64,000 nucleotides of DNA. Source: Amphirosellinia nigrospora (taxonomy: Eukaryota > Ascomycota > Sordariomycetes > Xylariales > Xylariaceae). How positions within the stretch are numbered: position 1 is the first letter of the stretch; each line of letters begins with the position of its first letter. Where the stretch lies: NCBI GenBank assembly GCA_004123355.1, contig SCHM01000001.1, positions 10,488,193 to 10,552,192 of the forward strand. Direction: 5' to 3'. Shown piece after piece: positions 1-64,000 of this stretch. The position numbers were made by a program, and so were the translations under genes. The notes under the pieces were generated by a model. That model was not told the origin of the DNA, ran no database searches, and worked only from the letters and a program-made list of their open reading frames with translations.

Positions 1-1916
1 GTGGCTTTCGAGGGCATTAGGTCTTAGGTTTACCTCAGTTCCTAGATGCGCAATGAATTACCATTATTAGTTAAAAATTATCCAAATAGATATATTATAC
101 TACTTGAATACAATAAGATCGAGGCCAAAGAAATAACATATCACAGCGCAGTCAAATTATAAAATGCTAAAGTGATACATGCAAGTGGATAACATGGCTT
201 ATACCTTTTTAATTGCGGACAAAGGTGATGCCACGAACATGGATCTAGGCATGAGGATCAGACCATACAAAGAGGCTGTCTGTATATAGTCATATAATCA
301 CATAGAGCCCACGGAGATGGCTTTACTGGTTCTCCGTGCACGTGCAACAGCGGATGTCTACACCCTACCCCTGCGAGGTCCCTGACAGGTGAGTGAGCAC
401 TAAGAGTGCGTGTGATGTTGGAGGCTGCAACGACAAGTAAATCATCACTAGTATAACTAATCGATTGAGCAATAAAAAATCGGATAAAGTTGATCACCAG
501 AAATGAAAGATGCGCCAGTGTATTACAAGGAATTTTCGTGACTATGGCATGTTACTTCAGTAGTGTACTTCCAGATGGGTCATTTAGGCGTCAAACGCAC
601 CTAGTGTCGAAGTAAGCTAATAACTGCAATACAACTGCTGCGTGGAATAAATTCACGATAATAAGCAATAAAATATCGGCTTGTAGATGTTTTGATCCTA
701 GATACCTATACTATAGGTAAATAGTATACGAGGATATTACCGAAGCACCTAGCCCGTTACTATAACCATGTACAATGTTTCGGGCCTTGATTTTGCTGAT
801 TAAAAGAACTGGATGGTTAAATGCTAATTAGGCATGTCTTCCCAACCGGGAAGAATGCCCGCCAGATCAAAATCTCATCTTCTGCGGCCCCGTCATTCCA
901 TACCTGGTATATAAGCTGCTTCAGTTGTCGAGGCACTGCGATATCTTACTGGTAAGTACGTCGTAAGCAGTCATCTGAGCCACAACTGACGGCAACGTCA
1001 TTTCCACGCCTGCGCGTATATAAACTACGCGCGTACATAGTAACTAACAGTGCCTGTCTATCCGGGGATGCGCTAGACATGACGAGATACATGAGCTGCA
1101 TGTGAATATGCGTCTCTGGATACGAGAATACACGACCTTCATATCGCATTGCATCATTTATTTCTCATTGATAGACTGGTCGTCTTATTGTCATTTTAAC
1201 CATTATTTTCAAGGGAAATTTGTTGTCGTGGTTATAGGTGCTGTTGTTGTTTAACCAACTCGCCATGCAGCCCAAAAGCTTGTTTCATCAGAGCTAATCC
1301 GTTTTCGATCAGAGGAACGAACATGGCAGGTCAGACGCTAGCGTTGCGTCATTTAATGCCAAGCCGCCGATCAAGGGTCATCCCCCATAGGCCCATTGCG
1401 GGCAGGGCCTGGACTCCCGCTGCGCTATGCTGTAGGCGGACCTTCCCGCCATAAGTCGTGTTAGGTATGTTACTTGTAGGTATGTGTGTCGCATTTTTAT
1501 CTTCATACCTACGGCGCCCACGACCGTAGCGCCGTCGACCTGCTTTTTGGCGCCGACGGAGATGGAAATACTCAAAACCCCCTCATCCCTTTCCTCCCTT
1601 TCCTCCACTCCTCGTCTCGAACAACAATCGTTACTGTATTTATGTTCGTTCGACAGCAGCATTGAACCAGCCACGCCAGCCTCTCCTTATCTATGCGCCA
1701 CCAATTTGTGAAGCTTCCGCAATTGATACCTATTGATTTCTGTAGTTTCTGGCGCTAACCGGTGGCGCTGACGGCGCGCACCCAAAGCATTTTGGTGCAT
1801 TTCGTTTCTCTGCGCGTCGCTTTCTGACTCGTCGCTCCTCTTGTCTTGTCCTCTATCGCTCGTTACCCATCGTACCGCATTGAACAGCGAGCAATCTCAA
1901 CTACTGTAGCATCATC
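1..1916. other. Intergenic, no convincing gene
   Basis: The first 1.4 kb is rather AT-rich with only short, unconvincing open frames on either strand. A pyrimidine-rich stretch (about 1575-1615) and CT-rich sequence around 1800-1860 precede the GH76 gene and look like its promoter and leader. I see no tRNA, repeat array or conserved coding signal. Confidence 0.6.
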
Positions 1917-3521
1917 ATGGCATCGATAGCGCTGTATCTGCTTCTGTCGGCAGGGCTGGCATCTGCCCAGGTTTACAAGATTGATTCTACTGGTATGCAA
2001 CTAACTGCTTGACTGCTCATCACTTATATGCCTTTCCCAGCTTCTGACTAGCATGCCACTCCTTTACAGACAACATCATCGCCTCCGCGGCGACCCTCGC
2101 TTACGATTTGATGTCATATTACCACGGAAATGAGTCTGGCCAAACACCTGGCATCTTGCCCGGACCTCCTCCTGCCGGCGAATACTACTGGTGGGAAGGC
2201 GGCGCATTATGGGGAACCATGATCGATTACTGGCACCTCACGGGCGACACCACATATAACGATGTTGTCACACAGGCTTTGTTGTTCCAAGTCGGCCCCA
2301 ACCGTAATTACATGCCCCGAATGTCACCGCCTCCTTAGGGAACGACGACCAAGGCTTTTGGGGCATGTCTGCTATGCTGGCCGCCGAGGAAAATTTCCCC
2401 GATCCTCCCGAGGACCAGCCGCAATGGCTGGCTCTGGCTCAGGCCGTCTGGAATACCCAAGCCGATCCTGACCGCCATGATGCGACGTGCGGAGGCGGCT
2501 TGCGATGGCAAATCCCATTTGCGAACAACGGATACGATTACAAGAACAGTAAGAGCCGCCATATCCCATTGTGTTCCTCTTACTGACGGAGATCAGGCAT
2601 CGCCAACGGCATTTTCTTCAACCTCGGGGCTCGTCTCGCGCGCTATACTAATAATCAAACTTATGCCGATTGGGCCGAGAAAACTTGGGACTGGGTTGTC
2701 GGTGTCGGCTTCATGGACAAAGACTACAATATATACGATGGGGCCCATGTCGAAACGAACTGCACCGACATCAATCGCGCTCAATTCTCATACAATAATG
2801 GGGTCTTCCTATTAGGAGCTGCTTATATGTATAACTTTGTAAGTTCCCAAAAGAGGATCATAAAAAGTAGGAATCTCACAAGTGTACTTATAGACCGGCG
2901 ACGCAAAATGGCAAGACAGGGTCAACGGCCTGGTCAACGCCACATTCAGAGTTTTCTTCCCCAACGATACCGCGTACGAGGTAGCCTGCGAGGAGCATAT
3001 GACCTGCACCACGGATATGTTGAGTTTCAAAGGATACGTACATAGATGGATGGCGACCATGACCAAAATAGCTCCCTTCACAGCTGACACGATCCTCCCG
3101 TTCTTCAAAATCAGCACAAGCGGCCGTCAAACAGTGCACAGGTGGCACTGACGGCCGTACCTGTGGTTTCAAATGGTCCAGTGGTGTGTTTGACGGCAAT
3201 GTTGGAGCTGGACAAACTATGGATGTGCTGGCAGCTGTTTCATCCCTTTTAATCGATCAGACCAAAGCCCCAGTGACCAACTCCGACGGCGGCACGAGTG
3301 TTGGAGATCCAAACGCCGGTGTAGGAAGTGGATCAATTGGTGATAATCTAACGCCGATAACAACAGGTGACCGAGCGGGCGCTGGCATTCTAACTGCTGT
3401 GATTATTTTAACTGCCGGTGTAGCCTTGGATGGATGGGCACGGGAAGGTAAAGTGAAGGACTATGCCACATCAAGCTGCCACTCTAATACTACAGTGATG
3501 GCAACCTTTTTTCGATCATAA
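1917..3521 (+). CDS. GH76 endo-1,6-alpha-mannanase-type wall protein (Dfg5/Dcw1-like), frameshifted as read
   Basis: This is a member of the GH76 family, which acts on alpha-1,6-mannan and helps cross-link GPI proteins into the fungal wall at the cell surface. The start at 1917 gives a signal peptide ([17 protein letters not shown]). Three introns are visible: about 1993-2069, 2549-2597 and 2838-2892. Recognisable GH76 blocks are [66 protein letters not shown] and [15 protein letters not shown] hydrophobic C-terminal segment ([18 protein letters not shown]) could be a membrane or GPI-type anchor. Two breaks interrupt the frame: a one-base loss in a C run near 2315 (before [12 protein letters not shown]) and a shift in an A run near 3106. 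Conservation on both sides suggests sequence error or a very young pseudogene. The family call is secure; whether the copy works is not known. Confidence 0.88.
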
Positions 3522-4186
3522 TGACTTTGTGCAAGGATACCCCTGTTTAATATGATTCTAAAGGCGTTCGGGTTCGGCGCAATGGATCTTGGGCGGAGGA
3601 GATATTGGAATGTATTTGGATACGAAATTGCGGCCATTTGAGGTCCTTGTTAAGAAACGGAATCATAGCGGAAGCTTCTCATTGGGAGACAAGGCGGTTG
3701 GTTGATGCCACTAGCTTCTAGGTTTAGTACCGACCTCACAACACTAATCACATTGATTTCACTCTGACAGAAGCCATGTACTTGAGCGTGGCAATAGACA
3801 CTTATCATTAGATAAAAGTTGCTAAAACCAACTTAGCAGACTAATTCGACAACATACATAGCATAGGAAATGTTCTTCAATGTGTCTCTTTGTCCGATAC
3901 TACCTAAATAGGTAAGCATAGCGGCCTAACCGCATAATGGTTCACGATCAATGTACGGTCGTCACACGACATTGATCACCGCAGGTATTATCGAGGCATA
4001 TGTGAGGCGCCGCACTGCATTTTTAGTCTCAACGGAGGCAAGAAATATGGGTTGCACAAAAGGGGATGAAGCCTTATCGTCTTTAGTTGTGTTTTTAGTT
4101 GTGCCTGTCATGTGGATGTGATGATGATCTAGTGTAGGTATCTATCCTCAGGATGGGAGATACACAATGATGGTTTGGTCATAATT
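3522..4186. other. Intergenic between convergent GH76 and exo-polygalacturonase genes
   Basis: These two genes face each other, so this stretch should hold both 3' ends. It is AT-rich and has no coding signal I can support. Confidence 0.6.
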
Positions 4187-6096
4187 TCATGTTGCCGCTA
4201 TGCAGTTGATGTCTAGCAAACCCTCGTCCATGTTCGTGCATACCCACTGCGCCGTCGCCGCGCTCGGGGGCGAGACGGTGATGTTCTCTGCGCGGACGTT
4301 CTTGCATACCTGAGGATTGTGTGTGTGAGTTAGGAAAGAGGACTGTTTATTATGTTATGTCGACGGACGACTAGAAGACTTACGCTTGGATCGCTGCATA
4401 TGAGGGACCCGACTTGCGGATCGTGCTTCTTCGATGTCGTCCCGTGGAAATCTTTGAAGAGGATGTCTTCGATTTGTAACACGGCCTTGGGATGGCGTCA
4501 GTTCCTGAGTCAAATGCAGTGCGGATGGGTTTGGGCCAAGGCTTCTGGTTCTAGCTTACTGGGTATTGTTTGCATGCTTCCTGACTCGAGGCGAAATAGC
4601 ACTGGGTTAGTTCGATAGCCCCTGATTTTGCCATATTAGTCATTGCGCTTCATGTGTCGGCGACTAACAAAATAGGAGAGGAATGGAAAATGGAGGAGGA
4701 GCGAACCCACAGTCGTTATTCGTGTTGTAGAATAAGTCATACGTGATATTTCGCACGTATCCGGCTCCACCGCCCGAGTTTGAGCCCGTCGTATTGGGTG
4801 GGACGCCGGGCCATATCTTGATGCGCGCGCCGTCGGATGCGTTGCTCATCGAGATGTTATATACATACACATCCTCGACTATGTCGTACTCGCCCTGGTA
4901 TTGCCCTAGGCTGCCGACGGATATGCCGTGCGACCCGTTGCATTGAAGGTTTTGGATCAGGATGTTTGTTGAGTTGGGCTTGAAGGATACGCAGTCTTTT
5001 GCTATTAGCCCTTCTTGAAACTCGGGTATAGGATGCGCTTGAAGAAGGCGTATGGAGACTGTCTAAGCATCTTACCGTCATAGTTATCAATCGTCGAGTT
5101 TTGTATTACGATATTGGTACTGCGGTATGTATCCCATCCGTCTGTGTTCTAACCCTCATACATCCATTAGTCACTATGAGCAGCGCAATAAGTGGGTGTT
5201 ACTACACGTTCTCTTATCGAAAGCCCCGCGATCGCATGATGATTTAGTCGTAAGAATGAGAACTCACGGCTGGAGGCGAACTTGAATTTGTGACTTCAAG
5301 CCAGATGTTGATGTCCGTGATCAAGACATTGCTCGAATTCATGATGAAGTTAAACCACATCGGTGAGTTCTTCATGTTGAGACCGGAGATCGAACCACCG
5401 GCGAGCCCATCAGTGCCGAATAGGTGCGGTCGGTAGACAGTTTCGTTGCTCCTTTTCGCCGTCCACCATGTCTGGCCGAGGCCTGATTGTGTATAAGAGA
5501 TTAGCATTGCATACTTAACTTTGCTTTCTTCCCCGTCGCCTGGTTCCCGGTATCATTTCTCATCTCAACCCACCCCAGGCCAGCATGATAAGATGAGGGA
5601 GAGCCATAGGTGGAACGCTATGAGAGTTAGACAAACCATCTAAGGTCCCAATGCCCAAACCGTAGATGTTCACGTCATTCCCGCCAAACTTCCAGAAAAG
5701 GTGCGCATCCTGATAGGCGTATCCGAAAGCCCTTGTCTGCCAGTATTCCACGTCATCGCTGAAGACGACGGTGCCGAGGATCAAGATGTCGATACTCTGC
5801 AAGAAAGTCAAATCCGTCGGGGACGCGATCGTATACGTTTTATCCGGCAGCAAAACTACAGTGCCGCCATTATTGCAGTTCTGCGCTGCGGAAATGAGAG
5901 CTGGGCCAGCGTCTGCAACGTCTGGGTCTGCGACGCATATTTTAGACGGGTTGCGGGCTGCACTTGGTGGGAAGGGCGTGGATTGTGCTTTGGGACTGAT
6001 TACTAGATTCGGGAGGGCAGGGAGCGAAAACGTAGTCGTCGCCGCCGTTACTGTGAGGAGGATATTGAGTAGGGTAATTGTTAGATGGCGCTTCAT
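4187..6096 (-). CDS. Exo-polygalacturonase (GH28)
   Basis: This secreted pectinase releases galacturonic acid from the non-reducing end of polygalacturonate. The start at 6096 gives a signal peptide ([19 protein letters not shown]). About six introns are recognisable; the first, roughly 5483-5636, joins GTLDG to LGQTWW. All four GH28 catalytic blocks are present: [17 protein letters not shown] (Asp pair split by an intron near 5015-5075), [13 protein letters not shown] and RIKIWPG. The [19 protein letters not shown] stretch and the [16 protein letters not shown] block near the C-terminus are typical of exo- rather than endo-acting enzymes. The C-terminus reads [14 protein letters not shown]. 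This is one of the few long genes here that can be assembled with ordinary introns and no obvious frameshift. It fits plant-biomass use, with a possible link to the DapA-type aldolase at 18.8 kb. Confidence 0.9.
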
Positions 6097-7042
6097 CTTG
6101 AATAAGTACCAACTCACGCTGTTACAGGTAATTTCTCCTGGACCTGTCACAACTTGTCAAGTGGATGCGTTTCAAAGCAATGTTTAGATTCCATTTCAAT
6201 TGTTCTTCGTGACCCTGATCCACCATGTTCAAAAATGCTTCCCACCGACGAGCTTGGCGACTGCGCGGAGAAGCATTTGGTGATGATTTCCCACCACTCA
6301 CCGCGCAAGTTGGAGGCGATCCCTCCCATGACTCTCGGGTATTTTCTTGTGCCCCAGATGGGGAATAGATGGAGAGATATGCATGAGACCCTTCAACTTC
6401 TTTTTCTTTCAATTCCAAGGAGCGGCGGATTGTCATTAAAAACGATAGACCTATATTTAGTTCTGCCCAAATGATCAGCGCCGCTAAGGATTTTATAGAG
6501 AATACGAATTCCATTCAAAGCTATTCCATGAAGCCCATTGTCTTAAAAAGGAATCGGGGAAATGACGTAGTTCAGCCATTAGCACATATTTTGCACCGTC
6601 GGCGACTTTCTGCTTCCGAAGACGTAGTCCGAACGCTGTCGGCGTGCTGGCGATCGTTCACATTGGGGCATGTTTCGGAGGCCGACGATACTTAGCATAT
6701 CATCCTTCTGATTTTCGTGCTTACTTTGCATTCTTGTATGTGGTGCACATTCAATCCGATTGCTCCATTCGGCGTGGCAAATCTTCGGTAGCCGCAAACA
6801 CTTACTGCAAACAGTAAGACAACAGCGTCACGACCGAACCTCTCTAGCGTCTAGCTACGGAATTCAGAGGTTACGATATAGCATGCCGATAAATTCGGAC
6901 TCAACCAGAATTATAAATAATACGCATTGCTGCTCATGATCTCGTAATACTCTTAACTACCATCAATGAAGACCCAAGTGAACTTTTATTTGTATTTCAT
7001 AGAGAACCACCAGAGCAAATACTACTTTGAACCATCTTCATC
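6097..7042. other. Intergenic, shared promoter region
   Basis: This lies between the divergent exo-polygalacturonase gene and the small + strand gene at 7043. Open frames in 6120-6800 show no conserved features and look like chance frames. Confidence 0.5.
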
Positions 7043-7744
7043 ATGTCCACCGCAGTAATGACCCAAACGAATTGGCAAGACCACGCCACAGCCTCTATCG
7101 ACTCGTTCGCAGCGCACCAAGGCGCCGTCACACCTAGCACACAAGCCATATTACGGTTGATTTCATGCTATGACTCTGGTAAGACCCAAGTTAATACAGT
7201 CTCTACAAATTGAGATAAAAGATCAAAGTGCATCAACTAACAGGCCGATCGATAAGTAACATTTGATTTTCCGACTGGACACCGGAGCAACTCAACGAAA
7301 ATACCACGTCCTTCTACTGGGCTTAAAAAGCGGCTCCCTCGACATAAGCTGTTGTAACCTGAGCAATGGCAACTTGACAGACAATGTACATGCCGTGTCA
7401 CTCGCCGCAGATAGCGAAGATTCACGTATGTTCGCCCGCATTCGTTCCATTGTCAAATATAATATCTTGGAATAGTCCATTTTTTACCCCTATTCATTCG
7501 AGTTGAAGTACTACATATCAGTTACCCTAACATAATTTTCATACACAGAATCAGGCAAGGACATCGTATGCCTCCACGATTGGTGTGTCCACCAGGCACG
7601 GGGCGAGCATGGCTACGTACAAGGCCAACGCTTCTTTCGCTTTGAGAAGGGCCGGTATGCTAGCTCACTACCATTTCCTGGCTTAAAGGTCATGCAAACA
7701 GCGATCAAAGAGTTTTTAAGCTCCGTCCGGAGCAGGTAGATTGA
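7043..7744 (+). CDS. Small protein of unknown family
   Basis: I do not recognise this gene. A start at 7043 (MSTAVMTQTNWQDHATAS) leads through plausible introns (about 7178-7242, 7425-7548 and 7656-7704) into FSDWTPEQLNENTTSFYW, LKSGSLDISCCNLSNG, then DIVCLHDWCVHQARGEHGY and a C-terminus RVFKLRPEQVD. Composition and splice signals look coding, giving roughly 170 residues. As read there is an in-frame stop near 7262 and a one-base loss near 7320. There is no signal peptide. It could be a genuine gene with sequence errors or a decaying one. Confidence 0.42.
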
Positions 7745-8121
7745 GACGGAAAGGAAGGTAGACGGGGTTCATCTCTTTACTATGGCCTAATGTACAGCGT
7801 GTTATTATTATTTTCTCTTAGGGCGGTCTGATGTATGCAATGATTTCTCTTATTTCAATACCCAAACCAAACCAGCCTGTATTAAGTGCGAGGGGTATTT
7901 CACAAAAAACGCATGGTGGCGTTTATGTCATAGGCCATCGACATTAGGCAGCTCATGCTATTAGTTGCAACCTCTCGCGGAACCTAGTAGATTTTATCAT
8001 TAATACCATGTGATTAGTAGGTTAAGAAAATATTCTTCTTACTACCTCAGAGATTGTCTTATTATACCTTATTAAACATCTGCTGACATCCGTAACAGTA
8101 ACCTATGAACAATAGACGATA
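7745..8121. other. Intergenic between convergent genes
   Basis: AT-rich sequence with nothing recognisable beyond the expected 3' ends. Confidence 0.5.
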
Positions 8122-10434
8122 CTATCCATATTTACGATCAGGTTGTATCATACCATGATCATACGAAGCGCTCGACTCCCTGAGCACAAGCTCTACTTTC
8201 CCTTTCCCACCGACCTCTCTCACAGTGGCGTTGAGCCCCCAAATCTCCGAGCCTCTAACACCAGCACTCGTATTCGTAAGTAGCTCTGTAGGCCGCGTGT
8301 TCATCGCCAGACAGATGACTTCACCGAGCCGTCCCCACCTCTTGCTAGTCCGTCCCCATGCACACAAAGCACAACCAGATGAACCAGCACGAGCAGGTAA
8401 TGCAAGACGAGCACGACCCAGGACAGTTTCGTGGTAATGTCGCTAAAACTATACGAGTACACATTCTCGTAACGGCCTACACTGAGCAGCGCGTAGTCCC
8501 CAAGGTCCTCAATCTGCTTGAAGGGGGGATGAGTTCGGTTGTTGTAGTTCGGGTCAGGTTGCCAGGGTCCCCCCTAGACCACTCGACGCGCCAGGCCCGG
8601 CTGGCGGGAACCGTGGCGAGCGCCTCGGTCAGGATGATGGCGAGCCCGGATGCCAGGTTGTTGTATGTCGTGCTGTAGCTGGGTCCGGAGTCGGAATTCA
8701 GATACTGTGTGAGTAAGTCGAAGACGGACGTCGTGTTCGACGCCGTGGAAACTGGGGCGTCGTTGCGCAGGGGCTGGTCCAGGAGGTTGCCCCATGCCGG
8801 GTCGATGTGGATGAGGTCGTCACCGGCGCTGCTCACATTCCCGTATGTGGTTGTCTGGTTGGTGTTGATGGTGAGCGAGTGCTGGATCTTGGAACCGACG
8901 CTCAGCGGCAAAAGCCAGGCGTCCGTCTCTGCCCAGCGCGCGTCGACGAGACAGATGCTTAAATATTCGTCGTACAGACTCACGCGGGTCCAGATGGCTA
9001 CGGAGGTGTTGACCGAATCGGGCAGATACTCGTTCACATCGATGAAACCCAGATGCGCCTCGCTATCCAGAGCATCTTTGAAGACAGCTTTTGGCACCGT
9101 GAAATTGAATTGTGGATAGAAGTATCGCAGTATCCGGAAGTCGTAGTACGGAGAGTCGGTGTCCTTCCCCTGAACGTCGTCGGCAGTGTCCGTGCACTGG
9201 GCGATGACCCGGGGTTGCTTCATGGTGATCAGCTTGCCATCCCTATCACGTAGATCAGCAATTATTTTGACCTCATCCTCTCCCCAGATGCCCACTCAGT
9301 GTCGTCGGAGTCAAGAACGCTTTCTACGAAGCTCAAGGGGGTAGTAACGGCCGTCAATTGACCATATTGGAACTCCGAAAAACAATTGATGGTCCTGAGA
9401 TCTGTGTTGGAGATGGTGAGGTTCACCATATCTGGCCAGTTGCCTATATCACCAAAATTCGTGTATACGGCAGCGCCACTATCCATCAAGCCGTAGTATG
9501 GGCAGCGGCTAATAGAGCTACTGGTGTTCATTGAAGCGTTCAAACAGGCTTCGTTTACGATGGAGAGATCGATATTCGATGGGAAAACCGAGGTCGAAGG
9601 TGATACCGCGTAGCCTGCTATCCCAGGTGAGGTTGCACCAGACTTTCTCCAGATATCTTCCATACTTCCGGGGAGAGCCCGCCACCCAAGCTTTGGGATT
9701 ATGATAATGCTGGAGCTGGTACCGGCTAGCGCAGCCAAAACAAATGAGACGATCAGTATTAAAGCCAGTAGAACCGAGTGCATGTTGGCGGAACGGAGGC
9801 ACGACCAAAATTCGGAAGTAAAGAGGTAGAGCGGCGACATCAGCTGGAAGGGCGCGGTGAGGAATCCGTATGGTATACCACGGCGGCCCAGCAAGCCACG
9901 ACGTATGTGATATATCACTATGTTAAATAAAGACGCGATGATCAACGTTTCGTGGACTTTTGCCGCAACCAGGAGTGCGCCCAGCTGGTCTGCTGTCGGA
10001 TTCCAGGATATGGATTTTAGGTACAATATCAGGAGAACAGTGGTGAAGGCGACTGCAGGAAACTGGAAGATGAGAAACTGCCCGATTGCAGGCGCTATGG
10101 AGCTGCTCTGGATCATCTTTCGCCTCTGAGGTGATGAAGGAGTCTTTGTCGAGTCTTTCGATGGCATTCCATCCTTGACATCAATCGAGTCATCGTCATC
10201 GCTTGTCCGTTGAGTGCCGGTTAGACGGACCGCGCTGAGGTCCTGTCCACCATAATGAAAGCCAGATGCGTCTTCCGCGTCACACTGCCCATATGTCTGC
10301 TGAAAGTTGCGCTGGTCGTAGTCATTGGTGTCCCAGTGCTCGCCGCCGTCAGCAGACTGAATATGATAATGTGCTGAGCCCACTCCTATTCCAGGCACCC
10401 TAATAAAAGATTGTTCACTGTTCGGAGCTGACAT
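8122..10434 (-). CDS. Fungal polytopic membrane protein of unknown function
   Basis: This belongs to a common fungal family of large uncharacterised membrane proteins; no activity is known. The start at 10434 (MSAPNSEQSF) gives a long polar N-terminus rich in Asp/Ser. Membrane segments follow (GQFLIFQFPAVAFTTVLLIL; a second around ETLIIASLFNIVIYHI; a third around SVLLALILIVSFVLAALAG). Next comes a large region with many N-glycosylation sequons (NTSSS, NLTIS, NTTSV), probably extracytoplasmic. A last helix (TKLSWVVLVLHYLLVLVHLV) precedes a conserved tail (KRWGRLGEVICLAMNT, NTSAGVRG). The frame is broken by one-base losses in short runs: near 9282-9285 (four C on the + strand), 8523-8528 (six G) and 8354-8357 (four C). 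The exact 3' end is uncertain and a further exon is possible. Confidence 0.7.
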
Positions 10435-11473
10435 TGTAAAATGTCTTAACTGCTCGAATATTCGGACAGAAAACAAAGTTGCGACATGACCCTGATTTCA
10501 GGCGATATCAAGAACTTAAGTCGTTCTCGAGCATACATAATTAGCAACGTTAATAGAGGTGTAGGGTGTAGTGTCCTTCGACATTACAGGAATGCAGCTG
10601 CTGAGGCATCGCCCGCGAGTCCACTCACGGCCCTAGGAGTCTTGGCGTTGGGGGCCGTCTCGGGACTTGATTCCTATTCAACAGGGGACGAGATCCTCTA
10701 GATAGAGAAACCCATCCTCACTATAGGTACACTACATGATCGATGGCCAGTTTCATGCATGCACTGCCTGCAATGCGGTGATGTTTTTAAGTCCAGGCTG
10801 ATATCCGGAGTTTAGAATGGGGCGTTCTCTCGTAGGGGCCGGACTTAATGCCGCCAAACTCTTCTGCCTGAAGTACCAAGATCGTACATTGAGAATAAGT
10901 CAAAGTTTATGAATCAGTGGCTTTCTATTGCTAAATCTTTAAATAGAATTTTATTTGCCAATTAGCTCACTGTGGAATGATACAATCTAAATTCCTATTC
11001 TCATCTACACTGGTTACTGACATGATAAGATTCACTCAGCTATCGGAACTCCTCACTCAGGCTGAACATCAGGTATGTACGTACGAATGAAAATTCGCGT
11101 GCACACACATATATAAATACATATACATATATAAACCGTTTATTGGGAGTTCTTGCGATAGATGAATGGAAGGAAAATGTTAATGAACGCGCTAGAGGAT
11201 GAATCGTCGTGACTTCATGTTGTCTTGGCACTCACAACTCCGTGTTTCATCTCAACAGACGCAATCCATGGGGTTTGTTTGTTTGCTCCCTCGTCTACAA
11301 TACAAAAAAAAAGAAAAAGAAAAACAAGAGCGCAACATTAAAACCTATAAACATCCAAGCTCTCTTTTACTTGGGCAGACTGAAGCGATAAGTTCAATCC
11401 ATGTCGTTAGTCAGTAGCACTATTAGCGGCCTCATCTCACCCCACCTATCAAAATACAGCCGATCGATTCACG
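10435..11473. other. Intergenic, AT-rich with a TA/CA simple repeat
   Basis: This is a shared upstream region of two divergent genes. About 11100-11135 holds a (CA)n/(TA)n-like low-complexity stretch, and 11300-11330 is A-rich. No gene is supported. Confidence 0.5.
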
Positions 11474-12204
11474 ATGTCAAAATTCGCCAACCCCGCTCAA
11501 TTCCCGACTTTTTATGAATTACCAGCAACATCCGAGAAGATTACTCACAGCGCCGATGATGGGCGGTCAAATGAAAGCTGGTGTCTCCTTGCCCAGGTCA
11601 AGGAGAACATGACGATCACAAAGCCCACGCTCATCGTCACAGATAGGACAGGAGTGGACTTCGCGCTACTCTTCGAGGATAGTATTAGTTTAAAGGGGTT
11701 TCGGAAGGGGTATACTGTAGCCGTTCCCAATGCGCGACGAACGGACCGTGAGGGCGAAGGGAAGAAGGCTGTTGTGCGTGTGCCTTCCGGGCGGGTGCTG
11801 AGGTTAAGGTGAGTGTGTGGGGAAACTTAGCATGTTCCTCTTGTTCGTTATTGGGACTTGAAGACTAAGACTCAAACTTACTCAATAGGTTATACCTGGG
11901 AGTCTGGAGAGAGTGCTCGAGCTGGGTGTTCTATTAGAGGGCGAAGGCTCAGACCGAAAGTGCGCAGCGTGTGGCAAGACAGACGGCGCATTTATGAAGT
12001 GCACTGGGTGTGGCTTTTCTTCGTATTGTGGAAAGGTAAGATAACTTGGCCCTTATTTTGAATTGGCATGATTCGCCGGCTACGTCGGCTTCGTTCTAAT
12101 GACTATTGCGGGTTATATAGGATTGCCAAGTTAAGGGTTGGAATGAGCTGGATCATAAATCTAATTGTAAGGTCTTGAAGGCGTTACGGGACTTTTCGAT
12201 ATAA
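11474..12204 (+). CDS. MYND zinc-finger protein
   Basis: This is a small protein with a C-terminal MYND-type zinc finger, a domain that usually binds proline-rich partners. It starts at 11474 (MSKFANPAQFPTFYEL). Exon 1 carries a beta-rich region (FRKGYTVAVPNARR). Exon 2 (about 11889-12035) and exon 3 (12121-12204) encode the finger: CAACGKTDGAFMKCTGCGF, SSYCGKDCQ, then W, H and C in GWNELDHKSNC. This gives the usual Cys/His ligand order. Exon 1 as read ends two bases into a codon while exon 2 needs a codon boundary, so one base is probably missing late in exon 1 (near 11800). The partner is unknown. Confidence 0.75.
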
Positions 12205-12480
12205 GCTGGTCAAGGGATTTAGGTAGCATAATGCAGCGAGTTTCTAATAAAGCATATTAAAGCCACTTGGAATTAGACTTCAACGTCAACGATATAAGAC
12301 ACATGATAAAAGTCCTTGCATTGCCTTTCGGCTAGCAATTCTAACAGTTTGCGGCTTACTTTAGAAAATCCAAAGGGTACACACACATCAAAGGACCAAG
12401 GCGCAAACGGGCTCTCTCAAGGTAAAGTAGTCGGCTTGAACGGGAAAATGAAGATTCATATTGATTTAATCCCTAGGCAG

Positions 12481-13405
12481 CTATTGATGATCTATCGTAT
12501 TCCTAGCTGACGATTGGCTCCGATCAATTTTGAGTATCTTGTACATAATATCTGTTCTGACAGTAAACTTTTGACCAGCAATCACATTATCACCAGAATG
12601 TTTCAATCGGGAATGTTGGAAGATGAGGACTCGGCCAGCCTTTGGATTTACATCCAACTTGCGAGATTCGTCTCGTGACAAAAACGATGTCGCCCCTCCA
12701 ATAAGATCCACGCCAGGGCCGACTTCCTGTTGCGAATCGTTCAAGTACAGATGGACGGTCATGTACGTCTGAACCATATCGCCCTCGGGCGTCGTCTCGC
12801 CATATGCGCCATCACAATGAGGCTTGAAGAACTGGCCTGGCCCATATTTGAGGAACCGGAGGCGTCTGTTCACCTTGTAGAACTCATGCTTTGTCTTCTT
12901 ACCGACACGTCGATGGAGAGTCCAGGGACCGTTGAGAGCTTCTCCTGGATCTCGGGAAGGGCTACCATGCGTGCCCATAGCCGGTCAACGATTTCCTGGT
13001 TGTCCCAGATGATGCGATCGCTCTTGCGATAGTCGGGGACTTCTACCTCGTAGCCGCCGCCGATATTAACGAGAGCCGGCTTCCATGATGAATTGCCTTC
13101 TTTGTCTTCATCCATGACGCTTTCTTCGGCAAGCTCGAGCAGCTGGGTGCACTCGGAGGGGCTGAGAACGTTGTCGAGGACGACGGCATAGCAGCCCTTG
13201 TACTCGGAAGAACCGAGCTCTCAAAGTCGATGGGCGTGTGGGTGATCGGTTGGGCGTCCGCTGGGTCTGCCTTTAGGAAGTCAACAGGTATGGCGACATC
13301 TTTGGACCTGTAGACTGTTTTCACGGGTGCGGCTGGTTGTTTCTTCTTCGCTGGTTGGTTGTTGCCCACGAGCTTATCCTTCATCTTAATAATTTCACCC
13401 AGCAT
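12481..13405 (-). CDS. Prolyl 4-hydroxylase-type 2-oxoglutarate/Fe(II) dioxygenase
   Basis: This is a predicted 2-oxoglutarate-dependent hydroxylase of the P4H superfamily. The start at 13405 (MLGEIIKMKDKLVGNN) precedes a Lys/Pro-rich leader without a clear signal peptide. The catalytic core follows: RFLKYGPGQFFKPHCDG with the first iron His and Asp, then GRVLIFQHSRLKHSGD with the distal His region, and KFTVRTDIMYK with the 2-oxoglutarate-binding Arg. The middle (EVPDYRKSDRIIWDN) is also typical. Two one-base losses interrupt it, near 13210 and near 12917. Restoring frame continuity there gives one uninterrupted family member of about 300 residues. The substrate is unknown. Confidence 0.82.
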
Positions 13406-14603
13406 CTTCTAAATGGTAATTGGTGTGAATTGTGCCGATTTTAGATAGGATTGATCTTGATGATTCTAAGGGAAGGGTTGAACTATTTTCTAACAGTCCT
13501 GACAGGTTTTAGAACTTACCAATATATATACCTGTCTAGATCCTACTTAAGAGAGATAGTTGAGGACAACAATCATGCTGAAATAAGGTTGCCTGCTGTT
13601 ACTTGTAGGTGTTTTTCATTTCGTACCATGTTGTAGAGGCGCAGCGCGGTAAGCAGCCTGTCGGTAAGCCTAGGGCTCTGGCGTGGTGGGTTTCAGCTTA
13701 CAGGGGTTCATTCCATCGCGGCCTTCCCCAGAATGAACAGGCAGCTTTATAATTTAGTAACAGGGCAAACTCTCAACTACTATAGAACTCTAATCCAATA
13801 GGCAACCAGATTGTCTCATCTTAACCTACTTAAATAATATATGTGGCCTATTATGTAAGATATTAGGAACACAATACGTAAGATGCAAGAGGTGAGTTCA
13901 CACGATAGCGCCACGCACTAGCCACAGCCAGTGGTAGAAGGATCAACCAGTCATCGATCGACGCTGCATAATGGTCTAATTCTGTAGATATGCGTTGGCC
14001 GCCACATCATATCCGGCGAGGGACGTGTCTGAACTGACGGATTGGTTGGGCGCCGTTTAAGATTGGTGATAATGCCGGTGACCTTGGAATATGTCGGAAT
14101 GCAGAACACCACTGGCTCCAGCATAACGCATGATTACTCGGATACGTGACGCGACCAGGTATCACATTGGACGGACTTCTACCTCACCGCATGAGAGAGG
14201 GTTCTGTTCAGTCGAGCTACTGACTCGAGTTTCATTCTTCCCTATTCCCCTGCCGCCGCCCTATTTCTGGGGCGGGAGGGTATTGGCTAAATCACTCCGA
14301 CTGGATGCATATACAATGAATCACCGGACTTGCTTACCTACTTAAGGTAGGTAGGCAATAGTGAGCTTAAGGTATCTGAAGCTCAACAGAACTGGGCCAG
14401 CACACCGATACAATAACAAAGTTGGAACATTGGGTATCAAAATGGGGCCTTGACGTTGGCTACCGCCGACATATATATGCCTTACTGTTCAGGCCATGAT
14501 ATCCTTTGGTCTTTCGAAATATCGCGGGTGACCTCAAACGAACTACCCCATCACTCACCAAAAAGCAAGCATCAATACCAACACCGAGTACATTATTCTC
14601 GAC
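13406..14603. other. Intergenic with a short inverted repeat
   Basis: No gene is supported. Near 14336-14352 an ACCTAC/GTAGGT inverted repeat with a five-base centre stands out. Similar TAGGTAGG-like tracts recur elsewhere between genes. Confidence 0.45.
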
Positions 14604-15715
14604 ATGGCCCCAAAACATGGGGTTGCCCTTAATGAGAAGTTGTGGCCTCCTGAGAAGCACTACCGTAAGCAATTCTCGAAACCAGTTTCTTTGTGTCCGA
14701 AAAACTTTCAGGGCAGGAGGTTTCCCTTTTCTTTAAGACAAGACAGTGTTCAGAATTTGCTGTTCTAAACTTCACTACCAGCCCCAAATTGCATAAGCTA
14801 ACTCCGAGGGTTGCAGTCAAAGTTCGCTTCAGGAATGGCCACGAGTGGCAAAGAAGCCTAGTGCGCGAAGTTATCAAGAAACATTACAACCAAATACCCA
14901 TGCGCATCAGATTTCAGTTCCTCGAGGACAAGAATCCTAGTCCATCCGATATTCGCGTGAAATTCTCAAGCGAGACGAAGTCTTTGATTGGACGCGACGC
15001 TGAGAAGCACCGTGGGGAGACGACCTTGTGGCTCAACCTGAACAGCAACATCAAAGACAAAGAAGAGAGGAGATTGAAGAGGCAAGGTGACATCTTGCAT
15101 GAGTTCGGCCATGCGCTCGGAATGGAACATGAACATTCACATCCGACTGCAAGCTGAAGTGGGATTGGAGAGCCCTTCAAGGCAGAACGGGATGGGACGC
15201 TAAAAAGGTGCATGCAAACTACGACAAGATATATTCTGCTAAGGGAAGCTGGCCCCGTATGATCCGAAGTCCATCATGCACTATTCTGTTCACAGAGGAG
15301 ACACCGTGCGGGGAGAACTACGATACCTTCAAACAATAAGCTTTCGGACGGCGATAAGAAGTTCCTTGCTACCATATACCCCGTCAGAAAGCCTAAACCC
15401 TCCACGGATCTCGTTCGACCTCGAAAACTAATGGATGAAGGGAAACTGGACAAGTATCACCGAACGAAACAGGACAGACATCATAACCATGTCTACAAAA
15501 TCACTGGCACGGTAGTATGTGCTAGCAATAACAAGTACAGTGCTATGGCTTTCGGTAAAGACGCGTTTGTTGGTGTTAGCGACAAAAACTGCATTGCTAT
15601 GGCTACAAGCAGCGGCGGCGCAGGCGCATTTGTTAGCGTCCGTGGTAATAAGTATAGTACTGTGGCTATACACATAAGTAGCCGCGGTGGCATATTTGCT
15701 TCTATCAATGGATAG
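14604..15715 (+). CDS. Astacin-like (M12A-type) zinc metallopeptidase with repeated C-terminus
   Basis: This is a predicted zinc endopeptidase of the metzincin type. The start at 14604 (MAPKHGVALNEKLWPPEKHY) and an intron about 14664-14711 lead to VAVKVRFRNGHEWQRS. The zinc motif HEFGHALGMEHEHSHP has the HExxHxxGxxH pattern, and SIMHYS is the Met-turn. LSDGDKKFLATIYP closes the catalytic domain. After a basic linker there is an unusual tail of three related units of about 20 residues (NKYSAMAFG..., KNCIAMATSSGG..., NKYSTVAIHISSRGG...). There is no signal peptide, so secretion is not evident. One-base shifts occur near 15150, 15257, 15312 (G run) and 15337. The peptidase call is strong; whether the gene is intact is not clear. 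Confidence 0.8.
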
Positions 15716-16923
15716 TAACGATTTATGGTTGTTGCTAGCTAGGCGTGCGAAGGCTGTTCCCATATTCTATAGGGTTTGGTTTACCACCATGTAATAGGCG
15801 TGTGTCCTCGACGCAAACTCGGCATCAATATTGAGTTGCTGTATCAGCGAGTATTAGGTAGCTAATACCGTGTTCATGAATATCATGATTGGGCAACATG
15901 GTGCTTGTGTGTGAGATATAGGCCGTCCGAGGTTGTTGTATTCAGCTAGAGCATTAAGAAAGCCAGCAGACTTGCGAATAACGGAGTCGAAAAAATTCAA
16001 TAATTAAACTCATTGGCTTATACCGTACCAGAAATCCAGTGGTCTGATCCCCGTCTAAACCCGGGCAGCGAGGAGTTAATATACGGATTTGGCAGTGCAA
16101 CAAAAGCCATCATAGCGTACCGGGTTTGAGCTCTCGGTCTACCCGCCGACCGGGGCGAAAATAAGGGGACTGACAACAGTGCAAGCAAAGGAGAGCATAA
16201 ACGGGAAAGGGTTAATAGTTATATACACGTCTTTCCACTTTCGCAAAAGCCAAGGCTTGTCGGCCTGTTGCCTTCAAGTCAATAAAGAGTCTAGACTCGC
16301 AGTAGAGAGATTGAAGGCGCCGAATTTAATTTGCGGATCGGTACCAAGTGGACCCCTTTTCGGGAACATGAATCAGAACTTGACCCCAACTGTCTAAGCC
16401 CCCTAGTTCAGGGAAACAACTCAATATCGACACAACGTTGCTCTTGATACGAATTTGAAGAAAAGGGTCTCAACGAATGGGTTGTCTGAATGTCCAGTAA
16501 AAATGAGCCATGACACACCAATATATTCTCTCCACCATACGCGCGTCCCGAGAACAACGAGATGTGGGTTTTGAGGCTGACAGGCGCCTGCGGGTCGCTA
16601 ATACGAGTTTCGGTGGCGTCGGGATCTGCCATTCTGAACAGTTTCGTGGGTCGAATCGGCCCACTACCCGTTGAATCCGTCCCTGTTTTTGACCCAGGGT
16701 GATGACGATGATGAGATCCCTGACTCGGATCCAGATCTCGAATGATGCCCGATTATATGTATGAAATGCTGATCCTTTTCGAGTTTCTCTTTTAGTTTTC
16801 AATTATCTGCATCTCTCATCTGGAGTTTGATTTTGCTTTACTCCAATTACACTCGTTTAGAGCAACCATAGACTTGCACTTACACCTGAATCTCGTCACT
16901 GTGCTTGTAATTCATAATTCAGA
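15716..16923. other. Intergenic upstream of GH17
   Basis: Only short frames occur. One on the - strand (about 16408-16632, starting MADPDATETRISD) is the longest, but nothing in it is recognisable. A pyrimidine/AT mixture precedes the GH17 start. Confidence 0.45.
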
Positions 16924-17940
16924 ATGCGTTTCTCTTCCGCCATCGTCGCCTTAGCGGCATCTGTCGGCATTGCTGACGCTGCTGCTGTCCCTGCCAACAC
17001 TGGCATCAAAGGCTTCAACTATGGCGCCTTTTTCCTTAACCAGCAGGCGAAGGTGAAGGCAGACTTTGCCTACGAGTTTAACCGCGCCAAGTCAATGCCT
17101 GGTACTAGCGGTTGGACGAGTGCTCGTCTGTACACAATGGGTATGTCTCCCTTTACGGTTGTAAGAGGATGAGCTGCTAACCCAAGTGTCTTCAGTTCAA
17201 TGGGGAACCCAGTCCAATGTGATAGAAGCCATTCCAGCAGCGATCGACACCAACACCAAGCTACTCCTCGGCCTCTGGATTTCCGGCGGCCCGGCAGCCA
17301 TTAACAACGAGATCACCGCGCTCAAGGCTGCCATCAGCACATATGGCACCAAGTTTACCAACCTAGTCATCGGTATCTCCGTCGGTAGCGAGGATCTATA
17401 CCGAGACGCCGCTGGTGACCCTAAAAACGCGGGCACAAACGCCGCATACCTGGTCAGCAGCATCAAGAAGGTCCGCTCAGCTCTCGCCGGCACGGCGCTG
17501 GCTGGCGCGCCCATCGGCCACGTCGACACCTACGACTCGTTCCTAAACGGAACCAACAGTGCTGTCATCCCCGCGATTGACTTCATCGGCTTTGACGGCT
17601 ACCCTTACTGGGAAACACCAAGGCCAACAGCATCAACGACGCCATGACCCGATTCTATGACGGATACGACAAGACCGTGAAGCTGGCGGGTAGCAAGCCC
17701 GTCTGGGTCACCGAGACCGGCTGGCCCGTGACTGGCAAGACGAACAACCTTGCCGTCGCTAACGCCGCCAATGCTCGCGTCTACTGGCAGAAGATTGCCT
17801 GCGGCCTCATCCAGAAGAAGGTCAACCTCTTTTGGTACGGTCTGCAAGAGTCTCAGTACGGCACGGCCAGCCCTGACTTCGGTATCTACGGAGCCGGCGA
17901 CTTGGGCCAGCTTACGCCTCGCTACTCTCTCGCTTGCTAG
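16924..17940 (+). CDS. Secreted GH17 beta-1,3-glucanase
   Basis: This is a cell-wall glucanase or transglucosylase of family GH17 (Bgl2/Scw-like). The start at 16924 gives a signal peptide (MRFSSAIVALAASVGIADA), followed by IKGFNYGAFF. One intron is clear (17141-17195, GTATGT to CAG, joining YTM to VQWG). Catalytic blocks are GISVGSEDLYR (acid/base Glu) and VWVTETGWPVTG (nucleophile Glu). FIGFDGYPYW and LFWYGLQES are also family-typical. The protein ends shortly after the barrel, with no Ser/Thr-rich tail or GPI signal, at about 315 residues. A one-base loss in the GGG near 17610 breaks the frame just after FDGYPYW; the family clearly continues in the next frame. Confidence 0.9.
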
Positions 17941-18796
17941 ATGCAAATCTAGACGCTTATACGGCGGCCTAATTTAATTCTGATACGAATTACAAAGTTG
18001 GATAGATAAAAATGGTAGCATTGAATAGATGGAGCCTCTGGGTCACCTAAGTATATACTTACATCATATTAATAATACACTATTGGACTGTGTCTAGTAC
18101 GACACAGTCGGTTATAAACCATCCATCACAGACAGTCACCCTAAATTGATAGTTTGAAACTGCTATGTCGATATGAAGCCGAATTTTACTTAGCACCCAT
18201 CGACACGCAATGCGGAGCGAGCGTACGTTTATCGTGCCGATCATTGCGCTTCATTCAAATTGAATGTGATAGTCAATTGAAATGATGGGAAGGTTTCGGT
18301 TCAGGAACGGTTCACATGCTGTCGTCCCTTATCGATCCTAGAGTAATCTGCGGACATAACTGTTTCCGTTCATCTATTTCTTCTCGATTATGGTTTCATA
18401 GCAGGAGAACAACGCGCCCGTAAATTAACGAGGTTCGGGAGCGGCTGCCGAGATGCATCCCGAACCTGCTGGGTCTTCCAATTCCGACGTCGGCTTAACC
18501 CATCAGTTCAGAGCAACATTGACGTAAACTACTATCTCGCTATGCATTCTCCCGAAACGCCGACCATCGCCTTCACATATCCTACATCGCGTTTACAGTC
18601 CCTCATTTCGAGCCCCGCGTGATTGAAATAGGGCCGTGGCATTGAACGCAAGCCCCGAATTCTTTGTCGTAGATTTTTTTTTTTCACTCGATCCGTTTCT
18701 CATTGGGAAGCGTGCGTTCACGACATCGGAAGAGACGTTAGTATATCTAGAATAAGGAACACCTAGACAAGCATAATCCTATCCCAACTAGAAACA
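17941..18796. other. Intergenic
   Basis: This holds the 3' region of the GH17 gene and the promoter of the aldolase gene. A T12-like run lies near 18672, and inverted GACACAGTC-like sequence near 18090-18110. No gene is seen. Confidence 0.5.
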
Positions 18797-19906
18797 ATGG
18801 CAGCCATCCCTCCACCGGGGATCTACGTCCCCGTACCGACCTTCTTCGTCGGCAAGCAGGCGGCGAACTACAACGCAGTCGCAGCGCCGCTGGACATCGA
18901 CACACAGATCGCGCACTCGTTGTACCTTGCGCGCGCGGGCATACGGGGGCTAGTAATCCTCGGTTCCACAGGGGAAGCTATCCATTTGACGAATAAGGAG
19001 CGCTATGAAGTACTTTCAAGAGTGCGCCAGGCGTTTGAAAAGGAGGGCTTCAAGGATTATCCCATCCTCGCTGGCACGGCGACGCAGAATATCGAGGAGA
19101 CGGTCGACCAGCTGAAGAGCGCGAAGGAGGCCGGTTCACAGTGGGGTATGTGTCTCGCCCCGGGATATTTTGCCGGCGCGAGTACACAGGAGGGCATCGT
19201 GGGGTGGTTTACTGCTGTGGCCGATCAGAGTCCTATACCTATTTTGATGTAAGTGCCAGCATTAACTCTCATCTAGGCGGGTTTTATTCTATTTGTTCTC
19301 CTTTCTACATTTATCCAGGGTCTGCCGCCAAGTTTCGGATTTACTTGCTAACGGCGCGTGTGTGTGTGTGTGTGTAGATATCACTACCCGGGCGTCTCCA
19401 ACAACGTCAAGATCACGCCGTCGACGTTCGTCACCCTAGCCAAACACCCAACATCGTGGGCTGCAAGCTCTCGCACGGCGATATCTCGGTGCACGCGCAG
19501 ATCGCCTCGAACCCAGACATTGACCACGATCACTTCAGAACCTTCACAGGTCTCGGGCAGCAACTCCTTCCCGCCATCGCGGTAGGCGGAGCCGGGGCGA
19601 TCGATGGGTGTGCAGGCTTTTATCCCAAGACCGTTGTACGGCTCTATGAGCTGTCTGTGAAGAACCAGCTCTCCGAGGAAGAGCGCGCGAGCGCCGCCGG
19701 TTGCAGTTTAAGGTCAGTTCTGCTGAGGAGCTGGTTGTCAGATTTGGTACCGTCGGGATCAAGGAGGCGATTAGTCGGTTGAGAGGATTCGGTGATAGAG
19801 ATGGGACTCGATTACCCTCCACGGGGGCATCCCCGGTGGTGATGCTGAGTGGGCGAATTGGAAGGATCTGGCGGATAGTATGCAACAGGAGGAGGATAGG
19901 CTGTAA
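18797..19906 (+). CDS. DapA/DHDPS-family aldolase
   Basis: This is a class I (Schiff-base) aldolase of the dihydrodipicolinate synthase family. Fungi make lysine by the aminoadipate route, so the true reaction is probably another 2-oxoacid aldol cleavage, for example 4-hydroxy-2-oxoglutarate or a deoxy-sugar acid. Visible blocks are LGSTGEAIHLTNKER, ILAGTATQNIEETV, LIYHYPGVSNN with the catalytic Tyr, and NIVGCKLSHGD with the Schiff-base Lys, then AVGGAGAIDGCAGFYP. One intron of about 129 nt (19249-19377) ends in a (GT)n run next to the acceptor. One-base losses occur near 19451 (CCC), 19703 and 19815. The C-terminus is EWANWKDLADSMQQEEDRL. The nearby exo-polygalacturonase makes a role in galacturonate breakdown thinkable but unproven. 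Confidence 0.85.
19249..19377 (+). repeat. Intron with (GT)n microsatellite at the acceptor
   Basis: The aldolase intron ends with a run of GT dinucleotides (about 19358-19374) directly followed by AG. A purine-pyrimidine alternating tract sits where a polypyrimidine tract is normally found. Confidence 0.75.
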
Positions 19907-21556
19907 GGATACGAGGATAACGCTGATTGGTGTTTCTGTGTCTATAACAAATATAGTATAAAATTCCGTAGCAATTTAAGAGCCCAATACGGCTATCTTG
20001 AGGAATAGATTGATTACCATCAAACTAGTAACTACGAGTGAACTCGCGAGAATACCATGAAATGTATAATTAGTATATATCACGTGGGCGATTGGAATTA
20101 TACCATTGCCAGAACGTATAATGAAAGTGGCGTGCCCGTAGCTAACTGTTAAATACCTACTGTTATAGCGCTTGATTATGACTCGAGTTGTACCGCATCG
20201 AGAAATGTCTTAAGCCTACAATAGCTTTACTATCACAGAATAGCACAACATACGGCTCAGTCACACGATTTAGGACACATAACAAGAACGTAGATGTAAG
20301 CACTTACATCAACGCCTCGTACTGGATTTGTATATTTAGAAATTCAACATCTGAAATGGAGCCAGTCACATATAATTGGATGTGCTAATGCACATAAATC
20401 AGATGAATTATGGCTTCCGAGTAAACACTGTAATATCAAATGTTATGTTATTGTGAAGTGATCACATTACTATTGTACTCTAGTTGGTATTCAGCCACTT
20501 TGAGGTTTGTGTATAGGAGATAACGAACTCTCACAAGTATAATCATCAAGATGTAGTTTTTATTATGCCGTTGGTGACAATAATGAATCTGTCAAGTTCC
20601 CTCACAAGGAACCGTAAAATTTATTTGCCTGAGGCAAAAGGATGTCCCTTGTCAAGACTGCAGTCATTCTCCCAACTCTATTGGTGCCGAAGCTCGAAAC
20701 CTTGAGGAGCCCCACACCTGTCTCGGGTGAAAGTGGTGTAGAAAGCAGATAACCTTGAAGTATGAGTTTATGGAAAACGCATTATCTAAAATTAATTAAC
20801 CACTGCCTAAGTATCTGATACGAAGGAGCGATCTTGTAAGAACAACTATCCGTTGAGGCTGATCGTGGAACTAAAGCCACACTGGTAAGCTATCACGTGT
20901 TTTGTGGGGCCTGGGTACTTAAGGGGCTCTGTGGCTAGTCATCGTGATCAGGGGGCTGGATTACGCACTGTGCTTCATACGTTCTTTCCTGCCGGCCTTG
21001 ACGCTCAGAGAGACAATCATTGTTATCATATCTCAGAAACAACTGAAAGGAATTTGCGGGGAAAACCCATTCTGAATTATCAGGAGTTATTGATGTTGCG
21101 CATATTTGCTGATGGAAACCGTGCTCGTATCAAATGTGAGCAGGAAGGACTAAGGCGCTAACCCGGATTGGAAGGCTTCAGGATGTGGCTGTGCAAATTG
21201 TTCAGGCATTACGAGGCGGAACTCTGTGAACCGTGTCGCAGTAGCCACGCATTTGAAATCCGGGAGAGATGGGAACTACACTTAGGTACTGAACGACGGG
21301 CGCAAGGAATCAATCAACCCACCTCCGTCCATCATCATCCACCACCATCATTTATCGACAACCGTAGTGCCCTCGCTGTTCTTTTATGTCCGCGCTGGAT
21401 TGGAGTACGCAGGCATACAATGATCAACTCGGTTTAATTAGTCTTGCTTAGAACGAACAAACGAACAGACGAACAAACCCGCGGATTCACCACCTCGCAT
21501 CCTCGCATACTCGCATACTTCCCTGGGCTCCCTTTGTTAGCGACGCCTCGCCCAGG
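19907..21556. other. Intergenic, 1.65 kb, no convincing gene
   Basis: AT-rich to about 20900. Short frames at 20904-21161 and 21168-21437 have no recognisable features. A GAACGAACA/GACGAACA-type short repeat (about 21451-21477) and CTCGCAT repeats (about 21494-21516) lie just upstream of the Cdc50 start. Confidence 0.5.
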
Positions 21557-22930
21557 ATGGATTCGGAGTCGACCCATGAGCAGTCTCCTGCCGAGGAGAA
21601 GAAGCAGAGCAGACGACCTGCCAATACTGCTTTTCGGCAACAGCGATTAAAGGCCTGGCAGCCTATCCTGACCCCCAAGAATGTCATCTGGATCTTTTTC
21701 TCTTTGGGCGTATTCACTGCAATTGTCGGAGGACTTCTGATCTATGCCAGTCGCATGGTATGAGACACCGTGCCGACCCAACCCGATCCGACCGAGTTAG
21801 CATTGATTACTGACCGGCTGTACCTTAGGTCTCGTACATCGAAATCGACTACACAGATTGCGGCGCTAAAGCTGAGAGCGACAACAGTGTTATGCCGGCA
21901 GATCTTGTCAAGGCGAACTGGCGAGGCAATGGCTCTGCTGCCGTGACTGCGACATGGAGGAAGACGGAGAATCTGACTATCCCTTACAATGGATTCGACG
22001 TTGTCAACCGTACGAATTGCACCATACAGTTCGAGATCCTCCAAAACATGAGCGCGCCCGTGAGGATCTACTACCATCTCGATAACTTCTATCAGAATCA
22101 CCGTCGCTATGTCAACTCCTTCAATCCCGACCAGCTACTGGCCAAGAACATCACGGATTCAACGCTCGAGAACTCGAATTGCGCACCCCTCGCCACCGAA
22201 AAGATCGACGGCAAGACTTATCAGATCTACCCTTGTGGTTTGATCGCCAACTCCATCTTTAATGACACCATTGGCCAACCCTTCCGGTTGGGTGTCGGTG
22301 GAAGTAACGATAGTCGTACCTACAAGTGGAGCGAGTCATCTATTGCCTGGCAGTCCGACATGGATCTCTACGAACCCTCAAAAACCCAGACCTCAACGTT
22401 ATCATTCCGCCGCCAAACTGGCGTGAACGCTATCCTGACGGCAGATATACCGAGGATTTCCAGCCGCCCAACTTGAAGGTAGACGAACACTTATATCATG
22501 GATGCGGACTGCTGCCTTGCCTTCTTTCTACAAGCCCTGGGCCTTCAGCAACGAAACCTTGGCCGCACTTATTCCATAGACATCGTAGACAGTAAGTTAC
22601 TCTATAGTTACGCCCATCTATCTCACATCTCTAACGCAGTGCCTACTAGACTTCAACATGACCGAATATAAGGGCAGGAAGTCCATCGTGATCACAACTA
22701 CGGGCCCGCTCGGCGGCAAGAATGATGTCCCCGGCATCCTCTGGCTTGCCTTAGCCGGCTTCTTCCTCGTTATGGCTCTTGTCTTTATGATCGGCAACTT
22801 CGTCCGACCAAGAAAGCTCGGTGACCACACCCTCCTCTCCTGGAACAAGGAACAGTCTTCCGCTGCCAAGGGCAAGGGCAAGGCCCCGACTGGCCCTTCG
22901 ATCGGCATGAGCACTGGACGTGATCTATAG
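21557..22930 (+). CDS. CDC50: Cdc50/Lem3-family P4-ATPase flippase subunit
   Basis: This is the beta-subunit of phospholipid flippases, needed for ER exit and activity of P4-ATPases in the Golgi, endosomes and plasma membrane. The start at 21557 (MDSESTHEQSPAEEKKQ) gives a cytosolic N-terminus with NTAFRQQRLKAWQPILTP, a hallmark, then TM1 (VIWIFFSLGVFTAIVGGLLI). The ectodomain includes IDYTDC, YHLDNFYQNHRRYVNS, YPCGLIANSIFND and PPPNWRERYPDG, with several NxS/T sequons. TM2 is ILWLALAGFFLVMALVFMIG near the C-terminus. Introns lie at about 21758-21828 and 22592-22649. One-base losses occur near 22380 (A run), 22497 and 22552; without them the reading frame gives a normal family member. Being essential in function, it argues for sequence error rather than decay. 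Confidence 0.92.
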
Positions 22931-23843
22931 ATGGAGAGGAGTGAAAACATGGGTTCACGGCGTTATTATGGAATGGCACGGCGTCGGAGTCTCTGGGTGA
23001 ACTTGGACATGTATTCTTATGGGACTCATATCTCATTCTCTTGGGACTGTAATCTCACTGTCATGAACTGAAATCTGTATCTGTATTAGACAAACTGGTC
23101 AACACGAGACTAAACTTGGCTTGAAGTGCATTGGTGACGTACCTCTATGTATTGCACCAGACTAATGGTGTTGTAGACTGATCAGAGATGTCGAGCTGCA
23201 CGAAGAAACAAAAAGCATGCTCATTGTCATCTTAAGACTTTGAATATGAACATGAGTATATTAGTATCCAGCCAGTCTGTCGAGAGTCCGTTCTTTTAAG
23301 AAGCGTGGCAAAACGAGAACGCCGAGCCTACCAACCACCGAATCCCATCAAGGGAAACGAAAACAATACAGGTAAGCTAGTAAACAAACTAACAAAAACC
23401 CTGACCCATGGTCAAGATTTCCTAGTTCGTCTCCTCGGTCCCGCTCCTTTCGCTCCATATGCGCCTATCCCCAGTGCGACCGTTCCAAGAGAAGATCAGT
23501 GAATTTTCTTTTCCCCCTCCCTCCAGATGGTGATGGGTATTGGGTTTAGTGATATGATGTGGGCTTAGAATGTATTGTAGTGTACAGAGTGTATAGAGAG
23601 CATTGGAATACAAACACCTGGACCTTAATCGCGATTCATTCTGACTGTTGCTGAGATAAAATTTGGGAAACGAAGGATTTGATGCAATATAGATGTCGGG
23701 ATGTCACCTGTTGAATGTGGTATGACGGGGCAAGCAAGGCAGTTACTCCCAGCCTAATTGCTATGCGGATAGATAACCCACCGGCCTTCCGTCTTCATCC
23801 TTATGGTATTATTAATCCATGGCCCCAAATAGCTGAAATCATC
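22931..23843. other. Intergenic between convergent genes
   Basis: This holds the 3' ends of the Cdc50 and NASP-like genes. No coding signal beyond chance frames. Confidence 0.5.
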
Positions 23844-25511
23844 CTACGATTCGGTGGCAGTGGTGGGATCTTCATCTTCTACTTTGGCCTTTTTGGTGTC
23901 TTCTTGTCCAGTGCGGGGTCCTCGGCCTTGCGCTTGCCGTTGCCGTTGCCATTGCTCTCGGGCTCGGGCTCAGACTTGGCCTTCTTGCGGACGAGACCCG
24001 TTAGGTCTTTGGCATTCTTCTTGGCCTCCTCGACACGTGCCGTCTGCTCGAGCGAGGCTTCCCCTCCGAGGGCCTGGCCTAAAAGACCGGCGAGGGGGTT
24101 GTCCTCACCCAAGGCCGCATTCATGTCGACGGGAGGTTTCCGGAGTTCAACAAGCTTTTGTTTAGCGCAATCGGGGTCAGCAAACGCAATAACGAAGAAG
24201 TAAAAACGTAGATGCTTTGGAAGGCCGGAATCACGGCGCTGGTACGGAGTGGACAGGAGAGAAGCAGTAGACTACTCACCCGTTGCTCCATGTCCGCGAT
24301 GACCTCCTTGACGTCCACGATCTGCTTTCGCGTCTCGTCGTTATCCTCGGGCGCGTGCGACGTCGCGAGCTCGACTTCCTTGTTCTGGAGCTTGAGCTTG
24401 GTGCTCTCGATGGCGTTCACCAGCTGTTCGGCAGCCTCGGTGCGCATGGCTTCGTCGACCGTCTTAGCGCTGGCGTCGGCGTCCTCCTCGTTGCTCGTGA
24501 GGGTCATGGATGCGAACTCGAGGGCTAGCGATAGCTTGAAGTACGCCTCGGCGATGATCTCGGAATCTTCCGTGTAAAGTTGCTTCTTGTATTTTAGTGT
24601 CGCGCGGGCATCCTTGATGGCCTCAGGGAACCTGTGCTCGATTGTCTGTTAGTATGCGCTTGTCGCGTGGCGGTTGAGATGAAACAGACTTTTCATTTTC
24701 GAGGGAAATCTCGGCTAGAAGATCGTGTATGTCTGAGAGTCTCTCCTTGGTGTGGCGAACTAGCTTATTCTCCTCTGCGGTGTCATTCACTGCACCGTTG
24801 CCGAGTAGGTTGTTCTGCGTTAGTTGCTTCGTCGAGCTGCTTTTCGAATAAGACTCGTGATAATTCGAGGATCTCGAAGGCAACGGCAAGATCGTCATCT
24901 TCTTCTTCCTCATCCTCCCCTTGGCCCTCGCCATCCGCCTCGTCTTCATCGTCGGATTCCTCAAAGTTCTCGTCGCCGTTGATTGGAATAGTGGCTTCTT
25001 CGCGTCGGGCACATTCTCCTCTTCGGCACCGGCCTTCCTAGCTATCGTAGCAACGCCCTCATCAGCAGCCGCCTGAGCTCCAGTCTTGCTGTCCGCCGCA
25101 GAAGATGCCGCCTGCGACTTCTTTGCCTTGGACTTGTCGGCACTGCCTGGTCTTCTCAGCCGGGGCTTTCCCGCCAAGCACATCACTGTTGCTCTGGCCG
25201 ACCTTGAAGAGACAACGACCGTAGAGAAATAGAACGTCGGCGTTCTCGGGAGCCATCTCGCCGTTGAGCTCGGCCTGTCGTTCGGTGGCGGTAGAGAATA
25301 TCTCGGCAGCCTCCTCATATTTCTTGGACTGGTATAGGGCGGTGGCCTTGGCGACCATGTCGGCGAGCGAGACATTGAGAGATTTGGTGCGCTCTTCAGG
25401 ATCCATGGGAGGCATGGACTGCGGGGTGCCTACGGTACTAGCGACGGCGGACGGGATAGCCGAGGGAGCGGCGGAGAGTGTGGAAGTGTCAGCGGGCGTT
25501 GATTCGGCCAT
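23844..25511 (-). CDS. NASP/Hif1/Sim3-type histone chaperone (SHNi-TPR)
   Basis: This is a nuclear H3-H4 chaperone of the NASP family, which delivers histones for deposition and centromere loading. The start at 25511 (MAESTPADTSTLSAAPS) precedes the first TPR (ALYQSKKYEEAAEIFSTATE, LYGRCLFKVG). A long acidic insert (SDDEDEADGEGQGEDEEEE) interrupts the TPR, as in the family, followed by LAVAFEILELSRVLFEK. The SHNi-TPR core reads RLSDIHDLLAEISLENE, FPEAIKDARATLKYK, then ASMTLTS. The C-terminus is Lys-rich (nuclear signal) and ends VEDEDPTTATES. Introns are about 24634-24700 and 24125-24287. One-base shifts occur near 25155, 25005, 24830 and 23875. Upstream sits a GATG-rich low-complexity tract. 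Confidence 0.88.
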
Positions 25512-26139
25512 TGTGGAGAGTCTGAGCTTGGGAAGGACTTTGACGTGTCGTTGATGGCGATGGTGATTATGTGTGGTTGGTTGCGATGCAATGAGATGCT
25601 ATGCTGTTTGCTGTTTGTTATGCAATGCGATCAAATAGGATATGATGCGATGATGTGATGTGATATGATGGGATACGATGGGATGGCGTGGAGTTGCCAA
25701 TGGGAACTTAATTGATTTGCTGATCTGCTGGTTAAGTGCGTGACGTAGACAGAAGACAGAAATGCAAGCCGCGATAAGATGCGACTGTTGATTATCCTCG
25801 TAGATGTCTGTAACCGTTGTAACCAATTCGCGGGACCTGCCGACGAACATCAATTAGAAGGTACCTAGGTGGGTGCTATGGCCCAAGCTCCTTTGCTGGG
25901 ACACCACTGGGAAAGCTCGACGCGCTGCACGCCAAGCCACGAGTCGCGTCATCTACCAACTGCCCACATTTCGTCACTGTGCAGTGGAAAATGGGTCTTT
26001 AAATGGGTACATGTACAATCACTAACCACCATAAAGTCACCTGCACTTTAAAAACATCATACATATCCTCCATCATATCATGTCTGGGCTCGATTACCTC
26101 TAAATATCTCTATTTCTTGATAAATAGCTGCAGTTCAAG
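25512..26139. other. Intergenic, divergent promoters
   Basis: This separates the NASP-like gene (-) and the small gene at 26140 (+). Apart from the GATG-rich tract and a GGTACCTAGGTGGG motif near 25860, nothing stands out. Confidence 0.5.
25600..25690. repeat. GATG/TGATG-rich low-complexity tract
   Basis: About 90 bases consist mostly of imperfect repeats of ATGCGATGATGTGATG-like units, located just upstream of the NASP-like gene start. Confidence 0.7.
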
Positions 26140-26619
26140 ATGTCTGATCTTATGACCTCAACAGAGAATCTCTACACTTACCCAGCGCAGTACAAGGTTG
26201 AAAAGTATGGGGGTGGCAAATAATAGACTTTCTCTTGTTGCAGACCCGTCTGGACTGTCTTCTCTGATGCTCAATTAGACTTGCTGAGTTATGTGAACCG
26301 ATTACTAACTTTCGTTCGATACTTCACCTGCCCCGATGCCTATGCGGTAGCTTCTTTCACTGTTGCTAGCATTGCCGCGGGTCTCAAACTCCACGCCGAC
26401 GGACTCGGAACCCTCCGGCATCTCCTGGTCCAAGGACTCGCCATCGACAATCCGGCCTTTTGTGGTAGCATGATGTGGGCCGTGTTGGAAACAGCAGGAG
26501 TCTGGCGGCAGCAGCAGCTATTGTCCACTTCTAGTTCCAGAAAAGGCAATCTAATATTTCGACAGAGTGAACAGCGAAGAAACGGAGACGGACAAGTCCT
26601 CTGGCTGTATGTCCATTAA
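26140..26619 (+). CDS. Orphan small protein, 146 residues
   Basis: I do not recognise a family. The start at 26140 (MSDLMTSTENLYTYPAQY) and a short 39-nt intron (26205-26243, GTATGG to CAG) join VEK to PVWTVFSDAQLDLLSYV, keeping one open frame of 147 codons including the stop. The middle is moderately hydrophobic and alanine-rich (AVASFTVASIAAGLKLHAD). The C-terminus is basic and Gln-rich. There is no signal peptide. The intron is shorter than usual, so the model is tentative, but the frame is intact, unlike most neighbours. Confidence 0.45.
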
Positions 26620-27109
26620 CTGCATTTGGTCGTCCCCTCCATCTACGTCTTTGTGACAAAGGTCTATGGGACAACACATGCCTAATGATACTACGCCTCC
26701 GACTTATATAAGCCAAGCCGTAGGCCTACGCCAAATAAGTCAGAGGACCGAGAGGCTAAAATGGACGACGATGAAACCAGGGCTGTCGTCTGGTTCAAAT
26801 GACATTCTAGGTATACGGCTTTAACCAAAGGCCTTGGATCCCCTTCTTTTTCGGATCTCCTGGGCTGTATAACCCTAGCCCTATGTCGTATTACTCCGTG
26901 GTGGTGAAGCTTCTATATAGAGTCGAGACATTTCTAGATGCTATACAACTCAGGTCATGTTGCAATCGAATACCAAGTTTTCGCAGGGATCATCCAACGC
27001 AGGTAAAAGTGAGGGCCTCTCAGAAGCTCCGGAAACGTTATGAATAAATCGACTATTCGAAAATTTAAATAAAGTCTATGTATCGTTTATAACTAGCGCC
27101 ATATAAAGC
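26620..27109. other. Intergenic
   Basis: No coding signal; 3' flanks of convergent genes. Confidence 0.5.
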
Positions 27110-29495
27110 CTAGTCGGACACCTGGACGCGCAACTGCTGCATGATGAGCGAGTCAGGGGAGAGCATCGGCTTCCCACTACGCACCGGCAGGGGGTGTCTG
27201 TTGTACTTGTGAAGTTTAGACGCAGTAACTTGGGGCCTCCTCGCTGGCTGCACGATGCCGCCAGCTGCGCACTTGCCACCTTGAAATGCAGCCTGAGCCG
27301 CGGCCTTCCAGATTTCCCCCGTGTTTTTAATCATGGGCTCAGTCCAGTACAGGCGGCAGTCGGCGAGTTCGGTAATGAACTGGGTCGGAACACCTTTCTC
27401 AAGCTCGTCTGGAAGGATAGCATCGCGAACGTTGACCACGGGCACCTGGTACGGGCTGCGGCTGGTGACTAACGTGTCGTCGAGCCGCTGCAGCTCCTTC
27501 ACGAGCGCCGGGTCATCGGTGTACGAGCGCGCTAGGTCGGCGAGCACGCCCATCTGTCGGAATGGATACACCTGAGCTCCCTTCACACACACCCACACCT
27601 TGGATCGGGCCCTCCTGCGGCCGGCCGCCCATGGCGATGCTCTTTACGCCCGCATTGTGCTTCATGAATTGCGAGAAGATGGTGCACGTCGAAGCGCAGT
27701 ACCCGTCGTAGAGGAGCACGATGTTCGGGGCCGCCAAATGGCCTGGTGAAGTTCTTGCGGCGTCCGTAGCCGGTGATATCGGTGTCGAAGGCCTGACGCG
27801 TTAAGACTATATTCGCGGGGTCCCATTCCATCAGATTGGTGTAGCCATCACCGTTCGTCGTTATTGGGCCGAACTTATCGTTATACGATGTGAAGATGCC
27901 ATTGGTGTCGTTGAGGTCGTTACGCCAGTTGTGTACCGAGGTGCAGGGGTTGTCCAGTTCCTGGAAGTCCGCCTTGGGCGTATAATTGGCGCAAAGCGGT
28001 GAGAACGTCTGCGATAGAGCATTAAAACTGGATGACGCTCGCCACCTGCTAGGCCCGTCCTGGACGATATCGGGGAAGATCTGGCGGAAGGTGTCGTAGC
28101 CTTGCAAGATCGTGCCGCCGCCGTTGGCTTGCACGTCGACGATAAGCTTAGTCTTGCCTGCCTCGACGGCTTTGGCGAAGAACTCCTGAACACCACTTTG
28201 GAAGGCCATGAAGTCGGATGAGAAGGAGAGCATGACGAGGACCGCGACATCCTCGAAGCCGGGTTCGTCAATGAAGTAGCCGGATACTATCTGATCATCT
28301 GTGATGAGGACGGGCTCCGGATAACCATCGATTTTGTTTGTTCCCCTTGATCTTGACGGCTGATTAGTGAAACAGGGGGCTTGGGGTAGCTATGGATGAG
28401 ACTTGGTGCAGCGGTGCGTCGATTGGACTTCACATTACGAGTAGCGGCGCGAGATGACACGGCGGGGTATGCGCCACGACAAAACTCCTTGTGCATGGTC
28501 TCACCGTCCTTGACATTGTTCCAATCATAAGGACCGTAGTGAAATTTGGCGATGTTGGGCTTTTCAATCGTGGTTCCGTTCGCGAAAGTCAAGCTGGTGG
28601 TGTTCCAGGGTAAAAGAATCTTCCCGACGTTAGCAATCTCGGTGTTCAGCATTGATGGCTCAGAAAGCTCTCCTGGTTAGTGCTATGACATACCTCTCAC
28701 GCCCGCCGCCTTGAAAATAACCTTCAGCCATCAGCCCAGCTTTATTAGCTTGGCTGAAGAACATGGTATTATATCCAGCATCAGGATCCTGAGTGTTGGA
28801 TGACTCGGTCACGCGACCTTCAATAAAAGTAGCGGCATCTACCCCATTAATCTTAACGACTATGATGATTTTTCATCAGGCGAGACTGCGTCTTCGAACA
28901 CCTTGATCACAGGCAACGAGCTGCCATCCTCGCTTACCGACACCAGTGTCCAGGGACGAACCCATTCAAAAGGAACAGTTAGCAAATTCGGGGTGGTACG
29001 CGAGGTGCCCGTTATGTGGCTTCCCTGAGATGCCCTTGAACAGTTCCTGCTGCCATTCTACTTCGCCGGTGTACTTGCCAGCTTCGAGATTGGAACGAAC
29101 AGTCTCCAGCTCTCCAAATAGGTCAACTGGCTCGTAAGGATAATCGATGGAGGATTCTTCAAATATGACTGGTCGGATTGCCATTCGAGGAAAGGCTTTA
29201 GCGCGTCTAATAGCTGGATGGCGGGCTCCTTGTGAACAGGGACCGACTTGAGGCACTCATAAGCCTTGGACGCGGCCATTGTTGGCACCACCCCCAGTGA
29301 AGTTTGCGAGGTAAATGCATCTCGAGCTACGGCGCAAGGTTCCGTCGATGTCGGTGTAGGTCTTGCGGTAGTAGTACCATTAGTCGGCTTAGGGCTACCG
29401 CATGTTGTGCCGTTGCTCTTCAAGCCGCGGCAGATGCTGGACGATACTAGACGAAAGGACTGCTAGAGTCGCCGCATTCAAGCGAACGACTTCAT
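27110..29495 (-). CDS. Secreted S41-family (CPAF-like) serine peptidase
   Basis: This is a predicted extracellular peptidase of the S41 (tail-specific/IRBP-like) clan as found in fungi. The start at 29495 (MKSFA, then LNAATLAVLSSSIV after a one-base shift) gives a signal peptide. A Thr/Pro-rich stretch follows (TTTARPTPTSTEPCAV), then VPVHKEPAIQLLDALKPFLE. The peptidase region contains KLIVDVQANGGGTILQGYD and LLYDGYCASTCTIFSQFM, the latter carrying the candidate nucleophile Ser and flanking Cys residues. SIAMGGRPQEGPIQGVG follows. The C-terminal part reads GVLADLARSYTDDP and ends LRVQVSD. Several one-base shifts break the frame (for example near 29480, 29430, 29150, 28340, 27740 and 27590). 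The family call is good; exon detail is not resolved. Confidence 0.75.
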
Positions 29496-31053
29496 TGTAA
29501 AGAACGAATGGCTCTGAAAAGAGTGACAGAGAGTTGGATGATCGAGTCCATTTCCAGTTTCACGGTCCCAGGACCTAGGGACAGCTATATAGCTTCATTT
29601 CATCTCGCCGTGTCATCTTAAAAATAGTCTTGGCTTCATCCGTTGTTGGCCAATCCATGCAACTTCTGTGTGGAGCTCTGCATGAGCTTCTAGCGCTATT
29701 CTAGGGATGTTTCAGATCCTCATTAGTCGGCATACGACCAATGCCGGCCCTGCTCTCTACCCCGGTATGACCAGCCCTACCATATTCAAATATCAATCTC
29801 CAGTTTGAACTTCTCCAGTTTGAACTTCTCCAGTTCTTTCCAGGCGTGCCATGCAAGCAAGGTTTCTTTTTCTAACGACTTATGGAAGTACCCGTAACCA
29901 AAGTGCCGAAAGTCTTCTCAGCGGCTGCCAATTAAACAACTGCATGTGACGTTCATGGGAACTTGTTGCTACACTAGTACAACATATCGGTCTGCAAGGG
30001 GCGGCTCCTAAGCTATGCCAGGTGAAGTAGGCGGACGTGCCATCCCTTGGCTCGCCCGCACAATACGATCAAAGTGGATTAGGTAGGGCGACAATTCGGC
30101 ACAAATACCCAGTATTTATAACCTTGTTACTCAAAGAACCATGCATTTCTCTCGTCTTTTTATAACCTCGCAAATTATGCCCACACTGAGCCGAGATTCC
30201 ATACAAGCTCTTGGCGCTATTATAGATAACAGGCCAACTAGCAGACGTAACGGTTTATGCTAGCGATGAGATTGCAGGCGGTAAACAGCGTGGAGCAGTA
30301 TGCTCCGAAGATCTATAGAGGCTACGTCCTCCTTAATACCACCGGGTGCACTTACGGAATTGAAGTACCGAGGGTAAACCGGAAACGCCGCGCTTACGTC
30401 TCGTGGTGTATGCGGCGGTCGGGGGAACAATAATCGGTGCAACCATCATACCGCTCCGTTAGAATGAGTCAGCAAAACTCTTCTATTAAACGTCCAATAT
30501 ATCTAACAAGTATACCAACTAAAAGATCACCAATAGGTTTGCAGCTCCGTCTCTGTATAGTTGCGGAGCACACAAAAGTCGTACTTCTTCAATTCAAATG
30601 CAATCCAAATTGTCTTCATTCAGCAAGAAAGGACTGCTATTATGCAATCAATGTTGCTGGTAATAGCTGCTCCGGTAGCTATAGTCAATTCAATCTCGAA
30701 TTATTAGCAGGTCATGATCGAACTCAATGAATAGTTGGTAATTGAGAGGAAGAGAATGACCCCGAAGCTCCAGCGATAGGCTATGGTAAGACATGCTTCA
30801 TGCAGTAAATAGTAGGTATACTACTCCAAATGGCTGTGAGTCTTGGGCTCAACCTTAGTAACAAGAGTGCATCGACCGTGAGCCTACTAGGTGACGTGCG
30901 GGTAACCCTCCTTTTCGATAGCAGGCCTAAATGCAGAATCACTCTGCGTTATTGCATCAAACCCATGTCCAGATTGCTCATTTCTCGCATTAGCTACGGG
31001 AATTAAAAATCCCAACGTCTTTATACTACTTCTCAACTTCGGATACAGTGCCA
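29496..31053. other. Intergenic, divergent promoters
   Basis: This lies between the S41 peptidase (-) and amidase (+). It includes the 15-bp tandem repeat. One + strand frame (about 30437-30730) is Cys-containing, but I see no start context, signal peptide or family. Nothing else is supported. Confidence 0.45.
29797..29835. repeat. 15-bp tandem repeat, about 2.6 copies
   Basis: The unit TCTCCAGTTTGAACT occurs at 29797-29811 and 29812-29826, and partially at 29827-29835, upstream of the S41 peptidase gene. Confidence 0.9.
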
Positions 31054-33373
31054 ATGGCGACGGCCATGACAGCTTATCGTCTGCCTTGGGAGGCTAGAGC
31101 AGCAGCTAAAAGGGAGGATACTTTGAGCAAGATTCCGCCGAATGGAGATTGAGCCCTATAGATCTTGCTAAAGCTGAAGAGCAAAGAGATCTTACCGGTG
31201 CCTTCATCCAGCAATTTCTCGACTCTGACGAAATATCAATCGTCTCTAAGGACAGCGTCCAACTTGTTGAAGAAATGAGAGAAGGGAAATTAACATCGGT
31301 TCAAGTCACAAGTGCCTTCTGCAAGACTGCCGCGATTGCTCATCAGATCGTGAGTTGAATAATTTATTGCGATTGATTGTACTTCTTGTATATGGCGCGA
31401 GTCAACTAAACCCTATTCATATGCTAGAATAACTGTCTACACGAGATATTTTTCGATCAAGCTCTCGAGCGTGCAGCATGGCTCGACGCCAAATTTGCAG
31501 AGAAGGGGTCAGTTATTGGACCTCTTCACGGGCTTCCAATTAGCTTGAAAGATCAATTTCACGTCAAGGGCGTAGACACTACTATGGGCTACATTGGGTG
31601 GATAGGTAGCAATCTTGGGATTTCAGATCCGACGGAAGTCCATCAAGTCGAAAGTCAAATTACCACTGAGCTTTTATCCCTTGGGGCGGTCTTGTACTGT
31701 AAAACGAGCCTGCCTCAAACGCTCCTATCTGGCGAGACTAGAATAATCTGATAGGAGAGCGCTTAACCGAGAAATCGAAACTTGTCGTGCGGTGGCTCTT
31801 CAGGCGGTGAAGGTGCTTTGCAGGCACTCCGAGGTAGCACTCTAGGCCTCGGCACAGATATCGGCGGTTCCGTGCGAATTCCCGCGGCCTTTAATGGCAT
31901 ATTCTCTTTGAAGCCGACCCCAGAGAGACTTTCGTACCGTTGCGTTGCCAATACCAACCCTGGGAGAACACCTATCGCTCCACAGTTGGTATCCTTAGCA
32001 CCTCCTCGGTGGTCTAGAATTGTTGCTACGAGCAGATCTCTCTACTAAACCGTGGCTCAGAGATCCAGCAGTCGTCCCTTTACCTTTTCGCGACGAAGTA
32101 GCAGATGAGTATGCGTCACGAGCTAACCATGATGGAACACCAATGATGCCGCATTGCCATTGAAGCTGGGGGTTTTGTGGACAGACGGCGTCGCGCAGCC
32201 GCATCCTCCTGTCACCCGAGTCTTCATATTGTAGTAGAGGCAATGCGAAAGGCTGGGCACAAAGTCCGTTTGACTTTTCTTTTCCTCTCTCGAAAAGGGG
32301 TGAGATCCATCAGGGGTAGCTGATTATCTTGAAAGATCGTAGACTGGAACCCACCAAGTCACGGCGTAGGAAGAAGCATTCATGTAAGCAATTCTCGGTC
32401 GCAAACCATTTTATCAAACAGAAGCTTGATATAGTCTGCTTTCATTAGCGCTAACTTTGACAGTGGGCTTTCTTGAAGGCTGATGGGGCGCACCATGTCC
32501 GTAAGTGATTCCTAAAGCTGTGAGGACAGGTTTTCAGCGGCGGGAGCCTCCCCTTCTACCTATTTTTTCTTCTTTTGGCTCTCAGGGTCTTTTATGCTCT
32601 AAGTTCTACTCATATTATGCTTGGGATATTAGAGTACTGACTCAGAGCACGGCAGATGACCAACTTGATCTTTCGGGCGAGCCACTGATTCTGGAAAAAT
32701 CTTTCAAGCTGAGAGACCCGATTGACTTACTCAAGTATCAAGACTTGACACTGCAAGGACTTCAGTACGAGGCAGAGTACTCTGACTACTGGAATTCTAC
32801 AGCAAACAAGACGGCAAGTTTGGCCCTGACACTCAATACTGGATTGTTAGGGCTGTGCTTGCTAATTTCCTACGCAGGCAGATTGTTGATGCTGTGATAA
32901 TGCCTGTGGCGCCACACGCTGCTGTTATCCCCGGGAAATACTGCCACGTGGGTGAGCAACTTGCGTCCTCTTTCTGTTAATTTGCGGCGTGCTAACGGAA
33001 TTTCAAGCATATACCGAAACGATCAATCTGTTGAATTATAGCGCCGTCGTTATCCCTGTCACGACGGCTGATAAACATATTGACACCGTTGATCATTCTT
33101 ACCGGCCTTCCAGTGACTTAGATCGACAGAATTGGGAAGCCTGTAAGCCTAGTCCCATTTCGTATATCGTCTTGGAGTTATGCTGATTGCTTAGATGACC
33201 CTGAAACCTATGACGGTGGACCGGTTGGTCTACAAATAGTGGCGAGGAAGTTTGAAGAAGAGAAGGTTCTTTCGATCGCAAAGATTGTCGTCTCTGCCAT
33301 GGAAACTGCGAATGTGAGGAATGCTCTAGGTGGGGGTGAGAGTGACATTACTACAGAAACGCTAGCGATCTAA
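31054..33373 (+). CDS. Amidase-signature enzyme (acetamidase type), frameshifted as read
   Basis: This is a hydrolase of the amidase-signature family, which uses a Ser-cisSer-Lys triad to hydrolyse amides. Starts at 31054 (MATAM) or 31066 precede [18 protein letters not shown]. Exon 1 ends TAAIAHQI and an intron follows (about 31352-31428). Visible blocks are [18 protein letters not shown] (catalytic Lys), [17 protein letters not shown] (cis-Ser), [18 protein letters not shown] (nucleophile Ser), [29 protein letters not shown] and, near the end, [18 protein letters not shown]. It is broken by many one-base shifts (near 31140, 31742, 31765, 32010, 32270 and others). It has more breaks than most genes here, so real decay is possible. 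Substrate not predictable. Confidence 0.8.
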
Positions 33374-33801
33374 CACAGTAAAGATGTAGTATCTAGGTTT
33401 TGGCGAAGGACACTAGTTGCGCCACGTAAAGAACGTTTGTGAGCATGTTGAATTAGAGAGAGCATCCCTACACTACCTTCGCAGGTAAGAATAGGAGTAC
33501 AAATATAGCTTTACCGGTTTTAGAACGAATTCAACACAGTGAAGGAATTTCTTGACGGTATCAAACAAAATGCGACAAGACGTTTTAAAAGTATCGCAGA
33601 AAGGGAAGCTGGCTTAGCTGCCGAGAGATATCCTGAACATAAGAGTTGATATCTTTGGTTATTTTAAGAGCTAGCTCTATAGTTAAAAAGATAGATGAAG
33701 TACAAAAACTATAAAACATGCTATCCTATACATCTTGACTCACGTAATACCGATTAAGCGGAGATAGAAAGTGTTAGTCGGGCTACCAATTCTCTTTCAG
33801 G
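33374..33801. other. Intergenic between convergent genes
   Basis: AT-rich; nothing recognisable. Confidence 0.5.
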
Positions 33802-34571
33802 CTAAATATCGTGGTCATCGCCGTCCTTATCGACGCATGTAAAGGCGGTTTTCCACCAATGTGATTTGTGGATATATTTCTGAATTTCTTCGTCGGACCA
33901 GTCTTCAGGAAACCCGTATCCAGGTATCTCGTCGAAGACGGTAGCGACACCATCAGCGGCGTCTTGCATGAGTCTGCCGAGGCTGACTTGCGGCAATTCC
34001 TCTTCTTCTTTACCCTCCTCAGAGCCTGCATCGTCTAACTTTGAGTCTTGGTCCACATTTGAGATTGGGTCCAGGCCTGGAAACGGGTCTAAACTATCGA
34101 TCCAGGGCGGGTGGCTGTGCCCCTTTGGAGGCGCTTTCACGTGACACCAGGTTTCCTGCGGACACGGTAACATCATGAGCGGCCTTGCAGCGGTGCTGTT
34201 ATCCTTGTTGTCATTGCCGCCGGGGTTTTTTGGTTTGTGAGGCTGATAGTGGTGATGATGATGGTGGTGCTTTCTGAGATGGCAGTACAAGCGTACCGAG
34301 ACTGTTTCATTGCTTGGCGCGTCTGGGGGAATTTGACGCAATAAACGCCCGTCCCGGGACACTTGATAGTAACTTTAGAATTCTTGTCTTTTTTATCTAG
34401 TTTCCTCGGAGGATTGAAGCTGGTTGTGGTGTGGGAGGGCAGGTAGTGTGAGTCTGCCTTCATGGCGATTTGAGACACCTCGTGAGGGAACCGAGGATGT
34501 GATAGTGGAGGCAAGGCGCTAGTCAATTGGAGCACCGCGGCAGTGCCTAGAAAGAAAATGGTGAATCGCAT
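33802..34571 (-). CDS. Secreted His-rich protein of unknown function
   Basis: The start at 34571 gives a clear signal peptide (MRFTIFFLGTAAVLQLTSA). The mature part has a Lys-rich stretch with CPGTGVYC, then LYCHLRKHHHHHHHYQPHK, a seven-His run followed by Pro/Lys/Gly/Asn. A Cys pair follows in CPQETWCHVK, then an acidic region (GSEEGKEEEELPQVS) and a C-terminus with PEDWSDEEIQKYIHK and an aromatic WWKTAFTC. One uninterrupted reading of about 256 residues requires a single extra base in the five-C run (+ strand G run at 34325-34329). I do not recognise a family. The His run could bind metal, but this is inference. Confidence 0.6.
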
Positions 34572-36183
34572 CGTGAGATGCTGTCAGGGCGTGCGGGTTG
34601 TGAGCAGGTGGGAGAAGGCGAGATTGATGATTGTATCTGGCATATGGAACGACGGTTGTTATACATTATTACCTGAGTATTAAGCATTGAAGCTAGCAGG
34701 TTTCTAGCACGAACTGGTTTTTGTTCAGGAAACTCAATTACTTGTCCTTGATTCGGATGTCGTCAAGTGAACTATAGATTACGTCGTCTGCTATCTGAGA
34801 TACTGCTATCGGTCCTTGACGAGATGCGGTGGCTAAAATAATTAATGGGCACGACTATTCACTTCCTACGCTTCTTCTCCAATATAAAGAGCCTTCGATA
34901 ATTATGATATTCCCATATCTTCTAGATAGGTACTCATGCTGGCTCTTGTTTAGGCTCGTGTTTGGCTCGATGAGTACATCTAACGAACCTTGCATTGTGT
35001 GTCAGCGTAGATACTTATACTAGTATTCATGTTTCTTTTATCATTGCCCTAACGTATCTGTCGGTTGGCGACCCTATGGATGAGGCTTATCCATGCTGGC
35101 ATACGTAAAGTGAATGGGAGTTAAACTTAATTATGAACCCTCTTTCGTGGCCATAGCGCCCTCATCGTATATACGTAGACTCCACAACCATTTGTCAAGT
35201 ATATCTTAGTAGAGAAGGGCCGAATCCCTGTTTGCTTGGTTCTATTAAACATGACTCGCTACAACAGGTTGGCATTGCTAGAGTTTGTTCTTGAATGCGT
35301 GCTATAGATGCCCACCAGTTGCTATTCATTCTACGCAATGCATAATATGAAATTACTTGCTTTTCTGACACATCAAAGATTAGAAATGGGGATTAATGTG
35401 AATTTTTTTTTTTACTATGCGGAGGTTTTGTTGGAGACCCCTGGCCCCTGGCTGCCACTGCGGCGCCCACAACAATTGCATCAGCACCACGATAATATGA
35501 AAGTGACCTCGTTATCAGCAACCAACTTGAGAGACGATTAAGCAGTGTGTCGCATTTAACGTAAATATTCATTGCTCTCTTTTTGTCGTTCTGCGGTAGG
35601 CTGTTTGCTAAACTTGTTTCTCTTGCCGACATGCTGGTGTGGGTTTGATGGCAGCGCCAGAAAAGATTCAGCTCACTTTCTGATTTCTCCATAACAATGT
35701 ACACACTACTTGCACTGCCCTACCGCGATTTGGCGGGCGACATCCTGTCAGCAAGAGATAAGTTACCGGCTGAATGACATGCAAGCTGTACAAAGTGGCT
35801 AAGCCATCATTATGCGTTATTCCCTTGTCTCACGGAATTGGGAACCCCGCGTCTTATTTGCCTGGGAAAGGAGGGGGAAAAGCTCATGTAAGCTGTCGGT
35901 AAATAGACCGAATATGGAAAGCTCGCGACCCTGCAGCATAAGAGGGTGTGGCGGTACCGTAAGGCAACCAGGTTGTGGCTGTGAGGCGGTTCGGGATCAC
36001 TCGGCTGGTCGACGGTCCTTCTGGGGTTCTGACATCCGCGAGAACCGTCGCGAACTCAAAACGTAACGAATTATGATGAGCTATGAAAAGGATTGAAATC
36101 GCCGAGCGACCCAATCATTAGTTACGATTACGATTCGTCTATCGCGGAGGTTTTGCGGAACCGGAGTATCTGCGAATTCAAGA
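34572..36183. other. Intergenic, AT-rich
   Basis: No supported gene. A T-run lies at about 35404-35412. Frames near 35308-35541 and 35812-36114 show no conserved features. Confidence 0.5.
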
Positions 36184-37517
36184 ATGCGTTTGGTTGAGCT
36201 GATGAATAAGATAGGGCACAATAACGCTCTCCACAACGCGACACAATACAACATTGTCCTCTTTGCACCCCTTATAACCGTCAAACTTGACGAATTTAGT
36301 GACAAGGCGGACGAGGAATCGATTCACATCATACGAGGTAGGTATTCAAAATACCCGTATCGCCACAAAACCACGACTAACCGACCTTTTCAGAATTCTT
36401 GTCGTCGCTATTACCACAAGAGAAGACGGAGGCAAAGTCCCAAAAAGATCCTGGGTCTCCTAAGCCAACAGAGCTAAGATCGCCTGGCTCCCTGCAATCC
36501 GGATGTTTCGAAATGCTTGCGGCCTTTAGGAAGGACCGGTTAGAAAGCATAGGAGACTACAGCTTGTTTGGGAGCCAAGCAATTGAAGCACTAGAATGGG
36601 AGCATCTCAAATCAATATCAACCTGGCTGGCAACACCTGAATCTACCATCCTATTAATAGATGTGATAAATGAGCGGCCCGGTCCGTCATGGACGACAGA
36701 TTTTGTGTTGGAGATGGCGGACGTCTTGAAGACGGCGAACTTCGGCACTCTTGTCACCCACCTCTGTCGTAAAGAGAGTTCAGAGAATTATGGCGAAGAG
36801 GGTGTTCTTCAGGTTAGTATTCCACATTTTGTAGGCGATTAGAATAGATACGGTCGAATTCAGGACTTCTCAATTCTGCTTGGGTATTATGTTGGGACGT
36901 GAAGCAAATGCTAACTCCTATTAGGACATTCTTGCTCATATTATCGAATCCGATCTTGAAAGGCTCACCGAAGAAAAGTTATGTTCCACCGACTATCGAT
37001 CCGAAAAACTTTGGGAAATCATCGTTAAATGCCTCAAATCGTCACGGATACGCGTTCTTGTGATTATGCTCGACCGCATTGAGGAGATCTTCTTGCAGGG
37101 CTTAAATAATAATCCCGACAGGTTCCAGAAATTTGTTAATGATCTAAACCATTATACTAGAACTCTTCATACGGACCACGGCGTCATCGTTAAAACAATG
37201 GTGACTTGTAGATTGAAAGAGGCGGCTCTTTACTTCTATGAGGCTAAAGCTTCATACATATCGATTTGCAACCCGTCCCGTCGCAGGTTTCGCAATTAGG
37301 ACCAAAGAAATACGAGCAGCTTATAAACAACGACATTCCCACAGAATACAGTATACGTATCACGGGCTGAGGCGGAGAGAGGGGGGGAGGGAGTGGTTTC
37401 GCTCAAATTATCAACGAGCTCCGAACTGTTACCAAAGCCTACACAAGTGCTAGCAGTGTAGCCCGCACTTTATACAGTTTCGTGTTAGGGACTCTCGGTA
37501 AGCAAGACAAGAATTGA
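36184..37517 (+). CDS. STAND/NACHT-like NTPase, apparently without Walker A
   Basis: The start at 36184 (MRLVELMNKIGHN) and introns of about 36336-36392 and 36813-36924 are visible. The middle reads WEHLKSISTWLATPESTILL followed by SWTTDFVLEMADVL, then an RVLVIMLDRIEEIFLQ block. The last resembles the Walker B strand of fungal P-loop NTPases used in NLR-like receptors. HGVIVKTMVTCR looks like a sensor strand. I find no GxxxxGK[ST] loop, so ATP binding may be lost or the true domain differs. A one-base loss near 37262 truncates the reading at 37299; the next frame continues with DLQPVPSQVSQLGPKKYEQL and, after further breaks, ends at 37517. It is tail-to-tail with the AAA ATPase at 37594. The family call is tentative. 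Confidence 0.45.
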
Positions 37518-37593
37518 AATCTATAATTGAGCTAATACCTATCGAAAGAAGTTCGACGTGGTCTCATAGTCATTGTGATGTCCTGGACCCCCT

Positions 37594-40107
37594 TCATGGG
37601 GATGGGCGCTGTGCTTGACAGGGCACCGCACGCTGAAGAAACTTAAGTCTGCTCTTGGGGTCTTCTGAATTCTCTTGTATGAGTTTTCGGAACTCTCGAC
37701 CTAATCTGAGCATTTCTTTTATGTGCTTAACATCCAGGTTCTCTAGAATCAAATAGTCAGCGCTTTCTCATCTGAGCGCATTGTGAGAAGAGTCGTAAAG
37801 ATATCTATCAGACAGTGGAAGAAGGATGTTTTGGTTACCGTACCATTTTCTTTGCGGGCCAGCGTCATAGCTGCTGTGATGCAGGTCTTGATTTGTCGGC
37901 CATTCATGGTAGTGTACGCTCCAGCCTCTGTTGTGTATAGTTCGACCTTGATGAATTGTTCCCACATTTTCTTCTCGTTCTCGGATGGATTCTCAAGTCG
38001 CAAAATCAAGTTTTTCCAAATGATCTTCTGTGCCTCGAAGCTGATATCTGGAAGCTGTATTGGCATAGTAATGCGCGATTCAAGAGCTTGATCAAGTATT
38101 TCAACACGGGTTGATGTTATGAAGAGCAAGGCCTCTGAATTGTCTAGGTGATTGAGGAAAATCGAAACTACGGCATATTGCCGCAAATCTTGTGTATCGC
38201 GTGCTCGAATAAACATGTCAGCCTCATCGAGTAGTAGCAGGGCTTTCCAATTGGCGGCTCGCAGGCAGATTTCTTGAAGCCGCTTCTCAAGTACATCCAG
38301 ATCCGTTCCTAGGTCGGCACATGTGATCTTGTATAGCGGAATTTTATACTTAGCTGCGAGACATTCTGCGCGCATTACGTCAGTGAAAAGGTGGAAGAGA
38401 AAGAGAGAGAGTCAAATTACCTGCTGTGAATGTTTTTCCTGTTCCAGGACCACCGTGTAAGAGAATGGTGAGTCCGCTTCCATTTCCTCTCACTGTGCCA
38501 TCGCTCTGTTTCATGGATTCATCCATTAGATAACTATGCACAGCAGAGTCAAGATACTTCTTATCGTTATCTTTTAGGACGAGTTGGTTAAGTGCATCGC
38601 TATGGCGCTGCACATCTCTGATATCTTCTGGTATAATCAACTCCCATGATTTGTGTTTCAGAGAGAACGCCCACATTCTGGATGGGCAGAAAAGCAAAGG
38701 ATTCTGTGCAACTTCCGGGAGGTCTTCGCTTTCTCTGTTCATACTCTCGGATGACCTTGTGCATACATCTGAGTCGTGCGGAGCATCTTCTGGGTAAGAG
38801 GGTAGTCCGCGAGCTTCTCCAAGACACGCAAAACAAGTTGAACTGCCTTGAATACGGCTCTGAATGTTCTGCACGAACTCCGCGTGCTTACTAGATGTTA
38901 CGTAGTCGATAACAATCTGGATAGGGCCCTGAGAGAATTGCGAGTCAGTGAATAATAGCTATGGTAGTAGGTTGGCGAATACCTGTCGCGAAGAACGAGG
39001 CCACGCTTGACCACAATATTCCTTGTGATTCACGTTTCGACTGTACTCCCAAAACTTCTTCCCTCGTTCTATAAGTGTTTCAGATAGACCATTACGGCAG
39101 GGGAAGTGCCAGTCAGGGATAACCTCAAGATCTCCGATTGGTAGCTCCGAAGAGTAACTACGCACCGTGAACACCTCGCGTTTGGGGATGAGCCTTTGCC
39201 CAGTCCCATCGAGATCCAGATAAAGACAGTGTATTAGCATCTCATTCAGACTCGAACTGGAATTTGACTCGATTCTCTCAACTTTGTACGCTCTCCAACC
39301 ACCCTCGTCCTTTGCGAAGACGGTTGCGCCTGGCGGGTAGATGAGCCATATATCTTCGAAAGAGATTTTCCTGCAGTTTCCAGCATCTACCTCATCGAGT
39401 TTGTCCATGTGCTAGGACGTTGCTCTTTAACGAACTCTAAAAGCAGATCAACATGATGGGGTGTATGTTTTCCTGGAACTTGTTGTGCAGCAAGCCGAAC
39501 TCTCTTCCGGTTATGGCAGAGCCATTCACAAGGGTCAACTATAGTCGACATAGGCGAGGATGAATCAGCTATTTGGAGGGTCCCCAAAGAGCCGACGGAA
39601 GCCTTTTTGAGCACACCGCTTAAGAGAGGACATATGATCCTTAAAGAAAGCTTCTCGTGTATAGGTTGTATCTCAAAAACCACATCGCCTGTAATACGAC
39701 TTTTTCGCTGTTGTTGTGTGCGATAGATTAGCGGTGACTATTGAAAGTGAGTGACCGGCTACAGTAATTGCATGAGTCCGTGATTTCAATACCTGAGATT
39801 TCCTGTGCAAGGATTGTTCATATAGTGGCTGTAATCCAAAAGACCCTACTGCAGTGCTACTCTCGTCTATAGACACAACAGCGTCTGAGTACCGCCTAGT
39901 TCTCGTGATCCCTTCGAGTTCGTGTGGGTTTGACCTTGTAGTAGGGGAGGAAATGGCACTACGATGAGACAAGTGACTAGTTAGGGAGACCGGTGAATCG
40001 TCTGGAGAACGCAAAATAGCTGCTGATGGGCGTGGATTGTTCGGGGTAGCTGGGGCGAGTTGCTCAACAGCCACCCTGGTAGCGGGCTTTGATGGCGACT
40101 GGCCCAT
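37594..40107 (-). CDS. Fungal AAA ATPase with N-terminal DUF7025-like domain
   Basis: This is a predicted AAA ATPase of a type common and often multiplied in filamentous fungi; its cellular role is mostly unknown. The start at 40107 (MGQSPSKPATRVAVEQ) precedes a disordered Ser/Pro N-terminus. An intron (about 39705-39790) joins LHRKSQ to RKSRITGDVVFE. A middle region (SFEDIWLIYPPGATVF, LPIGDLEVIPDWHFP, LIERGKKFWEY) matches the conserved N-domain. The ATPase core has GLTILLHGGPGTGKTFTA (Walker A, split by an intron about 38393-38426), WKALLLLDEADMFIRA (Walker B) and ALLFITSTR (sensor 1), with LESRI as the likely Arg-finger region. One-base losses near 39412 and 37760 separate the parts. The C-terminus is helical (DVKHIKEMLRLGREFRKL). 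Confidence 0.83.
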
Positions 40108-42045
40108 GTTGATTCAGGCAGCATAAAATGAAATCAGTCTACTTCCTAATACGCCCAAAAGAACGGCGAAGAACACCAGTGGAAGATTAAGTAGACCACA
40201 ATAGGTATTTCGTTGAAAACGAGATCCTCGGGGTGTATAATTTTGGGGGGTGACCATTAATAGGGGACCCCGCTCGAAATTCTTCACGCAGGGCTCAGAC
40301 ACTTGCCGCTCATCATCCTATTATTCTCCAACTGGCTTCTAGAGTATCTCACCGCCATAACTGCCACCCCCATCATGCAGGTGACACATGTCCCTGTAAG
40401 CTGCTGGTTCCGGCATCCATAGACAACGCGGTTTGGGAAGGGAGTGTACACCGAAGTCGATGGGCTGGACCAGTAAGCAGCGGTCATGATACCACCGCAT
40501 TATCACTACATCCTGTGATACGACGGCGGAATCCAAAAAGACTTAGTTCGATAGGATGTAGAGGTGCCGTATCCAATGAGGCATAGCCCTGGGTCTATCC
40601 CGTCCCAATATTCTAGTCCTCGTGCGTCTGCACCATGCTAGGAGCACTGCAAGCTCAGCTGTCACTGCAGCCACCACCCAGGATCGAGTAAGAGCTGCCC
40701 GAAGGGGTGATGAGTTGCCCTAGGCATGCAGATTTCGGACCCGTTCGCAAACTGATCTAAGACATAAGTTGACGAGGAACAAAGGGTCGTAGAGTGAGGT
40801 AAAAATCTTACCGCATACTATAAATAGGAGGATTTGGCTCTGAGATGATTCTGCTAGTATATGCTGGTGAACATGCCTTGATGAGCCCCTTATTACTGCA
40901 AGAGATTAGCAAATAAGCATGTTGCAAGTGCCCGTGTTGAAGTAACTGATGAGACTATATCCCCACACGTACAAGTTACGAGTCCTTTGCTATTATAAAC
41001 CGGTTATCACGAAGAGCCGAACTCAAGTTTGTCGCATCTATGAAATTACCGCGAAGTACACGGTGGGCTGACAAACGGGGGCACATCGATTTAGAGCGTA
41101 CCGCTCCCGGCTGGCCGTCGGATATAGGGGTACGGTGAATCCCCGAATCTGCCAGACTGCGCTTCTATAATCTAACTTCGTAAATTACAGAGGAAAGGAG
41201 ATATAATTCACGAAAACATGATGAAATTGATTGCGGAACCATAGTAGATCATCTACTGTAGATGTGCCTGTCGTTGATGGTGGTCTCTATTAATTGGCGA
41301 GCGGCTCTTACAGTCCTCGGTCTTCCTCTCTGACAATAATGGAATTACTATTATTCCGTTCCGCATGGTTAGCTGGTACGTACTCCAACAGGAGCCGATA
41401 AAGTAGATGGAGGGGTGATGTGTTATCTTCGATAAACGCTCCGAATTTGGTAGTCAGATGACCAAACGCTCCTGATTCGCAAGTCAAGTCGGTGTTGGGC
41501 GGCCTGGACTCTATGGCTGCAGTGTGCTTAGATAAGTGAGTCGGAAACGGAAGCGAGCAAATAATACGAGTTAATGCAGGATTCTGCTATTCTATTCATG
41601 CAGTGAGCGACGTCAGATTCTGTCGCTTAATATTTTAGTTTTTTCTTGCCTCTTCGTGGCACATTTTCCGCCTCCGATGAGATGGCGGTGTATTGTCGCC
41701 CTCCACAATAGGAACTGTTTAATACAATATAAATATCCTTTATTCATTGAGTAGGTTTCTGATTGTGGCTCTTGTATTTTCAACGTGTTACCTATCATAA
41801 TGCTTATGAAACCCCATCAGCCAGGGAGAGGGGTAGGACAGCTACTAATGAAATAACGCCACGCCTTTCTGGGCACCTGAATTGATTAGTATTGCGCCTG
41901 ATAAACAGACTCTATAAACTCAGATCCTGATTGAAGTTGATCATTAGATACATAACCCTTTCCCCCAAGATCTCAGTCAATCTGTTTTATCTGTTTCTTG
42001 TGAATATTTTGGTGTCACAGATAGGCAAACTCAGCTGCTCTCTCG
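40108..42045. other. Intergenic, 1.9 kb
   Basis: AT-rich. Short frames at 40114-40536 and 41613-41798 have no features I can support. It separates the AAA ATPase from the motif-bearing gene pair. Confidence 0.5.
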
Positions 42046-42709
42046 ATGGTATGTAATATCTAGACTTTTATATGGTCACTATGTTCTAACTCCGTATGCG
42101 AATCTATAGGACGTACTCGGTTCTGCCGCCGCCGTGGGCCAGCTACTCGCTCAAGCTATAAGCCTGTGGCAGCAAGTCCAAATCGCACGCGACAGCGTGA
42201 AGACAGCGCCCAAAGTGCTCGCCGACACATCCGCACAGTTAGCCAATTTATCGGATATCGTTCTCGATGTCGAGCGCCAACCAGAACTGCGGACATCCGA
42301 AATCTATGCACAAATCAACGTCATTAGATTCATTGCCACTGAGCTCTGCCAAAGATTGGAAGTCATGACAAAATTACAACAGAAGAGTGCCTTGCGACAG
42401 GGGCTTCGGGCATGGAGTCGGGGTCCAAGAGATGAGACCAAGTTAGCAGACGTCCTTAAGCGGTTACAAAATGCGAAGGGAGATCTCGTTCTCCGGATAA
42501 ACCTAGTTCATTTGAATATCACTGGCGGTATCGCTGATGAGATAGGGAGATTCGTGCAAGGCGCCGAGACTACAAATCAGCCTCAAACCGAGAAGGTGGT
42601 CAGTGGACATCGGTTATTGATCCAAGGGAACGAAGTCACGGAAATCGGCGATCAAATGAACGGTATAATGGGCTTGGAAGCTTCATCAAGACCTACCATG
42701 CAAAAATAA
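42046..42709 (+). CDS. SesA-like (NLR-associated N-terminal domain) protein with C-terminal amyloid-type motif
   Basis: The model uses an exon of only the ATG (42046-42048), an intron 42049-42109 (GTATGT to ATAG) and one long exon, giving an intact protein of about 200 residues. The N-terminal 150 residues (MDVLGSAAAVGQLLAQAISL, ARDSVKTAPKVLADTSAQLA, then ATELCQRLEVMTKLQQKS and LADVLKRLQNAKGDLVLRI) match the all-helical SesA type of domain found on fungal NLR-like receptors and on stand-alone cell-death effectors. The C-terminus is LLIQGNEVTEIGDQMNG followed by IMG (42620-42673), fitting N-x7-Q-x-N-G-I. The same pattern recurs twice in the next gene. Short SesA proteins with a terminal amyloid motif are typically activated by templating from a receptor; that role is inferred here. 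No receptor lies in the window. Confidence 0.68.
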
Positions 42710-43795
42710 TGGGAAATATAGCCCATGGAAAGCAGAGGAATTTTATCGGAGGAAAAGGGTCTTTAAAGATCATGCATGGGCTTGATATTTGATCTAAATC
42801 TAGCCCTGAAATGATATGCTTCTGAATGTAGACAATCAGTTTGTTCCACAATATTTCTGCAACGAGCTATAAGCTAGTCATACCTGAAACTGCACAATAA
42901 AGTGCACTTCGTATACAGTTAGATTGGCTGACAAAGATCGTCTTAAAGATCTCGCAACAACTATCAATGATCTATCTCAAGATATGCCTGTGACAATTAC
43001 AGTCCTAGCTTCTAATCCCATTTTACATAGAAAGAGGGTTTAGTTAGGGTGAAAAAACAGCAAACTTTGACTCCTTTTTTCTCATTGAGCCCTTGCCCTT
43101 GATATAAGAGTTCTAAAGAAGATTTGATAGATTTGTGGGGAGCTTTCCTGTACGGCTTGTATAAACTTTTGAATATAACGTGACTTCTGAGATGATAAAG
43201 GCTCACATTGATAGGACTAGCTTACGAACCCAATTATATCTCTTTGCACTATGACTATTAGTTTCCTTTATCCTACGGTTTATTCCCGACGAGGATTCTG
43301 ACAACTCTAGTTATAGAGCCTGCTTCATGTAGCGCGAGGACGCCGGAAAGCGAGAACAAATCATAATGCTCCGGCTTTTTTTCTTACAAGGTAGTGGGTG
43401 TCATGGTAATAGAATCCTTATCACAACCAACAGGGAATGCCGAAAGGATCACTACCACCCTACCAACAATTCCTTATGCTATTGGTTAGGTGCAATTGCA
43501 TGCATAAAAGCCACTTGAGGGGTAAGATTATATTGTAGTGACATATGGAGTGGGGGCAGATCATGGCTCATATTCAGCTGTGTCGTGAACTTGCTATAGG
43601 TAGCAGTAGCACCAGGGGCTGCCTCGTTTGCCTGTTTTAATGGTATGCGAACCAAGGAGCACGGCTCTACAATGTCTATAAACACCCTTCACTTCCCTCA
43701 CCTCAGTCCCAAGGTTCTGTTCTACTCACAAACCGTTTTTACCAGTGATAACTTCTCAAATTCCCGAAGAAAGAATTGCGTCCCGTGTGGTCATC
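42710..43795. other. Intergenic between the two motif-bearing genes
   Basis: AT-rich, with small chance frames on the - strand. No gene supported. Confidence 0.5.
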
Positions 43796-44545
43796 ATGGA
43801 TAAAATATTTGTTCGGTGTAATAGAGGTAAGTATCGCATAACCTTATGACTTCAGCCATGTACTAGCTATGTTATTTGCCGTCGTGGCTGATCAAAGTCC
43901 TAACTACGTATAGATGGAGGGGCTCCACGGACGTTCACCTTATCCCCTAAGGAATATACAACAGCAGACTTGAGACAAATGATTAAAGAAGGATTGAGTC
44001 ACGAAGGCCCAGTCAAGATGTATTTCCCCGGCTCCGGCATTGGAAAGGAGATTCGTGACCAAGACACGCTATCAGACCACTTCCCAAACGGGATGCACGG
44101 AGCGACTATCAACGTGGACTTGGAAAGCGATTCAGAGGATGATGGAAGTGACACGACAGGAGACGGACTCGTAAATGATCTCCAAATTGGCAAGTAATTC
44201 AATAAAATCGCGCCTTTCGATCACATATTGTTTATGCGCTAACTACTACTGTTCAACCATATAGGCGATAACGTATGCGACGAAGAGGCATCGCAGTTGA
44301 ACGCTATATTTGGCATCAGTGAAGTTCGAGGTCGCGCTACAAAAGCGCGCGTTGTTGGAAATAAGGCACATAAGTCTGCAATCCAAAGCAATGCAATTCT
44401 AAGTGGCATCGAGAGCTTCAAACTTCTCGTAAGCACAATGAAGCCAAAAGCCAATAGACGCCAAGTATTGGAGGTAAGAATATTCGCGAACAAAAAATAC
44501 ATAGATGTTAGTGACAATAAAGGAATCGATATATCAAAGCTGTAG
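43796..44545 (+). CDS. Ubiquitin-like-fold protein with two amyloid-type motifs
   Basis: Exons 43796-43826, 43914-44189 and 44265-44545 give an intact protein of 195 residues. The N-terminal 85 residues (KIFVRCNRDGGAPRTFTLSP, TTADLRQMIKEGLSHEG, PVKMYFPGSGIGKEIRD, GATINVDLE) have the strand-strand-helix-strand order expected of a ubiquitin-like beta-grasp fold; this is a judgement from pattern, not a match I can name. An acidic linker (ESDSEDDGSDTTGDG) follows. Two motif copies then occur, GDNVCDEEASQLNAIFG (44265-44314) and VVGNKAHKSAIQSNAILSG (44351-44410), with key Asn residues exactly 30 apart. Both fit N-x7-Q-x-N-A-I. A 50-residue Lys-rich tail ends DISKL. Intron 2 uses a GC donor (GCAAGT). 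No family name is assignable. Confidence 0.6.
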
Positions 44546-45291
44546 GAACGACATGGAAAATATAACATTACTTGACAATTCTCGTTTCGTATGCGCTGTT
44601 TCACACCCAACTGCAGTGAGTGTAGCAAAAAACCTCTTCACGTAAAACCCCCCTGTCTAATTCGGTCGCCCTCCTCGGCTGAAGCAGAGAATAGTAGAAT
44701 GCACGTGAGTGTCTGCTCTTCCCCTCCATGATCGTAACCAATAATATTTTGAGTGGCGGCTTACTTTCGGGGGAGCCATCTATATAATCCAGCAATGTGA
44801 AATGGTCCCCAAACAGCTACACTTGACAAGCAAACGACGAGACCTTGTCGCTCATACTGAGTTAATACTAGTTCGATTATATACCCCTGATTTATTTAAG
44901 CCCTCGTTATAATTTACGAGATATGAGGAAATTCTGTGATATGCCAGTATCGGAACTGGTGAATGTGAATTTCTGCACAACTTTCAAATTTGCTTAATGC
45001 TTATCCCAAGGGAAAAAAAGCTTCAATGAGACGAAGTCTAGATTTATATCAAAGTTGGCTTATCTCAATTAACTCTGGCAGAGCAGGTCCAGGCCAAGCC
45101 TTACCCCACATCTCCTAGGACAGGGCCTAGTAGGGTACCCTTGCGTGGTAGCGCCCTTTGGCTGACAAGGGTTCAAACATGGATTTAAAAATGTTGGCGG
45201 GGTTCGCCGCAATGTCCGACATAATACCTACAAATACAGCCTTCAACCTTCCTACCTCTGCACACCTACCAAGCTCCACGCTGTTCCAATC
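44546..45291. other. Intergenic upstream of methionine aminopeptidase 2
   Basis: AT-rich to about 45060, then the promoter and leader of the MetAP2 gene. Nothing else supported. Confidence 0.5.
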
Positions 45292-46808
45292 ATGGCTGCC
45301 AAGGTACCATCCGAAGGGCTCGAGAAGCTGAGCAGTGAGTACAATACACCGTGACAATATTCCTATGCCGAGTATTTCTGTATCTAACGTAAGAAACTGC
45401 CTAGTCAGCGACGCTGGTGTCAAGGCGGCGGCCAACGGCGGTGCGCAGAACGGTGGCGCGGCTGCGGCCGAACACTCGGGCGACGACACCGACGACGACG
45501 CCGATGCCCAGGCACCTGATGCTGCGCCAGGCGCTGCTAAAAAGAAGAAGAACAAGAAGCGAAAGCCCAGAAAGAAGAAGAAGGCCCCCACTGCCCAGAC
45601 CGACCCCCGAGCGTCTTGATGTCCGACCTCTTCCCGAACAAGACCTACCCCAAGGGCGAGGAAGTCGAGTACGTCAACGAGAACAGATACCGAACTACCG
45701 ACGAGGAGAAACGCCACCTGGACAACCTCGACCCGGACTTCCTCAGCGACTACCGCCAGGCCGCCGAGACCCACCGCCAAGTTCGCCAATGGGCACAGCG
45801 CAACATCAAGCCGGGCCAGAGTCTGACCGAGATCGCCGAGGGCATCGAGGACAGTGTCCGCCGATTGGTTGGCCATGACGGTCTGACCGAAGGCGATGCC
45901 ATTAAGGCCGGCATGGGATTCCCCACTGGAGTGAACCTCGACCATATTGCTGCCCACTACAGCCCAAATGCCGGCAACAAGACAATACTCCAGCAAAATA
46001 ATGTCATGAAGGTCGACATCGGTGTCCATGTCAATGGACGCATTGTTGACAGCGCCTTCACCATGGCCTTTGATCCTATGTACGATAACCTACTGGCCGC
46101 GGTCAAAGATGCCACCAACACGGGCGTCAAGGAAGCTGGTATCGATGTGCGCCTCGGAGAGCTTGGTGAGCGAATCCAGGAGGCCATGGAAAGTTATGAG
46201 TGTGAGATCAATGGAACAACTTATCCCATCAAGTCGATTCGCAACCTGAGCGGCCACACGATTCATCAATACAGCATTCACGGTACCAAGAGCGTTCCGA
46301 TTGTGAAGTCAGCCGATACTACCAAGATGGAGGAGGGAGATATTTTTGCCATCGAGACATTCGGCAGCACCGGCAACGGCTATGTTCATGACCAGGGCGA
46401 GGTCTCACACTACGCCCTCAAGAGCGATGCACCCAAGGTTGACTTGCGTCTGACCTCTGCCAAGTCTCTCCTGAACGTCATCAAGAAAAACTTTAGTACT
46501 ATCCCATTCTGTCGTCGATACCTAGATAGACTAGGACAAGATAAGTATCTGCTTGGGGTAAGGCGTTCTCCATCTCTATTATACCAGTTGGTGCCATTGC
46601 TCACATGAATATAGCTAACCAATCTTGTCCAATCTGGAATTGTGGAGGACTACCCACCCTTGTTGATAAGAAAGGGTCTTACTCTGCACAGTTCGAACAT
46701 GTAAGTCGCTCTGCGTACGAAATATATACATAGGACTAATCATCGAGATAGACGATCCTACTACGACCTACCGTGAAGGAAGTTATCAGTCGTGGTGAAG
46801 ACTACTAG
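45292..46808 (+). CDS. MAP2: Methionine aminopeptidase 2
   Basis: This cytosolic dinuclear-metal peptidase removes the initiator methionine from nascent proteins. The start at 45292 ([14 protein letters not shown]) and intron 45335-45404 lead into an acidic then poly-basic region ([15 protein letters not shown]) typical of type 2 enzymes. The catalytic domain has [20 protein letters not shown] (substrate His), [18 protein letters not shown] (metal Asp pair), [13 protein letters not shown] (metal His), [12 protein letters not shown] (metal Glu) and QFEHTILLRPT (last metal Glu). Two further introns lie at about 46558-46614 and 46700-46751. One-base losses occur in a C5 run near 45607 and near 46660. 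Full family length, about 440 residues; essential in eukaryotes. Confidence 0.95.
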
Positions 46809-47436
46809 TTTCGAGACGGGATATCTGATGAATTTCGAGTGAAAAGCATACTATATTTGCATGTTTTCTAAGAAATGCGAAGACGTAACAGTCTTCTAAC
46901 TTGTCTATACCACCATCTACAGTACTATTGTGGCCGCAGCGGAGGCTCGAAGCTTTAACATAATAGAATATAAATAAATAAAAAACTGGATTACAGCAAC
47001 CATGCAGTCATAATAAAAAGACGCCGGCATATATACCATTTGAAGTGATTACAACACGACCTCGTACGTTTTCGTATCTACCAAGCCCATTGAACGAACC
47101 CATTAGTAAAATACTAAGTTACACTTTACTCTATCCGTCTTTCTCTTGACGAGATACTTACAGCATGTGAACCTGTTACTCTTCGGAGACACGCGCTGCC
47201 ACTGTTTGTTAAAGGTAGTGGAGATACATACGTGTAGTATAGCAGTAGATATTGTATATGCAGGATGATTAGGAAGGAAAGTCCGAGTCCTAATGACTCG
47301 GGATATACATGATGTATATACATTAACTAGGTGGGTGGAGTGTATCATAGCCCACCTAATTCAGCACTGTTCCTGTCGAGGTTCCACATCTTTCATCTTG
47401 AACTCAAGTCTAGTAGGGAAAATTCCAATGTTAGAC
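46809..47436. other. Intergenic, AT-rich
   Basis: The 3' flank of the MetAP2 gene; no gene seen. Confidence 0.5.
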
Positions 47437-47990
47437 TTAATACCTTCGCCCCTCTTCGTCCTTATAGGTGCGAGAGTCGTAGTCCTTGAACATGATGACC
47501 TCGCTAGGCCTCATATGACTCACATAACTCATCATATAGCCGTTCCTCCCACTTGAGGAAGTTGCCATGCGACTTGTGGTACTTACTATCTTGTCGACGA
47601 TAGACGCGGCCCGTGTTCTTCTCATACGTGAAATTCACCTTGCTGTGGTCAACGACGAGCAGTGGCCACCGCTGCACGTAGGTCCCCACGGACGCCATAC
47701 GCTGATGATGGCCCATCGCTTATGCACCTTGATGGGCTCCGCGGCTTTTTCTTCGCCGAGATCTCGCGTCATGTAGTCGATGGCCGTGTCGTGCGAGTGA
47801 TCTATGTGCATTGTGGCGGAGGGCTGGGAGATGCCTGTCTTCATGAAGAAGACTTCGTCCGGGTAATAGCCTAGCGTCTGCTTTCGGACGGTGAAGTGCC
47901 AGGGGATGAATGCGCTCCATCGTGCCCAAAGAGAGGCTCCTAAACTACCGTGTGAGCGAAGGGTGGGAGCCTGTCTGTGGATTCTTTGGA
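47437..47990 (-). pseudogene. Remnant of an AsaB/GA4-desaturase-like oxygenase
   Basis: Only the middle part of a fungal hydroxylase/desaturase (the AsaB, CmcJ-like family seen in secondary-metabolite clusters) is present. Pieces in shifting frames read WSAFIPWHFTVRKQTLGYYP, SQPSATMHIDHSHDTAID, VWRPWGP, VQRWPLLVVDHS and PSEVIMFKDYDSRTY. The H-x-D pair in IDHSHD may be an iron site. There is no N-terminal exon, and the copy stops after KDYDSR, before the family's C-terminal block. Several one-base shifts occur as well. Truncation at both ends marks it as a relic, unlike the neighbouring full-length genes. Confidence 0.6.
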
Positions 47991-48260
47991 AATGGTATTC
48001 AGATGAACTGCCGTTATGGGATGTGTTATCGTGAACCTACGTTACCTACCTACACAGTAGCTAATTGACTTTAATAGTATTGGGTTTTCTATTATACACG
48101 CCTGGGATGGTTTCAAATAATGAAACGCCGTCATATTCATCTTAGCTGACAAGTAAGACTATTTCTTGTCTCTATTCCTGGGCCTGCCTGGGGATCTCTA
48201 TGCCGTTTGTTGTTGGAATCATTGGCTGCTCGTAGCGGGGCCGAAGGAGCCGCGCGGGAG

Positions 48261-48815
48261 CTAAGCCGAATCAGCCCCAGATCCATGGACCCGGGGTTTG
48301 TGGAGTCCACATCTTACTATAAGTTCCTTAGCGCGGCCGAGATGTGGGCTTAGAGGCCTCACGGTAAAGTTGCTGAGATTTCCATAACATGGTTTCTGTC
48401 GCATCAACTCCCGCCAATGCGCCATGGGGCCCGGCGCCCTGGACAACGACGCCATGGCGACGATGATGTCAGACTCGAAGCCCAGTGCCGTGTAAAGAAG
48501 GGCTCCTCTGTATAGGTCCGCGTTGGCTGACAACCTCCTCGAGATGAAGTAGTCATCTGTCGAAGCCACTTTTTCTATCTCGAGGGCGATCTCGAGGAGC
48601 GGTACCCTCGCCCGCATAGGGTTTCGCACCTGTTCGTCGATCGCCTCGCGAATGAAGATGGTGCGTAGATCCACTGTCTTGTAAATGCGATGACCGAAGC
48701 CAAACAGGTGGTGTCGCTTAGCCTTCACCTCTTCGATCAAGCGTGGGACATTGCTTTACTGAGGCAACGGCCTTGAACTCCCGGTAAGCTAGGTTTATGG
48801 CACCTGATCTCGCCT
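48261..48815 (-). pseudogene. C-terminal remnant of a citrate synthase-like enzyme
   Basis: The last 180 residues of a citrate synthase homologue are visible: GAINLAYREFKAVASVK, a one-base shift near 48755, then NVPRLIEEVKAKRHHLFGFG, HRIYKTVDLRTIFIREA, ALLYTALGFESDIIVAMASL and APGPMAHWRELM. HRIYK and the AHWRE block are active-site and substrate-binding regions. The N-terminal two thirds, with the first catalytic His, are absent upstream. The sequence resembles the secondary-metabolite or peroxisomal type more than the mitochondrial enzyme, but this is a judgement. Likely a relic. Confidence 0.7.
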
Positions 48816-48945
48816 GTTTTCGGTATTTTATTACAGCAACTACTACAGAGTATCTGCACCAACCAATTCATTTATCGTAGGCTCATCTAGGCCGTTGATA
48901 CTGGAATTACCACACTACGTACGCCATTCAATGCGAGTGATTCTG

Positions 48946-49506
48946 GTCGGAACAAGGGGAAATTGAAATAGTCGACATCATGCTCTAATACTGCTCTGAT
49001 CCCCCACCTGTCCTCCAAGGACTCAATCTCAAGATCCAAGGTGACAAGAAAATCGGGATAGTCGGCCGGACAGGAGCGGGCGAACCCTTCTTGATCGCAG
49101 CTCTTTTTGCCTAGTCGAGCTTTCTTGGGGCAAGATAGTAATCGACGGCCTCAACATCGCCGAAAAGCCGCTTCGCGAACTACGTTCGCGCATTTCAGTT
49201 ATCCCGCAAGATTCGACACCAACACCATTCAAAGGGACCGTGCGGTCTAATTTATATCTGTTCGACCAACACATGAATCTCTCTGAAATGCTCTGCACAT
49301 CACGGGCATCAAAAAGCCCTCTCATAACGCATCTGACGGAACTCCCATCCACCTCGACGACCCCATCGAGGAAGAAGGCAAGAATTTCTCCAAAGGCCAG
49401 CGCCAACTCCTCACAATCGCACGAGCTCTCGTGGGAGATTGCCGCATCGTAGTCTGTAACGAGGTCACATCATCCATAGACCAAGAGGCTATGATCGTAG
49501 TGAGAT
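48946..49506 (+). pseudogene. Remnant of the second nucleotide-binding domain of an ABCC-type transporter
   Basis: The order of motifs is clear: EQGEIEIVDIML (then an in-frame stop where Arg is expected), PPPVLQGLNLKIQGDKKIG, IVGRTGAGEPFLIAAL, KPLRELRSRISVIPQD, a signature NFSKGQRQLLTIARALVG and RIVVCNEVTSSID. The Walker A Lys is replaced by Glu (GRTGAGEP) and the Walker B Asp by Asn (VCNEVTS), so it could not hydrolyse ATP even if expressed. Membrane domains and the first ATPase are missing. It sits next to two other remnants. Confidence 0.75.
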
Positions 49507-50313
49507 AATGAGGCAGGATTTTGAGCGTAACACGAGCAATACCGAACGCTTGTAGTAACAATAGCTACTATATAGAACTTGTGATGGAGTGAAAAACGGC
49601 GACTTTAACGCTGCATGAGTATTGACAGTAGATATAGTTTGCCACATATATATTCAATAACAATCGATTTATTACCTCAGCAGACCATCCTCCCAAGTGC
49701 AACTTTGTATCTACGTAAAACAATCAGTGTCGATTGAATGAGTCGAAAAGGGTAATCCTGCAAGCTACTAACAATCGCCTTCCCACAACACTGTAATTTA
49801 CGCAGTGCTTTCTCACCAACAGTGCAGATAATGGGGAGAGCATGATACATTTAACTTTTTTATTATCCTAACGCATAAATGGGTTCGAATAACAAGGCTG
49901 TCTTCAAGCTATCCCGAAGAAGCCCCCATTCCCTAACTCTCCAGTGCAGAGACTAGGGTTAGAATCCGTGAACCAAGCGCAGAGCTGCTCTGATTGCCTG
50001 TACACGATTTCAAGTTGTACCCGCAACTCATCCTTCTCTATCCTTTATCCATTCCGTATAAAGCGAAGTCCCCAGAATCCCCACCTAAACTAACTGTATA
50101 CTTTACCATGTAATATGCCATGAAGAACAGAAATAGAGCGACAATGGGGAAGGAGGAAGCGTAGTTGTACATGTCCTACTTCCCTCATTACCAACTCAAA
50201 GTATAAACATTACTTATCATACAACGTAGGGCATCAGCTTTTCGGATGCGCTTTCATATTTCATACTGTTCGCTTTAGCAAGCCTGGTTTTCAAACGAAT
50301 GACTTAAGACAAG
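49507..50313. other. Intergenic
   Basis: AT-rich, no coding signal; it holds the 3' end of the C2-domain gene. Confidence 0.5.
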
Positions 50314-53119
50314 CTAGTATCTGCCGTGGCGCCTAGCCCGTCCACTGCCGATGTCTATCCTACTCATCTCTTCCATGAGTGCCATATCTTCGTGTCCTCG
50401 CGGCGCGGACGTGGATAGCGCCAGGCCGCCACTCATCATGGGAACCTTAGCGGGGATGGGAGGGCCGGAGCTATATACCCGGTACGAGCGACTCTGAATT
50501 CATTATCGAAGGACGGACCATGGTTCTCATAATCAAACGTGCTGGCCCGGACCAGAGCGCGGGGTGGTGTACTATTTCGCTGATGTGCGGTGGCCGGCCC
50601 GAGCGGATTTGAGTTAGCAGAGAGAGGGGCGGGCAAGGCAGAAGCTCGGTGGCTCTTTTTCTGCAGGCGATTGCGCGCTGTGCTGCTGGTACCCGTAGAC
50701 TCGGGTGCAGCATAGTTCATAGGCGTCAAGGCTGTAGACTGCGGGCGAGCTGCAATTCGAAGTTGCCGACGGCCAGATGGCGGCATGGGCTGTGCACCAT
50801 TGAGAACCGGGCGTGATCGGGTCTCGGCTGGCTGAGCCTGCTTCTTTGGTTCTGGCTCAGGGGCCCAGGTATCCATCGGCAAATGGTCTGAAGGGTCAAT
50901 CTCTCTCCCGTCCGGTGTAACAATTTTGCCTTCTGGTGTGTAATCCGCAGATTGAGAACCCTCTCTCGAAATGGAGGGGTTGAAAGCATCGTAAGAGTCC
51001 GGCCCAAACGGTACACCAGATAATCTGCGAGGTTCAGATGGTGGAGGTGCTGGGCTAACAGACTTGCGTTTAATCGTATGATTGGCATTGGGGCTCGGAG
51101 ATACCCTACGATAGTCCGCGTTCTCCGTTGCTGCAGATGGGGTGTTAGGCCCGCTAGAGTAGGCGACCAGTGCTCTTTCATACGACCTTGAGTTAGCTAG
51201 CTGATGATGGGGTGAGTAGCCAGCAGCATAATGTGAAGGGGCTCGCTGTGCTGTCTCCCCTAGAATGCACGACCATTTGCGTAGGCTGGGTATATCGGCG
51301 CTCCTGTTTCCCTTCCGGATGGAACCGCTCTGATACCTCACGTACTAAATTGGGGTCAACCCCAGGCACAAGAGTTGCGGGGACTGCCGGGGACCATATT
51401 CATTGCCATTCGATATTTGATTATCCGGCTCAGTCGCTTGATTTTGGTAGTGATTCGTCTGGTATGCCTGCGGACGAGGAACGTGCATCAACGCTTGTGA
51501 GTAATCCGCTGGAGGCAAGGGTGATGGAGCAGCGCTTTCCTCGTAGCTACCATAACGGACCAAAGACTGCGTTTGGCCAGGATTGTACTGCTCATGAGAT
51601 ACGCTCCCATGTCGGTGAGATTTAATGGTGCCGGGTTAGAGGCATGGTCAAACTCTGGCTCGTCGTATTGGGATATACTATGGCGAGTTCTAGTTTGTGG
51701 TGGCGTCCATGACTCGGGTACGTCTTCCACTGTAGGTTGCATCGGTCGAGGGTGGGCATTATATGCAGAGTCGTAGGATTGATGCCGTGGTACCGAGGAG
51801 TGGTTCGGATCATAATCATTATGCTGGGGACCGCTTGGTAGACTGGGAGCAGACTCATAAGGCCGGTAGGTAGGCCGGCCAGGGTATGCTGATGACTGAG
51901 GAGAGACAGAAGACACCGAATGTCGATGCGCCTCGTTTCGTAATACATCATGTCGCATGGGTGGCGTAGCCTTGTGCGGGACCAGATCATAACTGCCATG
52001 ATTCATCGAGTGTGCATCTGGCAAATGTCCATTGGAGTTCCATGCCCTATGCGCCGGCGGTAAGGGGGGTCGCACGCTGTCTTCGATGGACCGACGGTGC
52101 TGGATTGGGGGCGACTGAGTGTTATAACTCGGGTGTGTATTGTTATAGACGGCTCTGCTGTCAGCTTCCTGAGGTCTAAGGGCAGCCGGATTAGACTGAT
52201 AAAAAGGGTCGACCTCGTGTGGCGGGGTTTGAAAGCTTTCGGGTCTTTCGGCCGCTCTCGGAAGCTGATAGTCGCGGTGCGGAGGCGGGGCAGAGTACTG
52301 GTATCCCGGGCCATGGGCTGGAGGATAGTGATCGGGTTGAGCATGTCGGCTTGGAGACGTGCCATACTCGTTGTGCTGCGACTGAAGTTGATTTGGGATT
52401 GGATTACTCGGAGGGTTTGGTTGCGCTCTGGGAGGTGTATTGATAGGCTCAGATGCATGTGCAGGAGCTTGTCCAGTGACAGGATCAGAGGGCAGTGGGC
52501 GTCTTTTCACAGCTGGTCTCTGACTCGAGTTCGCAGCATCTGGCTCGGTGGTTGAAGAAACAGGCTTCGGTTTCGCAGCTGGCTTTTCGGGCTTAGGCCG
52601 GCTATCGTAGAACGTGATCTCGATTCTAATACTGCCGGCGTATTTCCCCTGCAAGACAGGTTGTGCCATTGGTCGCTCTGCCTCCCCCTTGTACGATGAT
52701 ATCGCGCAAGTCAATCCATGTTTCGCCGATCAATTCCGTCTTCTTGTCGTCGTTATAGAGCGATATTTTAAGTTGAAAGTAGTCCGGGGAGTCGTGGACA
52801 GTAAATCGAAGTTCTTGGTCCCTAAACAAGGATCATCAGGTTAGGATGCATTCCCCTTCCACAACATGCTTTGAACTACGTACCATTTGGGAGTCTGGCC
52901 GCCCCGAATATCTGTTGCCGTCTTCTTGGCCTCTTTGCCCAGTCGCGCGGCGCAATAGGGATCTTGCTTTCCAATCGTTTTTCGGTTGGGGAGATTCTTG
53001 GCTCGATCGACTATCAGAACCAGGGTGCCGATTTCCGGACCGTCAATGCTCATATCAGAGAAAATGCCAGCCGTGTGCATGCTCGCCAGCGGATTGTGGG
53101 CTTTAGCCTTAGTCGCCAT
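50314..53119 (-). CDS. C2-domain cytokinesis protein (Inn1/Fic1-like)
   Basis: This is a homologue of yeast Inn1 and fission-yeast Fic1, which couple the contractile ring to septum formation. The start at 53119 (MATKAKAHNPLASMHTAG) precedes an N-terminal C2 domain (GTLVLIVDRAKNLPNRKTIG, KQDPYCAARLG, an intron about 52819-52880, DQELRFTVHDSPDYFQLKI, then GETWIDLRDIIVQGG). After YAGSIRIEITFYD comes a very long Pro/Ser/His/Tyr-rich low-complexity region with many PxxP-type sequences, which in the family bind SH3 proteins. The conserved tail reads YRVYSSGPPIPAKVPMMSGG and ALMEEMSRIDIGSGRARRHG. One-base shifts near 52690, 51490 and 51345 (and a few others) split it. About 900 residues in total. 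Confidence 0.82.
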
Positions 53120-56100
53120 AGTGCTGCTATTTCGCTTTACTGCTCTTTCGCATTGGTATTCCTGATGATGACTCCAATTGGGTTCGTCACTGCCGTCGGC
53201 CTAGTTTTGTTGACATGGATGGGACCCCAGCCCAAGGTCCCAGGTGCGTGTAAATAAGGAACGAATGGGGAGTGACGGACGAAGTCTTCAAGACCTGAGC
53301 ATCAAACGAATGAAGAATGTTAGGAAGATAATTGTGCCCAGGTCTGGACGTAGGGAATTAGATCTTGGAAGACGAAGAGAAGGGAAAGGGAGGCTGGACG
53401 GACGGCACTTCATGACGCGCGCAGCAGAGCAGCATGCATTAATGTGAAGCTCCTGTTGGTTGCTGTGCTCAGCCAATCGACTTACGCATGGTCGCTAGGC
53501 AGTGGCTGGTTTCGATGGCTCAAAAATAGACGGGTTGGTCTAGCGCAGTCAGACCGTGGACAGAAGTGGGTATCGCCCAGGAAGTGACTTGGGGTACCGG
53601 ACAAACCGAACAGGCGCCGAACAAGGGCTTTGTTTAGTGGGTTGCTGCTAATCGACGCGCTTATTGGAGGCGGTTTATTACCCTGCCGTTGTACCTGGTT
53701 GTACCTTATGCGATGATTTATTTTCGTGCAACATCCGACCAAGTCCTCCCGTCCTTTGGACAAGCAACCAATCCAAACCAACCAGAAATAAGCATATTAT
53801 CAAGTAGCACGGCATAACGAAAAGCATGTGCGTTATGGATGTTCCTCCCATCCACCATCACCATCGGTAGGTAGATAAGGTATGTCACCCAACTAGGCTA
53901 TTGCTATATACCTCTGTAGATGCTCAACTCTGCAATCTTCTTTCCTTTTTCAAGCCAATATCAGTGCCCAATATCCAGCCATTATCCTGGCTTTCGACTG
54001 CACCTATACGAATAAACTTGGACAGGCACTCAAGCAAACCCCACTACCATCTTGCCCCGTTCCCGTGCGCGAGAATATCATTGCCTTGCCGGGCTAGCGG
54101 GACTAGTGTAGGTACGCGACGCTAAACCGCGCAAGCCCCGGCGCGCTGCACGGGTCACTACGGCACGGGGTAGCTGCTTCATGTACTTGTACGGTGAGGA
54201 ACGCAGCAGCCTTCGGCCGTCCAATCGTATCAACTTGAAATAAATATTGGCTTTTTTTGATGCTTTCGATTCGTACTGTCCAAATCTTAATTTGGACCTA
54301 ACGTACGTTTTGATAATCTAGAAACACTTTAAATTTGGTACAGCATAATAGATCACGTAAGTACTGCATTGGCCGACTAAGGGATGACGTCTCGAAATGG
54401 TAAGCGTCACCAGGGTTTCAATTTAGCCAGCCTCATTGCAGCGGCTAGATGTGTCCAAGAGCCATTCTCTCCTCCTGAAGGCCGAATGTTGCTTTGCGTG
54501 TCTCTATACGGAGAATCCCGAGTCAAGTCTCGAAAGCCCCTTAATGGAAAGTAGGAACACCGCGACTGGTAAACTGCTGCCTAAGTGATGGGAAGGGGAT
54601 TAATCCGCGTACTGATCCACGTATTTAACAATGTACAGCCACATAATGCACCCGTCACTATGCTGCACTCATTATTCATCTACGAGATAATCGTCATTCA
54701 TCTGTTACCCGTCGAGGAAATGCGGGCGCGCATAAAGCTTGCAGTTCCCGCGTTATCTTCAGCCCAAATGTGCGCCACCAGCTAACGCACCACTTGAACT
54801 TGGCTTGATGGCGTTTGATAGCGAATGAGCTGCCCAATACATAAAGCTGTTATGTCATTTGTAATGAATAATAGGCCACGAGCTCGCCTAGGCGAGGTAG
54901 GATAGATGACACACTGGTACACACTTTGCATGCATAAAGCCAACTTGCCAAGCCGAGAAGCAGATATATGCAACCTTACCCTCTCTCTCTTTTTCTTTTT
55001 ATCAGGTACAGCGCGTGTCAAAAGTCCCATCGCGCATCCTTCGAGGCTCAATGCCGAACCTAGGCACAAGGGCATTGTAATTCAAACGTGATGATCTGAC
55101 AACGGGGTTATGAAACGATGCTGAGAATTTCTATTGATAGTAAAGATTTTTTTGAATTTAAGTAACTTTTACACTTCATGGTGTTTCGTGCTCGTTAATA
55201 TGTGTACGTTTTGGAGTATGCAATATACGCAACACTATCTGATAAGTATTTGACAAGTTCCAAATCTGCTCCAGGCCAACATAGAGATAGAGATCAATAT
55301 AAGTGGTTACGTTTAACAAAGTAATCACTTCATCTATATATGAAGAGCAGTATTTGTCGTGAGGTATACATTCTTCAATATTACAGGGGTCAATTGGTTA
55401 GATAGGAATCTAGGAAAACTCTCTACTGCTTATAGTAAAAACAACTGCAGATAGGTGTCATTCCAAGCGTTTATCAGTTCAAATCGCCATAAAAAGCCGT
55501 TCCCAATAAGCCATCCAGACATCCCCGACTCATTTGAAAACAGTTTCGTCTTCGTTTCTACACCCTAATTCATATCTCACATCTGGATTGCTTATAACAC
55601 ACTTGCATTCAAGGAAGCCTTACTTATCTCCATGGCTTATAGAATCCGGTCCTCTATATGCCCTATGAGACCGTGTATAGTCAAACCAAATCTCAACAAG
55701 AAAGTCGCGATCCATCGTTTCATAAGCATGGATGTATATATTAATTGGAGACTGTCCGCTTAAGATCAAGCCTCCCTATCCTGCGAGTCATCCAGAGCTC
55801 CGAGAAGCTCCTCACAGTGCTCCGAATCAAGAGTTCTTATTATATAACTAGTTGTTGTCCGTCTTGTGGTCGGCAATGATTTGATCACGTCTATGGTGCG
55901 CCAAAATTGTCCTTCTGTGCCTAAAACCTATCTTCGCGCTATAAATAGACAAGTCAGCTTCTTCCCAATCCATGTACAGTGGTGATGTAGGCGGAGATAG
56001 TCTTCCTCCTCGTTATGAGGATAATGTATTCAGTCGCTGTCTTCTATATCATTTCTTCTGTAGGTGTTTCATCTGACATAGACGGCGTCACGAAACTGGC

Positions 56101-57253
56101 GTCTCCTTGTGGGAGACCGAAGCAGCCCGATTCGCCGCTTCTGGTGTCACCGGTAGTCCGAAGGATTTCGGGCTTCTTCTGTGTCTAATCCAATATCCGA
56201 TATCAACAATGTTTTATAAGTCGCTTTCATCTTACACGGCATAGTTAGAGTATTTAAAGTGGATTACAGAAAGTATGACAACTTGCCTAAGCAGGGTTCG
56301 TGAGAAGAGATAGTACCTGAATATATTACCACGAGACAGCATTCTCTATCCAATCATCGGACTCCCTGTAGCTTCATCTGTAACTGGAACTGGCTCGAAA
56401 TATAAGAACTTTTTCTAGCAACATCATTTGTACGCATCCACTTTGATTTAATTGTGTGCCCTAGGCACTGCAACGAGAGCGACGCATATGCAGCGGCAGA
56501 CTCGTCTGATAAATAGGAAATCGATAAGTAATTGTCAACGTTTTGCGCGCAGGAAGCAACCAACGGGTTATGGAGTCTATCTTTGTCTAGATTGATGAGT
56601 TAAAGGGTTTGACAGTATTGACCTCTACGACGGACAGACAACCCCACTACTTCCAGTTGATTGATAACAAAACCTCTTTTAGAGGGGTGACATCATTTGA
56701 ACGTCGAAGGTATCATGCTAGTCCTTGCGTAGATCACAATCGTTCCTGCTACGGGTAGCTACGGTTGTTGGCTGCTCCACATGTTGAATAGGTAGTACAG
56801 GTGTAATGCTGAAAATAAATATTCGGCAACATGCGTCATTGAGCTACAACGGGTGTGAATCGTATCATCGGTAGGTAGCCTCAACTTCCACAAGAGACGT
56901 ACCAACTCTATAGGCAACCCTTGTTCGCTAAATACTTGTAATATAAAGGAAAGAGTTTGATACTGTGTTCAACGGTAGAATCACGTGGCAAGGGAAATTG
57001 ACTGCGTAAAAGCTTCTCGAGTTGATGGTGAACTTGAGAGGATCTTCTGCATCTAAAGGGGGATCCTCAGCCCCGTATTAGCCACAGTCAGCCATATTTG
57101 GACTAGCCCATGTCCGGCCCTTGTTCGGGACCTGCCGCGTCATTAGACCAGCATTCAGAGCTCAACCTCTTGATATTATCGGCCGTTAGGACGGTCTGTT
57201 TTTGTTTGTTTTTGTCGATTCGCTTTTCGAAGCCAAATATCTTTTCTCGTATC
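53120..57253. other. Gene-poor stretch of 4.1 kb
   Basis: The first 800 bases are the promoter side of the C2-domain gene. From about 54200 to 57100 the sequence is AT-rich with many short chance frames and no family match, repeat array or transposon ends that I can see. Tracts like GGTAGGTAGATAAGG (about 53868) and GGTAGGTAGCC (about 56871) recur. Confidence 0.5.
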
Positions 57254-57816
57254 ATGTCGTCATCGGTAGCACCACCTCAGCCGCCAGCTATCAATTACGT
57301 GGCCGGCTTCCTGCTGTAGGGATAGCTTGGGGATTGACGACGCCCTTCATTCGTCGTGCGGCCAAGACTCACAACCCGCCGCTCACCCATTGCTCGCGAG
57401 GGAGGACGTCAAGGATAGCTGGTTGAAGAGCAAGCTCTATGGAGCCTTTTTCGCCGTCGTTGATCTGTTACGAAACCCTAGATATGCGGTCCCCCTCTTG
57501 ATAAACCTCACAGGGAGTGTTTGGTTCTTCCTCCTCATTGGCCAGGCTGGTTAGTTTACTCCCTTCTACCCATGCATAAACTTCTGTTGACTGATGTCTC
57601 CGTATAGAACTGAGCTTGACGGTTCCGATTGTGAATACCTTGGCGTTTTTGTTCACTGTGCTTGGTGATTGGTGGGTGGAAAAGAAAGTGATTGACCGCA
57701 GTGAGTCTTGATATCCCTTGGAGAGTAAAACTTCACTCATCGAAGCGCTAGATACATGGGCAGGGATGCTATTATCCTTAGCTGGCATCGCCTTATGTGT
57801 TAAAAGCAAGTCATGA
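57254..57816 (+). CDS. TMEM234-like small membrane protein
   Basis: This is a four-helix protein of the TMEM234/EamA-like family; its function is unknown. The start at 57254 (MSSSVAPPQPPAINYVAGFL) leads, after a one-base shift near 57318, to GIAWGLTTPFIRRAAKTHNP. SKLYGAFFAVVDLLRNPRYA is followed by VPLLINLTGSVWFFLLIGQA. Introns of about 57551-57607 and 57701-57749 join ELSLTVPIVNTLAFLFTVLG and the last helix (TWAGMLLSLAGIALCVKSKS). The PFIRR block and the NLTGSVWFFLL...ELSLTVPI...NTLAFLFT order are family hallmarks. About 155 residues, full length. Confidence 0.8.
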
Positions 57817-59209
57817 TGGTTCAGATTTGCTGCTGTTACATGGGCTACATTGCGGTCTTCTCATCGCTTCTCAGGGCAGAGCTTTAGAGATACGCATGCC
57901 CACGCAGCCCTTTCTCGTTAGCCTGATGCCGTTTTTAGTATGGTTTGGCCTAACTGTCTTGAGTTACTTACAAGCTGCTATCTTGACGTGTCTGAGTCAG
58001 TTTCATGTACTATGTACCAAAAAACGTGGTTAGTTGTCAAAATTAAGACTATTGCGCCTCCTCCAAAGTTTGCATGGCCATTCTTGATGTGTAACTAAGT
58101 AAACACGTGTTTGCTGGACTTTTGATGTTAGAATGCTGCCTCGCTTATTGTGGTTGATTGTGGAGCTCGGGACCAACGGCTTAACGGGCGTAATTAAGTA
58201 TTTCGTGCGAGGCATGATCTCATCGCGATAGCTCGTTCCGCTCCAACGGTCCCGGACTGTCCCGGGCAGTGTACCACGTGTATGTGTAACATAGATATTT
58301 AAGTTAGTTGATTGCGAGCCTGTCGTCGATGCGGACTGTGCGGATATCCAACATTAAGGCCTATCTTGATAAAATTTGGTAAGTATGTATGGTTCCTGTG
58401 CCAAGATACCTAAGTGCCCATCTCGAAACAAGACGGGACCTTTTAAAGGGTCGAATCGAGTAGGTACGGCCGTGGAGATGATGCGCTAACATCTCCAGAT
58501 CTACGCTACTAGCAGTAAGTGTGAGATCCTTCATACTACTAGTGTTCTAAGTACGTTACTATCTCGTCTGTAGCCTCAAGCCTTTTGTAGCAAGCTACGT
58601 CTTCTATTTTATCGGTTGAAGGAAAGCGTATTCTCCGATACTTACAACGGGTTACTCGCCGATTCAGGGGGCGACGTCCACTTGATGGATATAGACCCTG
58701 TATAGACCTCGGAAAGGCAGGAACCCCCTCAGGTTCTCGTATTGGATCTCTGTGGGGCTGAGGGCGGCCCAGAACGCAACGTCCGCTGCAGATCTCGTTC
58801 GAGCGAATCGCCATTTAGTGCGTTGTAACCCGAACCCATGTTGAACCCGAGCCGAAAGCAGCATTGGCACAGGTACGGACCTTGTACGGACACATCTGCC
58901 GCACTGGAATATCCACCTTGACCTCACCTGGCGGCAACATTGCATTGCTTGGCTGTTTTGTTTGCCCCAATTACGGCTAACCCCGTCAACCCAAAGGACC
59001 CAAAGGGAAACGGGGCCGGTCTTTGAGGGTTGTAGTCGCGGTGAGAATGCAACCATGGGTCGAATGATCCACACAGCTAGGGGTTGAAAGGAATGCGACC
59101 ACCTCGAATTTCGTCCAGTCTTTATTTAAGCACGACTCTTCCTCGCCAACCCATTGTCTCAATCCGGGTGCCTCAACCAGAACCTTAACAACCTCATCAA
59201 GACATCAAC
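57817..59209. other. Intergenic
   Basis: Moderately GC-rich near 58700-59050, but no conserved coding signal on either strand. The promoter of the secreted-protein gene is at the right-hand end. Confidence 0.5.
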
Positions 59210-59814
59210 ATGCGCGCCGACATTCTTCTCACTGCCCTCGCCGGCGCCAGCTCTGCATCTGCCGCAGTAATGAGGATCTCAGCAGACACCTTGCAATATG
59301 ACTGGGCGGTTACGGGCTGGAGTGCTGGTTGTGCCCAAATCGGGGTGCTACTACGGTTCGAGCTAGACTTCCCCTTGCGGAGTGGTTCTATTGCTGACTA
59401 TCATGATAGACTTCAATGTCACAGGCGCCGCAAACCTCACATCAAGACCCCAACACCGGCATTCAAAGCCTACTGCGCTGGCGATGGCGAAGGTTCCCCA
59501 TACAGACTCTGCTCGAGATTGGACAAGGAAAAGACCGATGCGATTGTCGTCGCGAAACTTCTCCCGAGCGATATCCAGCCCAACGGCACACGTCACGCTA
59601 CGATCCAGGTTTCTCTCAAATACACGGACCTTAACACGCCGTAAGTGCTGCTTTGCCATCGTGGCACCCAGGTGGAAGGGCAGCTCGCTAATACCAGGTA
59701 TACAGAACGACATGGTGGAATTTCACAGGACATGCGTCCTCGATTTACAACCAATTCGTTGCGCCACTCCAGAACTTCACCATCACACCCGATGAGATCA
59801 CAGGCGTGGCATGA
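59210..59814 (+). CDS. Small secreted cysteine-containing protein
   Basis: The start at 59210 gives a signal peptide (MRADILLTALAGASSASA). The mature protein reads LQYDWAVTGWSAGCA, then KSGCYY after a one-base gain near 59335. An intron (about 59354-59410) joins it to DFNVTGAANL. PAFKAYCAGDGEGSPYRLC carries two more Cys, followed by VAKLLPSDIQPNGTRHATIQ. A second intron (about 59641-59706) leads to TTWWNFTGHASSIYNQFVAP and a C-terminus ITPDEITGVA. It has four Cys in total and about 155 residues. I recognise the general look of conserved fungal small secreted proteins but cannot name the family. It may be a wall protein or a plant-facing effector; both are guesses. Confidence 0.6.
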
Positions 59815-61221
59815 AAGTTGAGCAGGCCGGTTTAGGCCGGTTTTTGGCTGTGCTCGGCGATCCGGGTGTTTGCAGACAACGCGGCTCCTGGTGTAGCAAT
59901 GTATCGGGTAACAGGCCGCTTGGGTGCCTAAACGAGAAGACTGCTTGTCGAACTAGGAAGAGCGAAGTTGTACGAAGAATAGTGGTGGTCTTATCTGGCA
60001 GCTTGCCGGTGATAGGCCGTCTGTCACAGCCCTAATATTTAGATACAGCGGCTATGAATAACGCCCGATGTAATGATGGTTTAGAGATAAAACTAAAAAG
60101 GGTAGGTAGTATATGCTCGCTAATGAAATACATATTACCAAAGACGTCGCGTGAAGCTGGGCTGTAAGGTGTCGGGTACTTGCGAAACTGAGTTTCTTCC
60201 CTCGTGCTTTGCCGCCCTTGAAACTCTTACAACGTATGCTTGCGTCCGTGTTGCAATATCCAGCGCGGGACTCTTGCAAGTTGCTGTCCCGTGTTTGGAC
60301 CGTGTTGATGAGGTGTGACTTGTATCGAAATACGTGTATGTAGACGGAAGAAAGCGCAACGGTTTTCGCACGTTGTCGACACTTGGCTACAATATCTCCA
60401 GGCCTGCTGCGCGTAATTATATAATCAGATGGCAGGTTGAACAAATCACGCATAATGTTCACTTGGGCTCCGATAGTATATCTGGAATTGGGCGCGTTGG
60501 GAATTTATAGGGCGCGAGGACTTGCTGTCGACAGAGCTGAGGACTGGTGCGCACGGGCTGGTCCAGCTGGCGGGTGGGCGGGCGCTGGCGCTAATAATAG
60601 TGCTCATAATGGCTGCCTATGAACTTCAGTGGTGCCTGAAGAGGAATGCGTGTCATGCTTGCGTTCTTACGCAAGTAACTGTGGCTGATAGCGCGCTGCC
60701 AAGGCTTTAGGTTGGAGACCATTACATCAGTGGTGGCCAGGGGTCGGGCGGTAAACTGCTTCATGCTCCCCTCCCCCACCAAGCTTCCACCACGTTGAGC
60801 TGCTGACAGCTGGCAGGGCGGAACTCTGTCTCTACCGCTCCATCCAATTCTACCCGCTGTTCACGGCCTCTGATACCAACAACACAGAACATAACCTTCT
60901 CCCATATAACCCGGCTACACTACCGGTTAGCCAAGACCGGCATCACGACGCTCTCCACGTCTTCCCACAGGCACCCGCCGAAAGATTGTGCTCCGCTGAG
61001 AAGATTAAAACGCCCGAAATTTCCGCGCAAGGCCCCATCAATCCGAGACGAAATACACTCATCTTCCACCTCCGCCTCTAAATACTTGTACCTTTACCTC
61101 TCCATTTCCTTCTCTTTCTCCCTCTCCATCTAGCATACGCACACAGCTTTGCCTGCTGCTTCCTTACCCATCTTCCAACACTGCTCGTTGACAGCAACGG
61201 AACGCGCAAACCGCCTTCACC
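59815..61221. other. Intergenic with pyrimidine-rich fimbrin leader
   Basis: Chance frames only up to about 60800. A strong CT-rich tract (about 61090-61132), common in promoters of highly expressed filamentous-fungal genes, lies about 90 bases before the fimbrin start. Confidence 0.55.
61090..61132 (+). promoter_or_regulatory. CT-rich promoter tract upstream of fimbrin
   Basis: About 40 bases almost purely pyrimidine (TTTACCTCTCCATTTCCTTC and following). Such tracts usually lie near transcription starts in filamentous fungi; the assignment is by position and composition only. Confidence 0.4.
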
Positions 61222-63371
61222 ATGAATGTGCTCAAGCTACAGAGGTATGTCCGCTAGCCATCCAAGACCGCCCGGCCTAACCTCCGTGATTAGGAAATAT
61301 CCTCAATTCCAACAAGGCGATATCTTCTCCTTCGCCGATGCCTTCCGTAAGCTCGACATCGATGACAAGGGCTATGTCGACGAGGCCACCGCCATCAAAG
61401 CCACCCAACAAAGCGAGAGACAGCCGTATGACGTTGTGCGGCAAGCCTTGAAGGAGGTCGAACTAGACTCTTCCCGAAGAGTCGAGCTAGAGGACTATGT
61501 CGGCGTAAGTAACTCGTGGCGCACCGCCGGTTACGCACTTTTATGTGAGCGAGCATGCTGACACTGACACACCTTAGCTCATCGCTAAACTTCGAGAATC
61601 ATCGCCTGCTCAGAAGCGCATGAGCACTGGCGGCAGCAATCCCCCCTATCCCCAGTCGGTATAGTTGCCCAATTGACTGGCAATGGCCGCCATGGGAACA
61701 GCCGGCACGCCGCTAAACCAAGTGCCGGCAAGATCCATGTTGGCTCCTTTGCGAACAGCACGCACACAATTAACGAAGACGAGCGGACTGAGTTCACGCG
61801 CCACATCAATGCTGTATTAGCGGGTGATGAGGACATAGGAAGCCGGTTACCCTTTCCGACGGATACCTTCGAAATGTTTGATGAGTGTAAAGACGGCCTG
61901 GTGCTTGCCAAGCTCATCAACGATAGCGTGCCGGACACAATCGACGACCGTGTGCTGAACGTGCCCGGGAGGAAGATTAAGAAGCTCAATGCTTTCCACA
62001 TGACCGAGAACAACAATATCGTTATTGAGTCAGCCAAGGGTATTGGTTGTTCAGTTGTCAACATTGGCAGTGGCGATATCATCGAAGTCCGAGAGCATCT
62101 TATTCTAGGCCTGATTTGGCAAATCATTCGTAGAGGTCTTCTAGGAAAGATTGATATTAAGCTTCACCCGGAGCTGTACCGGCTTTTGGAGGAGGATGAG
62201 ACTCTCGAACAGTTCCTACGTCTACCCCCGGAGCAGATTCTCCTGCGATGGTTCAACTATCATCTTAACGCTGCCGGTTGGCACCGTAGAGTGGCCAATT
62301 TCTCCTCCGATGTCAAGGATGGGGAGAACTACGCTGTGCTACTCGCTCAAATCGGTCGCGAATATGGTTGTACTCGAGCCCCTTTACAGACCCAGGATTT
62401 GCTACAACGAGCCGAGGAGGTCTTGGTCGACGCCGAGAAACTAGATTGCCGGAAGTTTCTCACTCCCAAATCCTTAGTCGCTGGAAACCCGAAGCTTAAT
62501 CTTGCTTTCGTCGCAAACCTATTCAACAACCACCCCGCTCTAGATCCAATCACAGAGGAAGAGAAACAGGAAGTAGAAGATTTCGATGCTGAAGGAGAGC
62601 GAGAAGCAAGAGTGTTCACGTTATGGTTGAACAGTCTTGATGTCCAGCCCGCTGTTGTGTCCTTCTTTGATGATCTTCGTGATGGTACCGTTCTGCTGCA
62701 AGCCTACGACAAGGTCATTACGGGCTCCGTAAACTGGAGACACGTGAACAAACGACCAGCGAATGGGGCGGAGGTGTCCAGATTCAAAGCGGTGGAGAAC
62801 ACAAACTACGCTGTCGAGCTTGGTAAACAAAACGGGTTCTCCCTAGTTGGCATTCAGGGTGCCGATATCACGGATGGCCAGAAGATGCTTACGCTGGGCT
62901 TGGTCTGGCAGCTCATGCGGAAGAACATCACTTTAACATTGTCTGCCCTGGCCCGTCGTCTCGGCAAGCGCGAAATGACAGACGCTGAAATGGTAAAGTG
63001 GGCAAATGAAATGTCACAAAAGGGTGGGCGAAACTCGACAATCCGGTCATTCAAGGACCCCGCAATTGGCAGCGGTATTTTTTTCCTCGACGTCCTCAAC
63101 GGCATGAAGAGTGCTTATGTCGATTATGATCTTGTCACCGCCGGGCGGACGGACGAAGATGCTTACTTGAATGCCAAGCTCAGTATCAGTATTGCCAGAA
63201 AGATGGGCGCCACGATCTGGCTGGTTCCCGAGGATATCTGCCAAGTACGCAGCCGACTAGTCACAACATTCATTGGTAAGAAATATCCATCATAGAACTC
63301 AAGACAATTGTAAAAGCTAACGAAATCCACTCACAGGTTCTTTAATGGCCACGTACGAAAAGATGCAGTAG
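61222..63371 (+). CDS. fim1: Fimbrin (actin-bundling protein)
   Basis: Fimbrin cross-links actin filaments in patches at endocytic sites and rings. The start at 61222 (MNVLKLQR) and intron about 61243-61294 lead to an EF-hand-like N-terminus (FADAFRKLDIDDKGYVDEAT, then VELEDYVGL after a second intron). Four calponin-homology repeats follow. The first has CKDGLVLAKLINDSVPDTID and LILGLIWQIIRRGLLGKID, the second ILLRWFNYHLNAAGWHRRV, the third FTLWLNSLDVQPAVVSFFDD and LGLVWQLMRKNITLTL, and the fourth MVKWANEMSQKGGRNSTIRS and FFLDVLNGMKSAYVDYDLV. A last intron (about 63275-63336) adds SLMATYEKMQ. Two small shifts occur near 61648-61663; the rest is open. About 650 residues, normal for the family. 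Confidence 0.95.
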
Positions 63372-64000
63372 ATGATATACGACTGTATTTAATCATAACT
63401 GGGAGAAAGTAAATTAGGGAACAGAAAAAGTTTACCGGAGTATCACGACGATACGTTTTCGTTTGCGAGTTTTAATCTTTAAGCTCGATGTATTTTCAAA
63501 GGCGCAACTTGGCATGTCAATTAATAGGAAAATAAGTGGTCAATCCGTTATATTTCTTTTTCTTCGGGATGATTTATTTCTGGGTGGCCGTAGGAGAGTC
63601 CCAGAAACTTCCGCTTTGCTGGGAGTACACAGTTATCTCGCTGCTCTTATTGAAATGCTGGGCGGGTCCAATAGTCATCGCTATAGATATGTGGTCAATA
63701 TTTTCAATTCAACCAATTAGCGCCCGAGGATGGGTTAGTTTAACACCACATTCAAGTCCTCGAACTCTTTGTTGATATATATATATTTAATCCGCTGACG
63801 CAGATTCATGGCCACAAAACAACCAACAACTAGAACCTTCGTTTTTTCATCTTCAGCAGAAACTCCATCGGTGCAAATCGCGAGACTATGGAAAATTCTA
63901 TATAGTGAGTAACTTAACTGACGAAGGCGTTTTATGATGCTACTGATAAACGGAAGTTTTGACAGTCTAAGTGGCTGTTGGCATCGTTTCCTCAGCGGCT
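63372..64000. other. Intergenic, window edge
   Basis: AT-rich with a (TA)n stretch near 63775-63786. Frames near 63463-63775 show no features. The next gene, if any, lies beyond the window. Confidence 0.5.

Follow-up and report, generated by a model that had tools for sequence, protein, structure and literature searches.

The stretch of DNA analysed here, hereafter the window, comprises 64,000 nucleotides of Amphirosellinia nigrospora (assembly GCA_004123355.1, contig SCHM01000001.1, positions 10,488,193 to 10,552,192 of the forward strand). It carries three genes, which we term A, B and C, whose products share a short motif with conserved Q and N. The features are listed below in window coordinates.

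36184..37299, + strand: gene C, receptor-like, without a P-loop, 315 aa (exons 36184-36337, 36394-36812 and 36925-37299)
36211..36270, + strand: r0, the single N-terminal motif copy IGHNNALHNATQYNIVLFAP, gene C residues 10-29 (pattern and matrix scans)
42046..42709, + strand: gene A, SesA-like, 200 aa as read in this assembly (exons 42046-42048 and 42110-42709)
42620..42673, + strand: A r1, first C-terminal repeat IQGNEVTEIGDQMNGIMG (matrix scan)
42700..42792, + strand: A r2, the other C-terminal repeat AKIMGNIAHGKQRNFIGGKGSL..., not in the gene A frame in this assembly
43796..44545, + strand: gene B, predicted ubiquitin-like protein with a double-repeat tail, 195 aa (exons 43796-43826, 43914-44189 and 44265-44545)
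43796..44128, + strand: predicted ubiquitin-like N-terminal domain of gene B, approximately residues 1-82 (end set by hand)
44190..44264, + strand: GC-AG intron of gene B (splice reading and relatives)
44186..44314 (44186-44189 + 44265-44314), + strand: B r1 IGDNVCDEEASQLNAIFG, spanning the intron
44351..44407, + strand: B r2 VVGNKAHKSAIQSNAILSG (splice model and matrix scan)

The coordinates of B r1 and B r2 were derived by hand from the exons. A first-pass annotation had described three motif copies of identical spacing in two neighbouring intact genes. The copies, A r1, B r1 and B r2, are where it placed them and spaced as it described; the genes are not intact in the sense intended, since A r2 is out of frame and runs past a stop, and gene B requires a GC-AG intron. 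A further copy had been overlooked, namely r0, which belongs to the N-terminus of gene C, some 6 kb upstream. Other genes also occupy the region: an AAA+ ATPase gene (DUF7025, AAA, fungal AAA lid; 37749-40113, minus strand), in which a pattern scan detected no motif copy, lies between genes C and A; a Peptidase_M24 reading frame, presumably methionine aminopeptidase type 2, lies downstream of gene B (45541-46605, plus strand); and a C-terminal piece of citrate synthase is found at 48264-48755 (minus strand).

A protein search with the 200-aa product of gene A found 21 relatives: eight from Xylaria, nine from other genera that we take to be Xylariales, one labelled Lasiodiplodia mahajangana and three without a name. 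Fourteen of the 21 are 215-230 aa long, and 17 carry both repeats in a single frame, the repeat pair being absent from P0017, P0018, P0020 and P0021. In the window, gene A meets a stop at 42707-42709 and the frame of r2 continues past it; the 26-base spacer between r1 and r2 is, by inspection, too short for an intron. The same frame break was seen in the genome search, which is not independent proof because the assembly is the same. The break may reflect a genuinely truncated allele or a fault in the assembly; with gene A interrupted here, part of the local cluster may no longer function.

Judged on its sequence, the N-terminal domain of gene A is at best SesA-like. SesA (PF17107) is among the matches listed for six of 22 family members (best E 0.0022), and the SesA scores of three members reach 11.4-17.4 bits against a curated cut-off of 26.3; the family profile also matches, with E 3.8e-4, an ORF of the fungus's own genome that is itself a SesA above cut-off. 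In that 48.1-Mb genome no close second copy of gene A was found, the distant matches having 25-27% identity. PDB sequence searches with gene A and with gene C returned only designed proteins or chains that we took as unrelated. One distant gene A relative elsewhere in the genome (L007:1309-1917, minus; G000:C1:1078178-1078594) ends in the tail DNMTIAGVQMSGTAFMNN, in which a PP-like motif is possible by eye; roughly 4 kb from it, at C1:1073521, there is an NPHP3_N match. Another locus (L012; G000:C6:5809859-5810947) holds one 717-aa open frame with SesA and NB-ARC matches, an all-in-one NLR layout known from the literature.

The gene B protein quoted in the first pass is obtained only with the GC-AG intron at 44190-44264. 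Splicing from the alternative GT donor at 44194 leads to a stop ahead of the motif, and four of four Xylaria relatives read through as GC-AG splicing predicts. Because this intron falls within the first codons of B r1, nearly the entire tail is encoded on the last exon. Both repeats are kept in all four relatives, and the window copy of gene B is the only one found in the 48.1-Mb genome. The predicted structure of the product has a beta-grasp fold, with strands modelled at low confidence at both repeats. The model matches both PB1 and ubiquitin-like fold groups; we call gene B ubiquitin-like rather than PB1 because ubiquilin-3 and ubiquitin rank first in Foldseek and because the sole PDB sequence match is ubiquilin-1, which at E 0.82 is not significant. 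At its 3' end (44450-44545) the window reading extends about 30 residues past its relatives, and a GTAAGA at 44474 suggests an additional intron or a lost stop.

Gene C, whose introns read GTAGGT..TTTCAG and GTTAGT..TATTAG in the splice model, has six relatives of 327-383 aa at 48-64% identity, and it too has only its window copy in the 48.1-Mb genome. An AAA+/STAND-type fold was predicted for a relative, and on structural models gene C would adopt a STAND-type NTPase fold. A Walker A P-loop occurs in none of the seven gene C proteins; instead, all seven keep the replacement GxSW[TA]TD and a similar length (315-383 aa). No C-terminal sensor repeats are present in gene C, whose frame ends at 37299, the frame of the convergent AAA gene ending at 37749. 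An NCBIfam search gave nothing above its cut-offs, and hhalign of gene C against pieces of the own-genome NPHP3_N loci, a crude comparison, gave no sensible alignment. Within r0, eight motif positions (G, N, A, A and QYNI) are invariant in all seven proteins, with poorly conserved linkers alongside; the motif is the conserved island of the N-terminus. A low-confidence model places r0 in a helix (pLDDT 24-57).

Whether these stretches are truly related was addressed with several controls. The first-pass pattern, N-x7-Q-x-N-[GA]-I-[FLM], occurs three times in the six frames against a mean of 0.007 and a maximum of 1 in 300 residue shuffles, the pattern having been fitted to the same data; the bare N-x7-Q-x-N spacing occurs seven times against a mean of 3.2 and a maximum of 9, which is not significant alone. 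The relatives provide stronger evidence, through profile comparison. The A and B tails align with an hhalign score of 53.4 over 58 columns, reached by none of 295 column shuffles (maximum 21.0; a further five of the 300 gave no result), and the C N-terminus aligns with the B tail at 28.9, reached by none of 300 (maximum 18.1). Whole C against whole B scores 28.8, reached by none of 100 shuffles. The C N-terminus against the A tail scores 11.4, reached by 46 of 300 shuffles and hence not significant, although the motif columns align. Untrimmed hhalign probabilities are 95.6% for A-B, 11% (P 0.0027) for C-B and 0.2% for C-A. These alignments contain the window rows, and rows less than 30% filled were dropped from the A and B tails. 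Since C-B is significant and C-A alone is not, gene C joins the motif set via gene B.

Matrix scans were a further control. With a matrix that draws on A and B relatives only (21 of 24 sequences used, two near-duplicates and one wrong 17-mer left out), r0 ranks fourth in the six frames of the window, after A r1, B r2 and B r1; its score of 16.0 exceeds the maximum of 40 shuffles (15.7) and the next unrelated site (15.5) by a narrow margin. A gene-C-only matrix ranks B r2 second (14.7) and B r1 fourth (13.3), and a gene-A-only matrix ranks r0 fourth (14.2), all within the null range. The Xylaria A r2 copies, two residues shorter, lie outside the matrices. Of 34 proteins, 28 contain the spacing N-x-[AVC]-x5-Q-x-N. 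These computations show homology between the A and B tails and between r0 and B r1; chance alone is ruled out by the shuffle controls for the A-B and B-C likenesses, not for A-C taken alone. Of the co-functioning pair proposed in the first pass, the homology of the tails and the conservation of both repeats (17 of 21 A relatives, four of four B relatives) are supported; the set is one of three genes, of which A is cut.

The layout of the copies, one on the receptor-like C and two each on A (in 17 of 21 relatives) and B, is that published for HET-s/NWD2, with one copy on the STAND protein and two on its partner (PMC4518210). Of the 21 relatives with both repeats (17 A and four B), 18 have r1 and r2 of opposite net charge; among 2349 windows of the same spacing taken upstream in these proteins, the proportion is 32%; as the sequences are related and share descent, these are not 21 independent cases. 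In two gene B orthologues the two charge signs are swapped together. The window copies carry net charges of -4 (A r1), +3 (A r2), -4 (B r1), +2 (B r2) and 0 (r0); in the gene C relatives r0 ranges from -1 to +3. The window r0 holds no D, E or K, and that of each of the six relatives holds one. Charge complementarity is described for HET-s-related motifs, as is the paucity of D, E and K in r0 copies (both PMC4518210). In relatives, A, B and C lie on contigs of equal length in X. longipes, X. acuta and X. curta, and A and C do so in X. telfairii and Astrocystis sublimbata, the neighbourhoods being deduced from contig size and not from positions. X. scruposa yielded only a B relative and X. polymorpha only a C relative.

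The first pass had called the motif HET-s-related, which in the strict sense is not supported: in the register with N at position 3, all 42 repeats of the 21 relatives, compared without gaps, lack the invariant HRAM glycine at position 19 (a glycine stands two places earlier in 31 of 42), and the HRAM hydrophobic pattern is not followed, positions 5, 8, 10, 16 and 18 being hydrophobic in 39, 14, 5, 29 and 22 of 42 repeats, respectively, with T allowed. These two results rule out HRAM membership. The HRAM layout is nonetheless present, with two C-terminal repeats of complementary charge and a copy on a nearby STAND protein; the exceptions are the out-of-frame A r2 of the window, four of 25 A and B relatives without the pair and three of 21 pairs without opposite charges. 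The HET-s, PP and sigma Pfam families (including PF11558 and PF17108) are listed for none of the 23 proteins whose family lists are complete (window A, B and C, four B, six C and ten of the 21 A relatives), at E limits of 10 for window A and B, 5 for the B family and 1 for window C, the six C relatives and the ten A relatives. PF11558 matches only 38 of 155 HRAM proteins (PMC4518210). The published sigma, PP and PUASM consensus patterns match none of 34 proteins, by which membership in those families is ruled out.

A rival reading is that the tail is a real shared interaction module of non-amyloid type: through a docking repeat, folded or coiled, A and B, perhaps with C, would form an ordinary complex. 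The lack of any match to the tested amyloid patterns in 34 proteins, the missing glycine 19, the low confidence of the models at the repeats and the helix predicted at r0 all favour such a module. We nevertheless regard it as fairly unlikely, because r0 on a receptor with r1-r2 on its partners is a published mark of amyloid signalling, as are the conserved Q and N, the opposite charges of r1 and r2 and the occurrence of the same tails on unrelated domains.

The search for further receptors bears on a second alternative. A matrix scan over the regions upstream of 60 NPHP3_N matches in the own genome (189,729 bases) gave nothing above the null: the best score, 16.2, fell on a P-loop, and the null 95th percentile was 16.9 (20 shuffles). 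The genome list holds 122 NPHP3_N matches, and NACHT and NB-ARC matches were covered where they coincide with the 60 regions. A receptor as degenerate as C would escape such a list, since C itself is absent from it. The support that the first pass sought, copies of the motif at receptor N-termini, exists in the STAND-like gene C of the same window and was not found in the 60 upstream regions. One could propose that the tail is common to A and B only, distributed by exon shuffling, and that the C N-terminus resembles it by coincidence or through convergence. In favour of this are the non-significant comparison of C with A, the location of the B tail almost entirely on one exon and the shortness of the shared stretch, about 18 columns. 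This is improbable in view of the C-B alignment, unmatched in 300 shuffles, and of the conserved island in all seven C proteins, and the absence of scores above the null in the 60 upstream regions likewise tells against it. Least probable is a decaying remnant of an NLR-effector locus, suggested by the cut gene A and by a C that lacks Walker A and repeats, given that gene A is uncut in 17 of 21 relatives; all seven C proteins keep the replacement and the length, and B and C have good frames and splice sites, so that the P-loop loss looks old and kept.

We favour, as reasonably probable, the reading that A, B and C constitute a three-gene amyloid-type signalling cluster. Its layout, its conservation and the predicted folds of B and C were established by computation; the amyloid state, the templating, the cell death and the role of B are what we infer from them. 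Gene C would be the receptor-like part, bearing r0 near the N-terminus of a STAND/AAA+-type core. Upon assembly of C, its r0 copies, brought together, would take on a cross-beta fold and so template the conversion of the r1-r2 tails of A and B. Within each tail r1 would stack on r2, and the converted A would then act at membranes; by analogy, gene A is probably a membrane-acting cell-death effector. Gene B may provide a second output; alternatively, its ubiquitin-like domain may tag the assembly or restrain it, or B may be a brake that recruits the ubiquitin machinery. Since C has neither P-loop nor sensor repeats, its trigger must differ from that of NWD2, and the missing P-loop makes an ATP-driven switch of the NWD2 kind unlikely; partnering with another STAND protein, or a dose-driven assembly, could serve instead. 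Several results tell against the cluster reading: the non-significant C-A comparison, the narrow or null matrix scores, the weak SesA matches, the cut gene A, the helix modelled at r0, and a C that has no sensor repeats and no Walker A, whereas P-loop dependence is reported to have been tested for NWD2 and PLP-1 (PMC12881547).

In form, the motif agrees with no published pattern against which it was compared, and we read it as a putative new variant of amyloid signalling. More tentatively, and with some doubt, we propose that N-x-[AVC]-x5-Q-x-N-x-[IV] may define a distinct motif family of Xylaria and its kin, in which a P-loop-less, sensor-less receptor seeds both SesA-like and ubiquitin-like outputs. 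Amyloid signalling motifs are short and difficult to detect by profile, and the present cluster contributes another candidate family, one whose receptor/effector layout is clear. If the proposal is true, a prion-like signal would be linked through the ubiquitin-like protein to the ubiquitin or proteasome machinery, which would either execute it or switch it off, and a ubiquitin-like output and a receptor side without an ATP-binding motif would widen the known scope of such systems. They would also raise the question of how an NLR-type signal can start without a P-loop.

A literature search by titles and abstracts found no system of this A/B/C kind. In HET-S/NWD2 and HRAM1-5 (PMC4518210, PMC3321046), as here, two C-terminal repeats of opposite charge are carried by a HeLo-related protein and an N-terminal copy by a nearby STAND protein; unlike those motifs, the present one lacks glycine 19 and the hydrophobic pattern and has a ubiquitin-like partner, and the STAND-like gene C, unlike NWD2, has no P-loop and no repeats. 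A domain of the ubiquitin clan, the Crinkler domain, is found at some NLR N-termini (PMC9815663). The sesA/sesB/het-eN sigma cluster of Nectria haematococca (PMC3321046) resembles the locus in having three genes, a common tail and a SesA-like member, and in pairing two effector-side proteins with unrelated N-terminal domains with one STAND-side protein; in contrast, GxGxQFN and GGTQN occur in none of 34 proteins, and a ubiquitin-like protein replaces the SesB lipase. The provisional GDQN motif, NxxxGxQYxxxGxGDQNxVSxxxxQxN, belongs to a SesA/probable-NLR pair of Fusarium oxysporum (PMC12261475). Compared by pattern and not by profile, its full form and its exact second half are found in none of 34 proteins; that half, NxVSxxxxQxN, nevertheless shares the N(+8)Q(+10)N spacing and the V at +2, and the one published pair likewise joins a SesA partner to a probable NLR. 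Finally, while the G-h-Q-h-G core of the PP triad HELLP/SBP/PNT1 (PMC5485727) is present in none of 34 proteins, that triad offers the same architecture as the one proposed here, in which one NLR addresses two different effectors through one motif.
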